Source of the DNA: Parvibaculum sp.
Lineage (GTDB): Bacteria > Pseudomonadota > Alphaproteobacteria > Parvibaculales > Parvibaculaceae
NCBI RefSeq assembly: GCF_002684405.1
Contig: NZ_NYVD01000145.1
Location: 1-63,043, forward strand
Reading direction: 5' to 3'
Length of the DNA: 63,043 bases
This document shows positions 1-63,043 of the stretch, in pieces; the first letter of the stretch is position 1, and each line of letters starts with the position of its first letter. The notes below the pieces were generated by a model. That model saw only the letters and a list, made by a program, of their open reading frames with translations. It did not search any database and was not told the DNA's origin. The translations under genes were made by a program, and so were the position numbers.

Positions 1-253
1 GGAGACGGGACTGGGTATCGGCACCCGACCCGCCAATTGCGCTGGTCGTCACCGTGCCCGGCGCGCTGACGCCGCCCTGGGTACTTCCCCGCCCGTCGGG
101 CGCATTGCCGCCCTGCTTCTGCCAATCCAGCCAGTCGGGATTGCTTTCCTGCGCATGCAATCCGCCGACGCCGATCGACGCGGCCAGAAGAATGCCTGCT
201 GCAAGGCCCCCCGCGAGCCTTCTCGTGGTCGGGGCCTTGGTGCCTTTAAGCAT
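1..253 (-). CDS. Exported protein, probable CpoB/YbgF N-terminus (partial)
   Basis: Only the first 84 residues lie in the window; the gene runs off the left edge. It starts at an ATG at 251-253 and encodes a clear Sec signal peptide (basic start with KGTKAPTTRR, hydrophobic core, cleavage near GLHAQ). A Gly/Ser/Thr-rich stretch follows. It is the gene after pal in transcription order, the place of cpoB (ybgF), a periplasmic TPR protein that coordinates Tol-Pal with septal peptidoglycan synthesis. The CpoB call rests on position and signal peptide; the coiled-coil and TPR parts are not visible. A hairpin separates it from pal. Confidence 0.6.
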   Translation of the reverse strand, partial: MLKGTKAPTTRRLAGGLAAGILLAASIGVGGLHAQESNPDWLDWQKQGGNAPDGRGSTQGGVSAPGTVTTSAIGGSGADTQSRL

Positions 254-356
254 GGTTATCCTCAATACCGGTATCAATTCCGATCAGCGCCATCCTATAG
301 CGCCAAACAAGACGAAATTTGGGCGGTTTTCACGGCAAGTGCAAACCGCTTCTCCG

Positions 357-397
357 AAAAGCAGCGTGCCCCCGTGCGAGATCGCAAGGGGGCACGC
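357..397 (-). terminator. Hairpin terminator or attenuator between pal and the downstream gene
   Basis: Perfect 10-base arms at 364-373 and 388-397 enclose a second 5-base inverted repeat. On the minus strand the stem is followed after three bases by TTTT. It lies 23 bases past the pal stop and about 100 bases before the next start, so it may reduce read-through from pal. Confidence 0.55.
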
Positions 398-419
398 ATG
401 TCGCGGGACCGAAAAACGG

Positions 420-932
420 TCAGCTCGTGGCGCCGCCCGTGACGACGGTCACCGAACGACGGTTCTGCGCCCAGCAGGTCTCGGTGCTGTCGAGGCAGAC
501 CGGACGCTCCTTGCCGTAGGAAATGGTGCTGAGGCGGGACGCCGGCACACCCAGGCTGACGAGATAGTCCTTCACCGCATTGGCGCGGCGCGACCCCAGA
601 CCGAGGTTGTAATCGCGCGTGCCGCGTTCGTCGGCATGGCCTTCGACCGTGAAGGCAAGGTTCGGATAGGTCTTCATCCATGCGGCCTGACGCTGCAGGG
701 TCGCACGGGCTTCGCTATCCAGCGTGGACTTGTCGGTGTCGAAGAACACGCGATCGCCGACATTGGTGACCAGGTCTTCCTGGCTGCCGGGCGTCACGGT
801 GCTCGCCGCGCCGCTGTCGATAGAGGTGGAGGGAGCGGTCGCGGTTTCGTCGTCCGTGGAGCTGCACGCAGCCACGATAAGCATAGCGGCGGCCGCAACA
901 GCGAACCGCAGGCCAACTTTGGGGGACTTCAT
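420..932 (-). CDS. pal: Peptidoglycan-associated lipoprotein Pal
   Basis: Outer-membrane lipoprotein of 170 residues that ties the outer membrane to peptidoglycan and is the terminal partner of the Tol motor. A lipobox ends in Cys23 (LIVAAC), followed by a Ser/Thr/Ala-rich linker and a C-terminal OmpA-like domain from about residue 55. The peptidoglycan-binding motif EGHADERGTRDYNLGLGSRR contains the conserved Asp and Arg. The start at 932 is preceded by AGGAG at proper spacing; an upstream in-frame ATG at 965 would bury the signal peptide. It follows tolB after a 351-base gap with its own promoter, so it may be transcribed both with tolB and alone. Confidence 0.96.
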   Translation of the reverse strand: MKSPKVGLRFAVAAAAMLIVAACSSTDDETATAPSTSIDSGAASTVTPGSQEDLVTNVGDRVFFDTDKSTLDSEARATLQRQAAWMKTYPNLAFTVEGHADERGTRDYNLGLGSRRANAVKDYLVSLGVPASRLSTISYGKERPVCLDSTETCWAQNRRSVTVVTGGATS

Positions 933-1283
933 TGAGGTAATCTCCTTGTGATCTCTGGCGGCCATGGCGCCTCAGCGCTCGAATTCGCGGGCGCCTCGAT
1001 AAACGATCCGTTGACGGCGGCCCGAAATATTCGCCGGCAACATTTCTCTGACATCCGCCCGTCCCCGAAGGCCCCAAGCGCAGGACCGGAAGGCCTGTCA
1101 TGTGCCCGGGACGGACGCTGTGGGTTGCTGTACCGCCACATAAGATTATCCGCACCCTGACTAATCTGCAAGAAGCATCCTGCCGATTGTCGCTTCAGGG
1201 TACCGCCCAGTGACATTTTTACACCAACCCTTCATCCCGCCGGAAAGGCGGCGATGAATTTCGAATTCACTTCCCTGCCCCGC
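933..1283. other. Intergenic region between tolB and pal
   Basis: 351 bases without a convincing gene. It holds a sigma70-like promoter for pal (1143-1171, minus strand) and a GC-rich hairpin just past tolB (about 1230-1255) without a clear T-run. Short reading frames here lack ribosome sites and family resemblance. Confidence 0.6.
1143..1171 (-). promoter_or_regulatory. Predicted sigma70 promoter of pal
   Basis: Minus strand TTGCAG (1166-1171), a 17-base spacer and TAATCT (1143-1148). It points to pal with a leader of about 200 bases. Predicted from sequence only. Confidence 0.5.
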
Positions 1284-2645
1284 CTATTGAAGCCGGGGCG
1301 ACCAGGCCGGGTCGGACGCAAAGCCCGCCGTCGGCACCGGCCGTTCGTTGTATCCGGTCACGTCGACCGACCACAGGTGCGGCCCGCCCTGCGCACCGCG
1401 CGTTTCGCGGAAGAACATGATAACACGGCCATTCGGCGACCATGTCGGGGCTTCATTGTGATAGCCCTCCGTCAGCACGCGCTCGCCCGACCCGTCGGGC
1501 TTCATCACCCCGATCACGAAACGGCCCGAGGACATCTTGGTGAAGGCGATGAGGTCGCCGCGCGGCGACCAGACCGGCGTGGCATAACGGCCATTGCCGA
1601 AGCTGATCCGGCGCTGGTTCGTGCCGTCGGCATTCATCACGTAAAGCTGCTGCGACCCGCCGCGGTCGGACTCGAAGACGACCTGCGATCCGTCCGGCGA
1701 GAAGCTGGGCGAGGTGTCGATCGCCGCCGTATCGGTCAGCTTCGTCACCCGGCGGCTGCGCAAATCCATCGTGTAGATATCCGCATTGCCGCCGCGCTGC
1801 AGGCTCATGATGATCTTCTGCCCGTCCGGGGAGAAACGCGGCGCATAGGTCATGCCGGGGAAATCGCCGACCGCTTCCTGCTGGCCCGTCTCGATATCGA
1901 GGATGAAGACGCGGGGATTGTTGTTCCGGTAGGACAGATAGGTGATTTCCTGCGAGTTCGGGCTGAAGCGCGGCGTCAGCACCATATAATTGCCGCTGGT
2001 CAGCATGCGCGGGTTGTGGCCGTCCTGGTCCATGATGGCCAGCCGCTTCACGCGCTTGTTCTTCGGCCCGCTCTCCGCGACATAGACGATCCGCGTATCG
2101 AAATAGCCTTCCTCACCCGTCAGCCGCTTGTAGATCGCATCGGAAATCAGATGCGCCACGCGCCGCCAGTTGTCGGGGCTGGTGAAAAACTGAAGCCCGG
2201 TGAGCTGCTGTTCGCCCAGCACGTCCCAGAGCCGGAACTCGACACGCAGCCGCCCGTCCGTTTCCGTCGTCGCCTTGCCGGTCACCAGCGCCTGCGCATT
2301 GATGATGCGCCAGTCGCCGAAACGCGGCTGGACGTTGATCGCCCCGATCTGCTGAATGAAGGAGCGCTGCGGTAGCGGACGGAAAAGGCCTGACCGCTCC
2401 AGATCGTTGGACACGACGGAGGCGATATCCGACCCGACCGACTTGTCCTTCTCGTTTCCGCCCATGAAATTCGTGATGGCGATGGGCAGCGGATCGACAT
2501 TGCCCTGCGTGATGTCGATCTGCAGCGCGGCGCGCGCAGGCGCCGCCGTCATCGCGGCAAACACGACAACCAGACAGGCCGCGAGCATCCTGGCAAGCCG
2601 CCTTCCGGTTTCTTCCGCGAACGGAGCCGTCAATTTCACCGTCAT
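1284..2645 (-). CDS. tolB: Tol-Pal system beta-propeller protein TolB
   Basis: Periplasmic protein of 453 residues linking TolA and Pal. A signal peptide ends at about residue 40 (AAPARA), followed by the TolB N-terminal domain and a C-terminal six-blade propeller with repeated FSPDG and WSP motifs (for example [24 protein letters not shown]). The ATG at 2645 has AAGGAAG 4-5 bases upstream, which decides it over the in-frame codon at 2663. It lies 22 bases after tolA and belongs to the tolQRAB unit. Confidence 0.97.
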
Positions 2646-2667
2646 CACGCTTCCTTTGCACATGGTG

Positions 2668-3552
2668 CTACCCGCCTAGCATCTGTCTTGGATCGAAGTT
2701 CAGCTCGATTTCGCGCCAGCTATTGTATTTGTCCGCCGGCATCTTGAAGGGCTGGCAGAGCCGCACCGCCCGCAACGCGGCATCCGCCGCCGCCCGATAG
2801 GTCGCCCCGCCCGTAATCAGTTTCGTCCGGTCCATCAATTCCGGCGGCTGCCCGAGCGAGCCGTCGGGATTGAGGAAGACCCTGATCTTCACCGCCAGTT
2901 TCTCCGCACCTGCGGCACCCGCCGGCACCGTCCAGCATTTCGCCATCTGCACCCGGAACGCATCGACCTCCGACATGGTCAGCGGCATATCCGGATCGTC
3001 GGTCCTGGGCGCATCCACCTGCGCCTCGGCCTGCTGTTGCGGCCGCTTGGGCGCATTGTCCTCAGGCATCTTGTTCAAAAGCGCCGCCAGCCGGTTCGGA
3101 TCGAAGCTCTTCTTCTTTTCCGCCGGCGCGGATTTCTGAACCTTCTTTGCCGGTTTCGGCTTGGGCTTCGGTTTCTCCTTCGGCGCGGGCTTCGGTTCCT
3201 TTTTCGCTTCCTTGGTCGGCAAGGGCTCGGGCCTGGCTTCCGGCTTTGCCTCCGCTTTCGGCTGCTGCGGCGCCTTGGGCGCGGGCGGCGCCGGTGTCGG
3301 CTCGGATTTCGGCTCGCTCTTCGGCTCGGGCCGTTCGGGGGCCGGCGGTTTCGGCGCCTCCTTCGGCTTTTCGACCTTCTTTTCCGTCTTCATCTGCCGC
3401 TTCAGATTGGTGAACTCGTCGATCGTGACGAGATCCACCGGCAGCGCGCGCGTCTCCACGGACGGCAGTTCATCCGGCGAAGGAAGAACCACGATTGCCA
3501 GACCGAGGATGACGACATGCATCCCGACGGAATAGAGAAGCGAACTGCGCAT
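2668..3552 (-). CDS. tolA: TolA-like protein with TonB-type C-terminal domain
   Basis: 294 residues. One N-terminal membrane anchor (about 5-24) is followed by a long Lys/Pro/Glu-rich region (about 50-150) able to span the periplasm and a C-terminal TonB/TolA-like domain (about 190-290). TolA transmits force from the TolQR motor to TolB-Pal at the outer membrane. The Pro/Lys-rich spacer replaces the Ala/Lys helix of enterobacterial TolA, which is common in alphaproteobacteria. Two Cys in the C-terminal domain could form a disulfide. The gene is 8 bases downstream of tolR. Confidence 0.93.
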
Positions 3553-3560
3553 TCCCTGAG

Positions 3561-4025
3561 TTACCGTTTACCTGCCCCGGAAGGCGGGCTTGTATCCGTA
3601 TCCGTGACGAGCCCGACCTTGGAAAACCCGGCCGCGCTGATCCGTCCCATGATCTCCATGACCTTGCCATGCGTGACATCCTTGTCGGCACGCACGAAGA
3701 TCCGCTGCTTGTATCCGTTCTCTCCTATCGCAAGGAGCTGATCGACCAGCTTGTCCGGATCGACCTCCGTCTCCTGCACGAACACTTTTCCGTCCTTGCC
3801 GATGGTGATGGTCAACGGCTCGGTATCGCCGGTCAGCGGTTCGGCCTGCGTCTTGGGCAGGTCCACCGGTACGCCCACCGTGAGAAGCGGCGCCGCCACC
3901 ATGAAAACGATCAACAACACCAGCATGACGTCCACCATGGGCGTCACGTTGATCTCGCTCATGGGCGGACGCGAATAGTAGCGTCCCCGCCGTCCTCCTC
4001 TTCCCTGCTGCACGTTGAAAGCCAT
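3561..4025 (-). CDS. tolR: Biopolymer transport protein TolR (ExbD family)
   Basis: 154 residues. One transmembrane helix (about 25-45) is preceded by MSEINVTPMVDVMLVLL, which contains the channel Asp essential in ExbD/TolR/MotB proteins. A periplasmic ExbD domain with PKTQAEPL and a C-terminal extension follow. With TolQ it forms the proton-driven stator of the Tol machine in the inner membrane. Spacing to tolQ is 3 bases and to tolA 8 bases, so translation is probably coupled. Confidence 0.96.
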   Translation of the reverse strand: MAFNVQQGRGGRRGRYYSRPPMSEINVTPMVDVMLVLLIVFMVAAPLLTVGVPVDLPKTQAEPLTGDTEPLTITIGKDGKVFVQETEVDPDKLVDQLLAIGENGYKQRIFVRADKDVTHGKVMEIMGRISAAGFSKVGLVTDTDTSPPSGAGKR

Positions 4026-4028
4026 GCC

Positions 4029-4754
<726 letters not shown>

Positions 4755-4930
4755 TCAGCAGCCTCTCCTCGTACTCGAGCCTGTTGAGGGGTTGTGACGT
4801 GTAACGAGCTGTCCACGGTGCCAATCGACACCTGTTAAGCCCCCCAAATGCGGCTGATTTGTTCTTCCAATTATGTCAACAGCGTGGCGCAACGCGCGCC
4901 GCGGCGGATGCGACGCGGTTGAACGTCCTA

Positions 4931-4950
4931 ATGTTGCCAAGAGACAACAT
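4931..4950. repeat. Small inverted repeat in the ybgC-tolQ gap
   Basis: ATGTTG at 4931-4936 and CAACAT at 4945-4950 around an 8-base loop, in the 207-base spacer (4755-4961) between ybgC and tolQ. It could be an operator or a weak RNA stem. No T-run follows, so it is not called a terminator. Confidence 0.3.
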
Positions 4951-4961
4951 AATGTCAGCGA

Positions 4962-5450
4962 TTAATTTGCGATAAGCGGCGCCATCGCCGCGCGGACGCC
5001 CGCCGGGAGACGCCTGGGACGGCCCGTGGTGTCGATACAGGCCGCATAAACATGCGCTCGCCACAGCACCTCGTGGTCGCCGGTCGCCGCCCCGTCGCCC
5101 GATACCAGACGCGCGATTTCCTGATCGGCTTCGATTCGCGCCCCGCTGGCCCGCACATAGCGGGTCCTGACTTCGAGCAGATCGTCGATTCGCGCCGGTT
5201 TCACGAAATCCATCTCCATGCGATGGATCGCGAAGGCCAGCGGATCGTCGCCATCGAAAAGGTCGGTATGATGGACGCCGATCAGGCGCAGGAAGTCGGA
5301 ACGGCCCCGCTCTGCAAACCGCAGATAATTCGCGTGATAGACGACGCCGGAAAAATCCGTGTCCTCGTAATAGACCCGCACCGGCAACCGGTGGAGAGTG
5401 CCGTCGAGACAGCCCGCGACATCGGGCCAGCCGGGGTTCGCACCGCTCAT
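4962..5450 (-). CDS. ybgC: Tol-Pal-associated acyl-CoA thioesterase YbgC
   Basis: 162-residue hotdog-fold thioesterase. The motif [19 protein letters not shown] carries the catalytic Asp and the family Tyr/His residues. YbgC-type enzymes cleave short or long acyl-CoA and sit at the head of tol-pal clusters in many proteobacteria. Its start overlaps the ruvB stop by 4 bases, so it is co-translated with ruvCAB. Confidence 0.93.
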
Positions 5451-6490
5451 TCGCCCTCGCCCCCTTCATCGAAAAGCCGCGCCTGCCCGGGATCCGCGAC
5501 CGGCGCGGGCACGCCCAGATGGGTGAAGGCCGCCGCCGTCAGCAGGCGCCCGCGCGGCGTGCGCGCGACAAGCCCCTGCTGGATCAGATAAGGCTCGATA
5601 ATTTCCTCGATCGCATCGCGCGGTTCCGACAGCGAGGCGGCGATGGTCTCGATCCCGACGGGCCCGCCGCCGAAATTGAGCGCGATGGCCCTGAGATAGC
5701 GGTGGTCGAGCGCATCGAGGCCCAATTCGTCCACTTCGAGCTTCCTGAGCGCCCGGTCGGCCACCGCCGCGTCGATGGGGCTTGCCCCTTCCACGGCGGC
5801 AAAGTCGCGGACCCGGCGCAAAAGCCGCCCGGCAACGCGCGGCGTCCCGCGCGCGCGGCGGGCAATCTCATGCGCACCTTCCCGCGTCATCTCCACACCC
5901 AGCACGCTCGCCCCGCGGCGCACGATGAGTTCGAGCTCGGAGACCTCGTAGAAATTGAGCCGGACCGGAATGCCGAACCGGTCGCGCAAGGGCGTGGTGA
6001 GAAGCCCCGTCCGCGTCGTCGCCCCGACCAGGGTGAAGGGCGCAAGCTCGATCCGGACCGACCGCGCGCCCGGCCCCTCGCCGATGATGAGATCGAGCTG
6101 GAAGTCCTCCATCGCGGGATAAAGAATTTCCTCCACGGCGGGCGAGAGCCGGTGAATCTCGTCGATGAAGAGAACGTCGTTGGCTTCGAGATTGGTGAGC
6201 AGCGCGGCAAGGTCGCCCGCCTTGGAAATGACGGGCCCCGAGGTCGCCTTGAAATTCACGCCCAGTTCGCGCGCCACGATCTGCGCCAGCGTCGTCTTGC
6301 CGAGACCGGGAGGACCGGCCAGCAGCACATGGTCGAGCGCCTCGCCGCGCGCCCGCGCCGCCTCGATGAAGACCGACAGGTTTTCGCAGGCCCGCGCCTG
6401 GCCCGTGAAATCGGCCAGCACCTGCGGACGCAGGCCGCGCTCCAGCTCGTCCTCTTCGCGAAGGCCCGCGCTCACAATGCGTTCGCTCAT
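5447..6490 (-). CDS. ruvB: Holliday junction branch-migration ATPase RuvB
   Basis: 347 residues, the usual length. Walker [10 protein letters not shown] (about 60-68), Walker [10 protein letters not shown], sensor 1 GATTRTGLL and the arginine-finger region [11 protein letters not shown] are all present, followed by the C-terminal winged helix. It forms hexameric rings that drive branch migration with RuvA. It overlaps ruvA by 4 bases upstream and ybgC by 4 bases downstream. Confidence 0.98.
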
Positions 6491-7110
6491 CGCGCCAGCT
6501 CCTTCAGCCCCACCCGGATGAGTTGCTCGGTACTGGCATCCTCATCGAGCTTCTTTGCCGCCGCCGCCACCGCGCCCGCGGCCTGCGCCTGCTGATAACC
6601 CAGATTGACCAGCGCCGAGACCGCATCCCGGCTTGCCCGGCCCGCCGCGCCCGCTTCGGAGGCCTGCAACGCAACGCCCACATCGAGTACCGCATTGAGG
6701 TCTTCGGACGCCGGCGCCTTGTCCTTCAATTCAGAGACAATCCGGCCCGCCACTTTCGGCCCGACGCCCGGCGCAGCGGAAATGGCCTTCTTGTCGTCGA
6801 GCGCAATGGCGCGGGCGAGATCGGTCGGCGCCAGCGTGCCGAGAATGGCAAGCGCCACACGCATCCCCACGCCCTGCACCGACAAAAGCAGGCGGAACCA
6901 GTCGCGCTCGCGGTCGCTCTCGAAACCGATCAAACGGATCGCATCGTCGCTGACCTTGGTTTCGATGGAGAGCGTCACCGGCTCGCCGGGCGCGGGAAGA
7001 TGCGCAAGCGTGCGCGAGGAACAATGGACGTGATAACCGACGCCGTTCACATCGATGACGACCCAGTCCTCGCCTGCGCTGTCCACCAGCCCTTTCAGCT
7101 TGCCGATCAT
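6487..7110 (-). CDS. ruvA: Holliday junction DNA helicase subunit RuvA
   Basis: 207 residues. An N-terminal OB fold ([10 protein letters not shown]) is followed by tandem helix-hairpin-helix regions ([26 protein letters not shown]) that grip the four-way junction, then a flexible linker and a C-terminal RuvB-binding domain. The gene sits between ruvC and ruvB with 4-base overlaps on both sides, the classic ruvCAB arrangement of alphaproteobacteria. Confidence 0.97.
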
Positions 7111-7628
7111 GCGCCCGCCTTTTGCAGCGCCGCGGCGAGACGATCATTGCCCGTGCCCGAATGGGCGTGGCAGATCGCAATGGCAAGCGCATCGGCGGCG
7201 TGTTCGGTCTTCATCTGTGCGCCGGGCAGCAGCATGCCGACCATGAGGCGGATCTGCGCCTTGTCGGCATGGCCTGCGCCGACCACGGCTTTCTTGATGT
7301 GATTGGGGGCATATTCGGCAACAGGAAGCCCGGCGCGCGACGGGACAAGCAACGCGATCCCCCGCGCCTGGCCGAGCTTGAGTGCCGCGGCGGCGTCGCG
7401 CGCGACGAACGCCTGCTCCACCGCCACATGGGCCGGCTCATGCGCCGCCAGCACCGCCGAAAGCCCCGCCTCGATCTCGACGAGGCGCTCGGCAAGGCTG
7501 AGCGATGCGGTGGAGGAAATCGTCCCGTCGGCGATATGGCGAAGGGTCGAGCCCGACTGCTCGATCACGCCCCAGCCCGTGAACCGCAATCCCGGATCGA
7601 TACCCAGATATTTGATCGCGGCGGGCAT
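7107..7628 (-). CDS. ruvC: Crossover junction endodeoxyribonuclease RuvC
   Basis: 173 residues. RNase H-like resolvase with the first catalytic Asp in [13 protein letters not shown], the Glu in AVEQAFVA, and the C-terminal acidic/His motif [13 protein letters not shown]. It cuts Holliday junctions held by RuvAB. I choose the ATG at 7628 (MPAAIKYLG); a TTG at 7661 would add 11 non-conserved residues. It lies 72 bases after yebC. Confidence 0.97.
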
Positions 7629-7700
7629 GAGGACGAACGAGCCTTTCTGCTGCTTGAGCAACGCCGTCCCGCGCGCCGCTTATGGCAGCGTCATGCGCGG

Positions 7701-8447
7701 TCAGGCGGAAAGCTTCTCCATGAACGAATCGGACATTTCGAAGTTCGCATAAACCTGCTGCACATCGTCATCGTCGTCCAGAGCGTCGAGCAGCTTCATC
7801 ATGGTCTCGGACTTGTCGTCGTCCAGCTCGATCGTGTTCTGCGGCTTCCAGACGATGCGGGCGGAATTGGCCTCGCCCAGCGTGGATTCCAGCGCCTGCG
7901 CCACTTCATGAAGGTCGTCGGGGGCGCAAATGAACTCGTGACCGTCCTCGCTGGAGATGCAGTCCTCCGCGCCGGCCTCGATGGCGGCTTCCAGCATGGC
8001 TTCCGCCTCGCCCTTCTCCGCCGGATAGATGATCTGGCCCACCTGGTCGAACATGAAGGAGACGGCGCCGGTTTCGCCCAGATTTCCGCCATGCTTGGAG
8101 AAAATCGCGCGCACCGCGCTCGCCGTGCGGTTGCGGTTGTCGGTCAGCGCCTCGACGATGACCCCCACGCCACCCGGGCCGAAGCCCTCATAGCGCATCT
8201 CTTCATAGTTCTCGCCGCCCTGATCGGTACTCTTCTTGATCGCGCGCTCGATATTGTCCTTGGGCATATTCTCGGCACGCGCGGCCTGAATCGCGGCACG
8301 CAATCGCGGGTTGTGTTCCGGTTCGGGCATTCCCATTTTGGCCGCGACGGTGATTTCTTTCGCCAGTTTGGCGAACAGTTTGGCGCGTTTCTTATCTTGC
8401 GCGCCCTTGCGATACATAATGTTCTTGAATTGCGAATGGCCGGCCAT
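7701..8447 (-). CDS. yebC: YebC/PmpR family protein
   Basis: 248 residues starting [10 protein letters not shown], with the family block [13 protein letters not shown] and the central [19 protein letters not shown]. Family members act as DNA-binding regulators or, as shown more recently for relatives, help ribosomes translate proline-rich stretches; which role applies here is not visible. Linkage to ruvC is widely conserved. The long upstream region (8448-8863) holds a CtrA-type box 174 bases from the start. Confidence 0.95.
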
Positions 8448-8620
8448 GCCGCCTCCAAAACCCTGATCCGATTGGAAATTTCGGGGATGCCCCGCTCTAG
8501 AACCGGGCCCGAAGCGCCTTTATATGTGCCAGCGGCGGCGAAATCCATAGGCCACAAAATCGCACGGAAAATGATTAAGCTAAAACACGCATAGGTTGCT
8601 TTTCTTTTTGGCACACCCCT

Positions 8621-8635
8621 TTAACGTGCAGTTAA
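8621..8635. promoter_or_regulatory. CtrA-type binding site TTAA-N7-TTAA
   Basis: TTAA at 8621-8624, seven bases, TTAA at 8632-8635, followed by C. This is the exact full CtrA consensus known from Caulobacter and relatives. It could control yebC (minus) or a plus-strand transcript ending at the hairpin near 8834. Confidence 0.5.
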
Positions 8636-8720
8636 CAATTGATGACTAGCTTTCAAATTGTTGCCGCTGCCACCCAGGGGTGCATGCCCAACCACTCCAA
8701 CACCCGGCGGCACATAAAGC

Positions 8721-8752
8721 CCGGTTTACGACCCGCCCAATCCGTAAACCGG
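8721..8752. repeat. Perfect inverted repeat, 10-base arms
   Basis: CCGGTTTACG at 8721-8730 and CGTAAACCGG at 8743-8752. No T-run follows on either strand, so it is either an RNA stem or a protein-binding dyad. Confidence 0.6.
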
Positions 8753-8780
8753 CATTTGCCGACGCAGAACGCTGAGGCAT

Positions 8781-8840
8781 AGAAACGCCCCGTCGCCCGC
8801 ATCCTCCACCCACCTCGGATGCGAGCGGCGGGGCTGTTTT
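8781..8840 (-). terminator. Strong hairpin, likely bidirectional terminator
   Basis: 18-base arms at 8787-8804 and 8817-8834, imperfect at two positions, with a 12-base loop. On the minus strand the stem is followed by GTTTCT and on the plus strand by TGTTTT. It lies 30 bases past the glycosyltransferase stop, which it most likely terminates. Confidence 0.7.
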
Positions 8841-8863
8841 CTTGGGAATAAAGGGCGGGTTTC

Positions 8864-9892
8864 CTACCCCGAATGCACGGTCGTCGGCCAGGCGAAGCCA
8901 TCCCCGGCCTCGCCCCTCACGGCCACCTGCTCGATGAAGCGGGCGACAAGCCTTTCGTTGAAAAGCGCGTGATACCGGGCATGGCCGTTGCGCGCCACGC
9001 GCTGCCGGTCCCCGTCATGCGCAAGGAAGAAACGCAGGCGGTCCGCCAGATCCTCCATGTCCCGATAGAAGACGAACTCCTCATCCGTGAAGATGTCGTC
9101 ATAGCCGGTTTCGCGCGCGACGAAGGTGAGGAGGCCGTTCCCCGCATATTGCGCAAAGCGGTCCGATGAATAGAGGTAATGATCGTCGGCCCGGCTGAGA
9201 TTGAGCCCCATTTTCGCATCGCCAATCGCCTCGAAATAGGCGCTGCCGAAGACCGAAGGCTGCTCGTCCAGCCCGTAATAGGCATAACGGCACCCCGGCA
9301 CCTTGTCGCGCAGGGCCCGCATGAACTCGCCCCGCCAGGGCGTCCCCTGCTCGCTGCCGATGGTGCAGATGAGATCGCTGGCCTGATCCTCCCGCGCGAA
9401 ACATTCGAGACTTTCGACGGAAGGATCGACCGGATTGGGAATGAAGGCGACGCGATGCGTCGGCGTGGCGAATTCCTGAAGCCGCGCACCCGCCGTGGTG
9501 ATGAAGGTCACATCGGCCACTTCCGCGAAACGGCGGATGCGGGGCGGGTTTTCCGGCAGGAACAGCGGGTCGAGATTGACCACCGCCACCGGCATATCCG
9601 GTCGGAATGCGCGAATGTCCCGGATCGTGTCATTGGCGATCTTGTCGGCATGGAACAGGATCAGGAGGTCGGGCTTGAAATTCCGCACAAGCTCGACGAG
9701 ACGCCGATTGGCGCCCCGCCCACCGGCGCGCCCGATCCCCCAGCCGCTTTCCTCCCGCGCCACATCGCGGTCGCTGAACGGCATGACGTGATGCCCGTTG
9801 CGCGTGAAGCCATTGGTGAGTTTGCGCACCGTCGCGTAGAAATTCGCCCCGGCCTTCTTCTCATTATAATTGCCGACGATCACGATCTTCAT
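8864..9892 (-). CDS. Glycosyltransferase-like protein (GT-B fold, group 1-like)
   Basis: 342 residues starting MKIVIVGNYNEKK (GGAG nine bases upstream). The N-terminal half has a Rossmann-like pattern (DLLILFHADKI, MPVAVVNLDP). The C-terminal half has the layout of glycosyltransferase family 1_2/DUF3880-like proteins: GLNLSRADDHYLYSSDRF, AGNGLLTF, then DEEFVFYRDMEDLADRL. The substrate is unknown; such enzymes often decorate polysaccharide or flagellin. It lies 26 bases after the ymdB-like gene and so shares its transcript, an unexpected cargo between yebC and a housekeeping phosphoesterase. Confidence 0.75.
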   Translation of the reverse strand: MKIVIVGNYNEKKAGANFYATVRKLTNGFTRNGHHVMPFSDRDVAREESGWGIGRAGGRGANRRLVELVRNFKPDLLILFHADKIANDTIRDIRAFRPDMPVAVVNLDPLFLPENPPRIRRFAEVADVTFITTAGARLQEFATPTHRVAFIPNPVDPSVESLECFAREDQASDLICTIGSEQGTPWRGEFMRALRDKVPGCRYAYYGLDEQPSVFGSAYFEAIGDAKMGLNLSRADDHYLYSSDRFAQYAGNGLLTFVARETGYDDIFTDEEFVFYRDMEDLADRLRFFLAHDGDRQRVARNGHARYHALFNERLVARFIEQVAVRGEAGDGFAWPTTVHSG

Positions 9893-9918
9893 GGGGGCGG
9901 TCTCCATGGGTACGGTCC

Positions 9919-10743
9919 TCACGCATCGGTCCATTGCGGCATGGCGGCATGAAGCCGCCCGCCCATGCGCACCGGCTCCACACGGATGGCAAGCCCGGTC
10001 GAGCTGTCCGTCTCCACCAGCACGCCGCAGATCGTGGCCGGCCCCAGCGCAGGCTGAAAACGCCCGCTCGGGATTTTGGTCGTGAAGCGGTTGAGCGGCT
10101 CTTCCTTCTCCATGCCGATCACGGAATCATAATCGCCGCACATGCCCGCATCGGTCTGATAGGCCGTGCCGCCCGGCAGGATCTGCGCATCCGCCGTCGG
10201 CACATGGCTGTGCGTTCCGACCACAAGGCTCGCCCGCCCGTCGCAGAAATGGCCCATCGCCATTTTCTCCGACGTCGCCTCGCCGTGAAAATCGACCAGG
10301 ATGGCATCCGCCGCCACGCCCAGAGGACAGGCACCCAGTTCGCGCTCCACAGCGGCAAAAGGATCGTCCAGCGCATCCATGAAGACGCGTCCCATGGCAT
10401 TGACCACCAGCACCTGCGCGCCCGAACGCGCCTCGATCAACGCCGCGCCGCGCCCCGGCGTGCCCGCGGGGAAATTCGCCGGCCGGATCAGCCGGCCCTC
10501 GCGCTCGATATGAACCAGTGCCTCTTTCTGGTCCCAGGCATGATTGCCGAGCGTGATCGCGTCGGTGCCTGCATCGAAAAGCTCCTCGCAGATGGCGCCG
10601 GTAATGCCGAATCCGCCCGCGGCATTCTCGCCGTTCACCACGACGCAATCGACATCCAGCCGCTTGCGCAGCGACGGCAGATGCGACACCACCGCATCGC
10701 GCGCCGACCGGCCGACCAGATCTCCCAGAAATAACAGTCTCAT
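9919..10743 (-). CDS. YmdB-family metallophosphoesterase (TIGR00282)
   Basis: 274 residues with the full dinuclear-metal signature: FLGDLVG, VNGENAAGG, LGNHAWD, VDFHGEATSEK and GTHSHVPTAD. Members hydrolyse phosphodiesters such as 2',3'-cyclic nucleotides; Bacillus YmdB affects biofilm and sporulation decisions, but the alphaproteobacterial role is unclear. It lies 69 bases after fau. Confidence 0.93.
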   Translation of the reverse strand: MRLLFLGDLVGRSARDAVVSHLPSLRKRLDVDCVVVNGENAAGGFGITGAICEELFDAGTDAITLGNHAWDQKEALVHIEREGRLIRPANFPAGTPGRGAALIEARSGAQVLVVNAMGRVFMDALDDPFAAVERELGACPLGVAADAILVDFHGEATSEKMAMGHFCDGRASLVVGTHSHVPTADAQILPGGTAYQTDAGMCGDYDSVIGMEKEEPLNRFTTKIPSGRFQPALGPATICGVLVETDSSTGLAIRVEPVRMGGRLHAAMPQWTDA

Positions 10744-10812
10744 ATGAAAGCTCCCGCGCCGGGCCTCGAGCGCCGCCCGGCAACGTATTCGGATTTGGGT
10801 CTTGTCGCCTTT

Positions 10813-11409
10813 TTAGGGCTTGGCGAAGGAGATTGCACGTCGCTCGGTCACGATCCAGTCGAGGCGCTCGTCATGCGGGTCCTCGGGCAAACGGTCCGTG
10901 CCCTGCTCGGCATAGGCAAGCCCCACCGCCAGAACCTGCCGCCCCGCCACGCGCAACGCGGCCAGCGTCCGGTCGTAATATCCCCCGCCATAGCCAAGCC
11001 GGAGCCCGCCCGGCTCGTAAGCGAGCATGGGCACGATAATGATGTCGGGCTGAAGCTCGGGCCGCCCCGCCATCGGCTCCTTCGTGCCATGCGCGCCCGC
11101 GGCCAGCGGATCGCCCGGCGCCCATTGCAGGAACCGGAGCGGGCTGGCCTTTGCCGCCACGCGCGGCAGACAGGTGCGGTAGCCCCGCTTCCCGGCCTCC
11201 GCCAGCAATTCGCCCGGATCGGCCTCATGGTTGAGCGGCACATATCCGGCGATCACGCCATGACGCGGCAGGGGAAGACGATGAAAGAAATGTTCGGCGA
11301 AAAGCGCCGGCGCCGTCGCGCCGAGATCGCGATGCGCCTGTTCGCGACGGGCGCGCGCGGCCACCCGGGCGGCCTCTTTCGCGCGGGCCAGGTCGTCGGC
11401 ACCGCTCAT
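10813..11409 (-). CDS. fau: 5-formyltetrahydrofolate cyclo-ligase
   Basis: 198 residues. It converts 5-formyl-THF to 5,10-methenyl-THF with ATP. The family signature LGYGGGYYDRTL is at about 138-149, and the N-terminal Lys/Arg helix is present. The gene lies directly downstream of 6S RNA and zapA, an order known in many proteobacteria (ygfA locus). Confidence 0.95.
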   Translation of the reverse strand: MSGADDLARAKEAARVAARARREQAHRDLGATAPALFAEHFFHRLPLPRHGVIAGYVPLNHEADPGELLAEAGKRGYRTCLPRVAAKASPLRFLQWAPGDPLAAGAHGTKEPMAGRPELQPDIIIVPMLAYEPGGLRLGYGGGYYDRTLAALRVAGRQVLAVGLAYAEQGTDRLPEDPHDERLDWIVTERRAISFAKP

Positions 11410-11444
11410 GGAAAGGCCTCATCCGACCGACAGGGAGAAAGAAG

Positions 11445-11607
11445 AAAGAGCGGGGCCGCCTTGGCCGTGGAACTGTGCTTCCTCGGAGACCTACATAAGT
11501 AGGTGGGCGCCGTGTGAAGAGGACCACGGTCCTCCCCAGGAACAGCTCCCTTCAGAAGCGTAAGGCCCCGAGACAAATTTGTTCTCACGAACCAGGCAGC
11601 ACCCGCA
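11445..11607 (-). ncRNA. ssrS: 6S RNA
   Basis: Non-coding 163-base stretch between zapA and fau, the classic ssrS site. The ends pair in a closing stem (11594-11606 with 11450-11461 region; GCUGCCU with AGGCGGC, GCGGG with CCCGC). An inner stem pairs GGAGCUGU with ACAGUUCC, flanking large asymmetric bulges, and a short hairpin ACCTAC-TTAT-GTAGGT lies in the 3' half. This is the open-promoter mimic shape of 6S RNA, which binds sigma70 RNA polymerase. A promoter lies just upstream and a pyrimidine/T-rich 3' end just downstream. End points are estimates. Confidence 0.85.
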
Positions 11608-11610
11608 TCC

Positions 11611-11642
11611 ATTCTAATCTGCCCAGATGGGCTCCGCGTCAA
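11611..11642 (-). promoter_or_regulatory. Predicted promoter of 6S RNA
   Basis: Minus strand TTGACG at 11637-11642 and an AT-rich -10 (GATTAGAAT) ending at 11611, placing the start near 11605-11607, exactly where the 6S closing stem begins. Confidence 0.55.
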
Positions 11643-11668
11643 GCAAAGGCAAGGAGGGAGAGGCGCTT

Positions 11669-12028
11669 TCACGCAGCCTCGATACGCTTGGACAGCTCCT
11701 CGATGCGCCGCGCCGCGCCGTCCAGCACCTCGGCAATGGCGTTTTCCGACTGGGAGCTGCGCTCCTCCGCCGAGGCGCGGGCACCGGTCAGCTTTTCGAT
11801 TTCCTCTTCCAGCATCCGGTTCTTCTGCATGGCTTCGGACAATTCGTCGGAGATCAGCAGGCTTGCCATCAGCAAAAGCCGCGCCTCGCCCACCTGCCCC
11901 ACTTCGTCGGCCAGCGACGCGACATGCCGGTTCACATAGGCCGCCAGCTCGCGAACATGGTCTTCCTCGCCATCGCCGCAGGAAACGGCGTAAGAGCGGT
12001 CGTTGATCGATACTTTGACCTGTCCCAT
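11669..12028 (-). CDS. zapA: Cell division protein ZapA
   Basis: 119 residues. The N-terminal ZapA domain (VKVSINDRSYAVSCGDGEE, then VRELAAYVNRHV) is followed by a coiled coil (about 65-118). ZapA crosslinks FtsZ filaments at the division site. It follows a DUF4164 coiled-coil gene by about 30 bases and precedes 6S RNA. Confidence 0.92.
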   Translation of the reverse strand: MGQVKVSINDRSYAVSCGDGEEDHVRELAAYVNRHVASLADEVGQVGEARLLLMASLLISDELSEAMQKNRMLEEEIEKLTGARASAEERSSQSENAIAEVLDGAARRIEELSKRIEAA

Positions 12029-12057
12029 CAGATTTCCTCCGGATGCCTCTTCGGTTC

Positions 12058-12324
12058 TCAGGCTTCCGCCAGAACCTCGCGAATCCCCTCTATCGCATTG
12101 GAAAGGGTTTCCGACGCACGTTCGTTCAATTCATTGAGCCGTCTGGCCTCGGACTTGATTTCATCGAGCTCTTCGGCCATCGCCGAGCGGTCGTCCTGCA
12201 GCGTGTCGATCTCGCCCTGGAGCTTTTGAGCCGCTTCCAGCCGCTGGCCCTGCCGGTTGATAGCCGCTTCCAGACGGTCCAGAGAACCGTTGAAGCGCTG
12301 AATGGCATCGTCAAGTTTGCTCAT
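12058..12324 (-). CDS. DUF4164 coiled-coil protein
   Basis: 88 residues beginning MSKLDDAIQRFNGSLDRLE, almost entirely a coiled coil. The family is usually found upstream of zapA in alphaproteobacteria, so a role with the division ring is possible but unproven. The upstream in-frame extension to 12492 has no conserved character, and the ATG at 12324 gives the expected family length. Confidence 0.8.
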   Translation of the reverse strand: MSKLDDAIQRFNGSLDRLEAAINRQGQRLEAAQKLQGEIDTLQDDRSAMAEELDEIKSEARRLNELNERASETLSNAIEGIREVLAEA

Positions 12325-12797
12325 CTTTTTCAAGATCCGGGAAGGGTGGAACGCCGCCCTGTCGGCCGCGCCAGGCCGCAACTGCTCGTCGGGCGCAAAG
12401 CCATAGCCGCAATAAGAGTGACGTGCCAGCCCCTTGAGGTCAATCTGACGCACCCCCGGGGCTCGCGGCCCCCTCTTATGCGGTAAAGACAAACGCCCTT
12501 TCCGGGCTCATTTGACCCGCGATTTCGCCCGCACCGGAAAACCGCACGATAATGCGCCTTTTGAGGCCGATCCGGCATTGACTCCTAGGGAGGCCATGGT
12601 CATTGTGGCGCCGCTCTCGGCAAGGGCCGATCCGAGCACATGATCAGGCCTGCTCAGTCGATTTCCGGAGCTACGTATAGGCCGTTATTGCCGGCCGTTT
12701 TCAGGCCATGTAGCCGGGTTCCGGTGGGGATCCCCCTCTGCGAACCCAATCTCGCCGCCCGGACCGTATTCCGGTTCGCCCGGCTATCGAGTGACAG
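12325..12797. other. Divergent intergenic region DUF4164/tkt
   Basis: 473 bases that must carry the promoters of the zapA-side genes (minus) and of the tkt operon (plus). I see a weak TTGACT-N17-CATTGT (plus, about 12579-12607) and small palindromes such as GGGGATCCCC near 12726, but no strong operator and no gene. Confidence 0.5.
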
Positions 12798-14849
12798 ATG
12801 ACGACAACCGAAAATTCCGCCGCCGCCGACAAGTCTTCCGAGAACGCGACCGGTAAAAACGCGACCGCAAGCCACGACCGCATGGCCAATGCCATTCGCG
12901 CCCTGGCCATGGACGCCGTCCAGAAGGCGAATTCCGGCCATCCCGGCATGCCGATGGGCACCGCCGACATCGCGACCGTTCTCTTCACGAAGTTCCTGAA
13001 GATCGATCCGCGTACGCCGAACTGGCCCGACCGCGACCGCTTCGTGCTCTCCGCCGGCCACGGCTCCATGCTCCTTTATGCGCTGAACTATCTGCTCGGC
13101 TATGAGGACATGACGATCGAGCAGATCGAGAATTTCCGCCAGCTCGGCGCCATCACGGCCGGCCATCCCGAATATGGCCACGCCTCGGGCGTGGAAACGA
13201 CCACCGGGCCGCTCGGCCAGGGCATCGCCACCTCGGTCGGCATGGCGCTTGCCGAGCGCATGCTCGCCGCGCAGTTCGGCGACGAAGTGGTCAACCACTA
13301 CACCTATGTCATCGCCTCCGACGGCGACCTCATGGAAGGCATCAGCCATGAGGCGATCAGCCTGGCGGGCCATCTGAAGCTCTCCAAGCTCATCGTGCTT
13401 TACGACGACAATGAAATTTCCATCGACGGACCGCTGAGCCTGTCGGAAACCGGCGACGCGCTTAAGCGATTCGAGGCCGCCGGCTGGGAAGCGTCGCGAA
13501 TCGACGGCCACAACCCGGCTGAAATCGAAGCCGCGATCGAAGCGGCCCGCAACAGCGACAAGCCGAGCCTCATCGCCTGCCGGACCGTGATCGGCTACGG
13601 CTCGCCCAACAAGCAGGGCAAGTCGTCCTCGCATGGCGCCGCCCTCGGCGAAGAGGAAATCGCCCTCACCCGCACGGAACTCGGCTGGGACGCGGAACCG
13701 TTCTCCATTCCGAGCGACGTTCTGGATGCCTGGCGCATCGCCGGCTGCCGCAACGCCAAGGCGCGCAAAGCCTGGGAAGACCGCTTCAAGGCGCTCGACC
13801 AGGAAAAGCGCGCGGAGCTGGAACGCCGCCTGAAAGGCGAACTGAAACCCGAACTCGCCAAGGCCATCGCCGCCTTCAAGCGCAAGGTCTCGGAAGAAAA
13901 GCCGAAATGGGCGACGCGTAAATCCTCCGAGGAAACGCTCAACGTCATCAATGCGGTGCTGCCGGAAACCGTGGGCGGCTCGGCCGACCTCACCGGCTCC
14001 AACAACACCCGCTCGAAAGACCAGAAGGCGATCACGCCGGACGATTTTTCCGGAAGTTTCATCCATTACGGTGTGCGCGAACACGGCATGGCCGCCGCCA
14101 TGAACGGCATCGCGCTGCATAAGGGCCTGATCCCCTATTCCGGCACCTTCCTCGTCTTCACCGATTACTGCCGCCCGGCGATCCGCCTGTCGGCGCTGAT
14201 GGGCCAGCGCGTCGTCTATGTGATGACGCATGATTCCATCGGCCTCGGCGAAGACGGCCCCACCCATCAGCCGGTGGAACATCTGGCAAGCCTGCGCGCC
14301 ATGCCGAACCTCAACGTGTTCCGGCCCGCCGATGCGGTGGAAACGGCCGAATGCTGGCAGCTGTCGCTGGAAGCGGCGGACACGCCGTCGATCCTCGCGC
14401 TGTCGCGTCAGGGCCTGCCGACGCTGCGCACCGAGCACACGGATGAAAATCTCTGCGCCCGCGGCGCCTATGAGCTGTCCGGCACGACCCTCGAGCCGAA
14501 AGTGACGCTCATCGCCACCGGCTCGGAAGTCGAGATCGCGATGAACGCAAAGCGCATTCTCGAAAAGGAAAATATCGGTACGCGCGTCGTCTCCATGCCC
14601 TGCTCGGAGCTTTTCGACGCACAGCCGGATCAGTACCGGAAAGAAATTCTCGGCCCCGGCACGGTGCGTGTCGCGATCGAGGCAGCGGTCCGCTACGGTT
14701 GGGACCGCTACGTTGCGCCTGACGGAGATTTCGTCGGAATGAACGGTTTTGGCGCCAGCGCCCCTGCCGGGGACCTGTACAAGCATTTCAACATTACCCC
14801 TGAGGCCACGGCGGAAGCCGCCAGAAAGTGCCTCGCCGCACGGTCCTGA
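12798..14849 (+). CDS. tkt: Transketolase
   Basis: 683 residues, slightly long because of a Ser/Ala/Thr/Asn-rich 25-residue N-terminal extension. Thiamine diphosphate sites are [24 protein letters not shown] and the pyrimidine-domain [11 protein letters not shown]. The substrate motif [13 protein letters not shown] is intact. It moves two-carbon units between sugar phosphates in the cytoplasm. First gene of tkt-gap-pgk-fba, a layout that ties pentose phosphates to triose phosphates; no PRK or Rubisco gene is nearby. Confidence 0.97.
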
Positions 14850-14874
14850 CACCGCAACTTGGAGAAAGAAAAGC

Positions 14875-15882
14875 ATGGCTGTTCGCGTCGCGATTAACGG
14901 TTTCGGTCGCATCGGGCGTCTGGTTCTGCGCGCCATCGCAGAATCGGGCCGCAAGGACATTGAAGTGGTCGCTATCAACGATCTGGGCTCCGTCGAGGCC
15001 AATGCCCAGCTGCTGCGTTTCGACAGCGTGCACGGTCCCTTCCCCGGCAAGGTGAAAACCACCAAGTCGACCATGGATCTGGGCCGCGGCAAGATCCAGG
15101 TGCTCGCGGAACGCGATCCGGCCCAGCTTCCCTGGGACGAACTCGGCGTGGACATCGCGCTGGAATGCACCGGCATCTTCGCTTCCAAGGAGAAGGCCTC
15201 CGCGCATCTGACCGCCGGCGCCAAGAAGGTTCTGGTCTCCGCGCCCGCCGAAAACGCGGACGCCACTATCGTCTATGGCGTGAACACCAAGGATCTGCGC
15301 AAGAGCCACAAGGTCGTCTCCAACGCCTCCTGCACCACGAACTGCCTGGCGCCCGTCGCCATGGTCCTGAACCAGCTGTGCGGCCTCAAGCAGGGCTACA
15401 TGACGACGATCCACGCCTATACGGGCGACCAGCAGACGGTGGACACGCTGCACAAGGATCCGCGCCGCGCCCGCGCCGCCGCGGTCAACATGATCCCGAC
15501 CTCCACCGGTGCAGCCAAGGCCATCGGCCTCGTGCTGCCGGAACTCAAGGGCAAGCTCGACGGCACCTCGATCCGCGTGCCGACCCCGAACGTGTCGCTG
15601 ATCGACCTCGTCTTCACGCCGAAGAACAAGGTCACGGTGGAAGAGATCAACGAAGCCATGATCGCCGCCTCCAGGGGCGCCCTGAAGGGTGTGCTGGGCG
15701 TCAACAAGGAGCCGCTCGTCTCCAGCGACTTCAACCACAACAAGGCCTCGTCCACCTTCGATCTGACCCAGACCCAGATCATCGACGGCAGCCTCGTCCG
15801 CGTGATGAGCTGGTACGACAATGAATGGGGCTTCTCCAACCGTATGGGCGACACCGCTGTCGCCATGGGCAAACTGCTCTGA
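14875..15882 (+). CDS. gap: Glyceraldehyde-3-phosphate dehydrogenase, type I
   Basis: 335 residues. NAD(P)-binding INGFGRIGR at the N-terminus, catalytic Cys in [12 protein letters not shown], and C-terminal [12 protein letters not shown]. The ATG at 14875 follows TTGGAGAAAG, 25 bases after the tkt stop. It oxidises glyceraldehyde-3-phosphate to 1,3-bisphosphoglycerate or works in reverse during gluconeogenesis. Confidence 0.98.
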
Positions 15883-15901
15883 CGAATACGGAGAAAACGA
15901 T

Positions 15902-17113
15902 ATGGGGTCCTACAAGACTCTCGACGATCTGATTGCCGCCGGCCCCCTCAAGGGCCGGCGCGTTCTTGTGCGCGCCGATCTGAACGTGCCCATGGCCGAC
16001 GGAAAGATCACCGACGGCACGCGCCTGGAGCGTGTGGCGCCGACGCTGAAGGAACTGGCGTCCCAGGGGGCGAAGGTCCTCGTGCTGTCGCATTTCGACC
16101 GCCCCAAGGGCAAACGCATAGCCGAGATGAGCCTCAAGCCCGTCGCGGATGCGATGCAAGAATGGGTGGGACAGCCGGTCGGCTTCGCTCAGGATTGCAT
16201 CGGCGGCGAAGCCGCGGGCGTCAGCAGCGCCATGGAAGATGGCGGCATCGTCGTGCTGGAAAACACGCGCTTCCATCCGGGCGAAGAGCACAATGACGCG
16301 GACTTCGCGCGTCAGCTTGCCGAGATCGGCGACGTCTACGTGAACGACGCCTTTTCCTGCGCCCATCGCGCCCATGCCTCCACCGAAGGCATCGTGCACT
16401 TCCTGCCCTCCTATGCCGGTCGGGCGATGGAAGCGGAACTGAAGGCGCTCGACGCCGCGCTCGGCAATCCGGCGCGTCCCGTGGTCGCCATTGTCGGCGG
16501 CGCGAAGGTTTCCACCAAGATCGCGCTTCTGGGAAATCTCGTGAAGAAGGTGGACTGCCTCGTCATTGGCGGCGGCATGGCCAATACCTTCCTCGCCGCG
16601 CAGGGCAAACAGGTCGGCAAATCGCTTTGCGAACTCGACCTCCTCGATACCGCCCGCCACATCCTGGCGAATGCGCGCGCCGCCAATTGCGAAATCCTTC
16701 TGCCCACCGACGCGGTGGTCGCGAAGGAACTCAAGAAGAACGTGGAAACCCGCACGGTCAACGTCAACGAGGTCCCCGAGGACATGATGATCCTCGATGT
16801 CGGACCGGATACATTGGCGCATCTGTCGGGACGGTTTGAAACCGCGAAGACGGTGGTGTGGAATGGCCCTCTCGGCGCATTTGAAATACCGCCTTTCGAC
16901 GAGGGAACCATGACCGCCGCGCGCCATGCCGCGATGCTCACCAAGATGGGGAATTTGATCTCCGTCGCGGGCGGCGGCGACACGGTGGCAGCCCTGAACG
17001 AAGCAGGCGCCGCCGACGAATTTACCTATGTATCCGCCGCCGGCGGGGCCTTCCTCGAGTGGATGGAAGGTGTGGAACTGCCCGGCGTGGCAGCGCTTGA
17101 AAACGCCGCCTGA
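15902..17113 (+). CDS. pgk: Phosphoglycerate kinase
   Basis: 403 residues of the usual two-domain fold. RADLNVPM and SHFDRPKG bind 3-phosphoglycerate; GGAKVSTKI and the C-terminal [10 protein letters not shown] bind nucleotide. The start at 15902 follows GGAGAAAACG, 19 bases after gap. Confidence 0.98.
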
Positions 17114-17144
17114 GCGGCAGTATCCGATCTGGAGAATGGAAAAA

Positions 17145-18164
17145 ATGACTGAAACGCTTGAATCCATCGCAGAAGCCATGGTCGCGCCCGGCAAAGGCAT
17201 TCTGGCCGCCGACGAAAGCACCGGCACGATCAAGAAGCGTTTCGACTCGATCAATCTCGAGTCGACCGAAGACAATCGCCGCGACTACCGCGAAATGCTC
17301 TTCCGCACCGAAGACGCGATGAAGAACAACATTTCCGGCGTCATCCTCTATGACGAAACCATCCGCCAGAAGGCCAAGGACGGCACGCCCCTCGTGGACC
17401 TCATCAAGGCCGCGGGCTCCATCCCCGGCATCAAGGTCGATATGGGCGCCAAGGAAATGGCCGGCTTTCCCGGCGAGAAGATCACCGAAGGCCTGGACGG
17501 CCTGCGCGAGCGCCTGGCCGAGTATTACGACCTCGGCGCCCGCTTCGCGAAATGGCGCGCCGTGATCGACATTGCCGACGGCATCCCGACCCAGGGCGCC
17601 ATCGAGGCCAATGCCGAGGCGCTGGCGCGCTATGCCGCGCTCTGCCAGGAGCAGAAGATCGTACCGATCGTCGAGCCGGAAGTGCTGATGGATGGCGGCC
17701 ACGACATCGACCGCTGCGACGAAGTGACGGAAGCGACGCTGCGCGTGGTCTTCGCCCGCCTCGCCGCCCACCGCGTGAACCTCGAAGGCACCATCCTGAA
17801 GCCGAACATGGTGATCTCCGGCAAGAAATGCGCAAAGCAGGCTTCCGTCGAGGAAGTCGCCCAGCGCACCATCGCCTGCTTCAAGAAGGTCGTGCCGGCC
17901 GCGATCCCCGGCATCGTCTATCTCTCCGGCGGCCAGTCCGACGAGGACGCGACGGCGCATCTCAATGCCATGAACGCGATCGGCGGCTTCCCCTGGAAGA
18001 TGTCCTTCTCCTACGGCCGTGCGCTCCAGCACGCCCCGCTCACAACCTGGGGCGGCAAGCCGGAGAATGTGGCAGCCGCGCAGGCCGCCTTCGCCCATCG
18101 CGCGAAGATGAACGGCCTTGCCACGCAGGCCGGCTGGAAAAAGGATCTCGAAAAGGCCGCCTGA
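17145..18164 (+). CDS. fba: Fructose-bisphosphate aldolase, class I
   Basis: 339 residues of the metal-independent class I family. The Schiff-base Lys is in EGTILKPNMV, with GKGILAADEST near the N-terminus and LSGGQSDEDATAHLNAM binding phosphate. GGAG ten bases upstream supports the ATG at 17145 over 17136. Last gene of the operon, followed by a strong terminator. Class I aldolases are common in alphaproteobacteria, though class II is the usual bacterial form. Confidence 0.96.
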   Translation: MTETLESIAEAMVAPGKGILAADESTGTIKKRFDSINLESTEDNRRDYREMLFRTEDAMKNNISGVILYDETIRQKAKDGTPLVDLIKAAGSIPGIKVDMGAKEMAGFPGEKITEGLDGLRERLAEYYDLGARFAKWRAVIDIADGIPTQGAIEANAEALARYAALCQEQKIVPIVEPEVLMDGGHDIDRCDEVTEATLRVVFARLAAHRVNLEGTILKPNMVISGKKCAKQASVEEVAQRTIACFKKVVPAAIPGIVYLSGGQSDEDATAHLNAMNAIGGFPWKMSFSYGRALQHAPLTTWGGKPENVAAAQAAFAHRAKMNGLATQAGWKKDLEKAA

Positions 18165-18190
18165 TCGGGCCTCGCCTGCCGAAAACAGAA

Positions 18191-18222
18191 CGCCCCGCTC
18201 TCACCGAGAGCGGGGCGTTTTT
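18191..18222 (+). terminator. Rho-independent terminator of tkt-gap-pgk-fba
   Basis: Perfect 12-base arms 18191-18202 and 18206-18217 with a 3-base loop, followed by TTTTT. It ends the operon before the convergent regulator gene. Confidence 0.92.
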
Positions 18223-18241
18223 CGTTTCGGCCTCGACCGGC

Positions 18242-18703
18242 TTATTCCAGCGCGCCGGTTTCCGACAGGACGGAAAAGAGCCGCCTCAGATTCCTCAACT
18301 GCGGCTCCAGAACCGCCTCGGGGTCGAAATCCTCGATGATCGTCTGCCTTATGCAGAGCCCGCCGCGCTTGTCCTCGACCACCACGCCCATCTCGATCAT
18401 TGCCGCGACCTTGCGGCGCACCGTCTCGCGCGGCAGGCCGGTGGAGCGCGACAGCGCCAGCCGACTGACCGGCGTGTAAAGAGAGGAAGGGATCACCTCG
18501 TCGAAACTCGCATAACGCTCGCGGAGTTCCGGATCGTTCATCACGTGATGCTCGTTGCGTGTCGAGATCGCGAGGAACAGAAGAGTCATTTCGTAGTCGT
18601 TGTTGAAACTGCCCTCCATCGTCTCGGCACACCGCAGAACGAACTCGGCTATGGAGTGAGCGATCAGCCGGGAATAGGGCTCATAAACCACGGGCTTCTT
18701 CAT
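18242..18703 (-). CDS. Winged-helix transcriptional regulator (family unassigned)
   Basis: 153 residues starting MKKPVVYEPYSR. The C-terminal half contains a Crp/GntR-like helix-turn-helix (SRLALSRSTGLPRETVRRKV) and wing (MGVVVEDKRGGLCIRQ). The N-terminal 80 residues are helical, without a cyclic-nucleotide-binding signature. It is convergent with the sugar operon and divergent from a small membrane protein plus thiE; a near-perfect palindrome (18800-18826) lies 97 bases upstream and is a candidate operator. Target and ligand are unknown. Confidence 0.7.
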   Translation of the reverse strand: MKKPVVYEPYSRLIAHSIAEFVLRCAETMEGSFNNDYEMTLLFLAISTRNEHHVMNDPELRERYASFDEVIPSSLYTPVSRLALSRSTGLPRETVRRKVAAMIEMGVVVEDKRGGLCIRQTIIEDFDPEAVLEPQLRNLRRLFSVLSETGALE

Positions 18704-18799
18704 ACCAAAACACGCCTTTTCTACCGTCTGTGAAAGATAAAGGCACAGACCGCAGCCAATATCCACCTACCCATTATGGGCAGCCCCATGCTTCAAATT

Positions 18800-18826
18800 A
18801 TCCGGAATGTTTGTAAACATCCGGAT
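18800..18826. promoter_or_regulatory. Near-perfect palindrome, candidate operator
   Basis: ATCCGGAATGTTT (18800-18812), GT, AAACATCCGGAT (18815-18826): complementary arms with a single bulged A. It lies between the divergent regulator gene (start 18703) and the small membrane protein gene (start 18862). Confidence 0.5.
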
Positions 18827-18861
18827 TGGTGGGTGCTTGTCTTATATCGGGTTGGGCTTGA

Positions 18862-19035
18862 ATGGACATGGATACGCGGTATGAGCCGCACAATGAGCGA
18901 CCGCGGCCGAAAGAAGCGGTCGCTCGTCGAATGCCCGAGGGCTGGTATATCGCTCCGGGGATGGTTCTCGGTCTCGTTTTCTGGGGTTTCGCGATCTACG
19001 GCGTGCTCGATCTGCTGAATATCGTGAAAAACTGA
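18862..19035 (+). CDS. Small single-pass membrane protein (57 aa)
   Basis: ATG at 18862 and TGA at 19033-19035. The N-terminal 27 residues are charged and Arg/Pro-rich ([17 protein letters not shown]), followed by a hydrophobic segment [19 protein letters not shown] and a short basic tail. One transmembrane helix with a positive cytoplasmic side is predicted. Family unknown. It lies 52 bases before thiE and may share its promoter. It is too short for usual gene-finder cut-offs but has the codon bias of its neighbours. Confidence 0.6.
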
Positions 19036-19087
19036 CCCGCCCTCAAAACGGATGCACCGGCCGCCGCTTCGCGCTAAAACCTGCGGC

Positions 19088-19759
19088 ATGAGCTCCACAG
19101 AAGACAATTATCGCTGCCGCCTTTATCTCATCCCCCCGCCCCGGCTGGAACCGCGCGCCTTTGCCGATACGCTGCGCATGGCGCTGGACGGGGGCGACGT
19201 CGCCTGCCTGCAGCTCCGCCTGAAGCGCGAGGACGAAACGCCGGAAAGCGACGACGCGATCCGCCGCGCAATCGAGGCGCTGATGCCCGTGGCGCAGGAA
19301 CGCGATGTCGCCTTTCTGGTCAACGACCGGCCGGACCTTGCCGCCGAGATGGGGGCGGACGGCGCGCATATCGGCCAGGACGACATGCCCTATGCCGAAG
19401 CCCGCAAGCTGCTGGGCCCGGACCACATTGTCGGCGTGACCTGTCACGACAACCGCCATCTGGCCATGGAAGTGGCCGAAAGGGGCGCGGACTACGTTGC
19501 TTTCGGCGCCTTTTATCCAACTGACACAAAAAACGCCAAGAGTGTCGCCGACCCGGAAATTCTGGCCTGGTGGTCGGAAGTGTTCGAAGTCCCCTGCGTG
19601 GCGATCGGCGGCATCAAGACCGACAATGCCGCCCCGCTCGTGCGGGCCGGCGCCGACTTCCTTGCCGTATCCTCGGGCGTCTGGACCTATCCTGAAGGAC
19701 CGGCGGCAGCCGTGCGCGCCTTCAACCACATAATGAGCGAAGAAAGCGTGAGTTCATGA
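19088..19759 (+). CDS. thiE: Thiamine-phosphate synthase
   Basis: 223-residue TIM barrel. Recognisable ThiE segments are [45 protein letters not shown] and [13 protein letters not shown]. It joins HMP-PP and the thiazole phosphate to give thiamine phosphate. The Asp-rich GQDD after HIG binds Mg-pyrophosphate in the family. The stop overlaps the next start (ATGA). No TPP riboswitch or other thi gene is nearby. TenI-type paralogues are similar, so the catalytic assignment is good but not certain. Confidence 0.85.
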
Positions 19760-20862
19760 CCCGGCTCCCCGTCCTGCTGCTGACCGCATCGGCCATCGTC
19801 TTCGGCGCCCCCGCCGCCGCTCATGCCGACCTGACCCCGCTTGACGCGGAGGGAGCGGCACAATCGGGCGCGCCGGAGGCCGGAAACGCCATGAGCGCAG
19901 CCGTCGCCGCCTATAACGCAGGCGATTTCAAAAAGGCGCGCAGCCTGGCCGAACCCCTCGCGGAAGGCGGAAACGTCAAGGCCCAGCTCATGATGGGGGC
20001 GATCTACAACAACGGTCAGGGCGTGGACCGCGATCCGAAAAAGGCTGAGCGCTGGTTCGGCATGGCCGCCACGCAGGGCAATGCGAGCGCCCATTACGCG
20101 CTCGGCCTGCTGGAAATGGGCGGCATTAACGGCAAGATCGATTTTGCCCGGGCGCGGGCCCACTTCGATGCCGCAGCCAAGGGCGGCGTCGCCCTTGCCC
20201 AGACCGAACTCGGCCTGATGAAACTCTCCGGTACGGGCGGTCCGCAGGACCTTGCCGCAGCCGCAGCGCTCTTCCGGGAAGCCGGCAAGAACGGCGATCC
20301 GGCCGGTAACTACAACCTCGCCGTGCTCTATGCGACCGGCAAGGGCGTCAAGAAGGACCTCGCCCTGGCGGCGGCGAATTTCAAGGCGGCCTCCGACAAG
20401 GGGCATCCCGAAGCGAGCTACCAGTTCGGCCTGATGCTGCAGGACGGCGTGGGCGTGCCTCAAAACAAGGCCGAAGCCGTGCAGCGCTTCGGCGCCGCTG
20501 CCAAGCGCGGCCTGCCCAAGGCCCAGACGGCGCTGGCTTTCGCCTATTACAGCGGCGAAGGCATCGCCAAGGACGAAGCCAAGGCCGCCCATTGGTTCAC
20601 CGAGGCCGCCATTCGCGGCAATGCGCTGGCGCAGGACCGGCTGGCCCGGCTCTATTTCCTGGGTCAGGGCGTGAAACGCGATCTGGTGTCCGCCCTTCTC
20701 TGGCTCACGCTCGCCGAGCGCAATGGCCAGAAAGACGAGACGCTGCGCGCCGCCATGGCCCCGGATATCACCCCTGAGATCAAGGCCACGGTGAAGCAGC
20801 AGATCGAGAAACTCGACAAGAACCTGAAGGAAGCCCGCGACGCGGTGGTGCCGCCCCGGTAA
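19756..20862 (+). CDS. Exported Sel1-repeat (SLR) protein
   Basis: 368 residues. A signal peptide ([24 protein letters not shown]) is followed by about seven Sel1-like repeats (for example [52 protein letters not shown] split across residues 75-320) and a Lys-rich tail. Such periplasmic solenoids scaffold protein-protein contacts; the partner is unknown. It overlaps thiE by 4 bases, so they are translationally coupled despite having no obvious functional link. Confidence 0.85.
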
Positions 20863-21157
20863 CGGTCGCCCCGGCAGCGGCCCGGATAGCCACCGAGCCG
20901 CCCCGGAAAGCCCCCGGAACGCGAAGACCCGAGCCCTTTTCGGAAGATCGGCCGCGCAATATCCCTGTCATTTAGGGCCGCCTGATGTTATCAGAGCGCG
21001 CATTGCGGCTTTGGAGCGCGAGGCCGGTCCCGAGGGCGCCCCCCGGAAACGAGCCCGGTGGCGACCCCGATGTGCCTCTCCGGCCCGCCCGCCGCGACAT
21101 TCATATTCTGAAAAAGCCGGCCTCCCGGAGGCCGCAGAACCGAGAAGTTCAATCGCG
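20863..21157. other. Intergenic region upstream of efp
   Basis: 295 bases. The only visible structure is GGCCTCC-C-GGAGGCC (21119-21133) in the expected efp leader, 25 bases before the start codon. It might fold as a short stem. No gene is seen. Confidence 0.45.
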
Positions 21158-21721
21158 ATGAAGATCAACGGCAATGAAATCCGCCCCGGCAATGTGATCG
21201 AGCATGATGGCGGCCTCTGGGCGGCTGTGAAGGTCCAGCATGTGAAGCCCGGCAAGGGCGGCGCCTTCGCGCAGGTGGAACTCAAGAACCTCGTCGACGG
21301 CCGCAAGCTCAACGAACGCTTCCGCTCCGCCGAAACGGTCGAACGCGTCCGCCTCGAACAGAACGACTACACCTATCTCTATGAGAGCGACGGGATGCTG
21401 ACCTTCATGGACGATCAGAGCTACGAGCAGATCGAACTCCAGAAGGAATGGGTCGGCGAGCGCGCCGCCTTCCTGCAGGACGGCATGAAGGTCACGGTGG
21501 AAAGCCATGAAGGCAAGCCGCTCGGCATTTCGCTCCCCGATCAGGTGACGCTCGAAGTGGTGGAAACCGAACCCACGGTGAAGGGCCAGACGGCGGCCAG
21601 CTCCTACAAGCCCGCCATGCTGGAAAACGGCGTCCGCTGCATGGTGCCGCCCTTCGTGACCACCGGCGAAAAGATCGTCGTGGACACGAACGAAATCACC
21701 TATCTGCGCCGCGCCGACTGA
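21158..21721 (+). CDS. efp: Elongation factor P
   Basis: 187 residues in three OB-like domains. The modification loop is VKPGKGGAF with Lys33, the residue that is beta-lysylated in the EpmA/EpmB-type group; those enzymes are not in the window. EF-P rescues ribosomes stalled on polyproline, relevant here because several encoded proteins (TolA, the NtrC-type regulator) have Pro-rich stretches. The ATG at 21158 gives standard family length. Confidence 0.97.
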
Positions 21722-21747
21722 TTTCATTTCCCGCAAAAGAACATCAC

Positions 21748-22551
21748 ATGTCGCGTCACAGCCCAGCCATTACCGTCATGATCGCCGCCGCGCGCAAGGC
21801 CGCACGCGGTCTCCAGCGCGATTTCGGCGAAGTCGAAAACCTCCAGGTCTCGCTGAAAGGCCCCGGGGATTTCGTCTCCAATGCCGACCGCAAAGCGGAA
21901 AAGATCCTGTTCGAGGAACTTTCCAGAGCCCGTACCGGCTACGGCTTCCTGATGGAAGAAAGCGGCACGGTCGAAGGACCCGACAAATCGCATCGCTGGA
22001 TCATCGACCCGCTGGACGGCACGACGAACTTCCTGCACGGCATTCCGATGTTCGCGATCTCCATCGGGCTGGAGCGCGACGGCCAGATCGTGGCCGGGCT
22101 CGTCTATAATCCGGTCACGGATGAAATGTTCATCGCGGAAAAAGGCGGCGGCGCTTTCCTTAACGACCGGCGCATTCGCGTGGCCTCGCGCCGCGACCTG
22201 GCCCAGTCTGTCGTCTGCTGCGGCATTCCCCATCTGGGGCGCCCCGGCCATCAGGGCTTCCTGACCGAACTCTCCGCCGTGATGAACGAAGTGTCGGGCG
22301 TGCGCCGCACCGGCTCCGCGGCGCTGGACCTCGCTTACGTCGCCGCCGGCCGTTTCGACGCCTATTGGGAAGCCGCGCTTTCCGCCTGGGACATCGCGGC
22401 GGGTATTGTGCTGGTGCGCGAAGCAGGCGGCTTCGTCAGCGACATCGACGGCTCCGACCGCATGCTGGCCACCGGCAACATCATCGCAGGCAACGACCAG
22501 CTCCGCAGCCAGCTTGAAAAACTGCTGAAGAAGGCACGCCGCGAAGGCTGA
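21748..22551 (+). CDS. suhB: Inositol monophosphatase family protein (SuhB-type)
   Basis: 267 residues. Li-sensitive Mg-dependent phosphatase fold: metal ligands in LMEES, WIIDPLDGTTNF and AALSAWDIAAGIVLVREAGG. It hydrolyses myo-inositol-1-phosphate and related sugar phosphates; in E. coli SuhB also assists rRNA transcription. It follows efp by 26 bases and is probably in the same transcript. The exact substrate is not deducible. Confidence 0.93.
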   Translation: MSRHSPAITVMIAAARKAARGLQRDFGEVENLQVSLKGPGDFVSNADRKAEKILFEELSRARTGYGFLMEESGTVEGPDKSHRWIIDPLDGTTNFLHGIPMFAISIGLERDGQIVAGLVYNPVTDEMFIAEKGGGAFLNDRRIRVASRRDLAQSVVCCGIPHLGRPGHQGFLTELSAVMNEVSGVRRTGSAALDLAYVAAGRFDAYWEAALSAWDIAAGIVLVREAGGFVSDIDGSDRMLATGNIIAGNDQLRSQLEKLLKKARREG

Positions 22552-22699
22552 CCCCTGCCCTTTGCACCAGCGCCATTGAACGACGCCCGGCCCTTTAGAA
22601 GGCCGGACGGGTGGCTATGTGGAAATCCGTCTCGATGGATACTACGCGTGCCCTCTTCTCCCCTGTTCGCCCCCGCCCCGCCGCGCTAGACTTCTTCCC

Positions 22700-23179
22700 A
22701 TGAGACGGGTGGTCGTGAATGACTTCGGGTATGGCGGACGAGGAAGCAAGGCGATGCTTTGCCTGCTTGCGGGCCTGTGCCTCGCCCTTGGCGCAAATAC
22801 CGCGCGCGCCGCCTCGGTCGATATGACCGCCATCTCCGCTCAGGGCGAAAAGCCCCTTCCGCCGCCTTCGCCTGTTCTTGCCCGCATCCCCTTTGCCGAG
22901 GGCGACGCGACCGTCTCGAAGAGCGCGGAAGAACAGATCATCGCCTTCGCACATGATTTCCGGAAGAAGAGCGGCCGGCTGATGATCGTCGCCTATGCGG
23001 GGCCCCCGAACGGCCAGAGCCTCGACGCGCGCCGCATCTCGCTCAGGCGCGCGCGCAAGGTGCGCGGCCTTCTCGTCCGCGAAGGAATTGTGAAGGAACG
23101 CATCCTTGTGCGGGCGCTCGGAGGCGTGGAGGATAGCGGCCCGACCGACCGCGTCGATATCGATTACGCAGGCAGATAG
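22700..23179 (+). CDS. Exported OmpA-like protein with degenerate binding motif
   Basis: 159 residues. A signal peptide reaches about residue 37 (LCLLAGLCLALGANTARA) and is followed by an OmpA-like C-terminal fold: RIPFAEGDATVSKSAEEQI, MIVAYAGPPNGQSLDARRIS, LRRARKVRGLLVREGI. The canonical GHTD...N..LS..RA motif is altered: the Asp that binds diaminopimelate is missing (AYAGPPNG), while the later Arg remains. An internal ATG at 22754 has a better ribosome site (GAGGA) but leaves no basic N-terminus. It lies 11 bases before the MotA-like gene and probably works with it. Confidence 0.75.
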   Translation: MRRVVVNDFGYGGRGSKAMLCLLAGLCLALGANTARAASVDMTAISAQGEKPLPPPSPVLARIPFAEGDATVSKSAEEQIIAFAHDFRKKSGRLMIVAYAGPPNGQSLDARRISLRRARKVRGLLVREGIVKERILVRALGGVEDSGPTDRVDIDYAGR

Positions 23180-23190
23180 CAGGAACGGAC

Positions 23191-24105
23191 ATGGCGAAAA
23201 GAGATGGTGGCGGTTTCGAACTGTCCAAACCCGGCCCCTACCTGACACGAATGCTGCTCTTTCTCGTGCTGGCGGGTTTCCTCGTCGTGATCCTCGCGCC
23301 GCAGATCGAGACGGCCTTCATGTCCAATCCGGGCCTGAACGGCCTGATCCTCGGCGTTCTCGCCATCGGCATTCTCTATGCGTTCCGGCAGGTGATGAGC
23401 CTCACCGACGAAGTGCGCTGGGTGAACGAGTTCCGCCGCAGCGATCCGGGTCTTGCGATTTCCTCCGCGCCGAAGCTCCTCGCCCCGATGGCGACCATGC
23501 TGGGCGAGCGCAAGGGCCGCATGACGCTCAACACCTCGTCCATGCGCTCCATTCTGGATTCGCTGGGCTCGCGCCTCGAAGAACAGCGCGAAATCTCGCG
23601 CTACATGATCGGCCTGCTCGTCTTTCTGGGCCTGCTCGGCACCTTTTGGGGCCTGCTGACCACCGTCACCTCGGTCGCGGGCACCATCGGCAGCCTGAGC
23701 GTGGAATCCGCCGACCCCGCCGCCGTCTTCACCAATCTGAAGGCAGGGCTCGAAGGCCCGCTGCAGGGCATGGGCACGGCGTTCTCCTCCTCTCTCTTCG
23801 GTCTGTCCGGATCGCTGGTGCTCGGCTTTCTCGACCTTCAGGCGGGCCAGGCGCAGAACCGCTTCTACAACGAACTGGAAGAATGGCTCTCCACCGTGAC
23901 CAGCATCGCCCATGACGGCGAACTGGCCGGCGCAGGCGCGACGGAACGCCTTGAGGCCATCGAAAAGCTTCTGGAACAGGACGGCCACCCCTCCGCGCAG
24001 GCGCTGATGGCGCTGGCCGGACAGGTCACGGCGCTCACCGATCAGATGCGCAAGGAGCAGGCGCTTCTGGAAGAGCTGACGAAAAAACTCGGCAAGACGG
24101 ACTGA
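23191..24105 (+). CDS. MotA/TolQ/ExbB-like proton channel protein (non-flagellar)
   Basis: 304 residues. Membrane segments are predicted at about 20-40, 47-68, 138-162 and 190-215. The family block LLGTFWGLLTTVTSVAGTI precedes the third helix, and a cytoplasmic C-terminal helical tail with Glu/Lys-rich coiled coil (about 250-304) follows. It should form the five-subunit ring of an ion-driven stator with the next gene. No flagellar genes are near, and the true TolQ is elsewhere in this window, so this is a separate system. ZorA of Zorya defence has a related fold, but ZorC/D/E partners are absent. Confidence 0.8.
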   Translation: MAKRDGGGFELSKPGPYLTRMLLFLVLAGFLVVILAPQIETAFMSNPGLNGLILGVLAIGILYAFRQVMSLTDEVRWVNEFRRSDPGLAISSAPKLLAPMATMLGERKGRMTLNTSSMRSILDSLGSRLEEQREISRYMIGLLVFLGLLGTFWGLLTTVTSVAGTIGSLSVESADPAAVFTNLKAGLEGPLQGMGTAFSSSLFGLSGSLVLGFLDLQAGQAQNRFYNELEEWLSTVTSIAHDGELAGAGATERLEAIEKLLEQDGHPSAQALMALAGQVTALTDQMRKEQALLEELTKKLGKTD

Positions 24106-24109
24106 GCGC

Positions 24110-25132
24110 ATGGCCATCGGCTCCAGAAAGATCCGGGGACGCGCCCCGAGCACCGACTACTGGCCCGGCTTCGTCGACGCCATGTCGAGCCTGTTGCTCG
24201 TCCTTATCTTCCTGCTGACGATCTTCATGATCACGCAGTTCTTCCTGACCCAGATCGTCTCCAACAAGGATTCCGCGCTCGACTATCTGAAGAGCCAGAT
24301 TGCCGAACTGACGAGCCAGCTCGCCGTGTCGAAGCGCGAGAAAGCCGATCTGCAATCGACCATCGCCTCCTTGCAGGCATCGCTCTCCGCCGCCAATGAC
24401 GAGAAAAACCGCCTTTCCGGCATGCTCTCCGATGCAAAAGGCTCCGGCGACAAGGTGTCCGCGCTGCAGGACAGGCTCGACAAGCAGAAACAGATTTCCG
24501 ACGACGCGCTCCAGCAGGTCGCCCTGCTGAACGAGCAGATCGCCGCCATGCGCCACCAGCTTGCCCAGCTTCAGGCATCGCTCGACGCGGCGGAGAAAAA
24601 GGACGAGGAATCCCAGGCCCAGATTGCCAATCTCGGCAAACGCCTCAATGCCGCGCTCGCCCAGAAAGTGCAGGAACTGGCCCGCTACCGGTCGGACTTC
24701 TTCGGCCGTTTGCGCAAAATTCTGGGCGACCGAAAGGACATTGAGGTCGTGGGCGACCGCTTCGTCATGCAGTCGGAAATCTTCTTCGATTCAGGCTCCG
24801 CCGATCTGAGCCCGGAAGGAAACCGCGAGCTGACGCAGATCGCCGACGCGGTGAAGCAGATCGCAAAGGACATCCCCGCAGACATCCCCTGGGTGCTGCG
24901 CGTGGACGGCCACACCGATGCCAATCCGATCAACACGCCGGAGTTTCCGTCCAACTGGGAACTCTCCACCGCCCGCGCGCTGAAAGTGGTTCACCTGCTG
25001 GAAAACGAAGGCGTCCCGCCCAAACGGCTCGTCGCCGCCGGCTTCGGCGAATACCAGCCGCTGGTGAAAGGCACCTCGCCCGAAGCCAACCGGCGCAACC
25101 GCCGCATCGAGTTCAAGCTGACGGAGCGGTGA
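24110..25132 (+). CDS. MotB-like protein with coiled coil and OmpA domain
   Basis: 340 residues. A short cytoplasmic N-terminus is followed by one membrane helix (about 21-48) starting YWPGFVDAMSSLLLVLIFLL, where Asp23 matches the proton-carrying Asp of MotB/ExbD. A long coiled coil (about 52-190) and an OmpA-type peptidoglycan-binding domain (about 220-336, VDGHTDANPINTPEF, NWELSTARAL) follow. The coiled coil is unusual: flagellar MotB has only a short plug there. It starts 4 bases after the MotA-like stop. Confidence 0.85.
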   Translation: MAIGSRKIRGRAPSTDYWPGFVDAMSSLLLVLIFLLTIFMITQFFLTQIVSNKDSALDYLKSQIAELTSQLAVSKREKADLQSTIASLQASLSAANDEKNRLSGMLSDAKGSGDKVSALQDRLDKQKQISDDALQQVALLNEQIAAMRHQLAQLQASLDAAEKKDEESQAQIANLGKRLNAALAQKVQELARYRSDFFGRLRKILGDRKDIEVVGDRFVMQSEIFFDSGSADLSPEGNRELTQIADAVKQIAKDIPADIPWVLRVDGHTDANPINTPEFPSNWELSTARALKVVHLLENEGVPPKRLVAAGFGEYQPLVKGTSPEANRRNRRIEFKLTER

Positions 25133-25148
25133 GACAACCCTCTCCTTC

Positions 25149-25237
25149 CGTCACCCCGGACTTGATCCGGGGTCCATGTCGAACTCTCGGTACAGACAGA
25201 ACGGCATCATGGATTCCGGGGCGAGCCCGGAATGACG
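25149..25237. repeat. Intergenic palindromic repeat, class 1
   Basis: Two inverted copies of a roughly 29-base unit flank a 30-base centre. Left unit: ACCCCGGA-cttga-TCCGGGGT (25153-25173). Right unit: ATTCCGGG-cgagc-CCCGGAAT (25213-25233). The outer ends GTCA and TGAC are also inverted. This matches the type of short mobile palindrome common between alphaproteobacterial genes. It sits between the convergent MotB-like and SMP-30-like genes and may help terminate both. Confidence 0.75.
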
Positions 25238-25252
25238 ATGATTTATGCCCCG

Positions 25253-26356
25253 TCAATACGACTTGATTTCCGTGCTCTGCTTGCAGGCCAGAATCTTCGG
25301 CTCGAACACCGCGCCGATGAGCATCTGGTCCTTGTAGCCGGCCGCGACCGACAGACCGGAAATCTGTTCGCCCTTGTTGAGATAGATCGTTCCCGCCTTG
25401 CCGCCGCCTTCGCTGGCGGGTTCGACGCGCACCACCTGTCCCGGCGACAGCGCCTTGGGGTCTCCGGCATGCTCCATGAACATGACGAGATCGGGATGCG
25501 ACCCGATGAGCAGCGTCCCGTCCGGCAGCACGTCGATATTGTCCGTGCCCGTCCCGAGCCGGGCGAAATCGAACGCCTCCAGCACCCCGCTTTGCGGATC
25601 GCGCTTATAGACATGGAGCGCCGCTTCCATGGTCGTCGCCACATAGATCCGCGACCCGTCCGGGCTCACATTGATACCGTTGGGATAGCCCAGCGTGTCT
25701 GCGGCGACGCGCATTTCGCTGCCGTCGTAATAGACGATATTGCCGTTCCGCAGCAGCAGGAAGTCGTCCACCATCTTGCCCGTCGGCGAAGACGTTCCGT
25801 GATCGTTGGTCGCGTAGAAGCTGTCGGGGCCCACCGCCACCACATCATTGGGCGACACGATAAGCGAGCTGCGCACGGTCTGCGCAAGCGTCAGCTGGTT
25901 GTCGTCGCCGATGTCGTAGATGAGGATTTCGCCGGCCCCGTTCGCCGGATGATTGACGACGAAGAGCCGCCGCGTCCCCGTCGCGTCTTCGTAAAGCGAT
26001 ATGCCATGGGGGCGGAAACTTTCAGGCTCGCGCGGCGTGACGGGACTGAGCCCCCAATCCTTGCGCGGCCCCTTGAGGTCGATGAGGTAGATCCCGCCTC
26101 GCACGGCATCGCTCCCCTCGCCGCCCGCCATGACGGCCCGCCTGTCATAAGCGGAAACGAAGGCCACGCCACGTTGCCGGTCCACCACGATGTCTTCCGG
26201 CCCCGGCACGGAGCGGATTTCATGGCAATCGGCGGCCACTTCCGTCTGAACCTCGGTGAAATAGCCCGCGGCCGACAGAAAACGCCAGGTCAGCACGCTG
26301 CCGGCAAACACCACCGCGAATACGGCCAGGCCCGAATACACCAGCCATCTGGGCAT
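25253..26356 (-). CDS. Membrane-anchored SMP-30/paraoxonase-like beta-propeller protein
   Basis: 367 residues. An N-terminal hydrophobic anchor or uncleaved signal (YSGLAVFAVVFAGSVLTW) is followed by a six-bladed propeller of the SMP-30/gluconolactonase/arylesterase type: GPEDIVVD, FRPHGISLYED, VVNHP, SPNDVVAVGPDSFYATND, YPNGINVSPDGSRIYVATT, GTDNIDVLPDGTLLIGSH. The Glu/Asn/Asp Ca-binding pattern fits paraoxonase-like lactonase or esterase activity in the periplasm; the substrate is unknown. It follows the ABC transporter gene on the same strand by 38 bases. Confidence 0.82.
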   Translation of the reverse strand: MPRWLVYSGLAVFAVVFAGSVLTWRFLSAAGYFTEVQTEVAADCHEIRSVPGPEDIVVDRQRGVAFVSAYDRRAVMAGGEGSDAVRGGIYLIDLKGPRKDWGLSPVTPREPESFRPHGISLYEDATGTRRLFVVNHPANGAGEILIYDIGDDNQLTLAQTVRSSLIVSPNDVVAVGPDSFYATNDHGTSSPTGKMVDDFLLLRNGNIVYYDGSEMRVAADTLGYPNGINVSPDGSRIYVATTMEAALHVYKRDPQSGVLEAFDFARLGTGTDNIDVLPDGTLLIGSHPDLVMFMEHAGDPKALSPGQVVRVEPASEGGGKAGTIYLNKGEQISGLSVAAGYKDQMLIGAVFEPKILACKQSTEIKSY

Positions 26357-26394
26357 CCGCCCCTCCCCTGTTGGTCTTGTTATCTGTTTCGTCT

Positions 26395-28236
26395 CTATTG
26401 AGCGGCCGCTTCGGCCTGCAGCGCCTCGACGGATCCACCTGCAAATTGCAGCTTGGCGAGCCTCCCGTAAAGCCCGCCATTGGACACGAGCTCCGCATGG
26501 GTGCCCGTTTCGACCACCCGGCCGTTCTCCATGACGATAATCCGGTCGGCCTTGAGCACGGTGGCGAGCCTGTGCGCGATGACCAGCGTCGTGCGGTTCT
26601 GCATCAGCTCTTCAAGGGCGGCCTGCACCAGATGCTCGCTTTCGCTGTCGAGCGCGCTCGTCGCCTCGTCGAGCAGCAGTACCGGCGCGTCGCGCAGGAT
26701 GGCGCGCGCAATGGCGATGCGCTGGCGCTGCCCGCCGGACAGCGTCACGCCCCGCTCGCCCACATGGGTGTCGTACCCCTGGGGCAGCGCTTCGGCAAAC
26801 TCGGCGATGCGGGCCGCCTCCGCCGCCGCGCGCACTTCCGCATCGCTCGCCTCCGGGCGGCCATAGCGGATGTTCTCGGCAACCGACGCGCCGAACATCA
26901 CCGTGTCCTGCGGCACCACGGCCAGATGCTTGCGCACTTCCTCCGGGTCGGCCTCCGCCAGATCGATGCCGTCCAGCATCACCTTGCCCGATTGCGGGTC
27001 GTAGAAACGCAGCAGGAGCTGGAAGACCGTGCTCTTGCCCGCACCGGACGGCCCCACCAGCGCCACCGTCTCGCCCGGCGTCACATCGAGCGAAAACTCG
27101 TGCAATGCCGAAAAGTCGGGCCGCGTCGGATAGGAAAAGGTGACCTTGTCGAAGCCAATGGCGCCCGCCACACGGCTCGGCAACGCCCTGGGGTTGGCCG
27201 GCGCCTGAATTTCCGGTTCCACATGCAGCAGTTCCACCAGCCGCTCCGTCGCGCCGGCCGCCATCTGCATGTCGCCCCAGACTTCCGAGAGCGAGGCGAG
27301 CGAGGTCGCCGCGAAAAGCGCATAGAGGATGAATTCGGCGAGATTGCCGCCCGTCATCGTCCCCGCCAGCACGGCCTTCGCGCCAAGCCAGAGCACCACC
27401 ACCACACTCGACATGCCGACGAAAAAGATCAGCGCCGTCAGCACGGCCCGCGCCGTGATGCGCCCGCGCGCGGCATTGAAGGTGCGCTCCACCGTCTCGG
27501 TGAACCGCTCGATCTCGATCTTTTCATGCGTGAAAGCCTGCACGGTCTGTACCGCATTGAGGCTTTCGCTTCCGAAGGCGCTCGAATCCGCCAGCCGGTC
27601 CTGGCTATCGCGCGAAAGCCGCCTGACCCAGCGCCCCAGCAGGATGAGGGGCAACATGATCGCGGGGATCGCGAAGAGCACATAAAGCGACAGCTTGGGG
27701 CTCGTATAGGCCATCATCGACACGGCGCCGATGAAAAGGAAGAGATTGCGCAGCGCGACCGAGGCCGACGATCCCACCACCTGCTTGATAAGCGTCGTAT
27801 CGGCGGTGAGCCGCGACAGCACCTCGCCCGTTCGCGTCATCTCGAAAAAGGCGGGCGACAGGCGCAGCACATGCGCATAGACGGCGCTGCGGATATCGGC
27901 GACCACGCGCTCGCCAAGCCAGCTCACGAAAAAGAAGCGCGAGGCGGAAGAAACGCCAAGCACCAGAGCCACCCCGATCAGGGCCAGGAAATACTGGTCG
28001 ATCAGCGACGCATCCTCGGCATTGAAGCCGTGATCGATGATACGGCCCGTGGCCAACGGAAAGGCCAGCGTCGCCAGCGTCGCCCCCATCAGGGAGATCA
28101 GCGCCATCAGCAGCATGCCCTTGTAGCGCCCCAGAAACGGTCTGAGCTTGCCAATGGGTTTCACGCCACGCGCCGGCGTACGGCGCAGGGCCTCTTCCTC
28201 AATGGCTTCGGCGACGGTATTGGCTGACCTGCTCAT
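26395..28236 (-). CDS. ABC exporter, fused membrane and ATPase domains (MsbA/lipid A-type)
   Basis: 613 residues. A six-helix type I exporter domain (about 30-330) is followed by an ATPase domain (about 365-595) with Walker [11 protein letters not shown], signature [15 protein letters not shown], Walker [13 protein letters not shown] and H-loop IAHRLATV. A half-transporter that works as a homodimer; the substrate (lipid, peptide or drug) cannot be told. The ATG at 28236 ([15 protein letters not shown]) is chosen; longer frames extend into non-conserved sequence. Confidence 0.93.
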
Positions 28237-28549
28237 CGATAGACCTGGAAACTGTTGGCAAAAAGGGCCGGTCCGGGCAAAAGGCTTTGTGGCAAAAGCG
28301 GGCCCGCGGCATGTTCCGGTGAGGTTGTATATCAACCCCTTGGACGGCCAACAATCTGGCGGGGCCCGCCCGCGCCGATATGTCCCGCCTGAGGCAATTA
28401 CAAATGCGTAAGGAAACCGCCGGAAAGACCCGCCAAACCTCTTGCACCGGACGGGTCTCTTCGTTATAAGCCCCCATTCCGGCAGCGCGGGCGATGAGCC
28501 GTCGCGCGCCGGCATCCGCGACATTCAGCCCTTCAGGAAGGCGCGAGCC
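28237..28549. other. Divergent intergenic region ABC exporter/rpmE
   Basis: 313 bases. A 15-base dyad GGTTGTATATCAACC at 28323-28337 is the only notable element. Promoters for both directions must lie here, but none is clear. No gene is seen. Confidence 0.45.
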
Positions 28550-28768
28550 ATGAAGAAAGACATTCATCCCGAGTACCACGTCATCAACGTGGCCATGACC
28601 GACGGGACCACCTTCCAGACCCGCAGCACCTGGGGCGCGGAAGGCGACACGATGACGCTCGATATCGACCCGACCACCCATCCGGCCTGGACCGGCGGTT
28701 CGGCGCAGCTCGTCGACCGTGGCGGTCGCGTGAGCCGCTTCAAGAAGAAGTTCGACTTCATCAAGTAA
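28550..28768 (+). CDS. rpmE: 50S ribosomal protein L31
   Basis: 72 residues: [53 protein letters not shown]. The CxxC zinc ribbon of the C+ type is absent, so this is the zinc-free form usual in alphaproteobacteria. AGGAAG lies upstream of the ATG at 28550. A bidirectional terminator follows. Confidence 0.97.
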
Positions 28769-28791
28769 GGCGGTTCCGCCCGAAAGACACG

Positions 28792-28833
28792 AAAAAGCCC
28801 CGCTTTCCATATGGAAGGCGGGGCTTTCGTTTT
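28792..28833. terminator. Bidirectional terminator between rpmE and rcdA
   Basis: Arms 28794-28803 (AAAGCCCCGC) and 28818-28827 with further pairing around CCATATGG. T-runs follow on both strands (TTTCGTTTT plus; TTTTTCG minus), fitting the convergent genes. Confidence 0.88.
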
Positions 28834-28855
28834 GCCTGAAGGATAAAGGCGGCGC

Positions 28856-29410
28856 TTATTCGGGAACCGGAAAGCGCAGCACATTCTCCTGGAAGAAATC
28901 CTCGGCCCGGCGGATCTGCTCGGCCACCGGATTAACGGCCTGCGCCCGCGTATCGACACCGCGCCTCAACTGGTCGTCCAGCCTCTGCACCCGGTCATAA
29001 AGCCGCTCGGAGCGCTCGACGAGTTCGAGAAAATCGCCCGGCAGGCCCGGCGTGTCCTTCATGGAGGCCGTATTGGCCAGTTCCTTGGTCGAGAGCCGGT
29101 AGCGCTCGTCCTCCGCCTCTTCCGGCGACACCTCGGCGCTCACCACCGCCTTGCGGATCAGGAGCCAGGCGGCCACCTGCATCAGCCTGGTGGTCAGGCG
29201 CATGCTCTCCGTCGCATAGGCAAGCGAGGCATGGCGGTTGAGATAGCGCGCCGCATCCCGGCCGTCCCCGTCCAGATAGGCCGAAGTCTGCTCCACGAGC
29301 TGCATGCCCTCTTCGTATGTGCGCTCGAAGAGTTCGCGCTGCATGGTCGCCGCGAGCCCTGTGCCGGGCTCTGCGAAAACGATCTCACCGGGGTTTTCAT
29401 TTCTCGTCAT
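28856..29410 (-). CDS. rcdA: DUF1465 family protein, RcdA-type regulator of CtrA degradation
   Basis: 184 residues, mostly helical. The conserved core RLTTRLMQVAAWLLIRKAV and the following VSPEEAEDERYRL/STKELA segment match the DUF1465 family, to which Caulobacter RcdA (a three-helix bundle adaptor that helps ClpXP degrade CtrA) belongs. The start at 29410 is preceded by GGGAG at six bases. The acidic-hydrophobic C-terminus (FFQENVLRFPVPE) is typical. Functional equivalence to Caulobacter RcdA is inferred from family membership. Confidence 0.82.
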   Translation of the reverse strand: MTRNENPGEIVFAEPGTGLAATMQRELFERTYEEGMQLVEQTSAYLDGDGRDAARYLNRHASLAYATESMRLTTRLMQVAAWLLIRKAVVSAEVSPEEAEDERYRLSTKELANTASMKDTPGLPGDFLELVERSERLYDRVQRLDDQLRRGVDTRAQAVNPVAEQIRRAEDFFQENVLRFPVPE

Positions 29411-29586
29411 TGCCATCTCCCGCCCTGTCGGGTGGTCCATCTCGAAACAATCTGACGAACAGGCATCAAGAGCCATGCCAGCGCAGGCTGTGCCGCAACG
29501 GGTCATACACAGGGGGATGTGACGAAAATCTAGCCGGAAAAGCCGCCCCGACAAAGATACCGGGACAAATTTTACAATGCTGAGAC

Positions 29587-29614
29587 AAAAAAGAGCCGCG
29601 GCGAACCGCGGCTC
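29587..29614 (-). terminator. Rho-independent terminator
   Basis: Perfect 9-base arms 29593-29601 and 29606-29614, tetraloop, and TTTTTT on the minus strand (29587-29592). Confidence 0.92.
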
Positions 29615-29760
29615 AGTTAAAACAGGGAGGCGTCAAACAGAGTGGATAGGAGCCACTCAAAATCCAGATGGCTGGATTTACGCAAGGTCACCCTAGCAAC
29701 CTCTTACTAACAGAAGCTTACCCTTGTAGCAATTTGCCGCAAGGGCGGCAGTCAGATAAT
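29587..29760 (-). ncRNA. Candidate structured small RNA or riboregulatory 3' UTR
   Basis: On the minus strand, in order: stem TGCCGC-ccTT-GCGGCA (29735-29750); stem AAATCCAG-ccat-CTGGATTT (29660-29679); stem GAGTGG/CCACTC (29640-29658); a 9-base GC stem with tetraloop (29593-29614) followed by six T. The first stem competes with CCCTTG/CAAGGG (29721-29726 with 29740-29745). No open frame is present. It could be an independent RNA or the 3' end of the DUF1192 transcript. I do not recognise the family. Confidence 0.45.
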
Positions 29761-29812
29761 TGTCACAGAACAGCCGAATTAATCTTTTTATTTCAACAGG
29801 TTGCGTGACTGC

Positions 29813-30010
29813 CTACTTTTTGAACAGCGCTTCGGCTTCCGACCGGCTCCCCCGCTTGCTATCCAGAAAATTGCGCACACGGTCTATTTCACCTTCCAGC
29901 GCAGTGATTCGGTCCTGAAGCTCCTCGATGCCGAGAAGGCTCAGATCCTCGCTCAGAAATGCGCTCAGCGAGGCGGCCCGCCGACGGCGAGGTTCATTGT
30001 CGTCATCCAT
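29813..30010 (-). CDS. DUF1192 family protein
   Basis: 65 residues: MDDDNEPRRRRAASLSAFLS, then a coiled coil LSLLGIEELQDRITALEGEIDRV and a short basic tail. The family is small, alphaproteobacterial and uncharacterised. Divergent from a quinone oxidoreductase gene, upstream of rcdA on the same strand, with the structured RNA between them. Confidence 0.8.
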   Translation of the reverse strand: MDDDNEPRRRRAASLSAFLSEDLSLLGIEELQDRITALEGEIDRVRNFLDSKRGSRSEAEALFKK

Positions 30011-30151
30011 CGTTTCGTCCTCTCATTTCCGGACGTGTCACGTCTCCCGCCCAGTGTGGGAGCGCCGGTCTTGACCTGCAAGCCGGCCGCAAGGATTGTC
30101 CTGTATCCGAACTCCCAAGCCCCCCAACCAAGCCCCTTTGAGGAACGCCCC

Positions 30152-31156
30152 ATGTCCAACGCCCTGCCCGCCCGGATGACCGCCATCGCCATCGACGAAC
30201 CCGGCGGCCCCGACGTGCTGGTGCCGGTGGAGATCGACCGCCCCGAGCCGGGACATGGCGAGATCCTGATCCGGGTCGGCGCGGCGGGGGTCAACCGGCC
30301 GGACGTCTTTCAGCGCCTGGGCCTCTACCCGGCGCCGCCCGGCGCGCCGGAAACGCCCGGCCTGGAAGTCGCCGGCGAAATCGTCGGCATGGGGCCCGGC
30401 GTCACCAACTGGCGCCTGGGCGACAGGGTTTGCGCGCTGGTGGGCGGCGGCGGCTATGCCGAATATTGCCTCGCCCATGAAAGCCACGCCCTGCCGGTGC
30501 CCTCAGGCCTCAGCCTGACCGAGGCCGCGGCCCTGCCTGAAACCTTTTTCACCGTCTGGACCAATGTCTTCGAGCGCGGCGCGCTGAAGGCGGGCGAAAC
30601 CTTTCTCGTCCATGGCGGCACCAGCGGCATCGGCACGACGGCAATCCAGCTCGCCTCGCTGATGGGCGCCCGCGCCTTTGCCACCGCCGGCTCGCCCGAA
30701 AAATGCGAGGCCTGCCTGAAGCTCGGCGCGGAAGCGGCCATCGACTACAAAACCCAGGATTTCGTGGAAGAAACCAAATCCCTCACCAAGGGCCGCGGCG
30801 TGGACGTGATCCTCGACATGGTGGGCGGGGACTATATTCCCCGTAACATCAAGGCCGCCGCGCAGGACGGCCGGATCGTCTCCATCGCCTTTCTGAACGG
30901 CTCCACGGCGGAGGTGAACTTCATGCCGATCATGCTGAAACGGCTGACGCTGACGGGTTCCACGCTGCGGGCCCGGGGAATTGAGGAAAAAGCAGGCATC
31001 GCCGCGGCGCTCCGGGAAAAAGTCTGGCCGCTGCTGGAGGCGGGCCGGGTAAAACCGGTCATCGACGCCACTTTCCCGCTCCAGGACGCCGCAAAGGCCC
31101 ATGAACGCATGGAATCCAGCGCCCATATCGGCAAGCTCGTCCTCACTTTGGAGTGA
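30152..31156 (+). CDS. NAD(P)H quinone oxidoreductase, zeta-crystallin/PIG3 type
   Basis: 334 residues of the zinc-free medium-chain dehydrogenase superfamily. GroES-like domain (about 1-125, RVGAAGVNRPDVFQRLGLYP) and Rossmann domain with HGGTSGIGTTAIQLA and ATAGSPEKCEAC. No catalytic-zinc ligands. It reduces quinones or enones with NADPH in the cytoplasm. GAGG precedes the ATG at 30152. Confidence 0.92.
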   Translation: MSNALPARMTAIAIDEPGGPDVLVPVEIDRPEPGHGEILIRVGAAGVNRPDVFQRLGLYPAPPGAPETPGLEVAGEIVGMGPGVTNWRLGDRVCALVGGGGYAEYCLAHESHALPVPSGLSLTEAAALPETFFTVWTNVFERGALKAGETFLVHGGTSGIGTTAIQLASLMGARAFATAGSPEKCEACLKLGAEAAIDYKTQDFVEETKSLTKGRGVDVILDMVGGDYIPRNIKAAAQDGRIVSIAFLNGSTAEVNFMPIMLKRLTLTGSTLRARGIEEKAGIAAALREKVWPLLEAGRVKPVIDATFPLQDAAKAHERMESSAHIGKLVLTLE

Positions 31157-31280
31157 CGGAGCCCGGATCGGGCTTTCATTGAGAGCCGTTTGAAATTATA
31201 TAAGCGGCATACCCACTCAATTCTCGATCAGGAGAAAAGGGGTCATCCGGCTGAAACCCGGGTGAACCAGAGGAGATGAT

Positions 31281-32045
31281 ATGACCCAGCCGCTTATGCC
31301 GAAGGCGACCGCCGTCTGGCTCGTCGAAAATACCGCGCTGACTTTCGACCAGATTGCGGAATATTGCGGCCTGCATGTGCTTGAAGTGAAGGGCATCGCC
31401 GATGGCGACGTTGCCGCGGGCATCAAGGGGATGGACCCTGTGGCCGCCGGCCAGCTCTCCCGCGCCGAGATCGAGCGCTGCCAGAACGATTCCGACGCTC
31501 GTCTCAAATCCTCCGAAAGCAAGCACAAGCTGCCGCCGGTCGTCGCTCGCAAAGGCCCGCGCTATACGCCCGTCTCGCGCCGTCAGGATCGCCCCGACGC
31601 GATTGCCTGGCTGCTGCGCTACCATCCGGAACTTTCCGATGCGCAGGTCGGCAAGCTTGTCGGCACGACCAAGCCGACCATTCAGAGCGTGCGCGACCGC
31701 AGCCACTGGAACTCGGCCAACATCAAGCCGGTCGATCCGGTGACGCTGGGCCTGTGCTCGCAGATCGAACTCGATGAGGCGGTCCAGAAGGCCGCCAAGA
31801 AGCTGGAGCGCGAACGCAAGAAGCTCGGCCTCAGCGAGGACGACACCACGCTTCTGCCGACCAGCGAGACCGCCGGCCGTCCGGCCGACCCCTATCCGGC
31901 CGAACTGGAAGCCGCCGCCGGCGAACCGCCCGTCCCCGCTGCGCAGGAAGAGGAAAAGGAAAGGGAATACGATCCCGATTCCGTTTTCGCCAAGCTCAAG
32001 GATGTGACGACCGGCGACGACGAAGACGAGAACAAAGACCAGTAG
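31281..32045 (+). CDS. trcR: Cell cycle transcriptional regulator TrcR (DUF1013)
   Basis: 254 residues. N-terminal DUF1013 block TAVWLVENTALTFDQIAEYCGLH, a second helix-turn-helix-like part (ELSDAQVGKLVGTTKPTIQSV) followed by RDRSHWNSANIKPVDPVTLGLC, then a Lys/Glu coiled region and an acidic C-terminal tail. The family is restricted to alphaproteobacteria, and Caulobacter TrcR is implicated in cell-cycle gene expression. GAGGAG precedes the start. Confidence 0.9.
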   Translation: MTQPLMPKATAVWLVENTALTFDQIAEYCGLHVLEVKGIADGDVAAGIKGMDPVAAGQLSRAEIERCQNDSDARLKSSESKHKLPPVVARKGPRYTPVSRRQDRPDAIAWLLRYHPELSDAQVGKLVGTTKPTIQSVRDRSHWNSANIKPVDPVTLGLCSQIELDEAVQKAAKKLERERKKLGLSEDDTTLLPTSETAGRPADPYPAELEAAAGEPPVPAAQEEEKEREYDPDSVFAKLKDVTTGDDEDENKDQ

Positions 32046-32083
32046 GCGCGCCTTCCTTCTCTCGAATGAACCCGACAATTGCA

Positions 32084-32165
32084 TCATGGCCCGGCTTGTC
32101 CGGGCCATCGACGTTTTGGCGGCGCGTGAAGACGTGGATGCCCCGCATAAAGCGGGGCATGACGC
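32084..32165. repeat. Intergenic palindromic repeat, class 2
   Basis: Two perfect hairpins in tandem: ATGGCCCGG-cttgt-CCGGGCCAT (32087-32109) and ATGCCCCGC-ataaa-GCGGGGCAT (32139-32161), flanked by CATC and GACG. The outer sequences make one larger dyad. Located between convergent trcR and an SDR gene. Resembles the short palindromic elements spread through many alphaproteobacterial genomes. Confidence 0.75.
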
Positions 32166-32189
32166 GCGAGCGAGAGAGAAGCTGCCTAT

Positions 32190-33032
32190 CTATTCCGGAC
32201 CCGGATTTTTCTTGCCGGTCAGGGCGTCGGCCTTCGACGTTCCCTGCATCGTGTAATTCAGCGCAAGACGCCCGCCATCGGCGTAGATCGTCTGCCCCGT
32301 CACATAGCTCGCACCCGACGATGCGAGGAAAACGGCAACCGACGCCACCTCGTCCGGCTGGCCGATGCGGCCCAGCGGCGTGCGCGACAGAATGACGTCC
32401 TTGGCCCGCTTGTCGTCGTTCACGCCGGTCAGCATGTCGGTCTGAATGCTGCCCGGTCCGATGGCATTGACGCGGATGCCATGGGGCGCGAGCGAGATCG
32501 CCATGGTTTCGGTGAGTTGTTTGATCCCGCCCTTGGATGCCGCATAGGCCGCCTGGCTCGGAATGGCCACGATCGCATTCACCGACGACATGTTGATGAT
32601 GGAGCCCGGCTCGCCGCCTTCCTCCACCTGCGCCACCATTTGCTGCGCAACCGCCTGGCCGACCAGAAACGCGCCTTTGAGATTGGTTCGGATGACCTTG
32701 TCGAAACTCTCTTCGTCCAGCGTCAGGAAGTCTCCGCCCAGCGCGATACCGGCATTGCTGACCAGGATGTCGACCCGGCCCCATGTGTCGGTCGTGGCGC
32801 AGACCATGTTGCGCACATCCAGCCGCTCGCCCACATCGCAATAGGCGAAAGCCGCTTCGCCGCCCCGGCCGACGATTTCGGCAGCCGCCGCTTCGCCTTC
32901 CTCTTCGTCGATGTCGGCGATCATCACCTTCGCGCCCTGATCGGCGAATGTCCGCGCGATGGCCTTGCCGATCCCGCGCGCACCGCCCGTCACGATCGCA
33001 ACCTTGTCCTGAAGAATGTCGGTCGCCGTCAT
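32190..33032 (-). CDS. Short-chain dehydrogenase/reductase (SDR)
   Basis: 280 residues, classical SDR: TGGARGIGKA binds the cofactor, NAG motif LVSNAGIAL, and catalytic Ser-Tyr-Lys in NMSSVNA and YAASKGG. C-terminal GQTIYADGG is followed by a 25-residue tail that is longer than usual. FabG-like, but the substrate is unknown. It is 39 bases downstream of a propionyl-CoA synthetase-type gene and probably co-transcribed. Confidence 0.9.
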   Translation of the reverse strand: MTATDILQDKVAIVTGGARGIGKAIARTFADQGAKVMIADIDEEEGEAAAAEIVGRGGEAAFAYCDVGERLDVRNMVCATTDTWGRVDILVSNAGIALGGDFLTLDEESFDKVIRTNLKGAFLVGQAVAQQMVAQVEEGGEPGSIINMSSVNAIVAIPSQAAYAASKGGIKQLTETMAISLAPHGIRVNAIGPGSIQTDMLTGVNDDKRAKDVILSRTPLGRIGQPDEVASVAVFLASSGASYVTGQTIYADGGRLALNYTMQGTSKADALTGKKNPGPE

Positions 33033-33071
33033 GGCTCGCCCCCGCCTCGCTGTTTCGCCGGCTCAGCCGGT

Positions 33072-34973
33072 CTATTTCAACCCGGCATCGCCAAGCACTG
33101 TGGCGATCTCGTCCAGGATCGCCGGATCGTCGATGGTCGCGGGCATGGCCCAGTCCTGACCGTCCGCGATCTTGCGCATCGTGCCGCGCAGCACCTTGCC
33201 CGAACGCGTCTTGGGCAGGCGCTGGACCACCATAGCCTTTTTGAAGGACGCCACCGCGCCGATACGGTCGCGAATGATGGCGACGGCTTCCTTTTCGATG
33301 TCCCCGGCGGGCCGGTCGACGCCCGAATTGAGCACGAGGAATCCCACCGGCACCTGCCCCTTGGTCGCATCGGCAATGCCGATCACGGCGCATTCGGCGA
33401 CATCGGGCAGTTCCGCCAGAACTTCTTCCATCCCGCCGGTGGAAAGCCTGTGGCCTGCGACATTGATGATGTCGTCGGTGCGGCTCATCACGAAGAGATA
33501 CCCGTCCTCGTCCAGATAGCCTGCATCCGCCGTCTTGTAATAGCCGGGATAATCCACGAGATAGGCTTCGCGGAAGCCGTCGTCGTTTTCCCACAAGGTC
33601 GGCAGGCAGCCCGGCGGCAGCGGCAGCTTCACCACGATGGCGCCCGTCGTGTTGGGCGACACCTGCTTGTTCGCCTCGTCCACCACATGAATTTCATAGC
33701 CCGGCATGGCGACGCTGGGCGAACCGTATTTGACGGGCAGTTTTTCGAGCCCGACCGGATTGGCGGCGATGGGCCAGCCCGTTTCCGTCTGCCACCAATG
33801 GTCGATCACCGGCACATTGAGCATACGTTCCGCCCACTGAATGGTGTCGGGGTCCGCTCGCTCGCCCGCCAGGAACAGCGTATCGAGCGAGGAGAGATCG
33901 TATTTGCCGATGAACTCGCCCTTCGGGTCTTCCTTCTTGATCGCGCGGAAGGCGGTCGGCGCGGTGAAGAGCGCCTTCACGCCATGGTCGGCAATGACGC
34001 GCCAGAAGGTGCCCGCATCCGGCGTGCCCACGGGCTTGCCCTCGAAGAGGATGGTGGTGGCGCCATGCAGCAGCGGCGCATAGACGATATAGGAATGGCC
34101 GACCACCCAGCCGACATCGGACGCCGCCCAGAACACATCGCCCGGATCGACGCCATAGATGTTTTTCATCGTCCATTTGAGCGCGACCATGTGCCCGCCA
34201 TTGTCGCGCACCACGCCCTTGGGCTTGCCGGTCGTGCCGGAGGTATAGAGCACATAAAGCGGATCGGTCGCGTCGAGCGCCACGCAGTCGGGCTTGTTGC
34301 CCGCGGCGGCGGCCTCGTCCATCTCCGCCTTCCAGTCGAAGTCGCGGCCCTCGACCAGGGAGGCCTCTTCCATTTCGCGCTGGAAGACGATGCAGGCCTC
34401 GGGCTTGTGGGAAGCCATCTCGATGGCGCGGTCGAGCAGCGGCTTGTAGGCGATGACGCGGCCCGGCTCGAGCCCGCAGGAGGCGGACACGATGAGCTTG
34501 GGCTTGGCATCGTCGATGCGCGTCGCCAGCTCCTTGGCCGCGAAGCCGCCGAACACGACCGAGTGGATCGCCCCGAGGCGGGCACAGGCGAGCATCGCCA
34601 CCGCGGCCTGCGGCACCATGGGCATATAGACGATCACCCGGTCGCCCTTGCCGACACCCTTGCTCTTGAGAACGCCCGCGAAAGTCGCGACCTTGTCCGT
34701 CAGCTCCGCATAGGTGAATTTCTTGACCTTGCCCATCATCGCTGAGTCGTAGATGAGCGCGAGACGGTCGCCATGCCCCGCCTCTACGTGACGGTCGAGC
34801 GCATTCCAGCAGGTGTTGCAGCTTGCCCCGGCAAACCAGTCGGCCAGCCCGCCGTCGCGCATCTCGCGGACCTTGTCGACGGGCGTGAACCAGTCGATCT
34901 CGCCCGCGGCATCGCGCCAGAATCCTTCCGGATCCGCCTGCCAGTTACGATAGGTTTCGGCATAGCTGCTCAT
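33072..34973 (-). CDS. prpE: Propionyl-CoA synthetase-type acyl-CoA ligase
   Basis: 633 residues of the ACS/PrpE subgroup. AMP-binding LYTSGTTGKPKGV, the helix DVGWVVGHSYIVYAPL, WWQTETGW, and the C-terminal SRTDDIINVAGHRLSTG followed by the acetylation-site Lys in LPKTRSGKVLRG. It activates propionate (or acetate) to acyl-CoA with ATP. The AGASCNTCWNALDRHV start region fits PrpE better than Acs. GGGAGG supports the ATG at 34973. No methylcitrate genes are adjacent. Confidence 0.88.
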   Translation of the reverse strand: MSSYAETYRNWQADPEGFWRDAAGEIDWFTPVDKVREMRDGGLADWFAGASCNTCWNALDRHVEAGHGDRLALIYDSAMMGKVKKFTYAELTDKVATFAGVLKSKGVGKGDRVIVYMPMVPQAAVAMLACARLGAIHSVVFGGFAAKELATRIDDAKPKLIVSASCGLEPGRVIAYKPLLDRAIEMASHKPEACIVFQREMEEASLVEGRDFDWKAEMDEAAAAGNKPDCVALDATDPLYVLYTSGTTGKPKGVVRDNGGHMVALKWTMKNIYGVDPGDVFWAASDVGWVVGHSYIVYAPLLHGATTILFEGKPVGTPDAGTFWRVIADHGVKALFTAPTAFRAIKKEDPKGEFIGKYDLSSLDTLFLAGERADPDTIQWAERMLNVPVIDHWWQTETGWPIAANPVGLEKLPVKYGSPSVAMPGYEIHVVDEANKQVSPNTTGAIVVKLPLPPGCLPTLWENDDGFREAYLVDYPGYYKTADAGYLDEDGYLFVMSRTDDIINVAGHRLSTGGMEEVLAELPDVAECAVIGIADATKGQVPVGFLVLNSGVDRPAGDIEKEAVAIIRDRIGAVASFKKAMVVQRLPKTRSGKVLRGTMRKIADGQDWAMPATIDDPAILDEIATVLGDAGLK

Positions 34974-35104
34974 TGGGACACCTCCCGACAAAATGGGCCT
35001 TTACGGCGCTCGTTACGGTCGAAAGGAGCCTATACCGGCACGGCGGCAATCAAAAGTGCGCCTATTGGCTGCACCGGCCGCCAAATCCCGCTAGAACAGC
35101 GGCC

Positions 35105-35863
35105 ATGATTACCGATCCCTGGTTTTACGCAGCCGCCATCCCCGCCATGCTGATCGTCGGTCTCTCCAAGGGAGGGTTCGCAGGCGGCCTTGGCATTCTG
35201 GGCGTACCGCTCATGTCGCTCGCCGTGCCGCCGCTGCAGGCGGCGGGCATCATGCTGCCTATTCTCTGCGCGATGGACGTGATCGGCATCTGGGCCTATC
35301 GCCACAGCTTCGACCGGCACAATCTGAAAATCCTCGTGCCCGGCGCCGCGCTCGGCATTCTCGTTGCCGCGCTCACGGCGCGCTATCTGTCGGAAGCCGT
35401 CATCCTGCTGCTGGTCGGCGGCATCGCGGTCATCTTCGCGCTCGACCACTGGATCGGCCGGCGCGCCGCGCAAGCGCCCAAACCGCCCCATGCGGTGAAG
35501 GGCTCGGTCTGGGGCGGCATAGGCGGCTTCACCAGTTTCATCGCCCATGCCGGCGGCCCGCCCTTTCAGGTCTATATGCTGCCGCAGAAGCTCGACAAGA
35601 AGCTCTATGTCGGCACCAGCGTCTTCTTCTTCTGGCTGGTGAACCTCATCAAGCTGCCGCCCTATGCCTATCTGGGCGAGCTTTCCGTCGGCAATCTGGA
35701 AACGTCCGCGATCCTGCTGCCGCTGGCACCCATCGGCATGCTGCTGGGTATCAAGGCGCTGCATGTCATCCCGGAAAAGCCGTTCTACCGGCTAGCCTAT
35801 ATCCTGGTGTTTCTGGTGGGGCTGAAGCTGCTCTGGGACGGCGGATCGGCGCTTCTGGCCTGA
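35105..35863 (+). CDS. TauE/SafE family membrane permease
   Basis: 252 residues with about eight transmembrane segments. The two internal family repeats begin with GLSKGGFAGGLGILGVPLM and IGGFTSFIAHAGGPPFQVYML. The family exports or imports sulfite, sulfoacetate or related anions across the inner membrane; the substrate is unknown here. Divergent from the PrpE gene by 131 bases, so a link to organic-acid metabolism is possible. Confidence 0.88.
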   Translation: MITDPWFYAAAIPAMLIVGLSKGGFAGGLGILGVPLMSLAVPPLQAAGIMLPILCAMDVIGIWAYRHSFDRHNLKILVPGAALGILVAALTARYLSEAVILLLVGGIAVIFALDHWIGRRAAQAPKPPHAVKGSVWGGIGGFTSFIAHAGGPPFQVYMLPQKLDKKLYVGTSVFFFWLVNLIKLPPYAYLGELSVGNLETSAILLPLAPIGMLLGIKALHVIPEKPFYRLAYILVFLVGLKLLWDGGSALLA

Positions 35864-35903
35864 TCCCCCCCGGCGGCCGCCAATATACCGGGGCCCCTAA
35901 ATA

Positions 35904-35930
35904 CAAAAGCGCCGGGCAATGCCCGGCGCT
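35904..35930 (-). terminator. Rho-independent terminator
   Basis: Perfect 10-base arms AGCGCCGGGC (35908-35917) and GCCCGGCGCT (35921-35930). On the minus strand TTTTG follows. It terminates the small DUF465 gene. Confidence 0.85.
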
Positions 35931-35955
35931 CCCATCTATCCGTTTGCGCCGACGA

Positions 35956-36132
35956 TCAGGCGGCCGTTTCGGTGCCTAATCGCTCGATTTCCTCTTTCAG
36001 CTTGAGTTTTTTCTTCTTGAGTTCCGCGATGTGGAGATCGTCGCTGCTGGAATGAAGCAGCTCGCTGTTGATCTCCTCTTCCAGAGCCTTATGTCGATCA
36101 CGAAGTTCGGCAATGTGAGAATCCAGTGCCAT
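35956..36132 (-). CDS. DUF465 (YdcH-like) small protein
   Basis: 58 residues: MALDSHIAELRDRHKALEEE, then LHIAELKKKKLKLKEEIERL. Two helices form a helical hairpin or coiled coil typical of DUF465. The cytoplasmic function is unknown. The gene is below usual length cut-offs, but an own terminator and family match support it. A second DUF465 gene lies 1.4 kb away on the other strand. Confidence 0.85.
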   Translation of the reverse strand: MALDSHIAELRDRHKALEEEINSELLHSSSDDLHIAELKKKKLKLKEEIERLGTETAA

Positions 36133-36257
36133 ATTGCGACCTACCTTTCGTTACGCTGGAGGGGACAAAAATTCTGACTCCTTTTGCGACCGCTGTCGAA
36201 CGGTCCTGTAAAAAAGCTGTGGATTATTCCCGCTGATTCAACGTAAGTAATTGAAAT

Positions 36258-36932
36258 ATGAGCAGAAAGCCGAAATCCGGAGAGACGGGCTCCATAACAT
36301 CCAGCCCGGCGCCGCAAAACCCGCCCCGGCGCATGATCGTCGGCATCTCGGGCGCGTCCGGCGTGACCTACGGGATCCGCCTTCTGCAGATGCTGAATTC
36401 GCTCGATGTCGAGCCGCATCTCGTCCTGTCCAGGGCCGCGGAAATGACCATCGGCTATGAGACGTCCTTCAATCCGAAAGACGTCGAAAAACTCGCTCAC
36501 ACCGTCTATCGGCAGGACGATGTGGGCGCGGCCATTTCCTCCGGCTCCTTCAAGACCATGGGCATGGTGGTCGCCCCCTGCTCGGTCCGCTCGATGTCCG
36601 AAATCGCGACAGGCGTAACCTCCGGCCTCCTTACCCGGGCGGCCGATGTCGTGCTGAAGGAAAGGCGGAGGCTGGTCCTGATGGTCCGCGAAACGCCGCT
36701 TCATACCGGCCATCTGCGCAGCATGACCCAGCTGTCGGAGATGGGCGCCATCATCGCCCCGCCCGTGCCCGCCTTTTACGCCAACCCCGAAAGCGTGGAC
36801 GATATCGTGACCCAGTCCGCCGCGCGCGTGCTGGATCTTTTCGGTCTGGAAGCCGACGAGACGAAGCGCTGGGGCGAGGACCTGACGGGCGGCAGGCGCA
36901 GGCCGGCATCGCGCGGTAAAAAACCTTCCTGA
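36258..36932 (+). CDS. ubiX: Flavin prenyltransferase UbiX
   Basis: 224 residues. FMN-binding VGISGASGV, APCSVRSMSEIATGV, and the Arg/Thr-rich MVRETPLHTGHLRSM are all present. UbiX makes prenylated FMN for the UbiD decarboxylase of ubiquinone synthesis. The Arg/Lys-rich C-terminal tail (RRRPASRGKKPS) is an extension. UbiD is not in the window. Confidence 0.95.
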   Translation: MSRKPKSGETGSITSSPAPQNPPRRMIVGISGASGVTYGIRLLQMLNSLDVEPHLVLSRAAEMTIGYETSFNPKDVEKLAHTVYRQDDVGAAISSGSFKTMGMVVAPCSVRSMSEIATGVTSGLLTRAADVVLKERRRLVLMVRETPLHTGHLRSMTQLSEMGAIIAPPVPAFYANPESVDDIVTQSAARVLDLFGLEADETKRWGEDLTGGRRRPASRGKKPS

Positions 36933-36936
36933 CCGC

Positions 36937-37443
36937 TCACCGCGCCCCGAACGCGGCATCCAGCAGGAGATGGAAAAGCCCTTCGCGCGTCGCGCCCAGC
37001 GCCATGCCCTTATCCGCCAGATAGGCCTGAAGATTGTGCAGCGCCGTCCCGCGCGCACCCGCCGCGTCGGAACCGGGCGCGCCCTGCGCACGCAGGGCCG
37101 CCTCCAGCGCGTCCTGCATGGCGAATTCAGCATCGAGTTCCAGCGCCTTCACCTTTTCGCGAAGGGCGGCCGCCGCCTCGTCGGGCAACATGGTCTTGAG
37201 CCCGCGCCGCGCCCGGCGCAGCGGCTCCACCGCCTCATGCGACCAGCGCCCGGCAATGCGCCCGAAGGTTCCGAACGCCTCCTCGCCAAAGGCCGGATAG
37301 CCCTCCGACGCCGCGAACAGGCAAAGCAGAACGAGATTGACCTCCAGCCCGTGCTCGTCCTGCAGCGTCAGCAGGGCATGCTCCACGCCGGGCCGGCCGT
37401 AATAGCTCGACGAGAAAGTCCTGAACCGATTTGCCTCGTTCAT
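36937..37443 (-). CDS. TIGR02444 (DUF2390) family protein
   Basis: 168 residues. Core: FSSSYYGRPGVEHALLTLQDEHGLEVNLVLLCLF, split here by family convention into a Tyr-Gly start and an EVNL(V/L)LCL stretch, then WSHEAVEPLRRARRGLK. Helical and cytoplasmic, with no known function. The ATG at 37443 has GGAG nine bases upstream and is preferred to 37458. Convergent with ubiX. Confidence 0.82.
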   Translation of the reverse strand: MNEANRFRTFSSSYYGRPGVEHALLTLQDEHGLEVNLVLLCLFAASEGYPAFGEEAFGTFGRIAGRWSHEAVEPLRRARRGLKTMLPDEAAAALREKVKALELDAEFAMQDALEAALRAQGAPGSDAAGARGTALHNLQAYLADKGMALGATREGLFHLLLDAAFGAR

Positions 37444-37556
37444 GGCGTCATGCTCCATTTCCCGTCCGGCCTTTCCGCGAAGCGCGCTTGTTCCCCCATA
37501 CCATGTAGGGGTATGAAACGGGTTGCACTTGTCGCCCCTCTCGCATGGCTCGCCGC

Positions 37557-37763
37557 ATGACCGAACAGGACGAAGAAGATCTGCGCAACGAACTGGCGCA
37601 ACTGAAGCTGGAACACCGCGACCTCGATGACGCGATCCTGGCGCTCGAAACGCTGCCCATGCCCGATCAGCTTCAGGTGAAGCGGCTGAAGAAGCGCAAG
37701 CTCGTCCTGCGCGACCGCATTCAGGAAATAGACGATATTCTGTTTCCCGATATCATCGCCTGA
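37557..37763 (+). CDS. DUF465 (YdcH-like) small protein
   Basis: 68 residues: MTEQDEEDLRNELAQLKLEHRDLDDAI, then PDQLQVKRLKKRKLVLRDRI. Same helix-loop-helix design as the DUF465 gene at 35956-36132, with a Pro break between helices. A start four codons earlier (37545) is possible. Function unknown. Confidence 0.8.
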   Translation: MTEQDEEDLRNELAQLKLEHRDLDDAILALETLPMPDQLQVKRLKKRKLVLRDRIQEIDDILFPDIIA

Positions 37764-37784
37764 CATATTCAGGCAACGGGACGA

Positions 37785-38525
37785 TCACCGGCCTTTGCCG
37801 CCCTCGTCCATCTGCTTCTTGTCGAGATACATCCGCGCATCCGCCCGCGAAAGCGCCGTATCCGGATTATCCTCGCCGCCAAAGGACGTGGCGCCCACGG
37901 ATACCGATACCGGAATGGCGACGCCTTCATAATTGAAAGGCTCCGCGCCGATCAGCGCCTTCAGCTCACGCGCCTTGGCCTGCGTATTCTTTTCATCCGT
38001 ATGCGCAAGAAGAACGGCGATCTCGTCGCCACCCAGCCTGCCCATGATGTCGGTGTCCCTGATATGGGCCGCCGTCTGCGAGGCCACGAATTTCAACACA
38101 CCATCGCCTGCCGCATGGCCATGGAGGTCGTTGATTTCCTTGAAACGGTCGATGTCGAGATAGACGATCCCCGCCGTATCCCCATAGCGTTTGCCCATGG
38201 CGACGACGCGGCCGATCTCCCGGACGAAGGCCCGGCGGTTCAGCACAGGGATCAGCGGGTCGTGGTCGGCCAGATGTTCCGCTTCGCGCAGACGCTTCTG
38301 TATTTCCGACACGTTGCGGCGAAGCTCTTCCACCTCCTGCATGAGGCCCATCAGGGCATCTCGCACTTTCGGGGTCAGCTCTTCCTCAGGGATACCCAGC
38401 ACCTGGACGCTGTCTTGCACACGGCGCACCGCAGCCGCCCGCCCGTCGTTGTCCGACGCGGCGGAAGCTGCGCTTCGCGAGCGTGAAGTCGTCGGCCGGG
38501 TAGACCCTATGCCGCCCAGTTTCAT
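37785..38525 (-). CDS. Soluble diguanylate cyclase (GGDEF protein)
   Basis: 246 residues without membrane segments. A Ser/Ala/Arg-rich N-terminus and a short coiled coil (about 58-85) precede the GGDEF domain (about 85-240). The active-site motif is GGDEI (165-169) with metal Asp in VYLDIDRFKEIND; an inhibitory I-site RDTD (156-159) lies exactly five residues before it. Expected to make cyclic di-GMP with product inhibition. GGAGG precedes the ATG. Ile in place of Phe is tolerated in active enzymes. Confidence 0.9.
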   Translation of the reverse strand: MKLGGIGSTRPTTSRSRSAASAASDNDGRAAAVRRVQDSVQVLGIPEEELTPKVRDALMGLMQEVEELRRNVSEIQKRLREAEHLADHDPLIPVLNRRAFVREIGRVVAMGKRYGDTAGIVYLDIDRFKEINDLHGHAAGDGVLKFVASQTAAHIRDTDIMGRLGGDEIAVLLAHTDEKNTQAKARELKALIGAEPFNYEGVAIPVSVSVGATSFGGEDNPDTALSRADARMYLDKKQMDEGGKGR

Positions 38526-38711
38526 CGCGGTGCCTCCGAGCCCCTGTGATGGCCTGCTATCCCCTGAAAATGCCACTTCTGATTGCACATTTCCATAATT
38601 CCCGGGTGGCAAAACCTCCACGTCGGTCCGAATCTTGTCAAAGACGTCTCCATGCCTATACTCCCCGCCTTTCCGCGCGGCAAATAGCGCCGCCAGCGCA
38701 ACGGACAGAAA

Positions 38712-39227
38712 ATGGCTGTATCGGGCTCCACAGACAAAGATCCGGCCGAAAGCCCCCTTGTCGGCATCATCATGGGAAGCCAGTCCGACTGGCCGACCAT
38801 GAAGAACGCCGCCGACATTCTGGAGGCGCTCGGCATCCCTCACGAGGCCCGGATCGTCTCCGCACACCGCACCCCGGACCGCATGTACGACTATGCGCGC
38901 ACAGCGCGCGACCGCGGTCTCAAGGTCATCATAGCAGGCGCAGGCGGCGCGGCCCATCTGCCCGGCATGACGGCCTCGCTCACGCCGCTGCCGGTTTTCG
39001 GCGTGCCTGTGCAAAGCCGCGCGCTGTCGGGCCAGGACAGCCTTCTGTCCATCGTGCAAATGCCCGGCGGCATTCCGGTCGGCACGCTCGCCATCGGCGA
39101 TGCGGGCGCCAAGAACGCCGCCTTGCTGGCCGCCGCCGTGCTGGCGCTGAACGACGACGCCCTGGCGGCCCGCCTCGACGAATACCGGGCGAAGCAATCG
39201 GCCTCCATCGGCGACGCACCGGCCTGA
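38712..39227 (+). CDS. purE: N5-carboxyaminoimidazole ribonucleotide mutase PurE
   Basis: 171 residues. [12 protein letters not shown], the catalytic His in [10 protein letters not shown], and [14 protein letters not shown] are class I PurE signatures. It converts N5-CAIR to CAIR in purine synthesis together with PurK, which starts 3 bases after its stop. Confidence 0.97.
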
Positions 39228-39230
39228 GCC

Positions 39231-40373
39231 ATGAACCGCACCGTCAACGCTTCGACAGGAGAGCCGGTCGCCCCGGGCGGCTGCATCGGCATTCTGGGCG
39301 GCGGCCAGCTCGGCCGCATGCTCGCCACCGCCGCCACAGAACTCGGCCTCACCGTGCATGTCTATTGCCCGGACGAGAACTCTCCCGCCTTCGACGTGGC
39401 CGCCGAAAAGACGGTCGCCGCCTATGACGATGCGGAAGCCCTTGCCCGCTTCGCCGACAATGTCGATGTGGTGACCTACGAATTCGAGAATGTGCCGGCC
39501 GAAACGGTTCGTATCCTGACGGAACACGCGCCCGTGCGCCCCGGCGCGCTGGCGCTGGCGACGGCGCAGGACCGTCTGGCGGAGAAAACCTTCATCGCCG
39601 AACAGGGCATCCGCACCGCCCCCTTCCGCGCCGTCGACGATGCGGCGGGCCTTGCTCAGGCCATCGCCGATCTCGGCACGCCCTCCATCCTGAAGACGCG
39701 CCGTTTCGGCTATGACGGCAAGGGCCAGACCCGGATCGAGGCGGGCCCCGCGCCACAAGCCGCCCTCGACGAGATCGGCAACGCCCCCGCCATTCTGGAA
39801 GGCTTCGTTCCTTTCGAGCGGGAAATCTCCGTCATCGTCGCCCGCGGGCAGGACGGCGCCATCGCCGCCTACGACCCGGTGGAGAACATCCACAAGAACC
39901 ACATACTGGACCGCAGCTTTGCCCCCGCCACGCTGACGCCCGGGATCGCTGCCGAGGCCATCGAAATCGCCTCGACGTTGGTCCGCGAGCTGGATTATGT
40001 GGGCGTGATGGGCGTGGAACTCTTCCTGCTGCCGCCCGATGGCAAGGGCGACAAGGACCGTCTCCTCGTCAATGAAATCGCCCCCCGCGTCCATAATTCC
40101 GGTCACTGGACCATGGATGCCTGCCTTGTCGGACAGTTCGAACAGCATGTCCGGGCCATTTGCGGCTGGCCGTTAGGCTCCGCCGCCCGCCATAGCGACG
40201 CGGTGATGACCAATCTGATTGGAGAGGATGCCGCCGACTGGACGGCGCTTGCCGCCGACCCGGGCTACGCCATCCACCTCTATGGAAAGGCGGAAATCCG
40301 GGCGGGCCGGAAAATGGGACATGTCACCCGGCTTTTCCCGATCGGAGAGCGCCCCGCGGTAACGCCGAATTAA
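39231..40373 (+). CDS. purK: N5-carboxyaminoimidazole ribonucleotide synthase PurK
   Basis: 380-residue ATP-grasp enzyme. N-terminal GILGGGQLGRMLA, ATP-grasp region SILKTRRFGYDGKGQ, EGFVPFEREISVI, and the metal-binding LVNEIAPRVHNSGHWT. It carboxylates AIR with bicarbonate and ATP. Purine operon purE-purK; no other pur genes are adjacent. Confidence 0.97.
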   Translation: MNRTVNASTGEPVAPGGCIGILGGGQLGRMLATAATELGLTVHVYCPDENSPAFDVAAEKTVAAYDDAEALARFADNVDVVTYEFENVPAETVRILTEHAPVRPGALALATAQDRLAEKTFIAEQGIRTAPFRAVDDAAGLAQAIADLGTPSILKTRRFGYDGKGQTRIEAGPAPQAALDEIGNAPAILEGFVPFEREISVIVARGQDGAIAAYDPVENIHKNHILDRSFAPATLTPGIAAEAIEIASTLVRELDYVGVMGVELFLLPPDGKGDKDRLLVNEIAPRVHNSGHWTMDACLVGQFEQHVRAICGWPLGSAARHSDAVMTNLIGEDAADWTALAADPGYAIHLYGKAEIRAGRKMGHVTRLFPIGERPAVTPN

Positions 40374-40469
40374 CCTCGATTTTTCAATGTGGTTTTTCGG
40401 TCCCGGTTCGGGATGCCACTAAAACGCGCAACCCGCGCGACGCTCGCGGGAATGGCGGGGTAACGGGCT

Positions 40470-41084
40470 ATGGAATACGCCCATTTGACGGGCAAAAGAG
40501 ACGCCGCCTTCCAGGCTTTCATGACGGAGTACGCTCCCTATGAAGCAGGAAGCACCTCGACGCCTTCCTTCGACACCCCGTCTTTTCGGATATTGATGGA
40601 GTGCTGGCGCGAAAGCGCCGGGGGAGACATTCTTCCCGAAGGGCGCGAGCTCCAGCTTTCCAAACTGGCTCCCTGGATGCCGGATATGAGCAAATTGACG
40701 CTCGAAGGACCGTTCGAAATCCGCTACCGGCTGGTGGGAACGCGCGCCTGCGAACGTCTGGGCATGGACCCGACCGGCAAGAACCTCTACGAGATGATGG
40801 ACCCGTCCATCCGCGACACCATCGCCAGAAGCTTCGCCGAGACGGTGACGCGCCCCTGCGGCTTTTACGGACGCTACGAGAACGTGAACAAATCGGGACG
40901 GCACAGCGCGATCCAGAGCCTCTATCTGCCGCTGAAACCCCTGCCGGACGGGACGCCGAAGGTCATCGGCATGCACGCGCCCGGCGAGATGATCGACTAC
41001 AAGAGCCCGCCGGAAAGCGCGGCCATTGCGACCGCGATCACTGAATTCACCTGGATCGATCTCGGCTTCGGCACCCCCTATTAG
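40470..41084 (+). CDS. PAS-domain protein (PF07310 type)
   Basis: 204 residues. One PAS-like domain (about 35-185): SFRILMECWRESAGGDILPEG, LAPWMPDMSKLTLEG, FEIRYRLVGTRACERLGMDPTGKNLYEMM, YENVNKSGRHSAIQSLYLPL. The family is large in alphaproteobacteria, usually without an attached output domain, and its role is unknown. The same type of fold senses ligands. It stands alone with a short promoter gap after purK. Confidence 0.8.
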   Translation: MEYAHLTGKRDAAFQAFMTEYAPYEAGSTSTPSFDTPSFRILMECWRESAGGDILPEGRELQLSKLAPWMPDMSKLTLEGPFEIRYRLVGTRACERLGMDPTGKNLYEMMDPSIRDTIARSFAETVTRPCGFYGRYENVNKSGRHSAIQSLYLPLKPLPDGTPKVIGMHAPGEMIDYKSPPESAAIATAITEFTWIDLGFGTPY

Positions 41085-41099
41085 GGAGGGCCCGGCACC

Positions 41100-41762
41100 T
41101 TATCCGCGCGTGCCGGGATAGCGCAGGCGGCCCATCAGCCCGACGGGATCGGGCAGCTTCTCCGCAATCCCGCGCAGGCCGGCCTTGGCCTTTTCGATCC
41201 GCATCACATCCTCGATGCGACGGTCGAGAAACGCCCATGTGCTGGAGAAGCCTTCCGTTTCATCGCCCAGCCAGTGCAGCGTCACCGCCGAATAGACGGC
41301 GGCCAGAATGGCCCGCTTGGTATAGAAATTGAAATCGGCGGAGGTGTCGCCGACCGCCCGCCAGATGGCATCGACCGTCCGGTAGAGCGAGCGCGGCCCC
41401 AGCGCGCCGGCCACGGGCAGCGCGGCATAGCTCACGGCGCGGCGCAGCGCCTCGCGATGATCCGCATCGGCCTCGATCCGGCTGCGCACTGCGAGCGTCA
41501 CCTTTTCGCGGATCTTCATATTGTCGAGGCCGCGGCCGGCCAGCGTCTCCGCCATGCGGCGGTCGCCATCGGCCAGGAAATAGTCGATGAGATCGTTCAC
41601 GCCGCCGGGAAAGGCAACGCGCATCGCCTCATGACCGATCCCCGCCTCCTGCGCCGCCTGACGCATCACGGCGGGCGTCCATCCGTCGAACGCCACATGC
41701 GGCAGGGCCGCTTTCAATATGGCGGCGCGGTTCTTGTCCTTCGACGTCATCTTTTCAGGCAT
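41100..41762 (-). CDS. COQ9 family protein
   Basis: 220 residues with a TetR-like helical fold. N-terminal RAAILKAALPHVAFDGWTP resembles a TetR HTH but is not basic enough for DNA binding; the C-terminal part (SADFNFYTKRAILAAVYSAVTLHWL) matches the COQ9 domain. COQ9 proteins bind lipids and support the hydroxylase COQ7 in ubiquinone synthesis. Its start overlaps the def stop by 8 bases (or begins 5 bases after it if the ATG at 41750 is used). Confidence 0.88.
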   Translation of the reverse strand: MPEKMTSKDKNRAAILKAALPHVAFDGWTPAVMRQAAQEAGIGHEAMRVAFPGGVNDLIDYFLADGDRRMAETLAGRGLDNMKIREKVTLAVRSRIEADADHREALRRAVSYAALPVAGALGPRSLYRTVDAIWRAVGDTSADFNFYTKRAILAAVYSAVTLHWLGDETEGFSSTWAFLDRRIEDVMRIEKAKAGLRGIAEKLPDPVGLMGRLRYPGTRG

Positions 41763-42333
41763 CCCGTTCGTCCGGCTCCCGTTCCTGCGCCAGGTCCAGC
41801 CAGTGCTTCGCCTCGCTCTCGAAAATCAGCTTCGACAGATCGTCCATCCGCTGAGGATAGAGAATACCGTCCAGATGGTCGCATTCATGCTGCACGACAC
41901 GGGCATGAAACCCCCGCGCCTCGCGCTCGATGGTCTCGCCCCTGGGCGTCACCCCGCGATAGGCGATATGGGTGGATCGCGGCACGAGCCCGCGAAGACC
42001 GGGAACCGACAGGCACCCCTCCCAGCCCTCTTCGGTGCCCGGGCTCATGATCTCGATCTCCGGGTTCACCAGCACGGTAAGGGGCGCGGTATGGTCGAAC
42101 TGCTCTTCTTCATCCACGCCTTCCGGCGCGCGCTCCGGCGGTGCCTGAAAGACGACGATCCGCCAGGGCTCATGCACCTGCGGGGCGGCGAGACCGGCGC
42201 CATTGGCGTCGATCATGGTCTCGATCATGTCGCGCACCAGCGTCCGTACCTCCTCGGAGGTCGGATCGGGAACCTTTTCGGCCTTCCGGGCGAGCACCGG
42301 ATGGCCCATACGGGCGATCTTGCGAATGGCCAT
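41755..42333 (-). CDS. def: Peptide deformylase
   Basis: 192 residues. All three metal-site motifs are present: GAGLAAPQ (45-52), EGCLS, and QHECDHLDG (HExxH type with Cys at the variable position). It removes the formyl group from nascent proteins. The ATG at 42333 (MAIRKIARMG) fits family length. Divergent from rpsU. Confidence 0.97.
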   Translation of the reverse strand: MAIRKIARMGHPVLARKAEKVPDPTSEEVRTLVRDMIETMIDANGAGLAAPQVHEPWRIVVFQAPPERAPEGVDEEEQFDHTAPLTVLVNPEIEIMSPGTEEGWEGCLSVPGLRGLVPRSTHIAYRGVTPRGETIEREARGFHARVVQHECDHLDGILYPQRMDDLSKLIFESEAKHWLDLAQEREPDERDA

Positions 42334-42510
42334 GCCGCGAATATGTAAGCTGCGCCCCCTTCCGGCAAGTCGGGCATTTCGACGCTTTTCGTCGATGCTT
42401 TTGAGGGCCAGTGTGGACAAACCCCGATTCTTTTGATACTTAAGCCCCCTGTCGCGGGCCCTGAAAACGGGTCCGCGACTAACTTATTGAACCATAAGCA
42501 GGATTTTCTC

Positions 42511-42726
42511 GTGCAGGTACTCGTCCGCGACAACAATGTCGATCAGGCCATGAAGGCCCTGAAGAAGAAGCTTCAGCGCGAGGGTGTTTTCCGCGAAATG
42601 AAGCTGCGGAACTTCTACGAGAAGCCCTCCGAGAAGCGCGCTCGCGAAAAGGCGGAAGCCATTCGCCGTGCCCGTAAGCTCGCTCGTAAGCGCGCCCAGC
42701 GTGAAGCCGGCATCGGCCGCAAATAA
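42511..42726 (+). CDS. rpsU: 30S ribosomal protein S21
   Basis: 71 residues: [40 protein letters not shown], then a basic tail. The start is a GTG at 42511 with AGGA eight bases upstream; upstream in-frame codons do not belong to S21. S21 binds near the anti-Shine-Dalgarno of 16S rRNA. Confidence 0.96.
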
Positions 42727-42752
42727 GAAATTCGATCCGTCAGGATCAAGCG

Positions 42753-42783
42753 AAAACGCCCCCGGATTTCCGGGGGCGTTTTT
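42753..42783 (+). terminator. Rho-independent terminator of rpsU
   Basis: 13-base arms AAAACGCCCCCGG (42753-42765) and the complement at 42770-42782, with a 4-base loop and T-run. The A-rich 5' side also gives a T-run on the minus strand, so it can stop the convergent oxygenase transcript too. Confidence 0.92.
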
Positions 42784-42785
42784 GT

Positions 42786-43856
42786 TTATCCGTTACCCGT
42801 CACGCGCTTCAGGTAGCGATGAAAATGCCAGAGGCCCCGCTCCAGATGGCTGAGCGGGCCGGCCGCCGCCGCCGGGCTTGAAAGCCCCGCCTGCACCCCG
42901 TCGCAAACGGCAATGTCCTCGATATGGATATGGCGCAGCACCTCCGCGGTACCCGCAACAAGTTCGGCATCGGAGGCTTCCGGCTCCTTCATCAGAATAT
43001 TGATCGTGAGGTCGAAACTGGCCTCGTCGCGGATATCGAGCCGATACCAGACGGCAGACGTCGTTTCGCCGCGCAGCACGACCAGAAGGAAGGCGGGAAA
43101 GCCGACATAGACAGAGAACGGGTCCGCGCCCTCGACCGGCGGATTTTCCAGCGCCGTAAAATTCGTGCCCTCCGGCAGCTCCGGCACATAGGTGCCGAAC
43201 GCGGGATTGCTCTGCTGCAGGCTTTCCGCATGCGGGCCTATATGGTGGTAGGACTCGATGAAGTTCTCCACCAGCACTTTCCAGTTCCAGGGCGAGGGAA
43301 AGGTCAGGGAGCTGACGATGCGCATATCGGCAAGCCCGTCCTCCGCGACCAGCGGCATAAGCCCTTCCAGAGCGGCGGCAAGCGGCGCGGCCTCCATATC
43401 GAGATTGACGAAGACGAAGCCCTCCCAGACATCGACCGGAAAGGACGGCAGGCCGCATTTGCCTTGATCGAACGCCTCCGACCGCTCCATGGCGGGGGCG
43501 GAGAGAAGCCGTCCATCGAGCCCATAGCGCCAGAGATGATAGGGACAGGTGAAGGCTTTCACATTGCCCTCGCCCTCCGCCACGGGCATGGAGCGATGAC
43601 GGCAGACCCGCGACAGCGCATGGAGAGCGCCCTCCTCATCGCGCGACAGGATGAGCGGCACGCCCGCCAGATCGAGCGTCAGAAAATCGCCCGCTTCGGC
43701 GAGTTGCTCGACCCGCGCCACCGGCATCCACTGGCGCCGGAAGATCCTGTCCGTTTCCGCTTCGAAGACCGCCTTGTCCCGAAAAGCCGCAGGCGGCAAC
43801 GACATCGCCGTTTCCATCCTGTCCGACACACCTGAATAGACATTCGTTCCCGACAT
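42786..43856 (-). CDS. Rieske-type oxygenase alpha subunit (choline monooxygenase/GbcA-like)
   Basis: 356 residues. Rieske domain (about 40-145) with ligands Cys85, His87 (CRHRS) and Cys104, His107 (CPYH). Mononuclear-iron domain with NWKVLVENFIESYHHIGPH supplying Glu, His204 and His209. The C-terminal VQAGLSS...LERGLWHFHRYL pattern resembles choline monooxygenase, glycine-betaine and stachydrine demethylases, so an N-demethylase or aliphatic hydroxylase is as likely as an aromatic ring enzyme. No ferredoxin reductase is adjacent. Controlled by the divergent TetR through tandem operators. Confidence 0.88.
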   Translation of the reverse strand: MSGTNVYSGVSDRMETAMSLPPAAFRDKAVFEAETDRIFRRQWMPVARVEQLAEAGDFLTLDLAGVPLILSRDEEGALHALSRVCRHRSMPVAEGEGNVKAFTCPYHLWRYGLDGRLLSAPAMERSEAFDQGKCGLPSFPVDVWEGFVFVNLDMEAAPLAAALEGLMPLVAEDGLADMRIVSSLTFPSPWNWKVLVENFIESYHHIGPHAESLQQSNPAFGTYVPELPEGTNFTALENPPVEGADPFSVYVGFPAFLLVVLRGETTSAVWYRLDIRDEASFDLTINILMKEPEASDAELVAGTAEVLRHIHIEDIAVCDGVQAGLSSPAAAAGPLSHLERGLWHFHRYLKRVTGNG

Positions 43857-43874
43857 CACGCCAATCCCTCAAAA

Positions 43875-43910
43875 TAAGTCATATGACCTAAATTAAGTCA
43901 ATCGACCTAA
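43875..43910. promoter_or_regulatory. Tandem TetR-type operator
   Basis: Two 17-base near-identical dyads, TAAGTCATATGACCTAA (43875-43891) and TAAGTCAATCGACCTAA (43894-43910), 19 bases apart centre to centre, about two helical turns. They lie between divergent oxygenase and TetR genes. Confidence 0.8.
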
Positions 43911-43917
43911 TTGTCAA
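43890..43917 (-). promoter_or_regulatory. Promoter of the Rieske oxygenase gene
   Basis: Minus strand TTGACA (43912-43917) and TAATTT (43890-43895) with a 16-base spacer. One operator copy fills the spacer, and the other covers the start region, an arrangement expected for repression. Confidence 0.65.
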
Positions 43918-43936
43918 CACGGGCTATGCTGGCGGC

Positions 43937-44557
43937 ATGACCGACCCAGCCTCTCCCGCCCCCCTGCCTGCCCGGAATCGCGGCCGCGAGCGCATGGAAA
44001 GCGTGCTGCTCGAGGCGGAGCGGATGATGATCGAGGAAGGCTATTCCGGCCTGACCATGCGCAGGCTGGCCGAGCGTTGCGGCATCGCGCTCGGCAATCT
44101 CCAGTATTATTTCCCGTCGAAATCGGCACTGGTGGCGGCACTTGCGGACCATATCTGCGCACGCCACCGCCAGGCGAGCGAGACATGGCCGGCACAGGAC
44201 GCAGCCCCGGAAGCCGCCTTCGAGGCCCTTATCCGCTATGTGCTGGACGACATCCGGAAGCCCGAAGGCTCCATTCTCTATTGGGAGTTCTGGGCGCTGG
44301 CCGCGCATGACGACCATGCGAAAACGGCCATGGCCGAGCTCTACCAAACCGAACTCGACCTGCTCTCGGAAGCCATCGCCCGGCTGACCCCCGCCCTGCC
44401 GGAGACCCAAATCCGCCACCGCGCCGAAATCATAGTCGGCATGCTGGAAGGCAGCGGCCTGATGATCGGCCCCGGCCGCCCGCATGCCGAAACCCCCGGG
44501 CCGCTGATGGAAGAAATCATCGCCGCCGCGCTGGCAGTCGCAACGCGGCCTGCGTAA
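43937..44557 (+). CDS. TetR family transcriptional regulator
   Basis: 206 residues. N-terminal HTH: LLEAERMMIEEGYSGLTMRR, LAERCGIALGNLQYYFPSKSAL (about 25-65). The C-terminal ligand-binding part (about 80-205) has a single Trp-rich stretch ILYWEFWALAAHDD. It is divergent from the Rieske oxygenase, whose promoter carries two matching dyads, so it likely represses that gene and itself until a substrate binds. Inducer unknown. Confidence 0.9.
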   Translation: MTDPASPAPLPARNRGRERMESVLLEAERMMIEEGYSGLTMRRLAERCGIALGNLQYYFPSKSALVAALADHICARHRQASETWPAQDAAPEAAFEALIRYVLDDIRKPEGSILYWEFWALAAHDDHAKTAMAELYQTELDLLSEAIARLTPALPETQIRHRAEIIVGMLEGSGLMIGPGRPHAETPGPLMEEIIAAALAVATRPA

Positions 44558-44651
44558 AAGCCACGCCGGTTGCAAAAAAGCTCCCGTATTTACGTTTGCC
44601 TCCCGCCTTTTCACGTCCCAGAGTTCTTCAAGAAATAGCCGGGAGGAGGCT

Positions 44652-46256
44652 ATGAGCGATACTGAACCAGACATGGTCCTGGCCGCGCGTCTGAAAGATC
44701 TCGCCAGGACGGGACGAAAAATCGTCAGGCTTGAAGGCCGCCAGATCGCACTCTTCCTCTCGGGCGACTGGATCTTCGCCTGCAATAATCGCTGCCCGCA
44801 TGAAGGCTATCCGCTGGCGGAAGGCAGCCTGTCGGAAACCTCTTCCGGCTGCACGCTCACCTGCAACTGGCACAACTGGAAATTCGACCTCGCCTCGGGC
44901 AAGACGCTGCTTGGCGGTGACGATCTTCGCGTCTATCCCACAGAACTACGCGGCGAGGAAATCTGGATCGACATCTCGGACCCACCTGCCGAGCATGGCA
45001 GGGCGCAGGCCCTGCATCGTCTCATGGCGGCATCGCATCGCTTCGAGTACGACCGCATGGCGCGCGAGCTGGCCCGCTTCATCAAGCTGGGCGGCGATCC
45101 GCTGGACGCCATCCGCCACGCCCTGGAAGTAGCGTCGCCGCGTTTCGAATTCGGCATGACACATGCCCATCCCGCGGCGGCGGAATGGCTTCGGCTGCGC
45201 GAAACGCACCCCGTTTCCGCAAGTGGGGAAACCGAGCTATTCGTGCCGTTGCTCGAAATCCTTGCTCATCTGAGTTGGGACACGCTGCGGGAGAACGAAT
45301 TCCCCTATCCCGAAGGCACCGCCTCCTTCGATGCCGACCAGCTTGCCGCCGCCATAGAGGAAGAGAACGAGAAAAGAGCGATCAGCCTTGTCCGCACGGC
45401 GTTGAAGACAGGAGCGGACTTCAAGATTCTCCGACCCGCCCTCGCCCGCGCGGCGCTCGCCCACTATGCCGATTTCGGCCATTCGGCAATCTATGTGCAA
45501 AAAGCGGGAACGCTGATCGACCGCCTCGGCGAAAACGCCGCGCCCGCCATCCTCTATCCGCTCATTCGCTCTCTGGTTCTGGCGACGCGGGAAGACCTGA
45601 TCCCCGAGTTCCGCTTCTATGGCGACGCTCTCATGCGATGGGACAGAAAAGGCGAGGAATGCCCGTCGCCGGAAGAGCTACGCTCGGCCTCCATCCGGCA
45701 CGCGCTCGACATGACCGTCAAGGCATCCGCCTTGCCGCCACAGCGTCTTCACGCAGTCCTACTGGAAGCCGCCATGTGGCAGTTCCTGCATTTCGACGCA
45801 AGCCGGCAGGAGCAGACCAGGAATGCCGTGTCGGACAATGTAGGCTGGCTGGACTTCACCCATATGCTCACCTTCGCTCATGCGGTACGCGAACTTTGCG
45901 GCGCCCAGCCCGATCTATGGCCACAAGGCTTGCTGCAAATGGCCTGTTTCATCGGCAGGAACGCCGCTTATACCGATGGCGCGCAAGACGTTTCAGGCTG
46001 GAGCGTTGAAGACCCTGCAGCATTCTTCGAGAGCGAATTGATTGGCATGCTGGATCACGGTCAGACCGAACCGATCGTCTCTGCGCATCTGTTGAAGACG
46101 CTCATGGCCGCGCGCGACGAATGGCTTGAAGACCCGGATGGCGCCCATGTACCGCTTATGCTGGCGGCTGTGAACCGCTTCCTGCACTCGCCGTTGAAGC
46201 GCCGCCATGCGCTGCGTTCCGCCCATCAAGCGCTCGATTTCGTCGCCGACGAGTAG
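44652..46256 (+). CDS. Rieske [2Fe-2S] domain fused to a large helical domain of unknown function
   Basis: 534 residues. Residues 1-108 are a Rieske ferredoxin-like domain: CNNRCPHEGYPL (ligands Cys48, His50) and CNWHNWKFDLASGK (Cys71, His74). Residues 112-534 are mainly alpha-helical with several His/Trp (HYADFGHSAIYVQKAG, LIRSLVLATREDLIPEFRFYG, GWLDFTHMLTFAHAVREL). The repeated GH and FTH/FAH pattern faintly resembles questin-oxidase-like proteins, a guess only. Rieske ferredoxins are usually about 105 residues, so the fusion is notable. GGGAGGAGG lies upstream; the gene is 94 bases after the TetR gene. Confidence 0.75.
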   Translation: MSDTEPDMVLAARLKDLARTGRKIVRLEGRQIALFLSGDWIFACNNRCPHEGYPLAEGSLSETSSGCTLTCNWHNWKFDLASGKTLLGGDDLRVYPTELRGEEIWIDISDPPAEHGRAQALHRLMAASHRFEYDRMARELARFIKLGGDPLDAIRHALEVASPRFEFGMTHAHPAAAEWLRLRETHPVSASGETELFVPLLEILAHLSWDTLRENEFPYPEGTASFDADQLAAAIEEENEKRAISLVRTALKTGADFKILRPALARAALAHYADFGHSAIYVQKAGTLIDRLGENAAPAILYPLIRSLVLATREDLIPEFRFYGDALMRWDRKGEECPSPEELRSASIRHALDMTVKASALPPQRLHAVLLEAAMWQFLHFDASRQEQTRNAVSDNVGWLDFTHMLTFAHAVRELCGAQPDLWPQGLLQMACFIGRNAAYTDGAQDVSGWSVEDPAAFFESELIGMLDHGQTEPIVSAHLLKTLMAARDEWLEDPDGAHVPLMLAAVNRFLHSPLKRRHALRSAHQALDFVADE

Positions 46257-46261
46257 AACTT

Positions 46262-46744
46262 CTAAAGCAGCTTCCGCATGACGCGCTCATAGTCGCCATA
46301 GCCGAGTTCTTCATAGAGGCGGATCGCATTCGCATTGCCGCCCAGCACGCCCAGACGAACCTCGCCAAGCCTGCGCTCGCCTGCACGGTCCTCGATTTCC
46401 TGAATGAGCTGCCGCCCGATCCCCTGCCCGCGCGCATCCGCCGTCACACTCACATCGAGGATCATGGCGTATCGCCGGAATGGCGGGCGAATATAGGCGC
46501 CATTCGCTTCCTCGACGATGTAGCAACCAACCCCCGCGATCCAGCCCTGCCGCTCGGCAACCAGCCATTCGCCGTCATGGCGCTCGACATGGTCCTGCAG
46601 CCAGCCGAAATGCGCCGCTGCCGCGCTCGCATCGGCCCGGTTAGGCTCGATCTGCGATTCCGCATCGTTCAACTCGCCGATAAGGCCGGTCACCGCTTCT
46701 CCGTCCGCCGGAAAAACGGCATTGCGGATAAGGATATCGCTCAC
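46262..46744 (-). CDS. GNAT family N-acetyltransferase
   Basis: 160 residues from a GTG start (MSDILIRNAVFPADGEAV). Acetyl-CoA-binding segment ILDVSVTADARGQGIGRQLIQEIEDRA (Q/RxxGxG/A) and the terminal NANAIRLYEELGYGDYERVM are typical. Substrate unknown. It convergently abuts the Rieske fusion gene and is 5 bases downstream of a DUF6614-like gene. Confidence 0.88.
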   Translation of the reverse strand: MSDILIRNAVFPADGEAVTGLIGELNDAESQIEPNRADASAAAAHFGWLQDHVERHDGEWLVAERQGWIAGVGCYIVEEANGAYIRPPFRRYAMILDVSVTADARGQGIGRQLIQEIEDRAGERRLGEVRLGVLGGNANAIRLYEELGYGDYERVMRKLL

Positions 46745-46749
46745 GAGCC

Positions 46750-47100
46750 TCAGAACCTTTCTTCCCCGTATTCCCGCACGGGATCGGGGAAATCGCGATA
46801 GAGGGCGAAGCTGACATTCTCCACCAGCGAGTTCAGCCCGTAATGCTCGCCCTCCACAGGCTCGGCGCGGCTTGCCACCCAGTTGAAGGCGGTATCGAGC
46901 TGGGTCAGGTCCTGCACCTCGATCATGATATGGAACTCGCCAAGATGCGCGGGCGCGAGGCCGAGCTTCTTGCGCGTCAGGCGCCAGCCTGCGATCACGC
47001 CTTCGCGCTCCAGAAGCTCCATATAACTCGAAAAAGCATCGACGAATTCATGGTCCCGGACGTCCGGCTTCAGCCCGCACCAGATGTGATAGATGTCCAT
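46750..47100 (-). CDS. DUF6614-like small protein
   Basis: 116 residues, MDIYHIWCGLKPDVRDHEFV, with a ferredoxin-like alpha/beta pattern (GWRLTRKKLGLAPAHLGEFH, then IMIEVQDLTQLDTAFNWVA). Resembles small uncharacterised proteins of dimeric alpha-beta barrel type. Co-directional with the GNAT gene, probably in one transcript with it and the upstream membrane protein. Function unknown. Confidence 0.65.
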   Translation of the reverse strand: MDIYHIWCGLKPDVRDHEFVDAFSSYMELLEREGVIAGWRLTRKKLGLAPAHLGEFHIMIEVQDLTQLDTAFNWVASRAEPVEGEHYGLNSLVENVSFALYRDFPDPVREYGEERF

Positions 47101-47122
47101 GCGCTCTCTCCTTCAGAGGACG

Positions 47123-47500
47123 TCAGCTCCTGCCCAGCGTCCGTGCACCGAATACCGACAAGACGACCAGCACCAGCTCCACCGTGACAGGCTGCGCGAT
47201 TCCCTCCGGCGCGCCGTCGACGAGGATACCGAGGAAGCGTCCGGCAACCGCGAGGCCGTACAGGCACGCCACGCCCCACATCCAGCTTGCCCGACCGGCA
47301 AAGAGCGCCAGCGCGCTTGCGATGGCGCTCGCAAGGAAGAAGGCGCCGAGATCCGCCCGGAGCGCATTGAGCCCCAGCGGGGTCAAAGCGCCTATCCCCA
47401 GCGTCGTCCCGAGCTGCACGGGCGAGGCAAGCGCCATCAGCCCCATGGCCAGCGAAAAGAGCCCCACCAGCGCCACGGCGATTCGCGCGATCCAGACCAT
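47123..47500 (-). CDS. Four-helix integral membrane protein (DUF4345-like)
   Basis: 125 residues, nearly all hydrophobic, with four predicted transmembrane helices (about 4-25, 45-68, 72-92, 100-120) and loop motif LGLNALRADLGAFFLAS. The G-x-N-x-x-R-x-D/E pattern before helix 2 is shared with small DUF4345-type proteins. Function unknown. Confidence 0.65.
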   Translation of the reverse strand: MVWIARIAVALVGLFSLAMGLMALASPVQLGTTLGIGALTPLGLNALRADLGAFFLASAIASALALFAGRASWMWGVACLYGLAVAGRFLGILVDGAPEGIAQPVTVELVLVVLSVFGARTLGRS

Positions 47501-47536
47501 GTTTCATTCCCCCCTTGAGATTGGATAACCGCATAG

Positions 47537-47568
47537 AAAACGGGCGGTGCTCATGTGAACACCGCCCG
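47537..47568 (-). terminator. Terminator downstream of pntB
   Basis: CGGGCGGTG (47541-47549) and CACCGCCCG (47560-47568) with a 10-base loop; on the minus strand TTTTC follows. It lies 33 bases past the pntB stop. Confidence 0.8.
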
Positions 47569-47601
47569 CCCTGTTCGTCCAGCATTCCGTCAGGCGACGG
47601 A

Positions 47602-49014
47602 TCAGTCGAGCTGCTTGATGATGCCTTCGACCATCTTCTTCGCATCGCCGAACAGCATCATCGTGTTGTCGCGGAAGAAGAGTTCGTTTTCGACGCCCGC
47701 ATAGCCCGAGCCCATGCCGCGCTTGACGAAAAGCACCGTGCCCGCCTTTTCGACGTCGAGAACCGGCATGCCGTAGATCGGGCTCTGCGGATCGGATTTC
47801 GCCGAGGGGTTGGTCACGTCGTTGGCGCCGATGACGAAAGCCACATCGGTCTGACCGAACTGGCTGTTGATGTCTTCCAGCTCGAAGACTTCGTCGTAAG
47901 GCACATTAGCTTCCGCCAGCAGCACATTCATGTGGCCGGGCATACGGCCCGCCACGGGATGAATGGCGTAGGAAACCTTCACGCCTTCTTCCTTCAGCAG
48001 ATCGGCCATTTCGCGCAGCACATGCTGGGCCTGCGCCACCGCCATGCCGTAACCCGGCACGATGATGACGGAACTGGCATTCTTCATGATGAAGGCCGCA
48101 TCGTCCGCCGAGCCCTGCTTCACGGGCCGCGTTTCTGTCTGGCCTGCGCCGGCCGCTGCGCCCGCATCGGCACCGAAGCCGCCCAGGATAACGCTGATGA
48201 AGGAGCGGTTCATGCCCTTGCACATGATGTAGGACAGGATCGCACCCGAAGAGCCGACCAGCGCGCCCGTGATGATGAGCGCGAGATTGCCGAGCGTGAA
48301 ACCGATACCGGCCGCCGCCCAACCCGAATAGGAGTTGAGCATGGACACCACCACCGGCATGTCCGCGCCGCCGATCGGGATGATGAGCAGGAAACCGATC
48401 AGGAAGGCCGCCAGCGTGATGAAGAGGAAAAGCTCGACCGACTGGTTGGCCGGATCCAGCACGATCCAGATCACGCCCGCGACGATGGCCGCCGCGATCA
48501 CGATATTGATGAGGTGACGCGCGGGCAGCATGATCGGCGCACCCGACATATTGCCGTTGAGCTTGGCAAAGGCGATGAGCGAGCCGGAGAAGGTGATCGC
48601 ACCGATGGCCGCGCCGATCGACATTTCGATCAGGTTGGACGCATGGATCGCCCCCAGTGTGCCGATGCCATAGGCTTCGGGCGCAAGGAAGGCCGACCAG
48701 GCGATGAACACCGCCGCGAGACCGACCAGCGAATGGAACGCCGCCACGAGCTGCGGCATCGCCGTCATGGCGATCCGCCGCGCGATGATGGCGCCGATAC
48801 CGCCACCAATGGCCAGACCGACGACGATCAGCAGCCAGGTGAGCGTGTTCTGCGCCTGAAGCAGGAACAGCGTGGTGCCGATGGCGATCGCCATGCCCAC
48901 CATGCCGTAAATGTTGCCCTGCCGGGAGGTTACCGGCGAGGAGAGCCCGCGCAGCGCGAGGATGAAGAGCACGCCCGATGCGAGATAGAGCAGTGCCGCG
49001 ATATTGGCTGACAT
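47602..49014 (-). CDS. pntB: NAD(P) transhydrogenase subunit beta
   Basis: 470 residues. Nine or so transmembrane helices (about 1-260) are followed by the NADP-binding domain III (about 285-470) with GYGMAVAQAQH, AGRMPGHMNVLLAEA and VIGANDVTNP. It couples proton entry to hydride transfer from NADH to NADP, supplying NADPH. It follows pntAB by 15 bases. Confidence 0.97.
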   Translation of the reverse strand: MSANIAALLYLASGVLFILALRGLSSPVTSRQGNIYGMVGMAIAIGTTLFLLQAQNTLTWLLIVVGLAIGGGIGAIIARRIAMTAMPQLVAAFHSLVGLAAVFIAWSAFLAPEAYGIGTLGAIHASNLIEMSIGAAIGAITFSGSLIAFAKLNGNMSGAPIMLPARHLINIVIAAAIVAGVIWIVLDPANQSVELFLFITLAAFLIGFLLIIPIGGADMPVVVSMLNSYSGWAAAGIGFTLGNLALIITGALVGSSGAILSYIMCKGMNRSFISVILGGFGADAGAAAGAGQTETRPVKQGSADDAAFIMKNASSVIIVPGYGMAVAQAQHVLREMADLLKEEGVKVSYAIHPVAGRMPGHMNVLLAEANVPYDEVFELEDINSQFGQTDVAFVIGANDVTNPSAKSDPQSPIYGMPVLDVEKAGTVLFVKRGMGSGYAGVENELFFRDNTMMLFGDAKKMVEGIIKQLD

Positions 49015-49029
49015 GTCTTTGGGCCCCTC

Positions 49030-49347
49030 TTACCGCTGTTTCTTTTTGTACATGGCAAGCATCCGCGCGGTGACGAGGAAGCCACCGAAGATGTTTACCG
49101 CGGCAAGGATGACGGCAATGAAGCCGAAGCCCTTGGAGACGAGACCGGAATCGCCGGCCTGCGTCGCATCGAGACCGACGGCGATCAACGCACCGACGAT
49201 CACCACCGAAGAGACGGCATTGGTCACGGACATGAGCGGCGTATGCAATGCCGGGGTCACGCTCCAGACCACGTAATAACCGACGAAAATCGCGAGCACG
49301 AAGATCGCCAGACGGAAAACAAAAGGATCGATAACGGCCGCTTCCAT
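49030..49347 (-). CDS. pntAB: NAD(P) transhydrogenase subunit alpha, membrane part
   Basis: 105 residues with three transmembrane helices (FVFRLAIFVLAIFVGYYVVW, then SVVIVGALIAVG, then FIAVILAAVNIFGGFLVT). In this three-subunit type the alpha chain is split, as in Rhodospirillum and other alphaproteobacteria. The start overlaps the pntAA stop by one base (TGATG), so translation is coupled. Confidence 0.95.
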   Translation of the reverse strand: MEAAVIDPFVFRLAIFVLAIFVGYYVVWSVTPALHTPLMSVTNAVSSVVIVGALIAVGLDATQAGDSGLVSKGFGFIAVILAAVNIFGGFLVTARMLAMYKKKQR

Positions 49348-50480
49348 CAGTTGCCTCCTTCGGTGAATGAGGGATGGATCACTCGGCCCTCGCGCGTCAG
49401 CGCCGTGCCGGTGACGGTCTCATCTTCCCAATCGATGGTGAGCGTGCCGCTCTCCTTGTCGATATGAGGGGTGATGAAGTTGAAAAGGTTCTTGGCGTAA
49501 AGCGCCGACGCATCGGTCGCGAGCTGACCGGCGAGGTTCAGTTCGCCGATGATGGTCACGCCATGCTTCTCGACGATCTGGCCGGCTTCGGTCAGTTCGC
49601 AGTTGCCGCCGCGTTCGGCGGCGAGATCGACGATGATGGAGCCGGGCTTCATCGTCTTCACCATCTCTTCGGTGAGGAGACGCGGCGCCGGACGTCCCGG
49701 AATGAGCGCCGTGGTGATGACCACGTCCTGCTTCTTGATGTGCGAAGCGACGAGTTCGGCCTGACGGCGCTGATAGTCCTCGCTCATTTCCTTGGCATAG
49801 CCGCCGGCGGCATCGCCGGACTCTTCCGATTCGACCATGACGAAAGTCGCGCCCAGGCTTTCCACCTGCTCCTTGGTCGCCGAGCGCACATCGGTCGCGC
49901 TCACGACGGCGCCGAGACGCCGCGCGGTCGCAATCGCCTGCAGGCCCGCAACGCCGACACCCATCACGAAGCAGCGCGCCGCGGCAATCGTGCCGGCCGC
50001 CGTCATCATCATCGGGAAGGCGCGGCTGTAATGCGCCGCCGCGTTGACGACCGACTTGTAGCCCGCAAGGTTCGACTGCGAGGACAGGATGTCCATGGAC
50101 TGGGCGCGCGTGATGCGCGGCATCAGCTCCATCGCAAAGGTCGTGATGCCTTTTTCGGCGTAGACCTTCAGCCGGTCCTTGTTGTCATAGGGATTGAGCG
50201 TGGCCGCCAGCACGGCGCCCTGCTTCATCATCCCCAGCTCTTCGTCGGAGGGCCCGCGAACCTTGAAGACGAGGTCCGCATCCTTGAGCGTCTCTTCGAG
50301 GCTGGAGCCGATCTTCGCACCGGCTTCCTCGAACAGCGCATCCGGCAGCGACGCCGCAACGCCGGCTCCCGTTTCGAGCACCACATCGACACCGAGGCCG
50401 ACAAGCTTCTTCACAGTCTCCGGCGACGCTGCGACGCGGGTCTCGCCATCGGACCGTTCTTTCGGAATTGCTAGCTTCAT
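49347..50480 (-). CDS. pntAA: NAD(P) transhydrogenase subunit alpha, soluble part
   Basis: 377 residues. Alanine dehydrogenase/PNT family: N-terminal MKLAIPKERSDGETRVAASP, NAD-binding VMGVGVAGLQAIATARRLGA, and the mobile-loop-like region near DVVITTALIPGRPAPRL. This is domain I, which binds NADH. First gene of pntAA-pntAB-pntB. Confidence 0.97.
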   Translation of the reverse strand: MKLAIPKERSDGETRVAASPETVKKLVGLGVDVVLETGAGVAASLPDALFEEAGAKIGSSLEETLKDADLVFKVRGPSDEELGMMKQGAVLAATLNPYDNKDRLKVYAEKGITTFAMELMPRITRAQSMDILSSQSNLAGYKSVVNAAAHYSRAFPMMMTAAGTIAAARCFVMGVGVAGLQAIATARRLGAVVSATDVRSATKEQVESLGATFVMVESEESGDAAGGYAKEMSEDYQRRQAELVASHIKKQDVVITTALIPGRPAPRLLTEEMVKTMKPGSIIVDLAAERGGNCELTEAGQIVEKHGVTIIGELNLAGQLATDASALYAKNLFNFITPHIDKESGTLTIDWEDETVTGTALTREGRVIHPSFTEGGN

Positions 50481-50647
50481 GAATTTCCGCCTCTTGGGGT
50501 CATTCCGCCATCTGGGAACGCGGACCGAAACTCGAGGTCCGCAAAGCGGGACCGGCTCCCCGGGCGGGCAGCCAGTCGCAAATTAGAATTATTCGTAAAT
50601 ATACAGGTGAGCGAGAACGTCAAGTCCCCGCCCACAAACTTCGGCGA

Positions 50648-50794
50648 TCAGAGCGTAACGATCGCCAGAAAGATTACGAAAAGAGCCACGGCAGCCGTGC
50701 CGTACTTCGAGAACGTAATGAAGCCTTCATAAGTGGCGAGATGCTCCTGCGCATCCATTTCCTCGCCCCAGCCCTCTTGAGCCAATTTTTCCAT
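50648..50794 (-). CDS. aa3-type cytochrome c oxidase subunit IV
   Basis: 48 residues: MEKLAQEGWGEEMDAQEHLA, TYEGFITFSKYGTAAVALFV, then IFLAIVTL. A short polar N-terminus precedes a single transmembrane helix, matching the bacterial subunit IV family (COX4_pro_2). In crystal structures it is a one-helix accessory subunit of aa3 oxidase. The gene lies 167 bases upstream of pntAA on the same strand, away from the oxidase genes, which is common in alphaproteobacteria. Below usual gene-length limits. Confidence 0.87.
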   Translation of the reverse strand: MEKLAQEGWGEEMDAQEHLATYEGFITFSKYGTAAVALFVIFLAIVTL

Positions 50795-50948
50795 CTGCGT
50801 AACGCCCCTCTATTTTTCTGCTCGTACCGGTATTCAGAGCGTGCGGACTATAGCAAAGGTGTTCCGCTCGGCAAGCAAATCGACCGGCCGCTCTTGCCCA
50901 AACCCCTTCAACCTATTGTGCAATTCCGTTCACGCAGCCTCACGGCGG

Positions 50949-52394
50949 TCAGGCTGGAACACCCGCCGCGTCGAGCGCCTCGCGCTGGCGCGTCGCAAGC
51001 GCCGCCACGTCGAAGCCCTCGATCGCCTCCATGAACATTTCGTGGAAATTCAGCTCCGCATCGAGATGCAGGAACACCGCCCCGAGCCCGATTGCCGCCC
51101 GGTCCATGAAGACAAATTCGCGCGGCGGCGTCACGGGCCCGAGTTCCTTCAGCGCCTGATGCACGCGATAGGCTTCCTTGCGGCCATATTCGGCCGGGCT
51201 CACCCCGTCGGCAATCGAGCGGACCCGGTCGTCCAGCAGCGGCCCGTAGATGAATTTCGCCCAGATATTGAGCGTGTCGATCATCTCATTGTTGAGCCCG
51301 GTAAAGCCCCAGCGCTCATAGGCCGCCGCGGCCCGGTCGCGATCATCCGCCGCGATGGCATGGTAGAGCTCGATCACGCCCGCGACGAAGGCCGGCGGGA
51401 AGATGCGGATGCATCCATAGTCGAGCAGGTTGATCGCCCAACCGCTCTCGCTGGCGCCGCTCTTGTTGGTGTTGCTCTTGTTGGTGCTGCTCTGGGTCGG
51501 CACGTCGTCCTGCGTCCGCACCGTGTAATTGCCCAGATGCGGATCGCCATGGATGACGCCATAGCGCGCGAAGGGATGCCACCAGGCCGCGAACATGGAG
51601 CGCGCAATCTCGTTGCGGTCTTCCAGCGGATGATCGCGGAAGGACAGGATCGGCTCGCCATCGAGCCGCGTCATGGTCAGCAGCCGCTTCGTGCTCAGTT
51701 CCGGCACGGGTGCCGGCACGATGATGCGCGGATCGGCCTCGAAAATGAGATCGTAAAGCCGCATATGCGCCGCCTCGCGCTCATAATCGAGTTCCTCGCG
51801 CAGCCTTTCGGAGAGTTCCTGATAGATTTCCCGTGTGTCGATCGCACTGTCCACGCGGCGAAAGATCTGCAACAGCACACGCAACTGGCTGAGATCGGCC
51901 TCCACCGCGGACTGCATGTCCGGATATTGCAGTTTGGAAACGACTTCGCGTCCGTCCGGCGCCACCGCACGATGCACCTGGCCCAGCGACGCCGCAAACG
52001 CCGCATCGCGCTCGAAAGACTTGAAATGCGATTGCCAGTCGGCGCCGAGTTCGGCACGCATGCGGCGCTTCACGAAGGGCCAGCCCATGGGCGGTGCGGA
52101 GGACTGGAGTTGCGACAGTTCCTCGGCAAATTCTTTCGGCACGGCTTCGGGAATGGAGGACAGAAGCTGGGCGATCTTCATGATCGGCCCCTTCATGCCG
52201 CCCAGCGCCTCGCGCAGCTCGCGCGCCGTACTCTCGTTGAGCCTGTCACCGAAAAGCCGGTTGCCGACGAGCCGCGCGGCAACGCCGCTCATGCCGCCGC
52301 CGACCTGCGCATAACGCTGCAGCCGCCGCCCGAGGCGATTGCCTTCCGCATCCCGTGCCGGGCGGTCTCCGTCGCCGGAAGGCCGATCCGCCAT
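50949..52394 (-). CDS. ABC1/UbiB-family atypical kinase-like protein (AarF)
   Basis: 481 residues. Family features: KGPIMKIAQLLSS (the KxGQ-type region that gates the ATP site), AAFAASLGQVHRA (Ala-rich loop), VVSKLQYPD with the ATP Lys, ELDYEREAAHM, HGDPHLGNY (catalytic loop) and LLDYG (metal Asp). The stretch between HGDPHLGNY and LLDYG carries an unusual low-complexity insert, TNKSNTNKSGASES. UbiB-type proteins support ubiquinone synthesis or lipid handling. The ATG at 52394 shares its A with the stop of the oligoendopeptidase gene. Confidence 0.9.
   Translation of the reverse strand: MADRPSGDGDRPARDAEGNRLGRRLQRYAQVGGGMSGVAARLVGNRLFGDRLNESTARELREALGGMKGPIMKIAQLLSSIPEAVPKEFAEELSQLQSSAPPMGWPFVKRRMRAELGADWQSHFKSFERDAAFAASLGQVHRAVAPDGREVVSKLQYPDMQSAVEADLSQLRVLLQIFRRVDSAIDTREIYQELSERLREELDYEREAAHMRLYDLIFEADPRIIVPAPVPELSTKRLLTMTRLDGEPILSFRDHPLEDRNEIARSMFAAWWHPFARYGVIHGDPHLGNYTVRTQDDVPTQSSTNKSNTNKSGASESGWAINLLDYGCIRIFPPAFVAGVIELYHAIAADDRDRAAAAYERWGFTGLNNEMIDTLNIWAKFIYGPLLDDRVRSIADGVSPAEYGRKEAYRVHQALKELGPVTPPREFVFMDRAAIGLGAVFLHLDAELNFHEMFMEAIEGFDVAALATRQREALDAAGVPA
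51463..51492. repeat. 15-base tandem repeat inside the ABC1 kinase gene
   Basis: Two copies of TTGTTGGTGYTGCTC (51463-51477, 51478-51492), differing at one base. In frame it codes for a Ser/Asn/Lys/Thr repeat, so copy changes keep the frame. Confidence 0.75.
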
Positions 52395-54229
52395 CAAAGC
52401 GTCTCCAGCTCGTCGATGAAGCGTTCGATCACCGAAAGCCCCTGCTGCCAGAAGGCAGGGTCGCTCGCATCGAGACCGAAAGGCGCCAGAAGTTCCTTGT
52501 GGCGCAGCGTTCCGCCCGCCGCCAGCATCTGCATATAGCGCTCCGCAAAGCCCTCCGGCGCGCCCTCATAAACCGCATAAAGCGAATTCACCAGGCAATC
52601 GCCGAACGCATAGGCGTAGACGTAAAAAGGCGAATGGATGAAGTGCGAGATATAGCACCAGTAATGCTCATAGCCCTCGCCGAGATGGACCGCCGGACCG
52701 AGACTTTCACCCTGCACATCCATCCAGATGCGGCCGATGTCTTCGGAGGTCAGTTCGCCCTCGCGCCGCGCTTCATGGATGCGCCGCTCGAAACTGTAGA
52801 AAGCGATCTGACGGACCACGGTGTTGAGCATGTCCTCGACCTTGCCCGCCAGCATCGCCTTGCGCCGCGCCGGATCGCTCGCCCCCGCCAGCAGCTTGCG
52901 GAAGGTCAGCATCTCGCCGAAGACGCTGGCGGTTTCGGCAAGCGTCAGCGGCGTATCGGCCATCAGCGCGCCCTGCTTTGCCGCCAGCACCTGATGCACG
53001 CCGTGACCGAGTTCATGGGCAAGCGTCATCACATCGCGCGTCTTGCCCTGATAGTTGAGCAACACATAAGGATGCGCACTCGGCACGGTGGGATGCGCGA
53101 AGGCGCCGGACGCCTTGCCGGGCCTGAGCGGCGCATCGATCCAGCCCTTTTCGAAAAACGGCGTGGCGATTCGCGCCATCTCCGGCGTGAACCCGCCATA
53201 GGCCTCCAGCACGGTGTCGCGCGCCCGGTCCCATGAGATGACCTCGTCATCCGTTTCCGGCAGCGGCGCATTGCGGTCCCAATATTCCAGACGGTCGACG
53301 CCGAGCCATTTTGCCTTCATCGCATAATAGCGATGCGACAGGCGCGGATAGGCGGCCGCCACGGCGCCCACCAGCGCCTCGACCACTTCCGGCTCCACGC
53401 GGTTGGCGATGTGGCGGGACTGGGCAATATCGGTGAAACCGCGTTTGCGGTCCTCAATTTCCTTGTCCTTGGCCAGCGTATTGGTAACGAGCGTAAAAAG
53501 GCCCGCATTCTCTGCGAACACGGCGGAAAGCGTATGAGCGGCCTTTTCGCGCGTGGCGGGGTCCTTGTCGGAAAGCCGGTGCAACGCGCCTTCCAGCTGA
53601 AGCTTCTCGCCATCGATTTCGAAAGTGAGTCGCGCCATCGTCTCGTCGAAAAGGCGGCTCCATGCGGCATGCCCCGAGACGCTTTTCTCGTGCAGCAGGG
53701 TCTCGACCTCGTCGGAAAGCTGATAGGGCCGCATTGCCCTGAGATCGCGCAGCCAGGGTTCGTAATGCGCCAGCGCCGGGCTCTCCAGCGCGCGCTCCAT
53801 CACGTCATCCTCGATCCGGTTGAGTTCCAGCGTGAAGAAAAGAAGCTCCGTGGAAATCGCGGTCACGCGCTCCTGCGTATCGCCGTAGAACTTCGCCCGC
53901 GCAGGATCGACGCTGTTGCCCGCATAGAGAAGCCCCGCATAGGAGATGAGCCGCCCGAGCAGATCCTCGATCGTCTCATAGGTCTCGATCATCGACGCCA
54001 GCACGTCCCCGCCGCGCGGAGAAGACGCGATCTCCTCCACCCGCCCGCGGAAATTGGCGGCGAAGGTTTGGGCCGCCTCCTCCGCCCGCCTGAAATCGCG
54101 CGACACCTCCGGCGCGTCCGGCCCGGCATAAAGATCGGCAAGGTCCCAGACCGGCAATTTGCCGAGCGACAGGTCGTCATTGGCCGCATTGGGCAGACCG
54201 GCGGCTTCCTGGGGGGAAAGATTACTCAT
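52394..54229 (-). CDS. pepF: Oligoendopeptidase F (M3 family metallopeptidase)
   Basis: 611 residues. Zinc motif HELGHGVH in MTLAHELGHGVHQVL, with the downstream Glu in LAETASVFGEM. M3B peptidases cleave oligopeptides of about 7-17 residues in the cytoplasm. C-terminal segments FYVYAYAFGDCLVNSLY and YMQMLAAGGTLRHKELLAPFGLD fit PepF. The ATG at 54229 has GGAG upstream. Confidence 0.95.
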   Translation of the reverse strand: MSNLSPQEAAGLPNAANDDLSLGKLPVWDLADLYAGPDAPEVSRDFRRAEEAAQTFAANFRGRVEEIASSPRGGDVLASMIETYETIEDLLGRLISYAGLLYAGNSVDPARAKFYGDTQERVTAISTELLFFTLELNRIEDDVMERALESPALAHYEPWLRDLRAMRPYQLSDEVETLLHEKSVSGHAAWSRLFDETMARLTFEIDGEKLQLEGALHRLSDKDPATREKAAHTLSAVFAENAGLFTLVTNTLAKDKEIEDRKRGFTDIAQSRHIANRVEPEVVEALVGAVAAAYPRLSHRYYAMKAKWLGVDRLEYWDRNAPLPETDDEVISWDRARDTVLEAYGGFTPEMARIATPFFEKGWIDAPLRPGKASGAFAHPTVPSAHPYVLLNYQGKTRDVMTLAHELGHGVHQVLAAKQGALMADTPLTLAETASVFGEMLTFRKLLAGASDPARRKAMLAGKVEDMLNTVVRQIAFYSFERRIHEARREGELTSEDIGRIWMDVQGESLGPAVHLGEGYEHYWCYISHFIHSPFYVYAYAFGDCLVNSLYAVYEGAPEGFAERYMQMLAAGGTLRHKELLAPFGLDASDPAFWQQGLSVIERFIDELETL

Positions 54230-54392
54230 GGTGGGGCGGCTCCGGGTAACTGGACAAAAAAGCGCAAGCGGCGGAAGGGGCGACAAGGACACTCAATCCT
54301 ATATTGAGCGCCCGGCACAAGCCTTCAACGAAAGCGCGGTAATTTAATGACGCCGCCCTGCAGGGTACCGGCGCAACGGAGCGGACCCGCAT

Positions 54393-54424
54393 AAAAAAGG
54401 GCCCCGGCATCGCTGCCGGGGCCC
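54393..54424 (-). terminator. Terminator downstream of the OmpA lipoprotein gene
   Basis: 11-base arms GGGCCCCGGCA (54399-54409) and TGCCGGGGCCC (54414-54424), 4-base loop, TTTTTT on the minus strand. Confidence 0.92.
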
Positions 54425-54448
54425 GATCTTTTCGATGACGCTACCGTT

Positions 54449-55291
54449 TTACTGGCAGGTCGTCACAACCGCGCGGCGGTTGAGCGGCTCACGCACACCG
54501 TCGCCGGTCTGCACGGCGAGGTCCGTTTCGCCCTTCGAAGCCTTCTCGCACAGTTCCTTGCCCTGAGCGGAAAGAGCACCGGCAACCGAGTCGGCACGAC
54601 GCTGGCCGAGAGCCTGGTTGTAGGCGTTGGAACCGGACGTATCGGTGTGACCAACCACAGCCAGCGGCGTGGAAGTCTCGGACACGATCTGGTCGATCAC
54701 GGCCTGGGCTTCCGGCGTCAGGTTGTACTTGTCGAAACCGAAATAGATGGTCCAGGGGCCGGCAGCCTTCTTCTGGCAGTCGGTCAGAGCTTCCCAGAAA
54801 GCGGCCTTCTCGGCTTCCACGCGACCCGGCTGCACCGGACCACCTTCGCCACCGAGCCAGGAACCGTTTTCGCCGAGCTTGTTGTCGCTCGCCTGTTCCA
54901 CCCAGCCATCATAATAACGCTGCGCCTTGGCGCAGGCGCAGGCACGTTCGCTCGTGCGTCCGCCATCGTCGAGAGCTGCGAGCAGCTTCTGACGAGCATC
55001 CTGAAGTTCCGGGAGATCGCCCGGCAGAACGCCCATGGTGGCCGGATCGTACGGCATCACATTCTGGCCGGCCGCAGCGGCACGACCCTTCTTCACGATC
55101 TGGGCAGTGTCCACCCAGTTGCAATCCACATAAGCCTCGGACGTGGCGCGATCCTGATATTCGCGCGCGAGGCACGCGTTGAACGTATCTCCCTGAATGT
55201 CCTCATGCAGGTAGGATTCGGCCGTCCACGTGCCGCAGCCTGCCAACACAAGGAGGGAGGCCAACGCCGTCAGCCGGGAAAAGATTTTCAT
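54449..55291 (-). CDS. OmpA-family outer membrane lipoprotein
   Basis: 280 residues. Lipobox LVLAGC ends in Cys19. A 150-residue Cys-containing region follows (FNACLAREYQ, YVDCNWVD, ERACACAKAQRYYDGWVEQ), then an OmpA domain (about 185-278) with the intact motif VVGHTDTSGSNAYNQALGQRR. It anchors to the outer membrane by lipid and to peptidoglycan by the OmpA domain, like Pal, but its middle domain is different and resembles nothing I recognise. GGAG six bases before the ATG at 55291 decides the start. Confidence 0.88.
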   Translation of the reverse strand: MKIFSRLTALASLLVLAGCGTWTAESYLHEDIQGDTFNACLAREYQDRATSEAYVDCNWVDTAQIVKKGRAAAAGQNVMPYDPATMGVLPGDLPELQDARQKLLAALDDGGRTSERACACAKAQRYYDGWVEQASDNKLGENGSWLGGEGGPVQPGRVEAEKAAFWEALTDCQKKAAGPWTIYFGFDKYNLTPEAQAVIDQIVSETSTPLAVVGHTDTSGSNAYNQALGQRRADSVAGALSAQGKELCEKASKGETDLAVQTGDGVREPLNRRAVVTTCQ

Positions 55292-55318
55292 CCCCATCTC
55301 CGTCACTATTTCGCACAT

Positions 55319-55665
55319 GCCCCCGCATAGGCCGTCCTAGGACCGGCCCATTCTGGAAAGCGCTCGGTCAATTGGTTGCAGGAATCCCCAATCCCTTCAA
55401 CAGCTATCGCAGTCGATATGACATTTCTGCGTCAGTCGTGCCGTGGCGGCCACAGTGCGGCACTAACGAATGCTCAAATTCCATAATATCCGCCCAAATT
55501 AGCGTCATATTAGGTCAGTAATACTGTCCTTTTACAGAATCGCCCCTTTTTGGCACTTCGTGTCCCGGGATTAAGCGGCCTTTTACCAATGCACCCCAGT
55601 ATAGAGCCTGAGCCAAGGCCATCTCCCGAACCAAGTAGCGGGACTGCCCATAATCGAGGACGAGA
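55319..55665. other. Divergent intergenic region OmpA lipoprotein/response regulator
   Basis: 347 bases. AT-rich patches near 55485-55540 are likely promoter regions. A TTAA-N7-TTTA half-match to a CtrA box lies at 55571-55585. I found no sigma54 promoter with correct -24/-12 spacing and no gene. Confidence 0.45.
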
Positions 55666-57201
55666 ATGACACAATCGATTCTGATCGTGGACGACGATCC
55701 CGCTCAGCGCCGCATCCTGGAAGAAGTGGTGAAGCGCGACGGCTATCGCGCGGTGCCCGTGGAGAGCGGCGAGGCTGCCCTCGACTATCTTCAGGGACCG
55801 TCGGGCTCGGAAATATCGCTCATGGTACTCGACCTGGTCATGCCGGGCGTGGGCGGCCTTGAAGTACTGGAGCGCGTCACCCCGCAAAAGCCCAACCTGC
55901 CGGTCATCGTGCTGACCGCCCATGGCGGCATCGAGACGGTGGTGAATGTCATGCGCGCGGGCGCGACGGATTTCGTGGTGAAGCCCGTCAGCCCCGAACG
56001 CCTGCATGTGTCGATCCGCAATGCGCTCAAGGTCAACGCGCTGACGGGTGAAATCTCCCGTTTGCAGAAGAAGCAGCAGGGCAAACTCACCTTCGAAGAC
56101 CTCATCGCCTCCAGCAAGGCGATGGAAAACGTCATCCGCCTCGGCAAACGCGCAGCGCAGTCCAACATTCCGATCCTCATCGAAGGCGAATCCGGCGTCG
56201 GCAAGGAGCTGATCGCCTCGGCCATTCAGGGCGAGAGCGATCGGGCCGGCAAACCCTTCGTGACCGTGAACTGCGGCGCCATCCCGGAAAATCTCGTCGA
56301 GAGCATTCTCTTCGGCCATGAAAAAGGCGCCTTCACGGGCGCTGCCGACAAGCATGCCGGCAAATTCCAGGAAGCCAATGGCGGCACGCTGTTCCTCGAT
56401 GAAATCGGCGAACTGCCGCTCGACATGCAGGTGAAGCTCCTGCGCGCGCTGCAACAGGGCGAAGTCGATCCGGTCGGCTCCAAGAAGCCGGTCAAGGTCG
56501 ATATCCGCCTTATCTCGGCGACGAACCGCGACCTGCTCGAAATGGTCAAGGAAGGCCGCTTCCGCGAAGACCTCTATTACCGGCTGAACGTCTTCCCCAT
56601 CCATGTGCCGCCGCTGCGCGAACGCAAGGAAGACATTCCCGAACTCGTCGCGCATTTCGTTCGACGCCTCGCCGCGGAGGAAAACAAGCAGGTGATCGGC
56701 ATCTCCGATCAGGCGCTGGCCATGCTGCGCGCCTTCGACTGGCCGGGAAACGTGCGGCAGATCGAAAACACGGTCTTCCGTGCGATCGTGCTGGCCGACG
56801 GCGAAAGCCTGAACGTGGACGATTTCCCGCAGATCGCCAGCATGATCGGCGGCTATGCCGAAGCGTCCGCCTCTCCGGCCCCTGCCCCGCAACCGGACTA
56901 TTACAACGAGGCACCGGCGGCGGCGCCTGTTGCCGCCGAGCAGCCGGCCTATCGCCCGCAGCCCGCGCCGCAGCAGCACACGCTGGCCGATTTTGCCCGC
57001 TCCAACTTCGCAGACGGCATTTCCGTCACCGACGATGCGGGCAATGTGCGCAAGCTTGAGGATATCGAGGCGGAAATGATCCGCCTCGCCATCGAGAAAT
57101 ATCGCGGCCACATGACCGAAGTCGCCCGCCGTCTGGGCATCGGCCGCTCCACGCTGTACCGCAAGGTCCGCGATCTCGGCCTCGAAGTCCGCGAACGCTG
57201 A
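55666..57201 (+). CDS. NtrC-family sigma54-dependent response regulator
   Basis: 511 residues. Receiver domain (1-120: ILIVDDDPAQRR, phospho-Asp in MVLDLVMPG, Lys in FVVKPVSP); AAA+ domain (about 143-380) with Walker A GESGVGKE, sigma54 loop GAFTGA, Walker B TLFLDEIGEL, and arginine fingers FREDLYYRLN. A Pro/Ala/Gln-rich linker of about 60 residues (405-465) follows, then a Fis-type HTH (MTEVARRLGIGRSTLYRKVR). It should activate sigma54 promoters after phosphorylation. No histidine kinase lies beside it, and the linker is far longer than in NtrC. Confidence 0.93.
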   Translation: MTQSILIVDDDPAQRRILEEVVKRDGYRAVPVESGEAALDYLQGPSGSEISLMVLDLVMPGVGGLEVLERVTPQKPNLPVIVLTAHGGIETVVNVMRAGATDFVVKPVSPERLHVSIRNALKVNALTGEISRLQKKQQGKLTFEDLIASSKAMENVIRLGKRAAQSNIPILIEGESGVGKELIASAIQGESDRAGKPFVTVNCGAIPENLVESILFGHEKGAFTGAADKHAGKFQEANGGTLFLDEIGELPLDMQVKLLRALQQGEVDPVGSKKPVKVDIRLISATNRDLLEMVKEGRFREDLYYRLNVFPIHVPPLRERKEDIPELVAHFVRRLAAEENKQVIGISDQALAMLRAFDWPGNVRQIENTVFRAIVLADGESLNVDDFPQIASMIGGYAEASASPAPAPQPDYYNEAPAAAPVAAEQPAYRPQPAPQQHTLADFARSNFADGISVTDDAGNVRKLEDIEAEMIRLAIEKYRGHMTEVARRLGIGRSTLYRKVRDLGLEVRER

Positions 57202-57205
57202 TATG

Positions 57206-57235
57206 GAAAGAGGGGAAGCGCAAGCGCTTCCCCTC
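57206..57235. terminator. Hairpin between the response regulator and the small lipoprotein gene
   Basis: GAGGGGAAGCGC (57210-57221) and GCGCTTCCCCTC (57224-57235). On the minus strand TTTCC follows, so it best serves the convergent lipoprotein gene, but it may work both ways. Confidence 0.6.
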
Positions 57236-57317
57236 CCATCCGCATGCCGCCAGGGGTGGGCGTTCGGGTGTCACGCCGGACGGCAGCCCGCGGATACCGT
57301 CGACGCCATCCCCAGCT

Positions 57318-57788
57318 TCAGCAGTTCTTTCCCTGATAGATCCCTGTCAGCACCTGGCGGCGAACGCCTGCGTCGCGGGCACGCTGCTCGGCCTGAGCCT
57401 TTTGCTGCCCGGTGAGCTGCCCGGCCGCGTTCGTGGCCTGCATGGCGCCCACACCCCCGAAATAGCCGACGAAAGACGTCGCCACATTCGACACGGTCGA
57501 CGTCATCGCGGCGCTCGACGCATCCGAGCTCGCCGCCTGTTCGATAGCCTGCGTTTCTTCGATTTCAGCCCGGAGCTGCTCGCAGCTCTTCTTGCCGTCA
57601 TCCACCTGCGAGGCCGCCATGGTGGAACCAGCCGGCGCACCGCCGCCGCCCATATAGGCCCCGCTGGCCGCATTGGCCGCGCCCATATAGGAGGCCGCCG
57701 TGTTCGCCCCGCCGATACCCGTTGTCTGGCACCCGGCCAGCGTCACCGCCAGCCCCGCTGCAAAACCTGCAATCGCGATCTTTTTCAT
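57318..57788 (-). CDS. Small exported lipoprotein of unknown function
   Basis: 156 residues. Signal peptide MKKIAIAGFAAGLAVTLAGC with lipobox Cys20. A Gly/Ala-rich part (YMGAANAASGAYMGGGG) precedes a helical region (KKSCEQLRAEIEETQAIEQAA), a small hydrophobic Ser/Ala stretch, and KAQAEQRARDAGVRRQVLTGI. Three Cys in the mature protein. No +2 Asp, so probably sorted to the outer membrane. Family not recognised. GGAGA supports the ATG. Confidence 0.75.
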   Translation of the reverse strand: MKKIAIAGFAAGLAVTLAGCQTTGIGGANTAASYMGAANAASGAYMGGGGAPAGSTMAASQVDDGKKSCEQLRAEIEETQAIEQAASSDASSAAMTSTVSNVATSFVGYFGGVGAMQATNAAGQLTGQQKAQAEQRARDAGVRRQVLTGIYQGKNC

Positions 57789-57929
57789 GACCCATTGTCT
57801 CCATTGCCCGGACGGCACCCCATGTCCGTCCGCCGGCATGCGACAATTGGTAAGTGGCCGAGGCACACGGCTTAATAGTGCAAATGGACCATAAATCGCC
57901 GGAGCCGCCCGGCGGCCGGAGGGCGTTGC

Positions 57930-59747
57930 CTAACCGGCACCGTCTCCGACAAGCGCTTCCAGAACCTCCCGGTGGAGACGCGAGACCACGGCATGCCCCT
58001 CACCCGCTATGGTGCGGAATTCGGCAAGCTCGAGCTTCATCTCGTCGATCCGGCGCCGAAGTTCCGCCAGCGGCACGATCCGGTCTTCTTCCCCATGCCA
58101 GATGTGAAGCGGCGCGGAGAGCCCCGTCAGATCGATGTTCACGCCCTCCAGAAAAAGCGCCGATTCCCTCAGCAGCCCGCTATAGGTCAGCGCCACCGAT
58201 TCCATCACGGCGTCGATCATGTCTTCCACCAGATCCGGCTCGTCCTCCAGATAGGCGATGTCTCGCGGCGACTGCTCGAAAAAGCTGAAAACCAGCGGCC
58301 GCATGAAACGCCGGGACATCTTGGCCCGCAGAATGAAAAGCGTTGAATCGAGCAACCAGGGATAGCGGCGCAGATTGCTGAAGAAATAGCCGAGCATGCC
58401 GCGCCGCCCCGGCTCGCCTTCCGGCGCCCCGAAACGCGGCGCCACCATCATGTATTTCACGATGCGCGATCCCATGCGCGCGGCAACCGCGAGCCCGAAA
58501 GGCGCGGAGGACGACCGCGTCAGCAGGGAAAATTTTTCAAGCCCGATCTTGTCCGCCCATTCCTCGACATCGCGCGCCGCGCTTTCGAATGTCATCTCGG
58601 GATCGGCGGTCGAATAACCGGTCCCCGGCCGCTCGATAACGATCAGCCTGACGCCGAGTTCCGCGGCCGATTGCGCCTCCCTGTGCCAGACCAGGCTGCT
58701 TCTGAGCGAGCTTTGCATCAGCACCACGGGCGTTCCGTTGAGACGGCCATAAACGCGATAGGCAATGCGCCGCCCGTCATTCAGCTCGACGAAACGGTGC
58801 GGCACATCGTGAATGGCCGTCCCGAAACCTGCGATTTTCGCCTCTTCCTCGGTTCCGAAACGGATATAGGCAGATAGCTGGCTCAACTGCGTCAGATGCC
58901 GGACGAGGTCGCTCTGCCGGTTGATGCCGAGTTTTTCGAAGATGCTTTTGAGCTGGTTGCGGGCGGTATTGACGGTGACGCCGAGATCCTCGGACGCCTC
59001 CTTCAGCGACAGCCCTTCCTGGAGATGCGAGGCCAGCCTTGCTTCAGCGCGGCTGAGGCCCAGCGCCCGGCGAAAGACATGGTTGCGCCGCGCGGGCGGG
59101 TCCGGTTCCGGCGCGATGATGGCTATCGCCCCGTCACGCTCTTCCATCGGCAGCGAAATCGCATCGCGCAGACCGCGCGGAAGGTTGGCTTCCGGCACCG
59201 CATAGCCGACAACCGACTCGTCTCCCGCCTCGTCATAAAGACGGAACAGCAGGGGCAATCCATCCGCCGTGGATTGGAGCTGCCCGATCACCTCGCCCAG
59301 CCTTGCCTCGTTCTCCGGCATCGAAAAGGAAAGCCGCGCGCCCGGCGACATACCCTGCGCCGCATAGGGCGCCAGAAAAACCTCCGCGCCACGCGAGCGG
59401 GCAAGCACCCGCCTGTTTCGCCCGAAAACGAGATAGGCATAGGACCGGGAGATATCCTCCTCCGCCTGTTCGCCATGGAGCCGACCTGCGATCTCCTGCG
59501 CGCGTTCCAGATGCGACCGGATATTTTCCACCGAAGCGGCCATATCCGGCTGCTCCTCGCCCAGCTCGATCTGCTTGAGGAAGCGCGTCATCTCCTCCCA
59601 GTGATAGGGGTCGGAGGCATAGGTGTAGACGGCATCGACCACCGCGGAGAAACTCATATCCGCGGCGGCAGCTTCCACTCCGTCCACTATATTCGGCTCC
59701 CCGGCCCCGCTTTCGCGATTGCCGGCCTCTTTATCGGCCACATCCAC
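57930..59747 (-). CDS. LuxR-type HTH regulator fused to a C-terminal alpha/beta-hydrolase domain
   Basis: About 605 residues from the GTG at 59747; a start at Met31 (59657) is also possible. Order: N-terminal sensor part (about 31-215; AVVDAVYTYASDPYHWEEM and a PAS-like stretch RSYAYLVFGRNRRVLARSRG); LuxR HTH (about 226-290; GLSRAEARLASHLQEGLSLK, LGVTVNTARNQLKSIFEKLG); alpha/beta hydrolase (about 318-603). In the hydrolase the nucleophile elbow is RSSSA (411-415) instead of GxSxG, while Asp555 (GEEDRIVP) and His585 (GEGHAVV) are present. HTH regulators normally end with the HTH. No LuxI synthase is nearby. Possible ligand-sensing hydrolase-like receptor. Confidence 0.85.
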   Translation of the reverse strand: MDVADKEAGNRESGAGEPNIVDGVEAAAADMSFSAVVDAVYTYASDPYHWEEMTRFLKQIELGEEQPDMAASVENIRSHLERAQEIAGRLHGEQAEEDISRSYAYLVFGRNRRVLARSRGAEVFLAPYAAQGMSPGARLSFSMPENEARLGEVIGQLQSTADGLPLLFRLYDEAGDESVVGYAVPEANLPRGLRDAISLPMEERDGAIAIIAPEPDPPARRNHVFRRALGLSRAEARLASHLQEGLSLKEASEDLGVTVNTARNQLKSIFEKLGINRQSDLVRHLTQLSQLSAYIRFGTEEEAKIAGFGTAIHDVPHRFVELNDGRRIAYRVYGRLNGTPVVLMQSSLRSSLVWHREAQSAAELGVRLIVIERPGTGYSTADPEMTFESAARDVEEWADKIGLEKFSLLTRSSSAPFGLAVAARMGSRIVKYMMVAPRFGAPEGEPGRRGMLGYFFSNLRRYPWLLDSTLFILRAKMSRRFMRPLVFSFFEQSPRDIAYLEDEPDLVEDMIDAVMESVALTYSGLLRESALFLEGVNIDLTGLSAPLHIWHGEEDRIVPLAELRRRIDEMKLELAEFRTIAGEGHAVVSRLHREVLEALVGDGAG

Positions 59748-59993
59748 CCCCGAACGCCTGCCGGGCCGCGTTCAAGACGAAGGCACCGGCACCCCGTAGC
59801 TTGCCAAGTTTGGACGAAAGATAAAAGGGAAACGACGCCCCCGCCCGGACCGCCGCAACACATCGCGCCCGAGACCTTCGATCGGCCGAACTCATCCGTA
59901 GACGAATGAATAATCAAAGGATTGTCCGGCGCAGACCGGTTCAGATCGCACTGAGCCCGGATAGCTCTCGATACCATTCATATAATGGCAAGC

Positions 59994-60923
59994 CTAACGT
60001 ATTGACGTGTTCGACTGCAGGCCGTCCGGGACCTTGAACGGATCGGCGTCGGGGTTCTGGCCTACCGTCATCTGGTTGGTGACAAGTTGCGTGCCGACAC
60101 CATCTGAGGGTCTGGACGATAGCGGGATCTCGGCGCCGGGAAGCTGCACCTCGTCGACATGAGTCAGATCCGGGTCATAGCCGGAGATGTATCCGATGTC
60201 GTCGATAGACCCTTCGTCCTTGAAGCCCCATTTTGCACCGCCGGACCAGAAGCACGCGCTTCCCCCATCCACGCGTTTTGTCATCAGGCACGGTTGGCCG
60301 GCGATTGTCGTCTGGGATGTCGTTGTCTGCGCCTGGTCGGCTATGCCGCCATAGCCTTGCTTTCTGAGTTCGGCCATCACCGCGGCTTCTTCGTTTTGGG
60401 CTTTCGTCTCTTGTGCCTGGTTCCCCGCAGGGGCGGCGTTTCGGACAACCCGATACGCCGGATCTCTTACGACTGTGCCATCGTCCAGATTGATCGAATA
60501 CGCCCCATGCGCATTGGCGATGGCCTCGCGTTCACTGCGGACCGCTGTGAAGTGGCACTGTTTTGTGCCCGATGGCCCCATCTTGAACCCCCAGCTGACC
60601 GAATGGATCGACATGTTGGAGCCCTCATACCAGATGTCGTAATAGGTATGCCCCAACCTGGCGATCGTATCGGAACTCAGCGGCGTGAAGTCGAGGGCCG
60701 CTCCTGCTTTACGGCACACCGCCGCAGCTTCTTCGTAATCTTGCCGGACTGCCGGTGCGCCATCTCTCATCCCCCAGGCCTCCTGCTGGATATGGATCGG
60801 CGGCGTTTCGGGCGCCACATTCGTGGCCGCATCCGCTTGAGCGGACATTCCAAATGATCCGGCCATAAGCGCCGTCACGGTGAGCACCTGAAACTTGTTG
60901 CCTGGGCGATGTTTTCTTTTCAT
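59994..60923 (-). CDS. Exported protein of unknown function
   Basis: 309 residues. Signal peptide MKRKHRPGNKFQVLTVTALM..MSAQADA (cleavage near 32). The mature part has four Cys (AAAVCRKAG, TKQCHF, GQPCLM, SACFWSGG), suggesting two disulfides, and many Trp/Gly/Asp. No family is recognised. GGAG eight bases before the ATG at 60923. Its codon choice looks less GC-biased than nearby genes, a possible sign of transfer. Divergent from another exported protein with 121 bases between the starts. Confidence 0.7.
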   Translation of the reverse strand: MKRKHRPGNKFQVLTVTALMAGSFGMSAQADAATNVAPETPPIHIQQEAWGMRDGAPAVRQDYEEAAAVCRKAGAALDFTPLSSDTIARLGHTYYDIWYEGSNMSIHSVSWGFKMGPSGTKQCHFTAVRSEREAIANAHGAYSINLDDGTVVRDPAYRVVRNAAPAGNQAQETKAQNEEAAVMAELRKQGYGGIADQAQTTTSQTTIAGQPCLMTKRVDGGSACFWSGGAKWGFKDEGSIDDIGYISGYDPDLTHVDEVQLPGAEIPLSSRPSDGVGTQLVTNQMTVGQNPDADPFKVPDGLQSNTSIR

Positions 60924-61044
60924 GGCGAGCTCCTCATTTGCGTCGGCGGATAGTATTCCTATGCTTGTGGCATCATTGTGGACGCACGCCCGATCCCGGA
61001 AACTGCAATCGATGCGACAACGCCTTTCAGCAAGGAAGTGTGCG

Positions 61045-61770
61045 ATGCGAACACCTGGATCCCGTTCTGTTGCTTTCGGGGCGTTCCTGTCGGTCCTGTG
61101 CGGCACTGCCGCTCCCGCCGTCTCCGCAAATATCCGTCCGGTGGCCTATCCGACCCTCCCTCCCATGGTAGACAGGGCGCAAGCTGTCGTACCCGATGGA
61201 TGGCAGTCTTCCTCCCTTGTGTGGGGCGACTTGAACGGGGACGGGCACAAGGATTTCGTTCTCCTGCTGCGCGACAATGACCCCGCACTGAGACCGTCTC
61301 AATCCTTCGACACCAACCCCTATATGCTCGCGATCTATTTCTCCGACGGAGACGGTCAATATCGAAGAATCGCGAGCAACCACCGCCTGATACCGCGTCA
61401 CGACTCCCCTGAGCTCGAAGACGTTATCGACAGTGTGACCGGCGGCGGCGTGTGGATCGAAAACGGCACATTGCTTGTATCCCTCGGGCTTTTTTCCGGC
61501 ACGAGTTCCGGCATGGGGAGTCGCGGCTTCACCTTTCGGTGGCAGGACGGGCATTTCGTCTTGATCGGCTTCGACAGCTACGAGGTGAATCGCGCGGACG
61601 GTTCCATTTCCTCAGACAGCTACAATTTTCTGACAGGGCGCAGAAAACACGGCGTCTCGTCGATCGATTCCGACCAGACGAAATTCACCTGGAGCAGCTT
61701 CGCAAGGCATCGCGCGCCGACACTGAATGAAATGGGTGACGGCACAGAATTCGATCCGACCGCGCAGTAA
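61045..61770 (+). CDS. Exported protein with one FG-GAP/EF-hand-like motif
   Basis: 241 residues. Signal peptide (MRTPGSRSVAFGAFLSVLCGTAAPAVSA), then VWGDLNGDGHKDFVLLLRDND, a calcium-loop FG-GAP pattern, and a beta-rich remainder (GVWIENGTLLVSLGLFSG, FTFRWQDGHFVLIGFDSY, WSSFARHRAPTLNEM). Proteins with a similar layout are uncharacterised periplasmic proteins. AAGGAAG precedes the ATG. It shares a short promoter region with the exported protein at 59994-60923, so the two probably act together. Confidence 0.72.
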   Translation: MRTPGSRSVAFGAFLSVLCGTAAPAVSANIRPVAYPTLPPMVDRAQAVVPDGWQSSSLVWGDLNGDGHKDFVLLLRDNDPALRPSQSFDTNPYMLAIYFSDGDGQYRRIASNHRLIPRHDSPELEDVIDSVTGGGVWIENGTLLVSLGLFSGTSSGMGSRGFTFRWQDGHFVLIGFDSYEVNRADGSISSDSYNFLTGRRKHGVSSIDSDQTKFTWSSFARHRAPTLNEMGDGTEFDPTAQ

Positions 61771-61848
61771 AACGGAACGCAGAAAAATCAGGAGAGGTTC
61801 GGACAGGATGCGTCCGCCGGTGACGCCTGCCCGGGATATATGCGTGCT

Positions 61849-62136
61849 CTACACCATACCGAGCGCGTGCATGTAGAGTTCCAGAACCGCTTCCTGCTCC
61901 TGGCGCTCGGCCTTGTCCTGTTTACGCAGGCGCACGACCTGCCGCAGCGTCTTGGTGTCGAAGCCATTGCCCTTGGCTTCGGCATAGACTTCCTTGATAT
62001 CGTTGACGATGGCGGCCTTTTCTTCTTCCAGCCGCTCGATGCGCTCCACGATCGAACGCAGCTGGTCCTGCGCCACGCCACCCGTATTCACGCCCGTATT
62101 CACATTGGTCTCCACAGGTGTGTTGCCGTCAGCCAT
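61849..62136 (-). CDS. gapR: GapR family DNA-binding domain protein (DUF2312)
   Basis: 95 residues. A 20-residue N-terminal tail with an NTG-rich repeat precedes the conserved core [46 protein letters not shown]. Caulobacter GapR forms a clamp on overtwisted DNA ahead of replication and transcription and stimulates gyrase. The start at 62136 ([11 protein letters not shown]) matches the family. Adjacent DUF1244 is in the same direction. Confidence 0.92.
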
Positions 62137-62280
62137 GTGCGCCGTCCCGCCTTCTTGCGATTTCAAGGATCAAGGGGCGGGACGATATAGGACTGCGCTG
62201 CCATCCGGCAAGAAATGCATTTCAAAAAACTGTGGATATCGGATGCGCCGCGATGCGCACACTCCTTTATCCACGCCCGA

Positions 62281-62580
62281 TCAGCCATGAGCCTTGGAGG
62301 CCGCCTCGAAAGCCGCCTGCTGTTCCGGCGTCGCTTCCTTCTGGTATTTCGCCTTCCAGTCGGCGAAAGGTTCACCATAAACAATCTCGCGGGCATCATC
62401 CTTGGAGAGATCGAGACCCTTTTCCGCCGCCGCGTCCTTGTACCAGTTGGCAAGACAGTTCCGGCAGAAGCCCGCCTGGATCATCAGATCGATATTCTGC
62501 ACATCATGGCGGTCGCGCAAATGCTGGAGGAGCCTGCGAAAGGCCGCCGCTTCGAGTTCCGTTTGCGTCTGCTTGTCCAT
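62281..62580 (-). CDS. DUF1244 family protein
   Basis: 99 residues, the expected family size. Core HLRDRHDVQNIDLMIQAGFC, RNCLANWYKDAA, and a C-terminal Glu/Lys-rich helix. Two Cys in GFCRNC might bind metal. Function unknown. Same strand as gapR, 144 bases upstream of it. Confidence 0.9.
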   Translation of the reverse strand: MDKQTQTELEAAAFRRLLQHLRDRHDVQNIDLMIQAGFCRNCLANWYKDAAAEKGLDLSKDDAREIVYGEPFADWKAKYQKEATPEQQAAFEAASKAHG

Positions 62581-62603
62581 CTTTCGCCTCGCTTTCCCGT
62601 TGA

Positions 62604-63043
62604 TCACTCGCTCCGGCAATGCCGCGCAATCGCCTCGAGCGTTCGCGCACGGCCTGCCTCGCCCTTGATATTGCCCGCCACGAAATCGTCGAAAGGCAAC
62701 TCCGGCGCGGTCAGATCGTGGAGACGCTTCTGCATGTCGGGCTGGGCCAGCGCCTGAAACCCATGACCGGACTGGGGCACGGCGGCAAGCGCCACCGGCT
62801 TTCCGTCCATCCTCATCGCCCCATGACACGAGATATAGGCATCCACTTCAAGACCGGAAGAGGCATGGAGGTCTTCCAGATAGAGAAGCGATGAATCGAT
62901 ACGGTGCAGATCGTACTCGACGCCGAGGTCCTCCGTCGCATTCATGATCTCGAGCTGACGCCGCGTGAGTAACGTCACATGCACCTCCGCCGATGCGGTG
63001 TCCACCGGCTCGATCGTCGCCGGTATGGAGGCATAGCCGGAAA
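62604..63043 (-). CDS. Unrecognised protein, C-terminal part (truncated at window edge)
   Basis: The frame is open from the right edge to a TGA at 62604-62606, about 145 residues. Segments include LLTRRQLEIMNATEDLGVEY, DLHRIDSSLLYLEDLHASSG, VDAYISCHGAMRMDGKPVAL and a helical end ARTLEAIARHC. The LTRRQLE...E pattern slightly resembles gamma-glutamylcyclotransferase-type folds, but I cannot assign it. It lies 23 bases upstream of the DUF1244 gene and is probably co-transcribed. Confidence 0.7.
   Translation of the reverse strand, partial: SGYASIPATIEPVDTASAEVHVTLLTRRQLEIMNATEDLGVEYDLHRIDSSLLYLEDLHASSGLEVDAYISCHGAMRMDGKPVALAAVPQSGHGFQALAQPDMQKRLHDLTAPELPFDDFVAGNIKGEAGRARTLEAIARHCRSE

Follow-up and report, generated by a model that had tools for sequence, protein, structure and literature searches.

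One chain with a PAS-like region, a LuxR-type helix-turn-helix and an alpha/beta-hydrolase domain: a putative one-component regulator in Parvibaculum and its widespread family

The RsbQ/RsbP-PAS system of Bacillus subtilis has been described as a bipartite sensing module made of an alpha/beta hydrolase (ABH) and a PAS domain, with various outputs (PMC3183031, in the parts of that paper drawn on here). In it, a bacterial alpha/beta hydrolase and a PAS domain jointly control an output domain, which can be a PPM phosphatase, a histidine kinase or a diguanylate cyclase (PMC3183031, same parts). By analogy, this would be the nearest precedent for the protein analysed here; however, the ABH and the PAS domain of that system are encoded by separate adjacent genes, whereas a PAS-like region, a helix-turn-helix (HTH) and an ABH domain make up a single chain in the protein at hand. 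RsbQ signalling has also been found to require the catalytic triad, whilst most of the fused ABH domains that we sampled are without it, and the terms ‘LuxR’ and ‘helix-turn-helix’ do not occur in the main text of that paper (PMC3183031).

In plants, the ABH fold is used as a receptor in D14/DAD2, KAI2 and GID1, and it is from these few proteins that the passage from hydrolase to hormone receptor has been argued (PMC3531792, in the sections used here). The same review, in those sections, finds it ‘tempting’ to regard DAD2 and KAI2, which bear the triad, as intermediates toward GID1, which is without the His. DAD2 has kept its triad, as has the window protein, and GID1 has lost its active-site His, as have many of the fused relatives (PMC3531792, same sections). 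The comparison rests on the ABH fold: the plant receptors act via F-box or DELLA partners, whereas the window protein has a DNA-binding domain in the same chain. With one-component regulators of the LuxR/FixJ (GerE) type, including PAS-LuxR proteins, it has in common a GerE-type HTH and a PAS-like N-terminus, but its HTH lies mid-protein with an ABH domain behind it, and the autoinducer-binding domain of LuxR quorum-sensing receptors found no Pfam match in it at E values up to 1. Among the literature matches listed, which were open-licence papers, there was no description of a LuxR-HTH/ABH fusion; an earlier reading made from the DNA letters (the sequence-only reading) had named many characterised proteins with this order of domains as grounds against itself, and no such protein was found among those matches. 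The LuxR proteins of Actinobacteria have been surveyed, and the part of that text considered has no word starting with ‘hydrolase’ (PMC3466318). When a joint HTH + ABH profile was run against the PDB, the HTH part was left uncovered in the best stretch of each of the best 60 of 233 matches. The parts are known; what looks new is their combination in cis, together with the pattern of triad states.

The window, that is the whole stretch of 63,043 nucleotides of Parvibaculum sp. DNA that was analysed, holds the gene as one frame of 605 residues with a GTG start and zero internal stops. Its features, and the gene downstream of it, are as follows.

57930..59747, minus strand: whole gene, 605 residues, PAS-like region, LuxR-type HTH and alpha/beta-hydrolase domain (ORF, Pfam, P. 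indicum match)
59103..59456, minus strand: PAS-like region, from about residue 98 to 215 (PDB matches of a profile of 39 N-terminal regions)
58878..59072, minus strand: LuxR/FixJ-type (GerE) helix-turn-helix, residues 226-290 (Pfam, motif alignment, dN/dS 0.09)
57933..58802, minus strand: ABH domain, residues about 316-605 (Pfam, PDB, Foldseek on a low-confidence model)
58710..58715, minus strand: oxyanion loop position, Q345-S346 replacing His-Gly (alignment)
58506..58520, minus strand: nucleophile elbow T410-R-S412-S-S414, with its Ser but without the two Gly (alignment)
58083..58085, minus strand: Asp555, triad acid, invariant in 20/20 of the window's clade (alignment)
57993..57995, minus strand: His585 of the triad, invariant in 20/20 of the window's clade (alignment)
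57318..57866, minus strand: co-directional downstream gene, small-lipoprotein-like, possible target or partner (matching ORFs in 9/19 loci; lipobox from sequence)

The sequence-only reading had placed the HTH (226-290) in the middle of the protein with a full alpha/beta-hydrolase domain after it, and the profile searches bear this out: in Pfam, Abhydrolase_1 matched residues 339-585 above its cut-off (E 5.2e-7), and a match of GerE to residues 230-283 (E 0.0024) fell below the cut-off. In seven fused relatives searched in the same way, GerE was above the cut-off in three (L037, L085, L131), below it in another three (L034, L132, L133) and missing from L134. Membership of the GerE type is further indicated by N260-Q265, invariant in 20/20 members of the window's clade, which we take to be the recognition-helix region of the HTH. 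The best PDB sequence match of the ABH domain is 9wlv (E 2.4e-10, residues 323-589), and its best NCBIfam matches are of the enol-lactonase (PcaD) type, all of them far below their cut-offs. Structure prediction, run on two sequences, gave a pLDDT of 41.7 for the full length and of 52.1 for the ABH domain alone; with the latter, low-confidence model, the best 50 of 1725 Foldseek matches were hydrolase-type by title, and because their TM-scores by query length were just 0.35 to 0.49 the Foldseek result appears to add little to the ABH sequence match. A search with PF00765 (LuxI) gave no match in the window's genome (G000), a result to be read alongside the control of that search, which likewise matched no genome.

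Parvibaculum indicum DSM 25305 (Alphaproteobacteria) carries a copy that is 88% identical, the one relative obtained in a search of named genomes that reaches close relatives only. Between the two copies, dN/dS (Nei-Gojobori script) was 0.20 overall, with 0.22 for residues 31-221, 0.09 for the HTH (222-292) and 0.12 for the ABH domain, within which the cap, at 0.07, is the most constrained of three parts; purifying selection maintains the ABH domain. The search for the same domain order in other genomes, as the sequence-only reading had proposed, yielded, from Alphaproteobacteria and a further class of the phylum, 92 ORFs that match both the HTH and the ABH profiles, the window's own and a few cut pieces counted in, with a median length of 598 residues between stops and 6/92 below 500. 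The fused order is the rule among them and the single split copy is in G009, so that the separate genes, frameshift or assembly error which that reading had weighed against itself are not the pattern seen. In five named plasmid records the fusion is a single annotated CDS, labelled alpha/beta hydrolase in Ruegeria sp. TM1040 (WP_011536845.1), Paracoccus methylovorus (WP_205296979.1), Agrobacterium sp. RAC06 (WP_069044247.1) and Maritalea myrionectae (WP_117397120.1), and LuxR C-terminal-related transcriptional regulator in Aliiroseovarius sp. M344 (WP_260519347.1). A number of bacterial genes labelled ‘alpha/beta hydrolase’, as in four of these five records, are likely to be transcription factors. 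That the gene is dead, or arose through an error of assembly or a frameshift, can be given hardly any credence: the G009 copy split over two frames, the pieces at contig ends in G023 and G026 and a partial HTH match with a stop in G022 are what it could draw on, but it is refuted by the 92 ORFs of the same order, the five single CDSs on plasmids and the overall dN/dS. Judged on its single frame, the close P. indicum copy and the shared order, the window gene is a real fused gene, beyond chance.

The spread of the family was estimated with a profile of HTH + ABH (alignment A1), for which a match was set at E 1e-30 or better. It matched at least 24/385 genomes of the class, at least 13 of them spanning HTH and ABH, and at least 42/398 genomes of the phylum, at least 36 of them spanning both domains; the two samples overlap by few genomes, and the counts are lower bounds, as scoring was confined to 4 or 5 candidates in each genome. 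Twenty of the 36 phylum genomes with both domains belong to another class of the same phylum, probably Gammaproteobacteria (19 in family f188 and one in f237).

The N-terminal region of the window protein has no Pfam match of its own. Against the PDB, a profile built from 39 family N-terminal regions (alignment A3) matched the PAS sensors DosP (E 5e-6) and FixL (E 4e-4) and, more weakly, several histidine kinases, and when the members were searched singly in Pfam (E up to 0.05) PAS_4 was obtained in 5/39 and PAS in 4/39. This likeness is one of general PAS similarity, and the architecture is read, from these profile matches, as PAS-like, then HTH, then ABH. In related genomes there are HTH proteins without an ABH domain that match the N-terminus plus HTH; one of them, L026, has weak PAS matches.

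The sequence-only reading had singled out a changed nucleophile elbow, RSSSA in place of GxSxG, in a protein that retains the Asp and His of the triad. The motif is found at 411-415, with GEEDR at 552-556 and GEGHA at 582-586, and the Gly flanks do differ; in the alignment, however, it is T410-R-S412-S-S414 that fills the G-x-S-x-G columns, so both Gly are replaced and the nucleophile Ser is still there. That the window protein has lost its elbow Ser was considered and rejected, S412 occupying the nucleophile column. D555 and H585 are in place as claimed, and together with S412 they stand in the catalytic columns. In place of the GxSxG elbow and the HG oxyanion motif of active serine hydrolases, the protein has TRSSS and QS; small residues can be tolerated at the elbow Gly places. 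With S-D-H kept, as it is throughout its sub-clade, the window copy may still be a hydrolase.

Thirteen of the 20 members of the window's clade (35% identity or more) have Ser at residue 412 and the other 7 have Ala; HG is kept in 0/20 and both elbow Gly in 6/20. In the sub-clade that contains the window protein, 13/13 rows have S-D-H, at identities over HTH + ABH as low as 42%, which suggests that the triad has a use there. The adjoining branches have Ala, Val or Met at the nucleophile, so a regain of Ser in the window's sub-clade is possible. In a sister genus, the orthologues L046 and L047 occupy the same syntenic place and have Ala where the window has Ser; the nucleophile can therefore go while the gene persists. 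Tandem copies in the same direction are found in G012, G014, G016 and G021, the Ala-type first and the Ser-type second; these LuxR-ABH pairs (L033, L034, L035, L036) are from four genomes of the window's genus. Another family has a tandem LuxR-ABH pair in G161 (L127 3919-7647 and 7776-10334), adjoining a gene with the pilus-usher-type domains TcfC and CooC_C. In G296, a recent partial second copy (L179 14265-15134) lies a few kb from the fusion gene (L179 7586-9256), with 906 bases at 97% identity.

Stand-alone ABH proteins (9wlv, PcaD-type) are the best sequence matches of the window's ABH domain, but no HTH was matched in them. When one sequence was taken per 40%-identity cluster, S-D-H was kept in 6/37 fused against 9/11 stand-alone domains (Fisher p 1.2e-4), the latter being a small set retrieved with the same profile as the fused ones; over all sequences the figures are 22/87 and 16/18. 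Each counted alone, Ser is present in 35/87 fused sequences and His in 44/87. Both elbow Gly are kept in 18/18 stand-alone relatives, whereas the first is kept in 40/87 and the second in 67/87 of the fused, and the HG oxyanion motif is found in 17/18 stand-alone versus 21/87 fused sequences. In fused ABH domains the nucleophile is replaced by Ala, Leu, Gly, Asp, Gln, Val, Met or Cys, and the His by Gln, Tyr, Phe, Asn, Ala, Val and others; catalytic residues are missing in most of the fused relatives sampled. Asp is at the nucleophile place in L028, L132, L042, L067, L069 and L115, and four of these six have Ser at the acid place. As an own-genome control, 30 ABH loci of the window's genome were taken from 36 matches and scored at the elbow only, which gave 21 Ser, 1 Asp and 1 Ala among 23 readable elbows, 7/30 having no readable elbow.

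Nine weakly matching ABH ORFs without HTH, lying in the flanks, were dropped before the counts; GHSWG is present in eight and no such motif in one, and because 8/9 contain GHSWG their removal gave no advantage to the contrast between fused and stand-alone domains. The count set is also without six rows, namely the fused L014, L016 and L019, which are cut or split, L002 from P. indicum, the cut L124 and a stand-alone-looking piece of L016. The non-S-D-H rows of the stand-alone set are L075, which may hold an unrecognised HTH, and L136. The latter (3284-5002), a Halomonas plasmid protein, carries, besides a thioesterase domain, a second ABH domain with Cys at the nucleophile place, and its gene adjoins AMP-binding and phosphopantetheinyl-transferase genes. 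For the tree, L075, L136, L123 and L135, rows that were doubtful or had very long branches, were further removed. On a quick ABH tree made without the triad columns, Ser, His and S-D-H needed at least 10, 12 and 9 changes, with 2 changes separating fused from stand-alone domains and a single stand-alone clade not rejected (p-AU 0.36); with the four doubtful rows in, the numbers were 10, 13, 8 and 4. A single ancient fusion fits this tree, which is no proof of it, and the similarities of HTH and ABH were correlated (Mantel rho 0.58, 0/500 permutations). As the replacements are varied and the stand-alone relatives intact, we infer that triad loss was the main direction, a matter in which tree counts alone cannot separate loss from gain.

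The sequence-only reading had proposed that a ligand sensor resembling a hydrolase may be joined directly to a DNA-binding domain, and the comparison is in its favour (S-D-H in 6/37 clusters, at least 9 state changes, purifying selection), while that reading had overlooked that Ser412 is kept, so that the window copy may still hydrolyse, as well as the PAS-like N-terminus and the width of the family. We consider it probable that the protein is a one-component transcription factor in which the C-terminal hydrolase-fold domain is the main ligand sensor in cis, together with the PAS-like N-terminus. The mid-protein LuxR/FixJ-type HTH would bind DNA, and the main ligand-sensing module would be the C-terminal hydrolase fold, working jointly with the PAS-like N-terminal region. 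The ligand would be a small molecule, probably hydrophobic or acyl/lactone-like, lodged beneath the helical lid in what was once the active-site pocket, and occupancy of the pocket would alter the geometry of the lid or the dimer and, through this coupling, the activity of the HTH. In the Ser-bearing copies, including the window's, a slow or covalent attack by Ser412 could be an alternative trigger. By analogy with the plant receptors, the sensing domain would be D14-like in the window protein, which still bears the triad, and GID1-like in most of the sampled relatives, in which the triad is broken.

The same residues could also belong to a bifunctional trigger enzyme, in which the ABH domain of the Ser-bearing clade does work as a hydrolase, either destroying or making the signal, and the HTH regulates the matching genes, the relatives with broken triads being separate degenerate branches. 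This is rather unlikely, though it deserves real weight: S412, D555 and H585 are present, S-D-H is complete in 13/13 sub-clade rows, D555 and H585 are invariant in 20/20 of the wider clade and D14-type receptors are themselves hydrolases (PMC3531792, in the sections used here), but HG is found in 0/20 clade members, both elbow Gly are found in 6/20, and Ala stands for Ser in 7/20, the syntenic orthologues of the sister genus among them. Loss of catalytic residues would also be explained if the ABH domain were a scaffold, that is a platform for protein interaction or dimerisation without a small-molecule ligand, and sensing were done by the PAS-like region, which could act as a sensor, or by a partner protein; the ABH of RsbQ/RsbP has indeed been proposed to contact the PAS domain (PMC3183031, in the parts drawn on here). 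This appears improbable, as Asp and His are invariant in the window's clade even where Ser has become Ala, which points to a pocket in use, and as the cap is the most constrained of the three ABH parts (dN/dS 0.07 against P. indicum).

A wider picture can be offered tentatively, as one that may or may not hold: a large, so far undescribed family of PAS-HTH-hydrolase transcription factors in which an enzyme was captured once beside a DNA-binding domain and turned receptor many times independently, in which the Ser/Ala tandem pairs may form a catalytic/non-catalytic couple, and in which several branches lie beside autotransporters and other surface proteins that they may control on a lipid-like signal. 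With its dozens of lineages, triad states from full to totally lost and the same kind of output, the family could make the path from enzyme to receptor testable in simple bacteria, and a class of small-molecule signals new to knowledge may await discovery.

At a number of loci other than the window's, the fused gene is beside, or one gene from, genes for surface or secreted proteins. Autotransporters (PF03797) are found near it in three branches, and the other such neighbours include pilus usher-like, Slam-like and LamG/HYR proteins, a lipase plus FadL, a ceramidase-like protein and an OMP barrel; the neighbours scanned were hand-picked for a secreted look, the remaining ones being ordinary housekeeping genes. 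In a PF03797 search of 65 genomes, an autotransporter was located by eye within 5 kb of the fusion in at least 7 cases (G001, G011, G013, G017, G028, G035 and G257, among the matches listed), where 0.64 would be expected from the 63 fusions of 45 of these genomes, a sum that excludes 20 genomes of the other class, which are nearly devoid of autotransporters. By lineage, there were at least 3/27 against 0.20 expected (Poisson p 0.0012), a p-value that serves as a guide only, as the autotransporter idea and the 5 kb limit were set after examples had been seen. Frames of about 525-562 residues that have an HTH match and no ABH match lie amid several autotransporter genes in G028:C1 (about 2.830-2.840 Mb) and in G035:C1 (about 2.370-2.383 Mb).

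Beside the window's fusion gene lies the lipoprotein-like gene in place of an autotransporter. This gene (57318-57866), for which there was no Pfam match, has matching ORFs in 9/19 other loci compared, and the places of GapR (PF10073, 61849-62166) and DUF1244 (PF06844, 62281-62829) have matching ORFs in 13/19, on crude ORF calls of which some are on the shadow strand; the six loci without GapR are other paralogue places. An upstream dyad scan of 21 regions gave no clear operator, the best 5-base dyad occurring in 4 of these related sequences against a shuffle maximum of 1 to 3. The fusion gene is separated from GapR by two overlapping ORFs at 59994-61770 (370 residues on the minus strand, without a Pfam match, and 291 on the plus strand), which are unmatched in the 19 other loci, the P. 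indicum locus included; in P. indicum, GapR adjoins the fusion gene.
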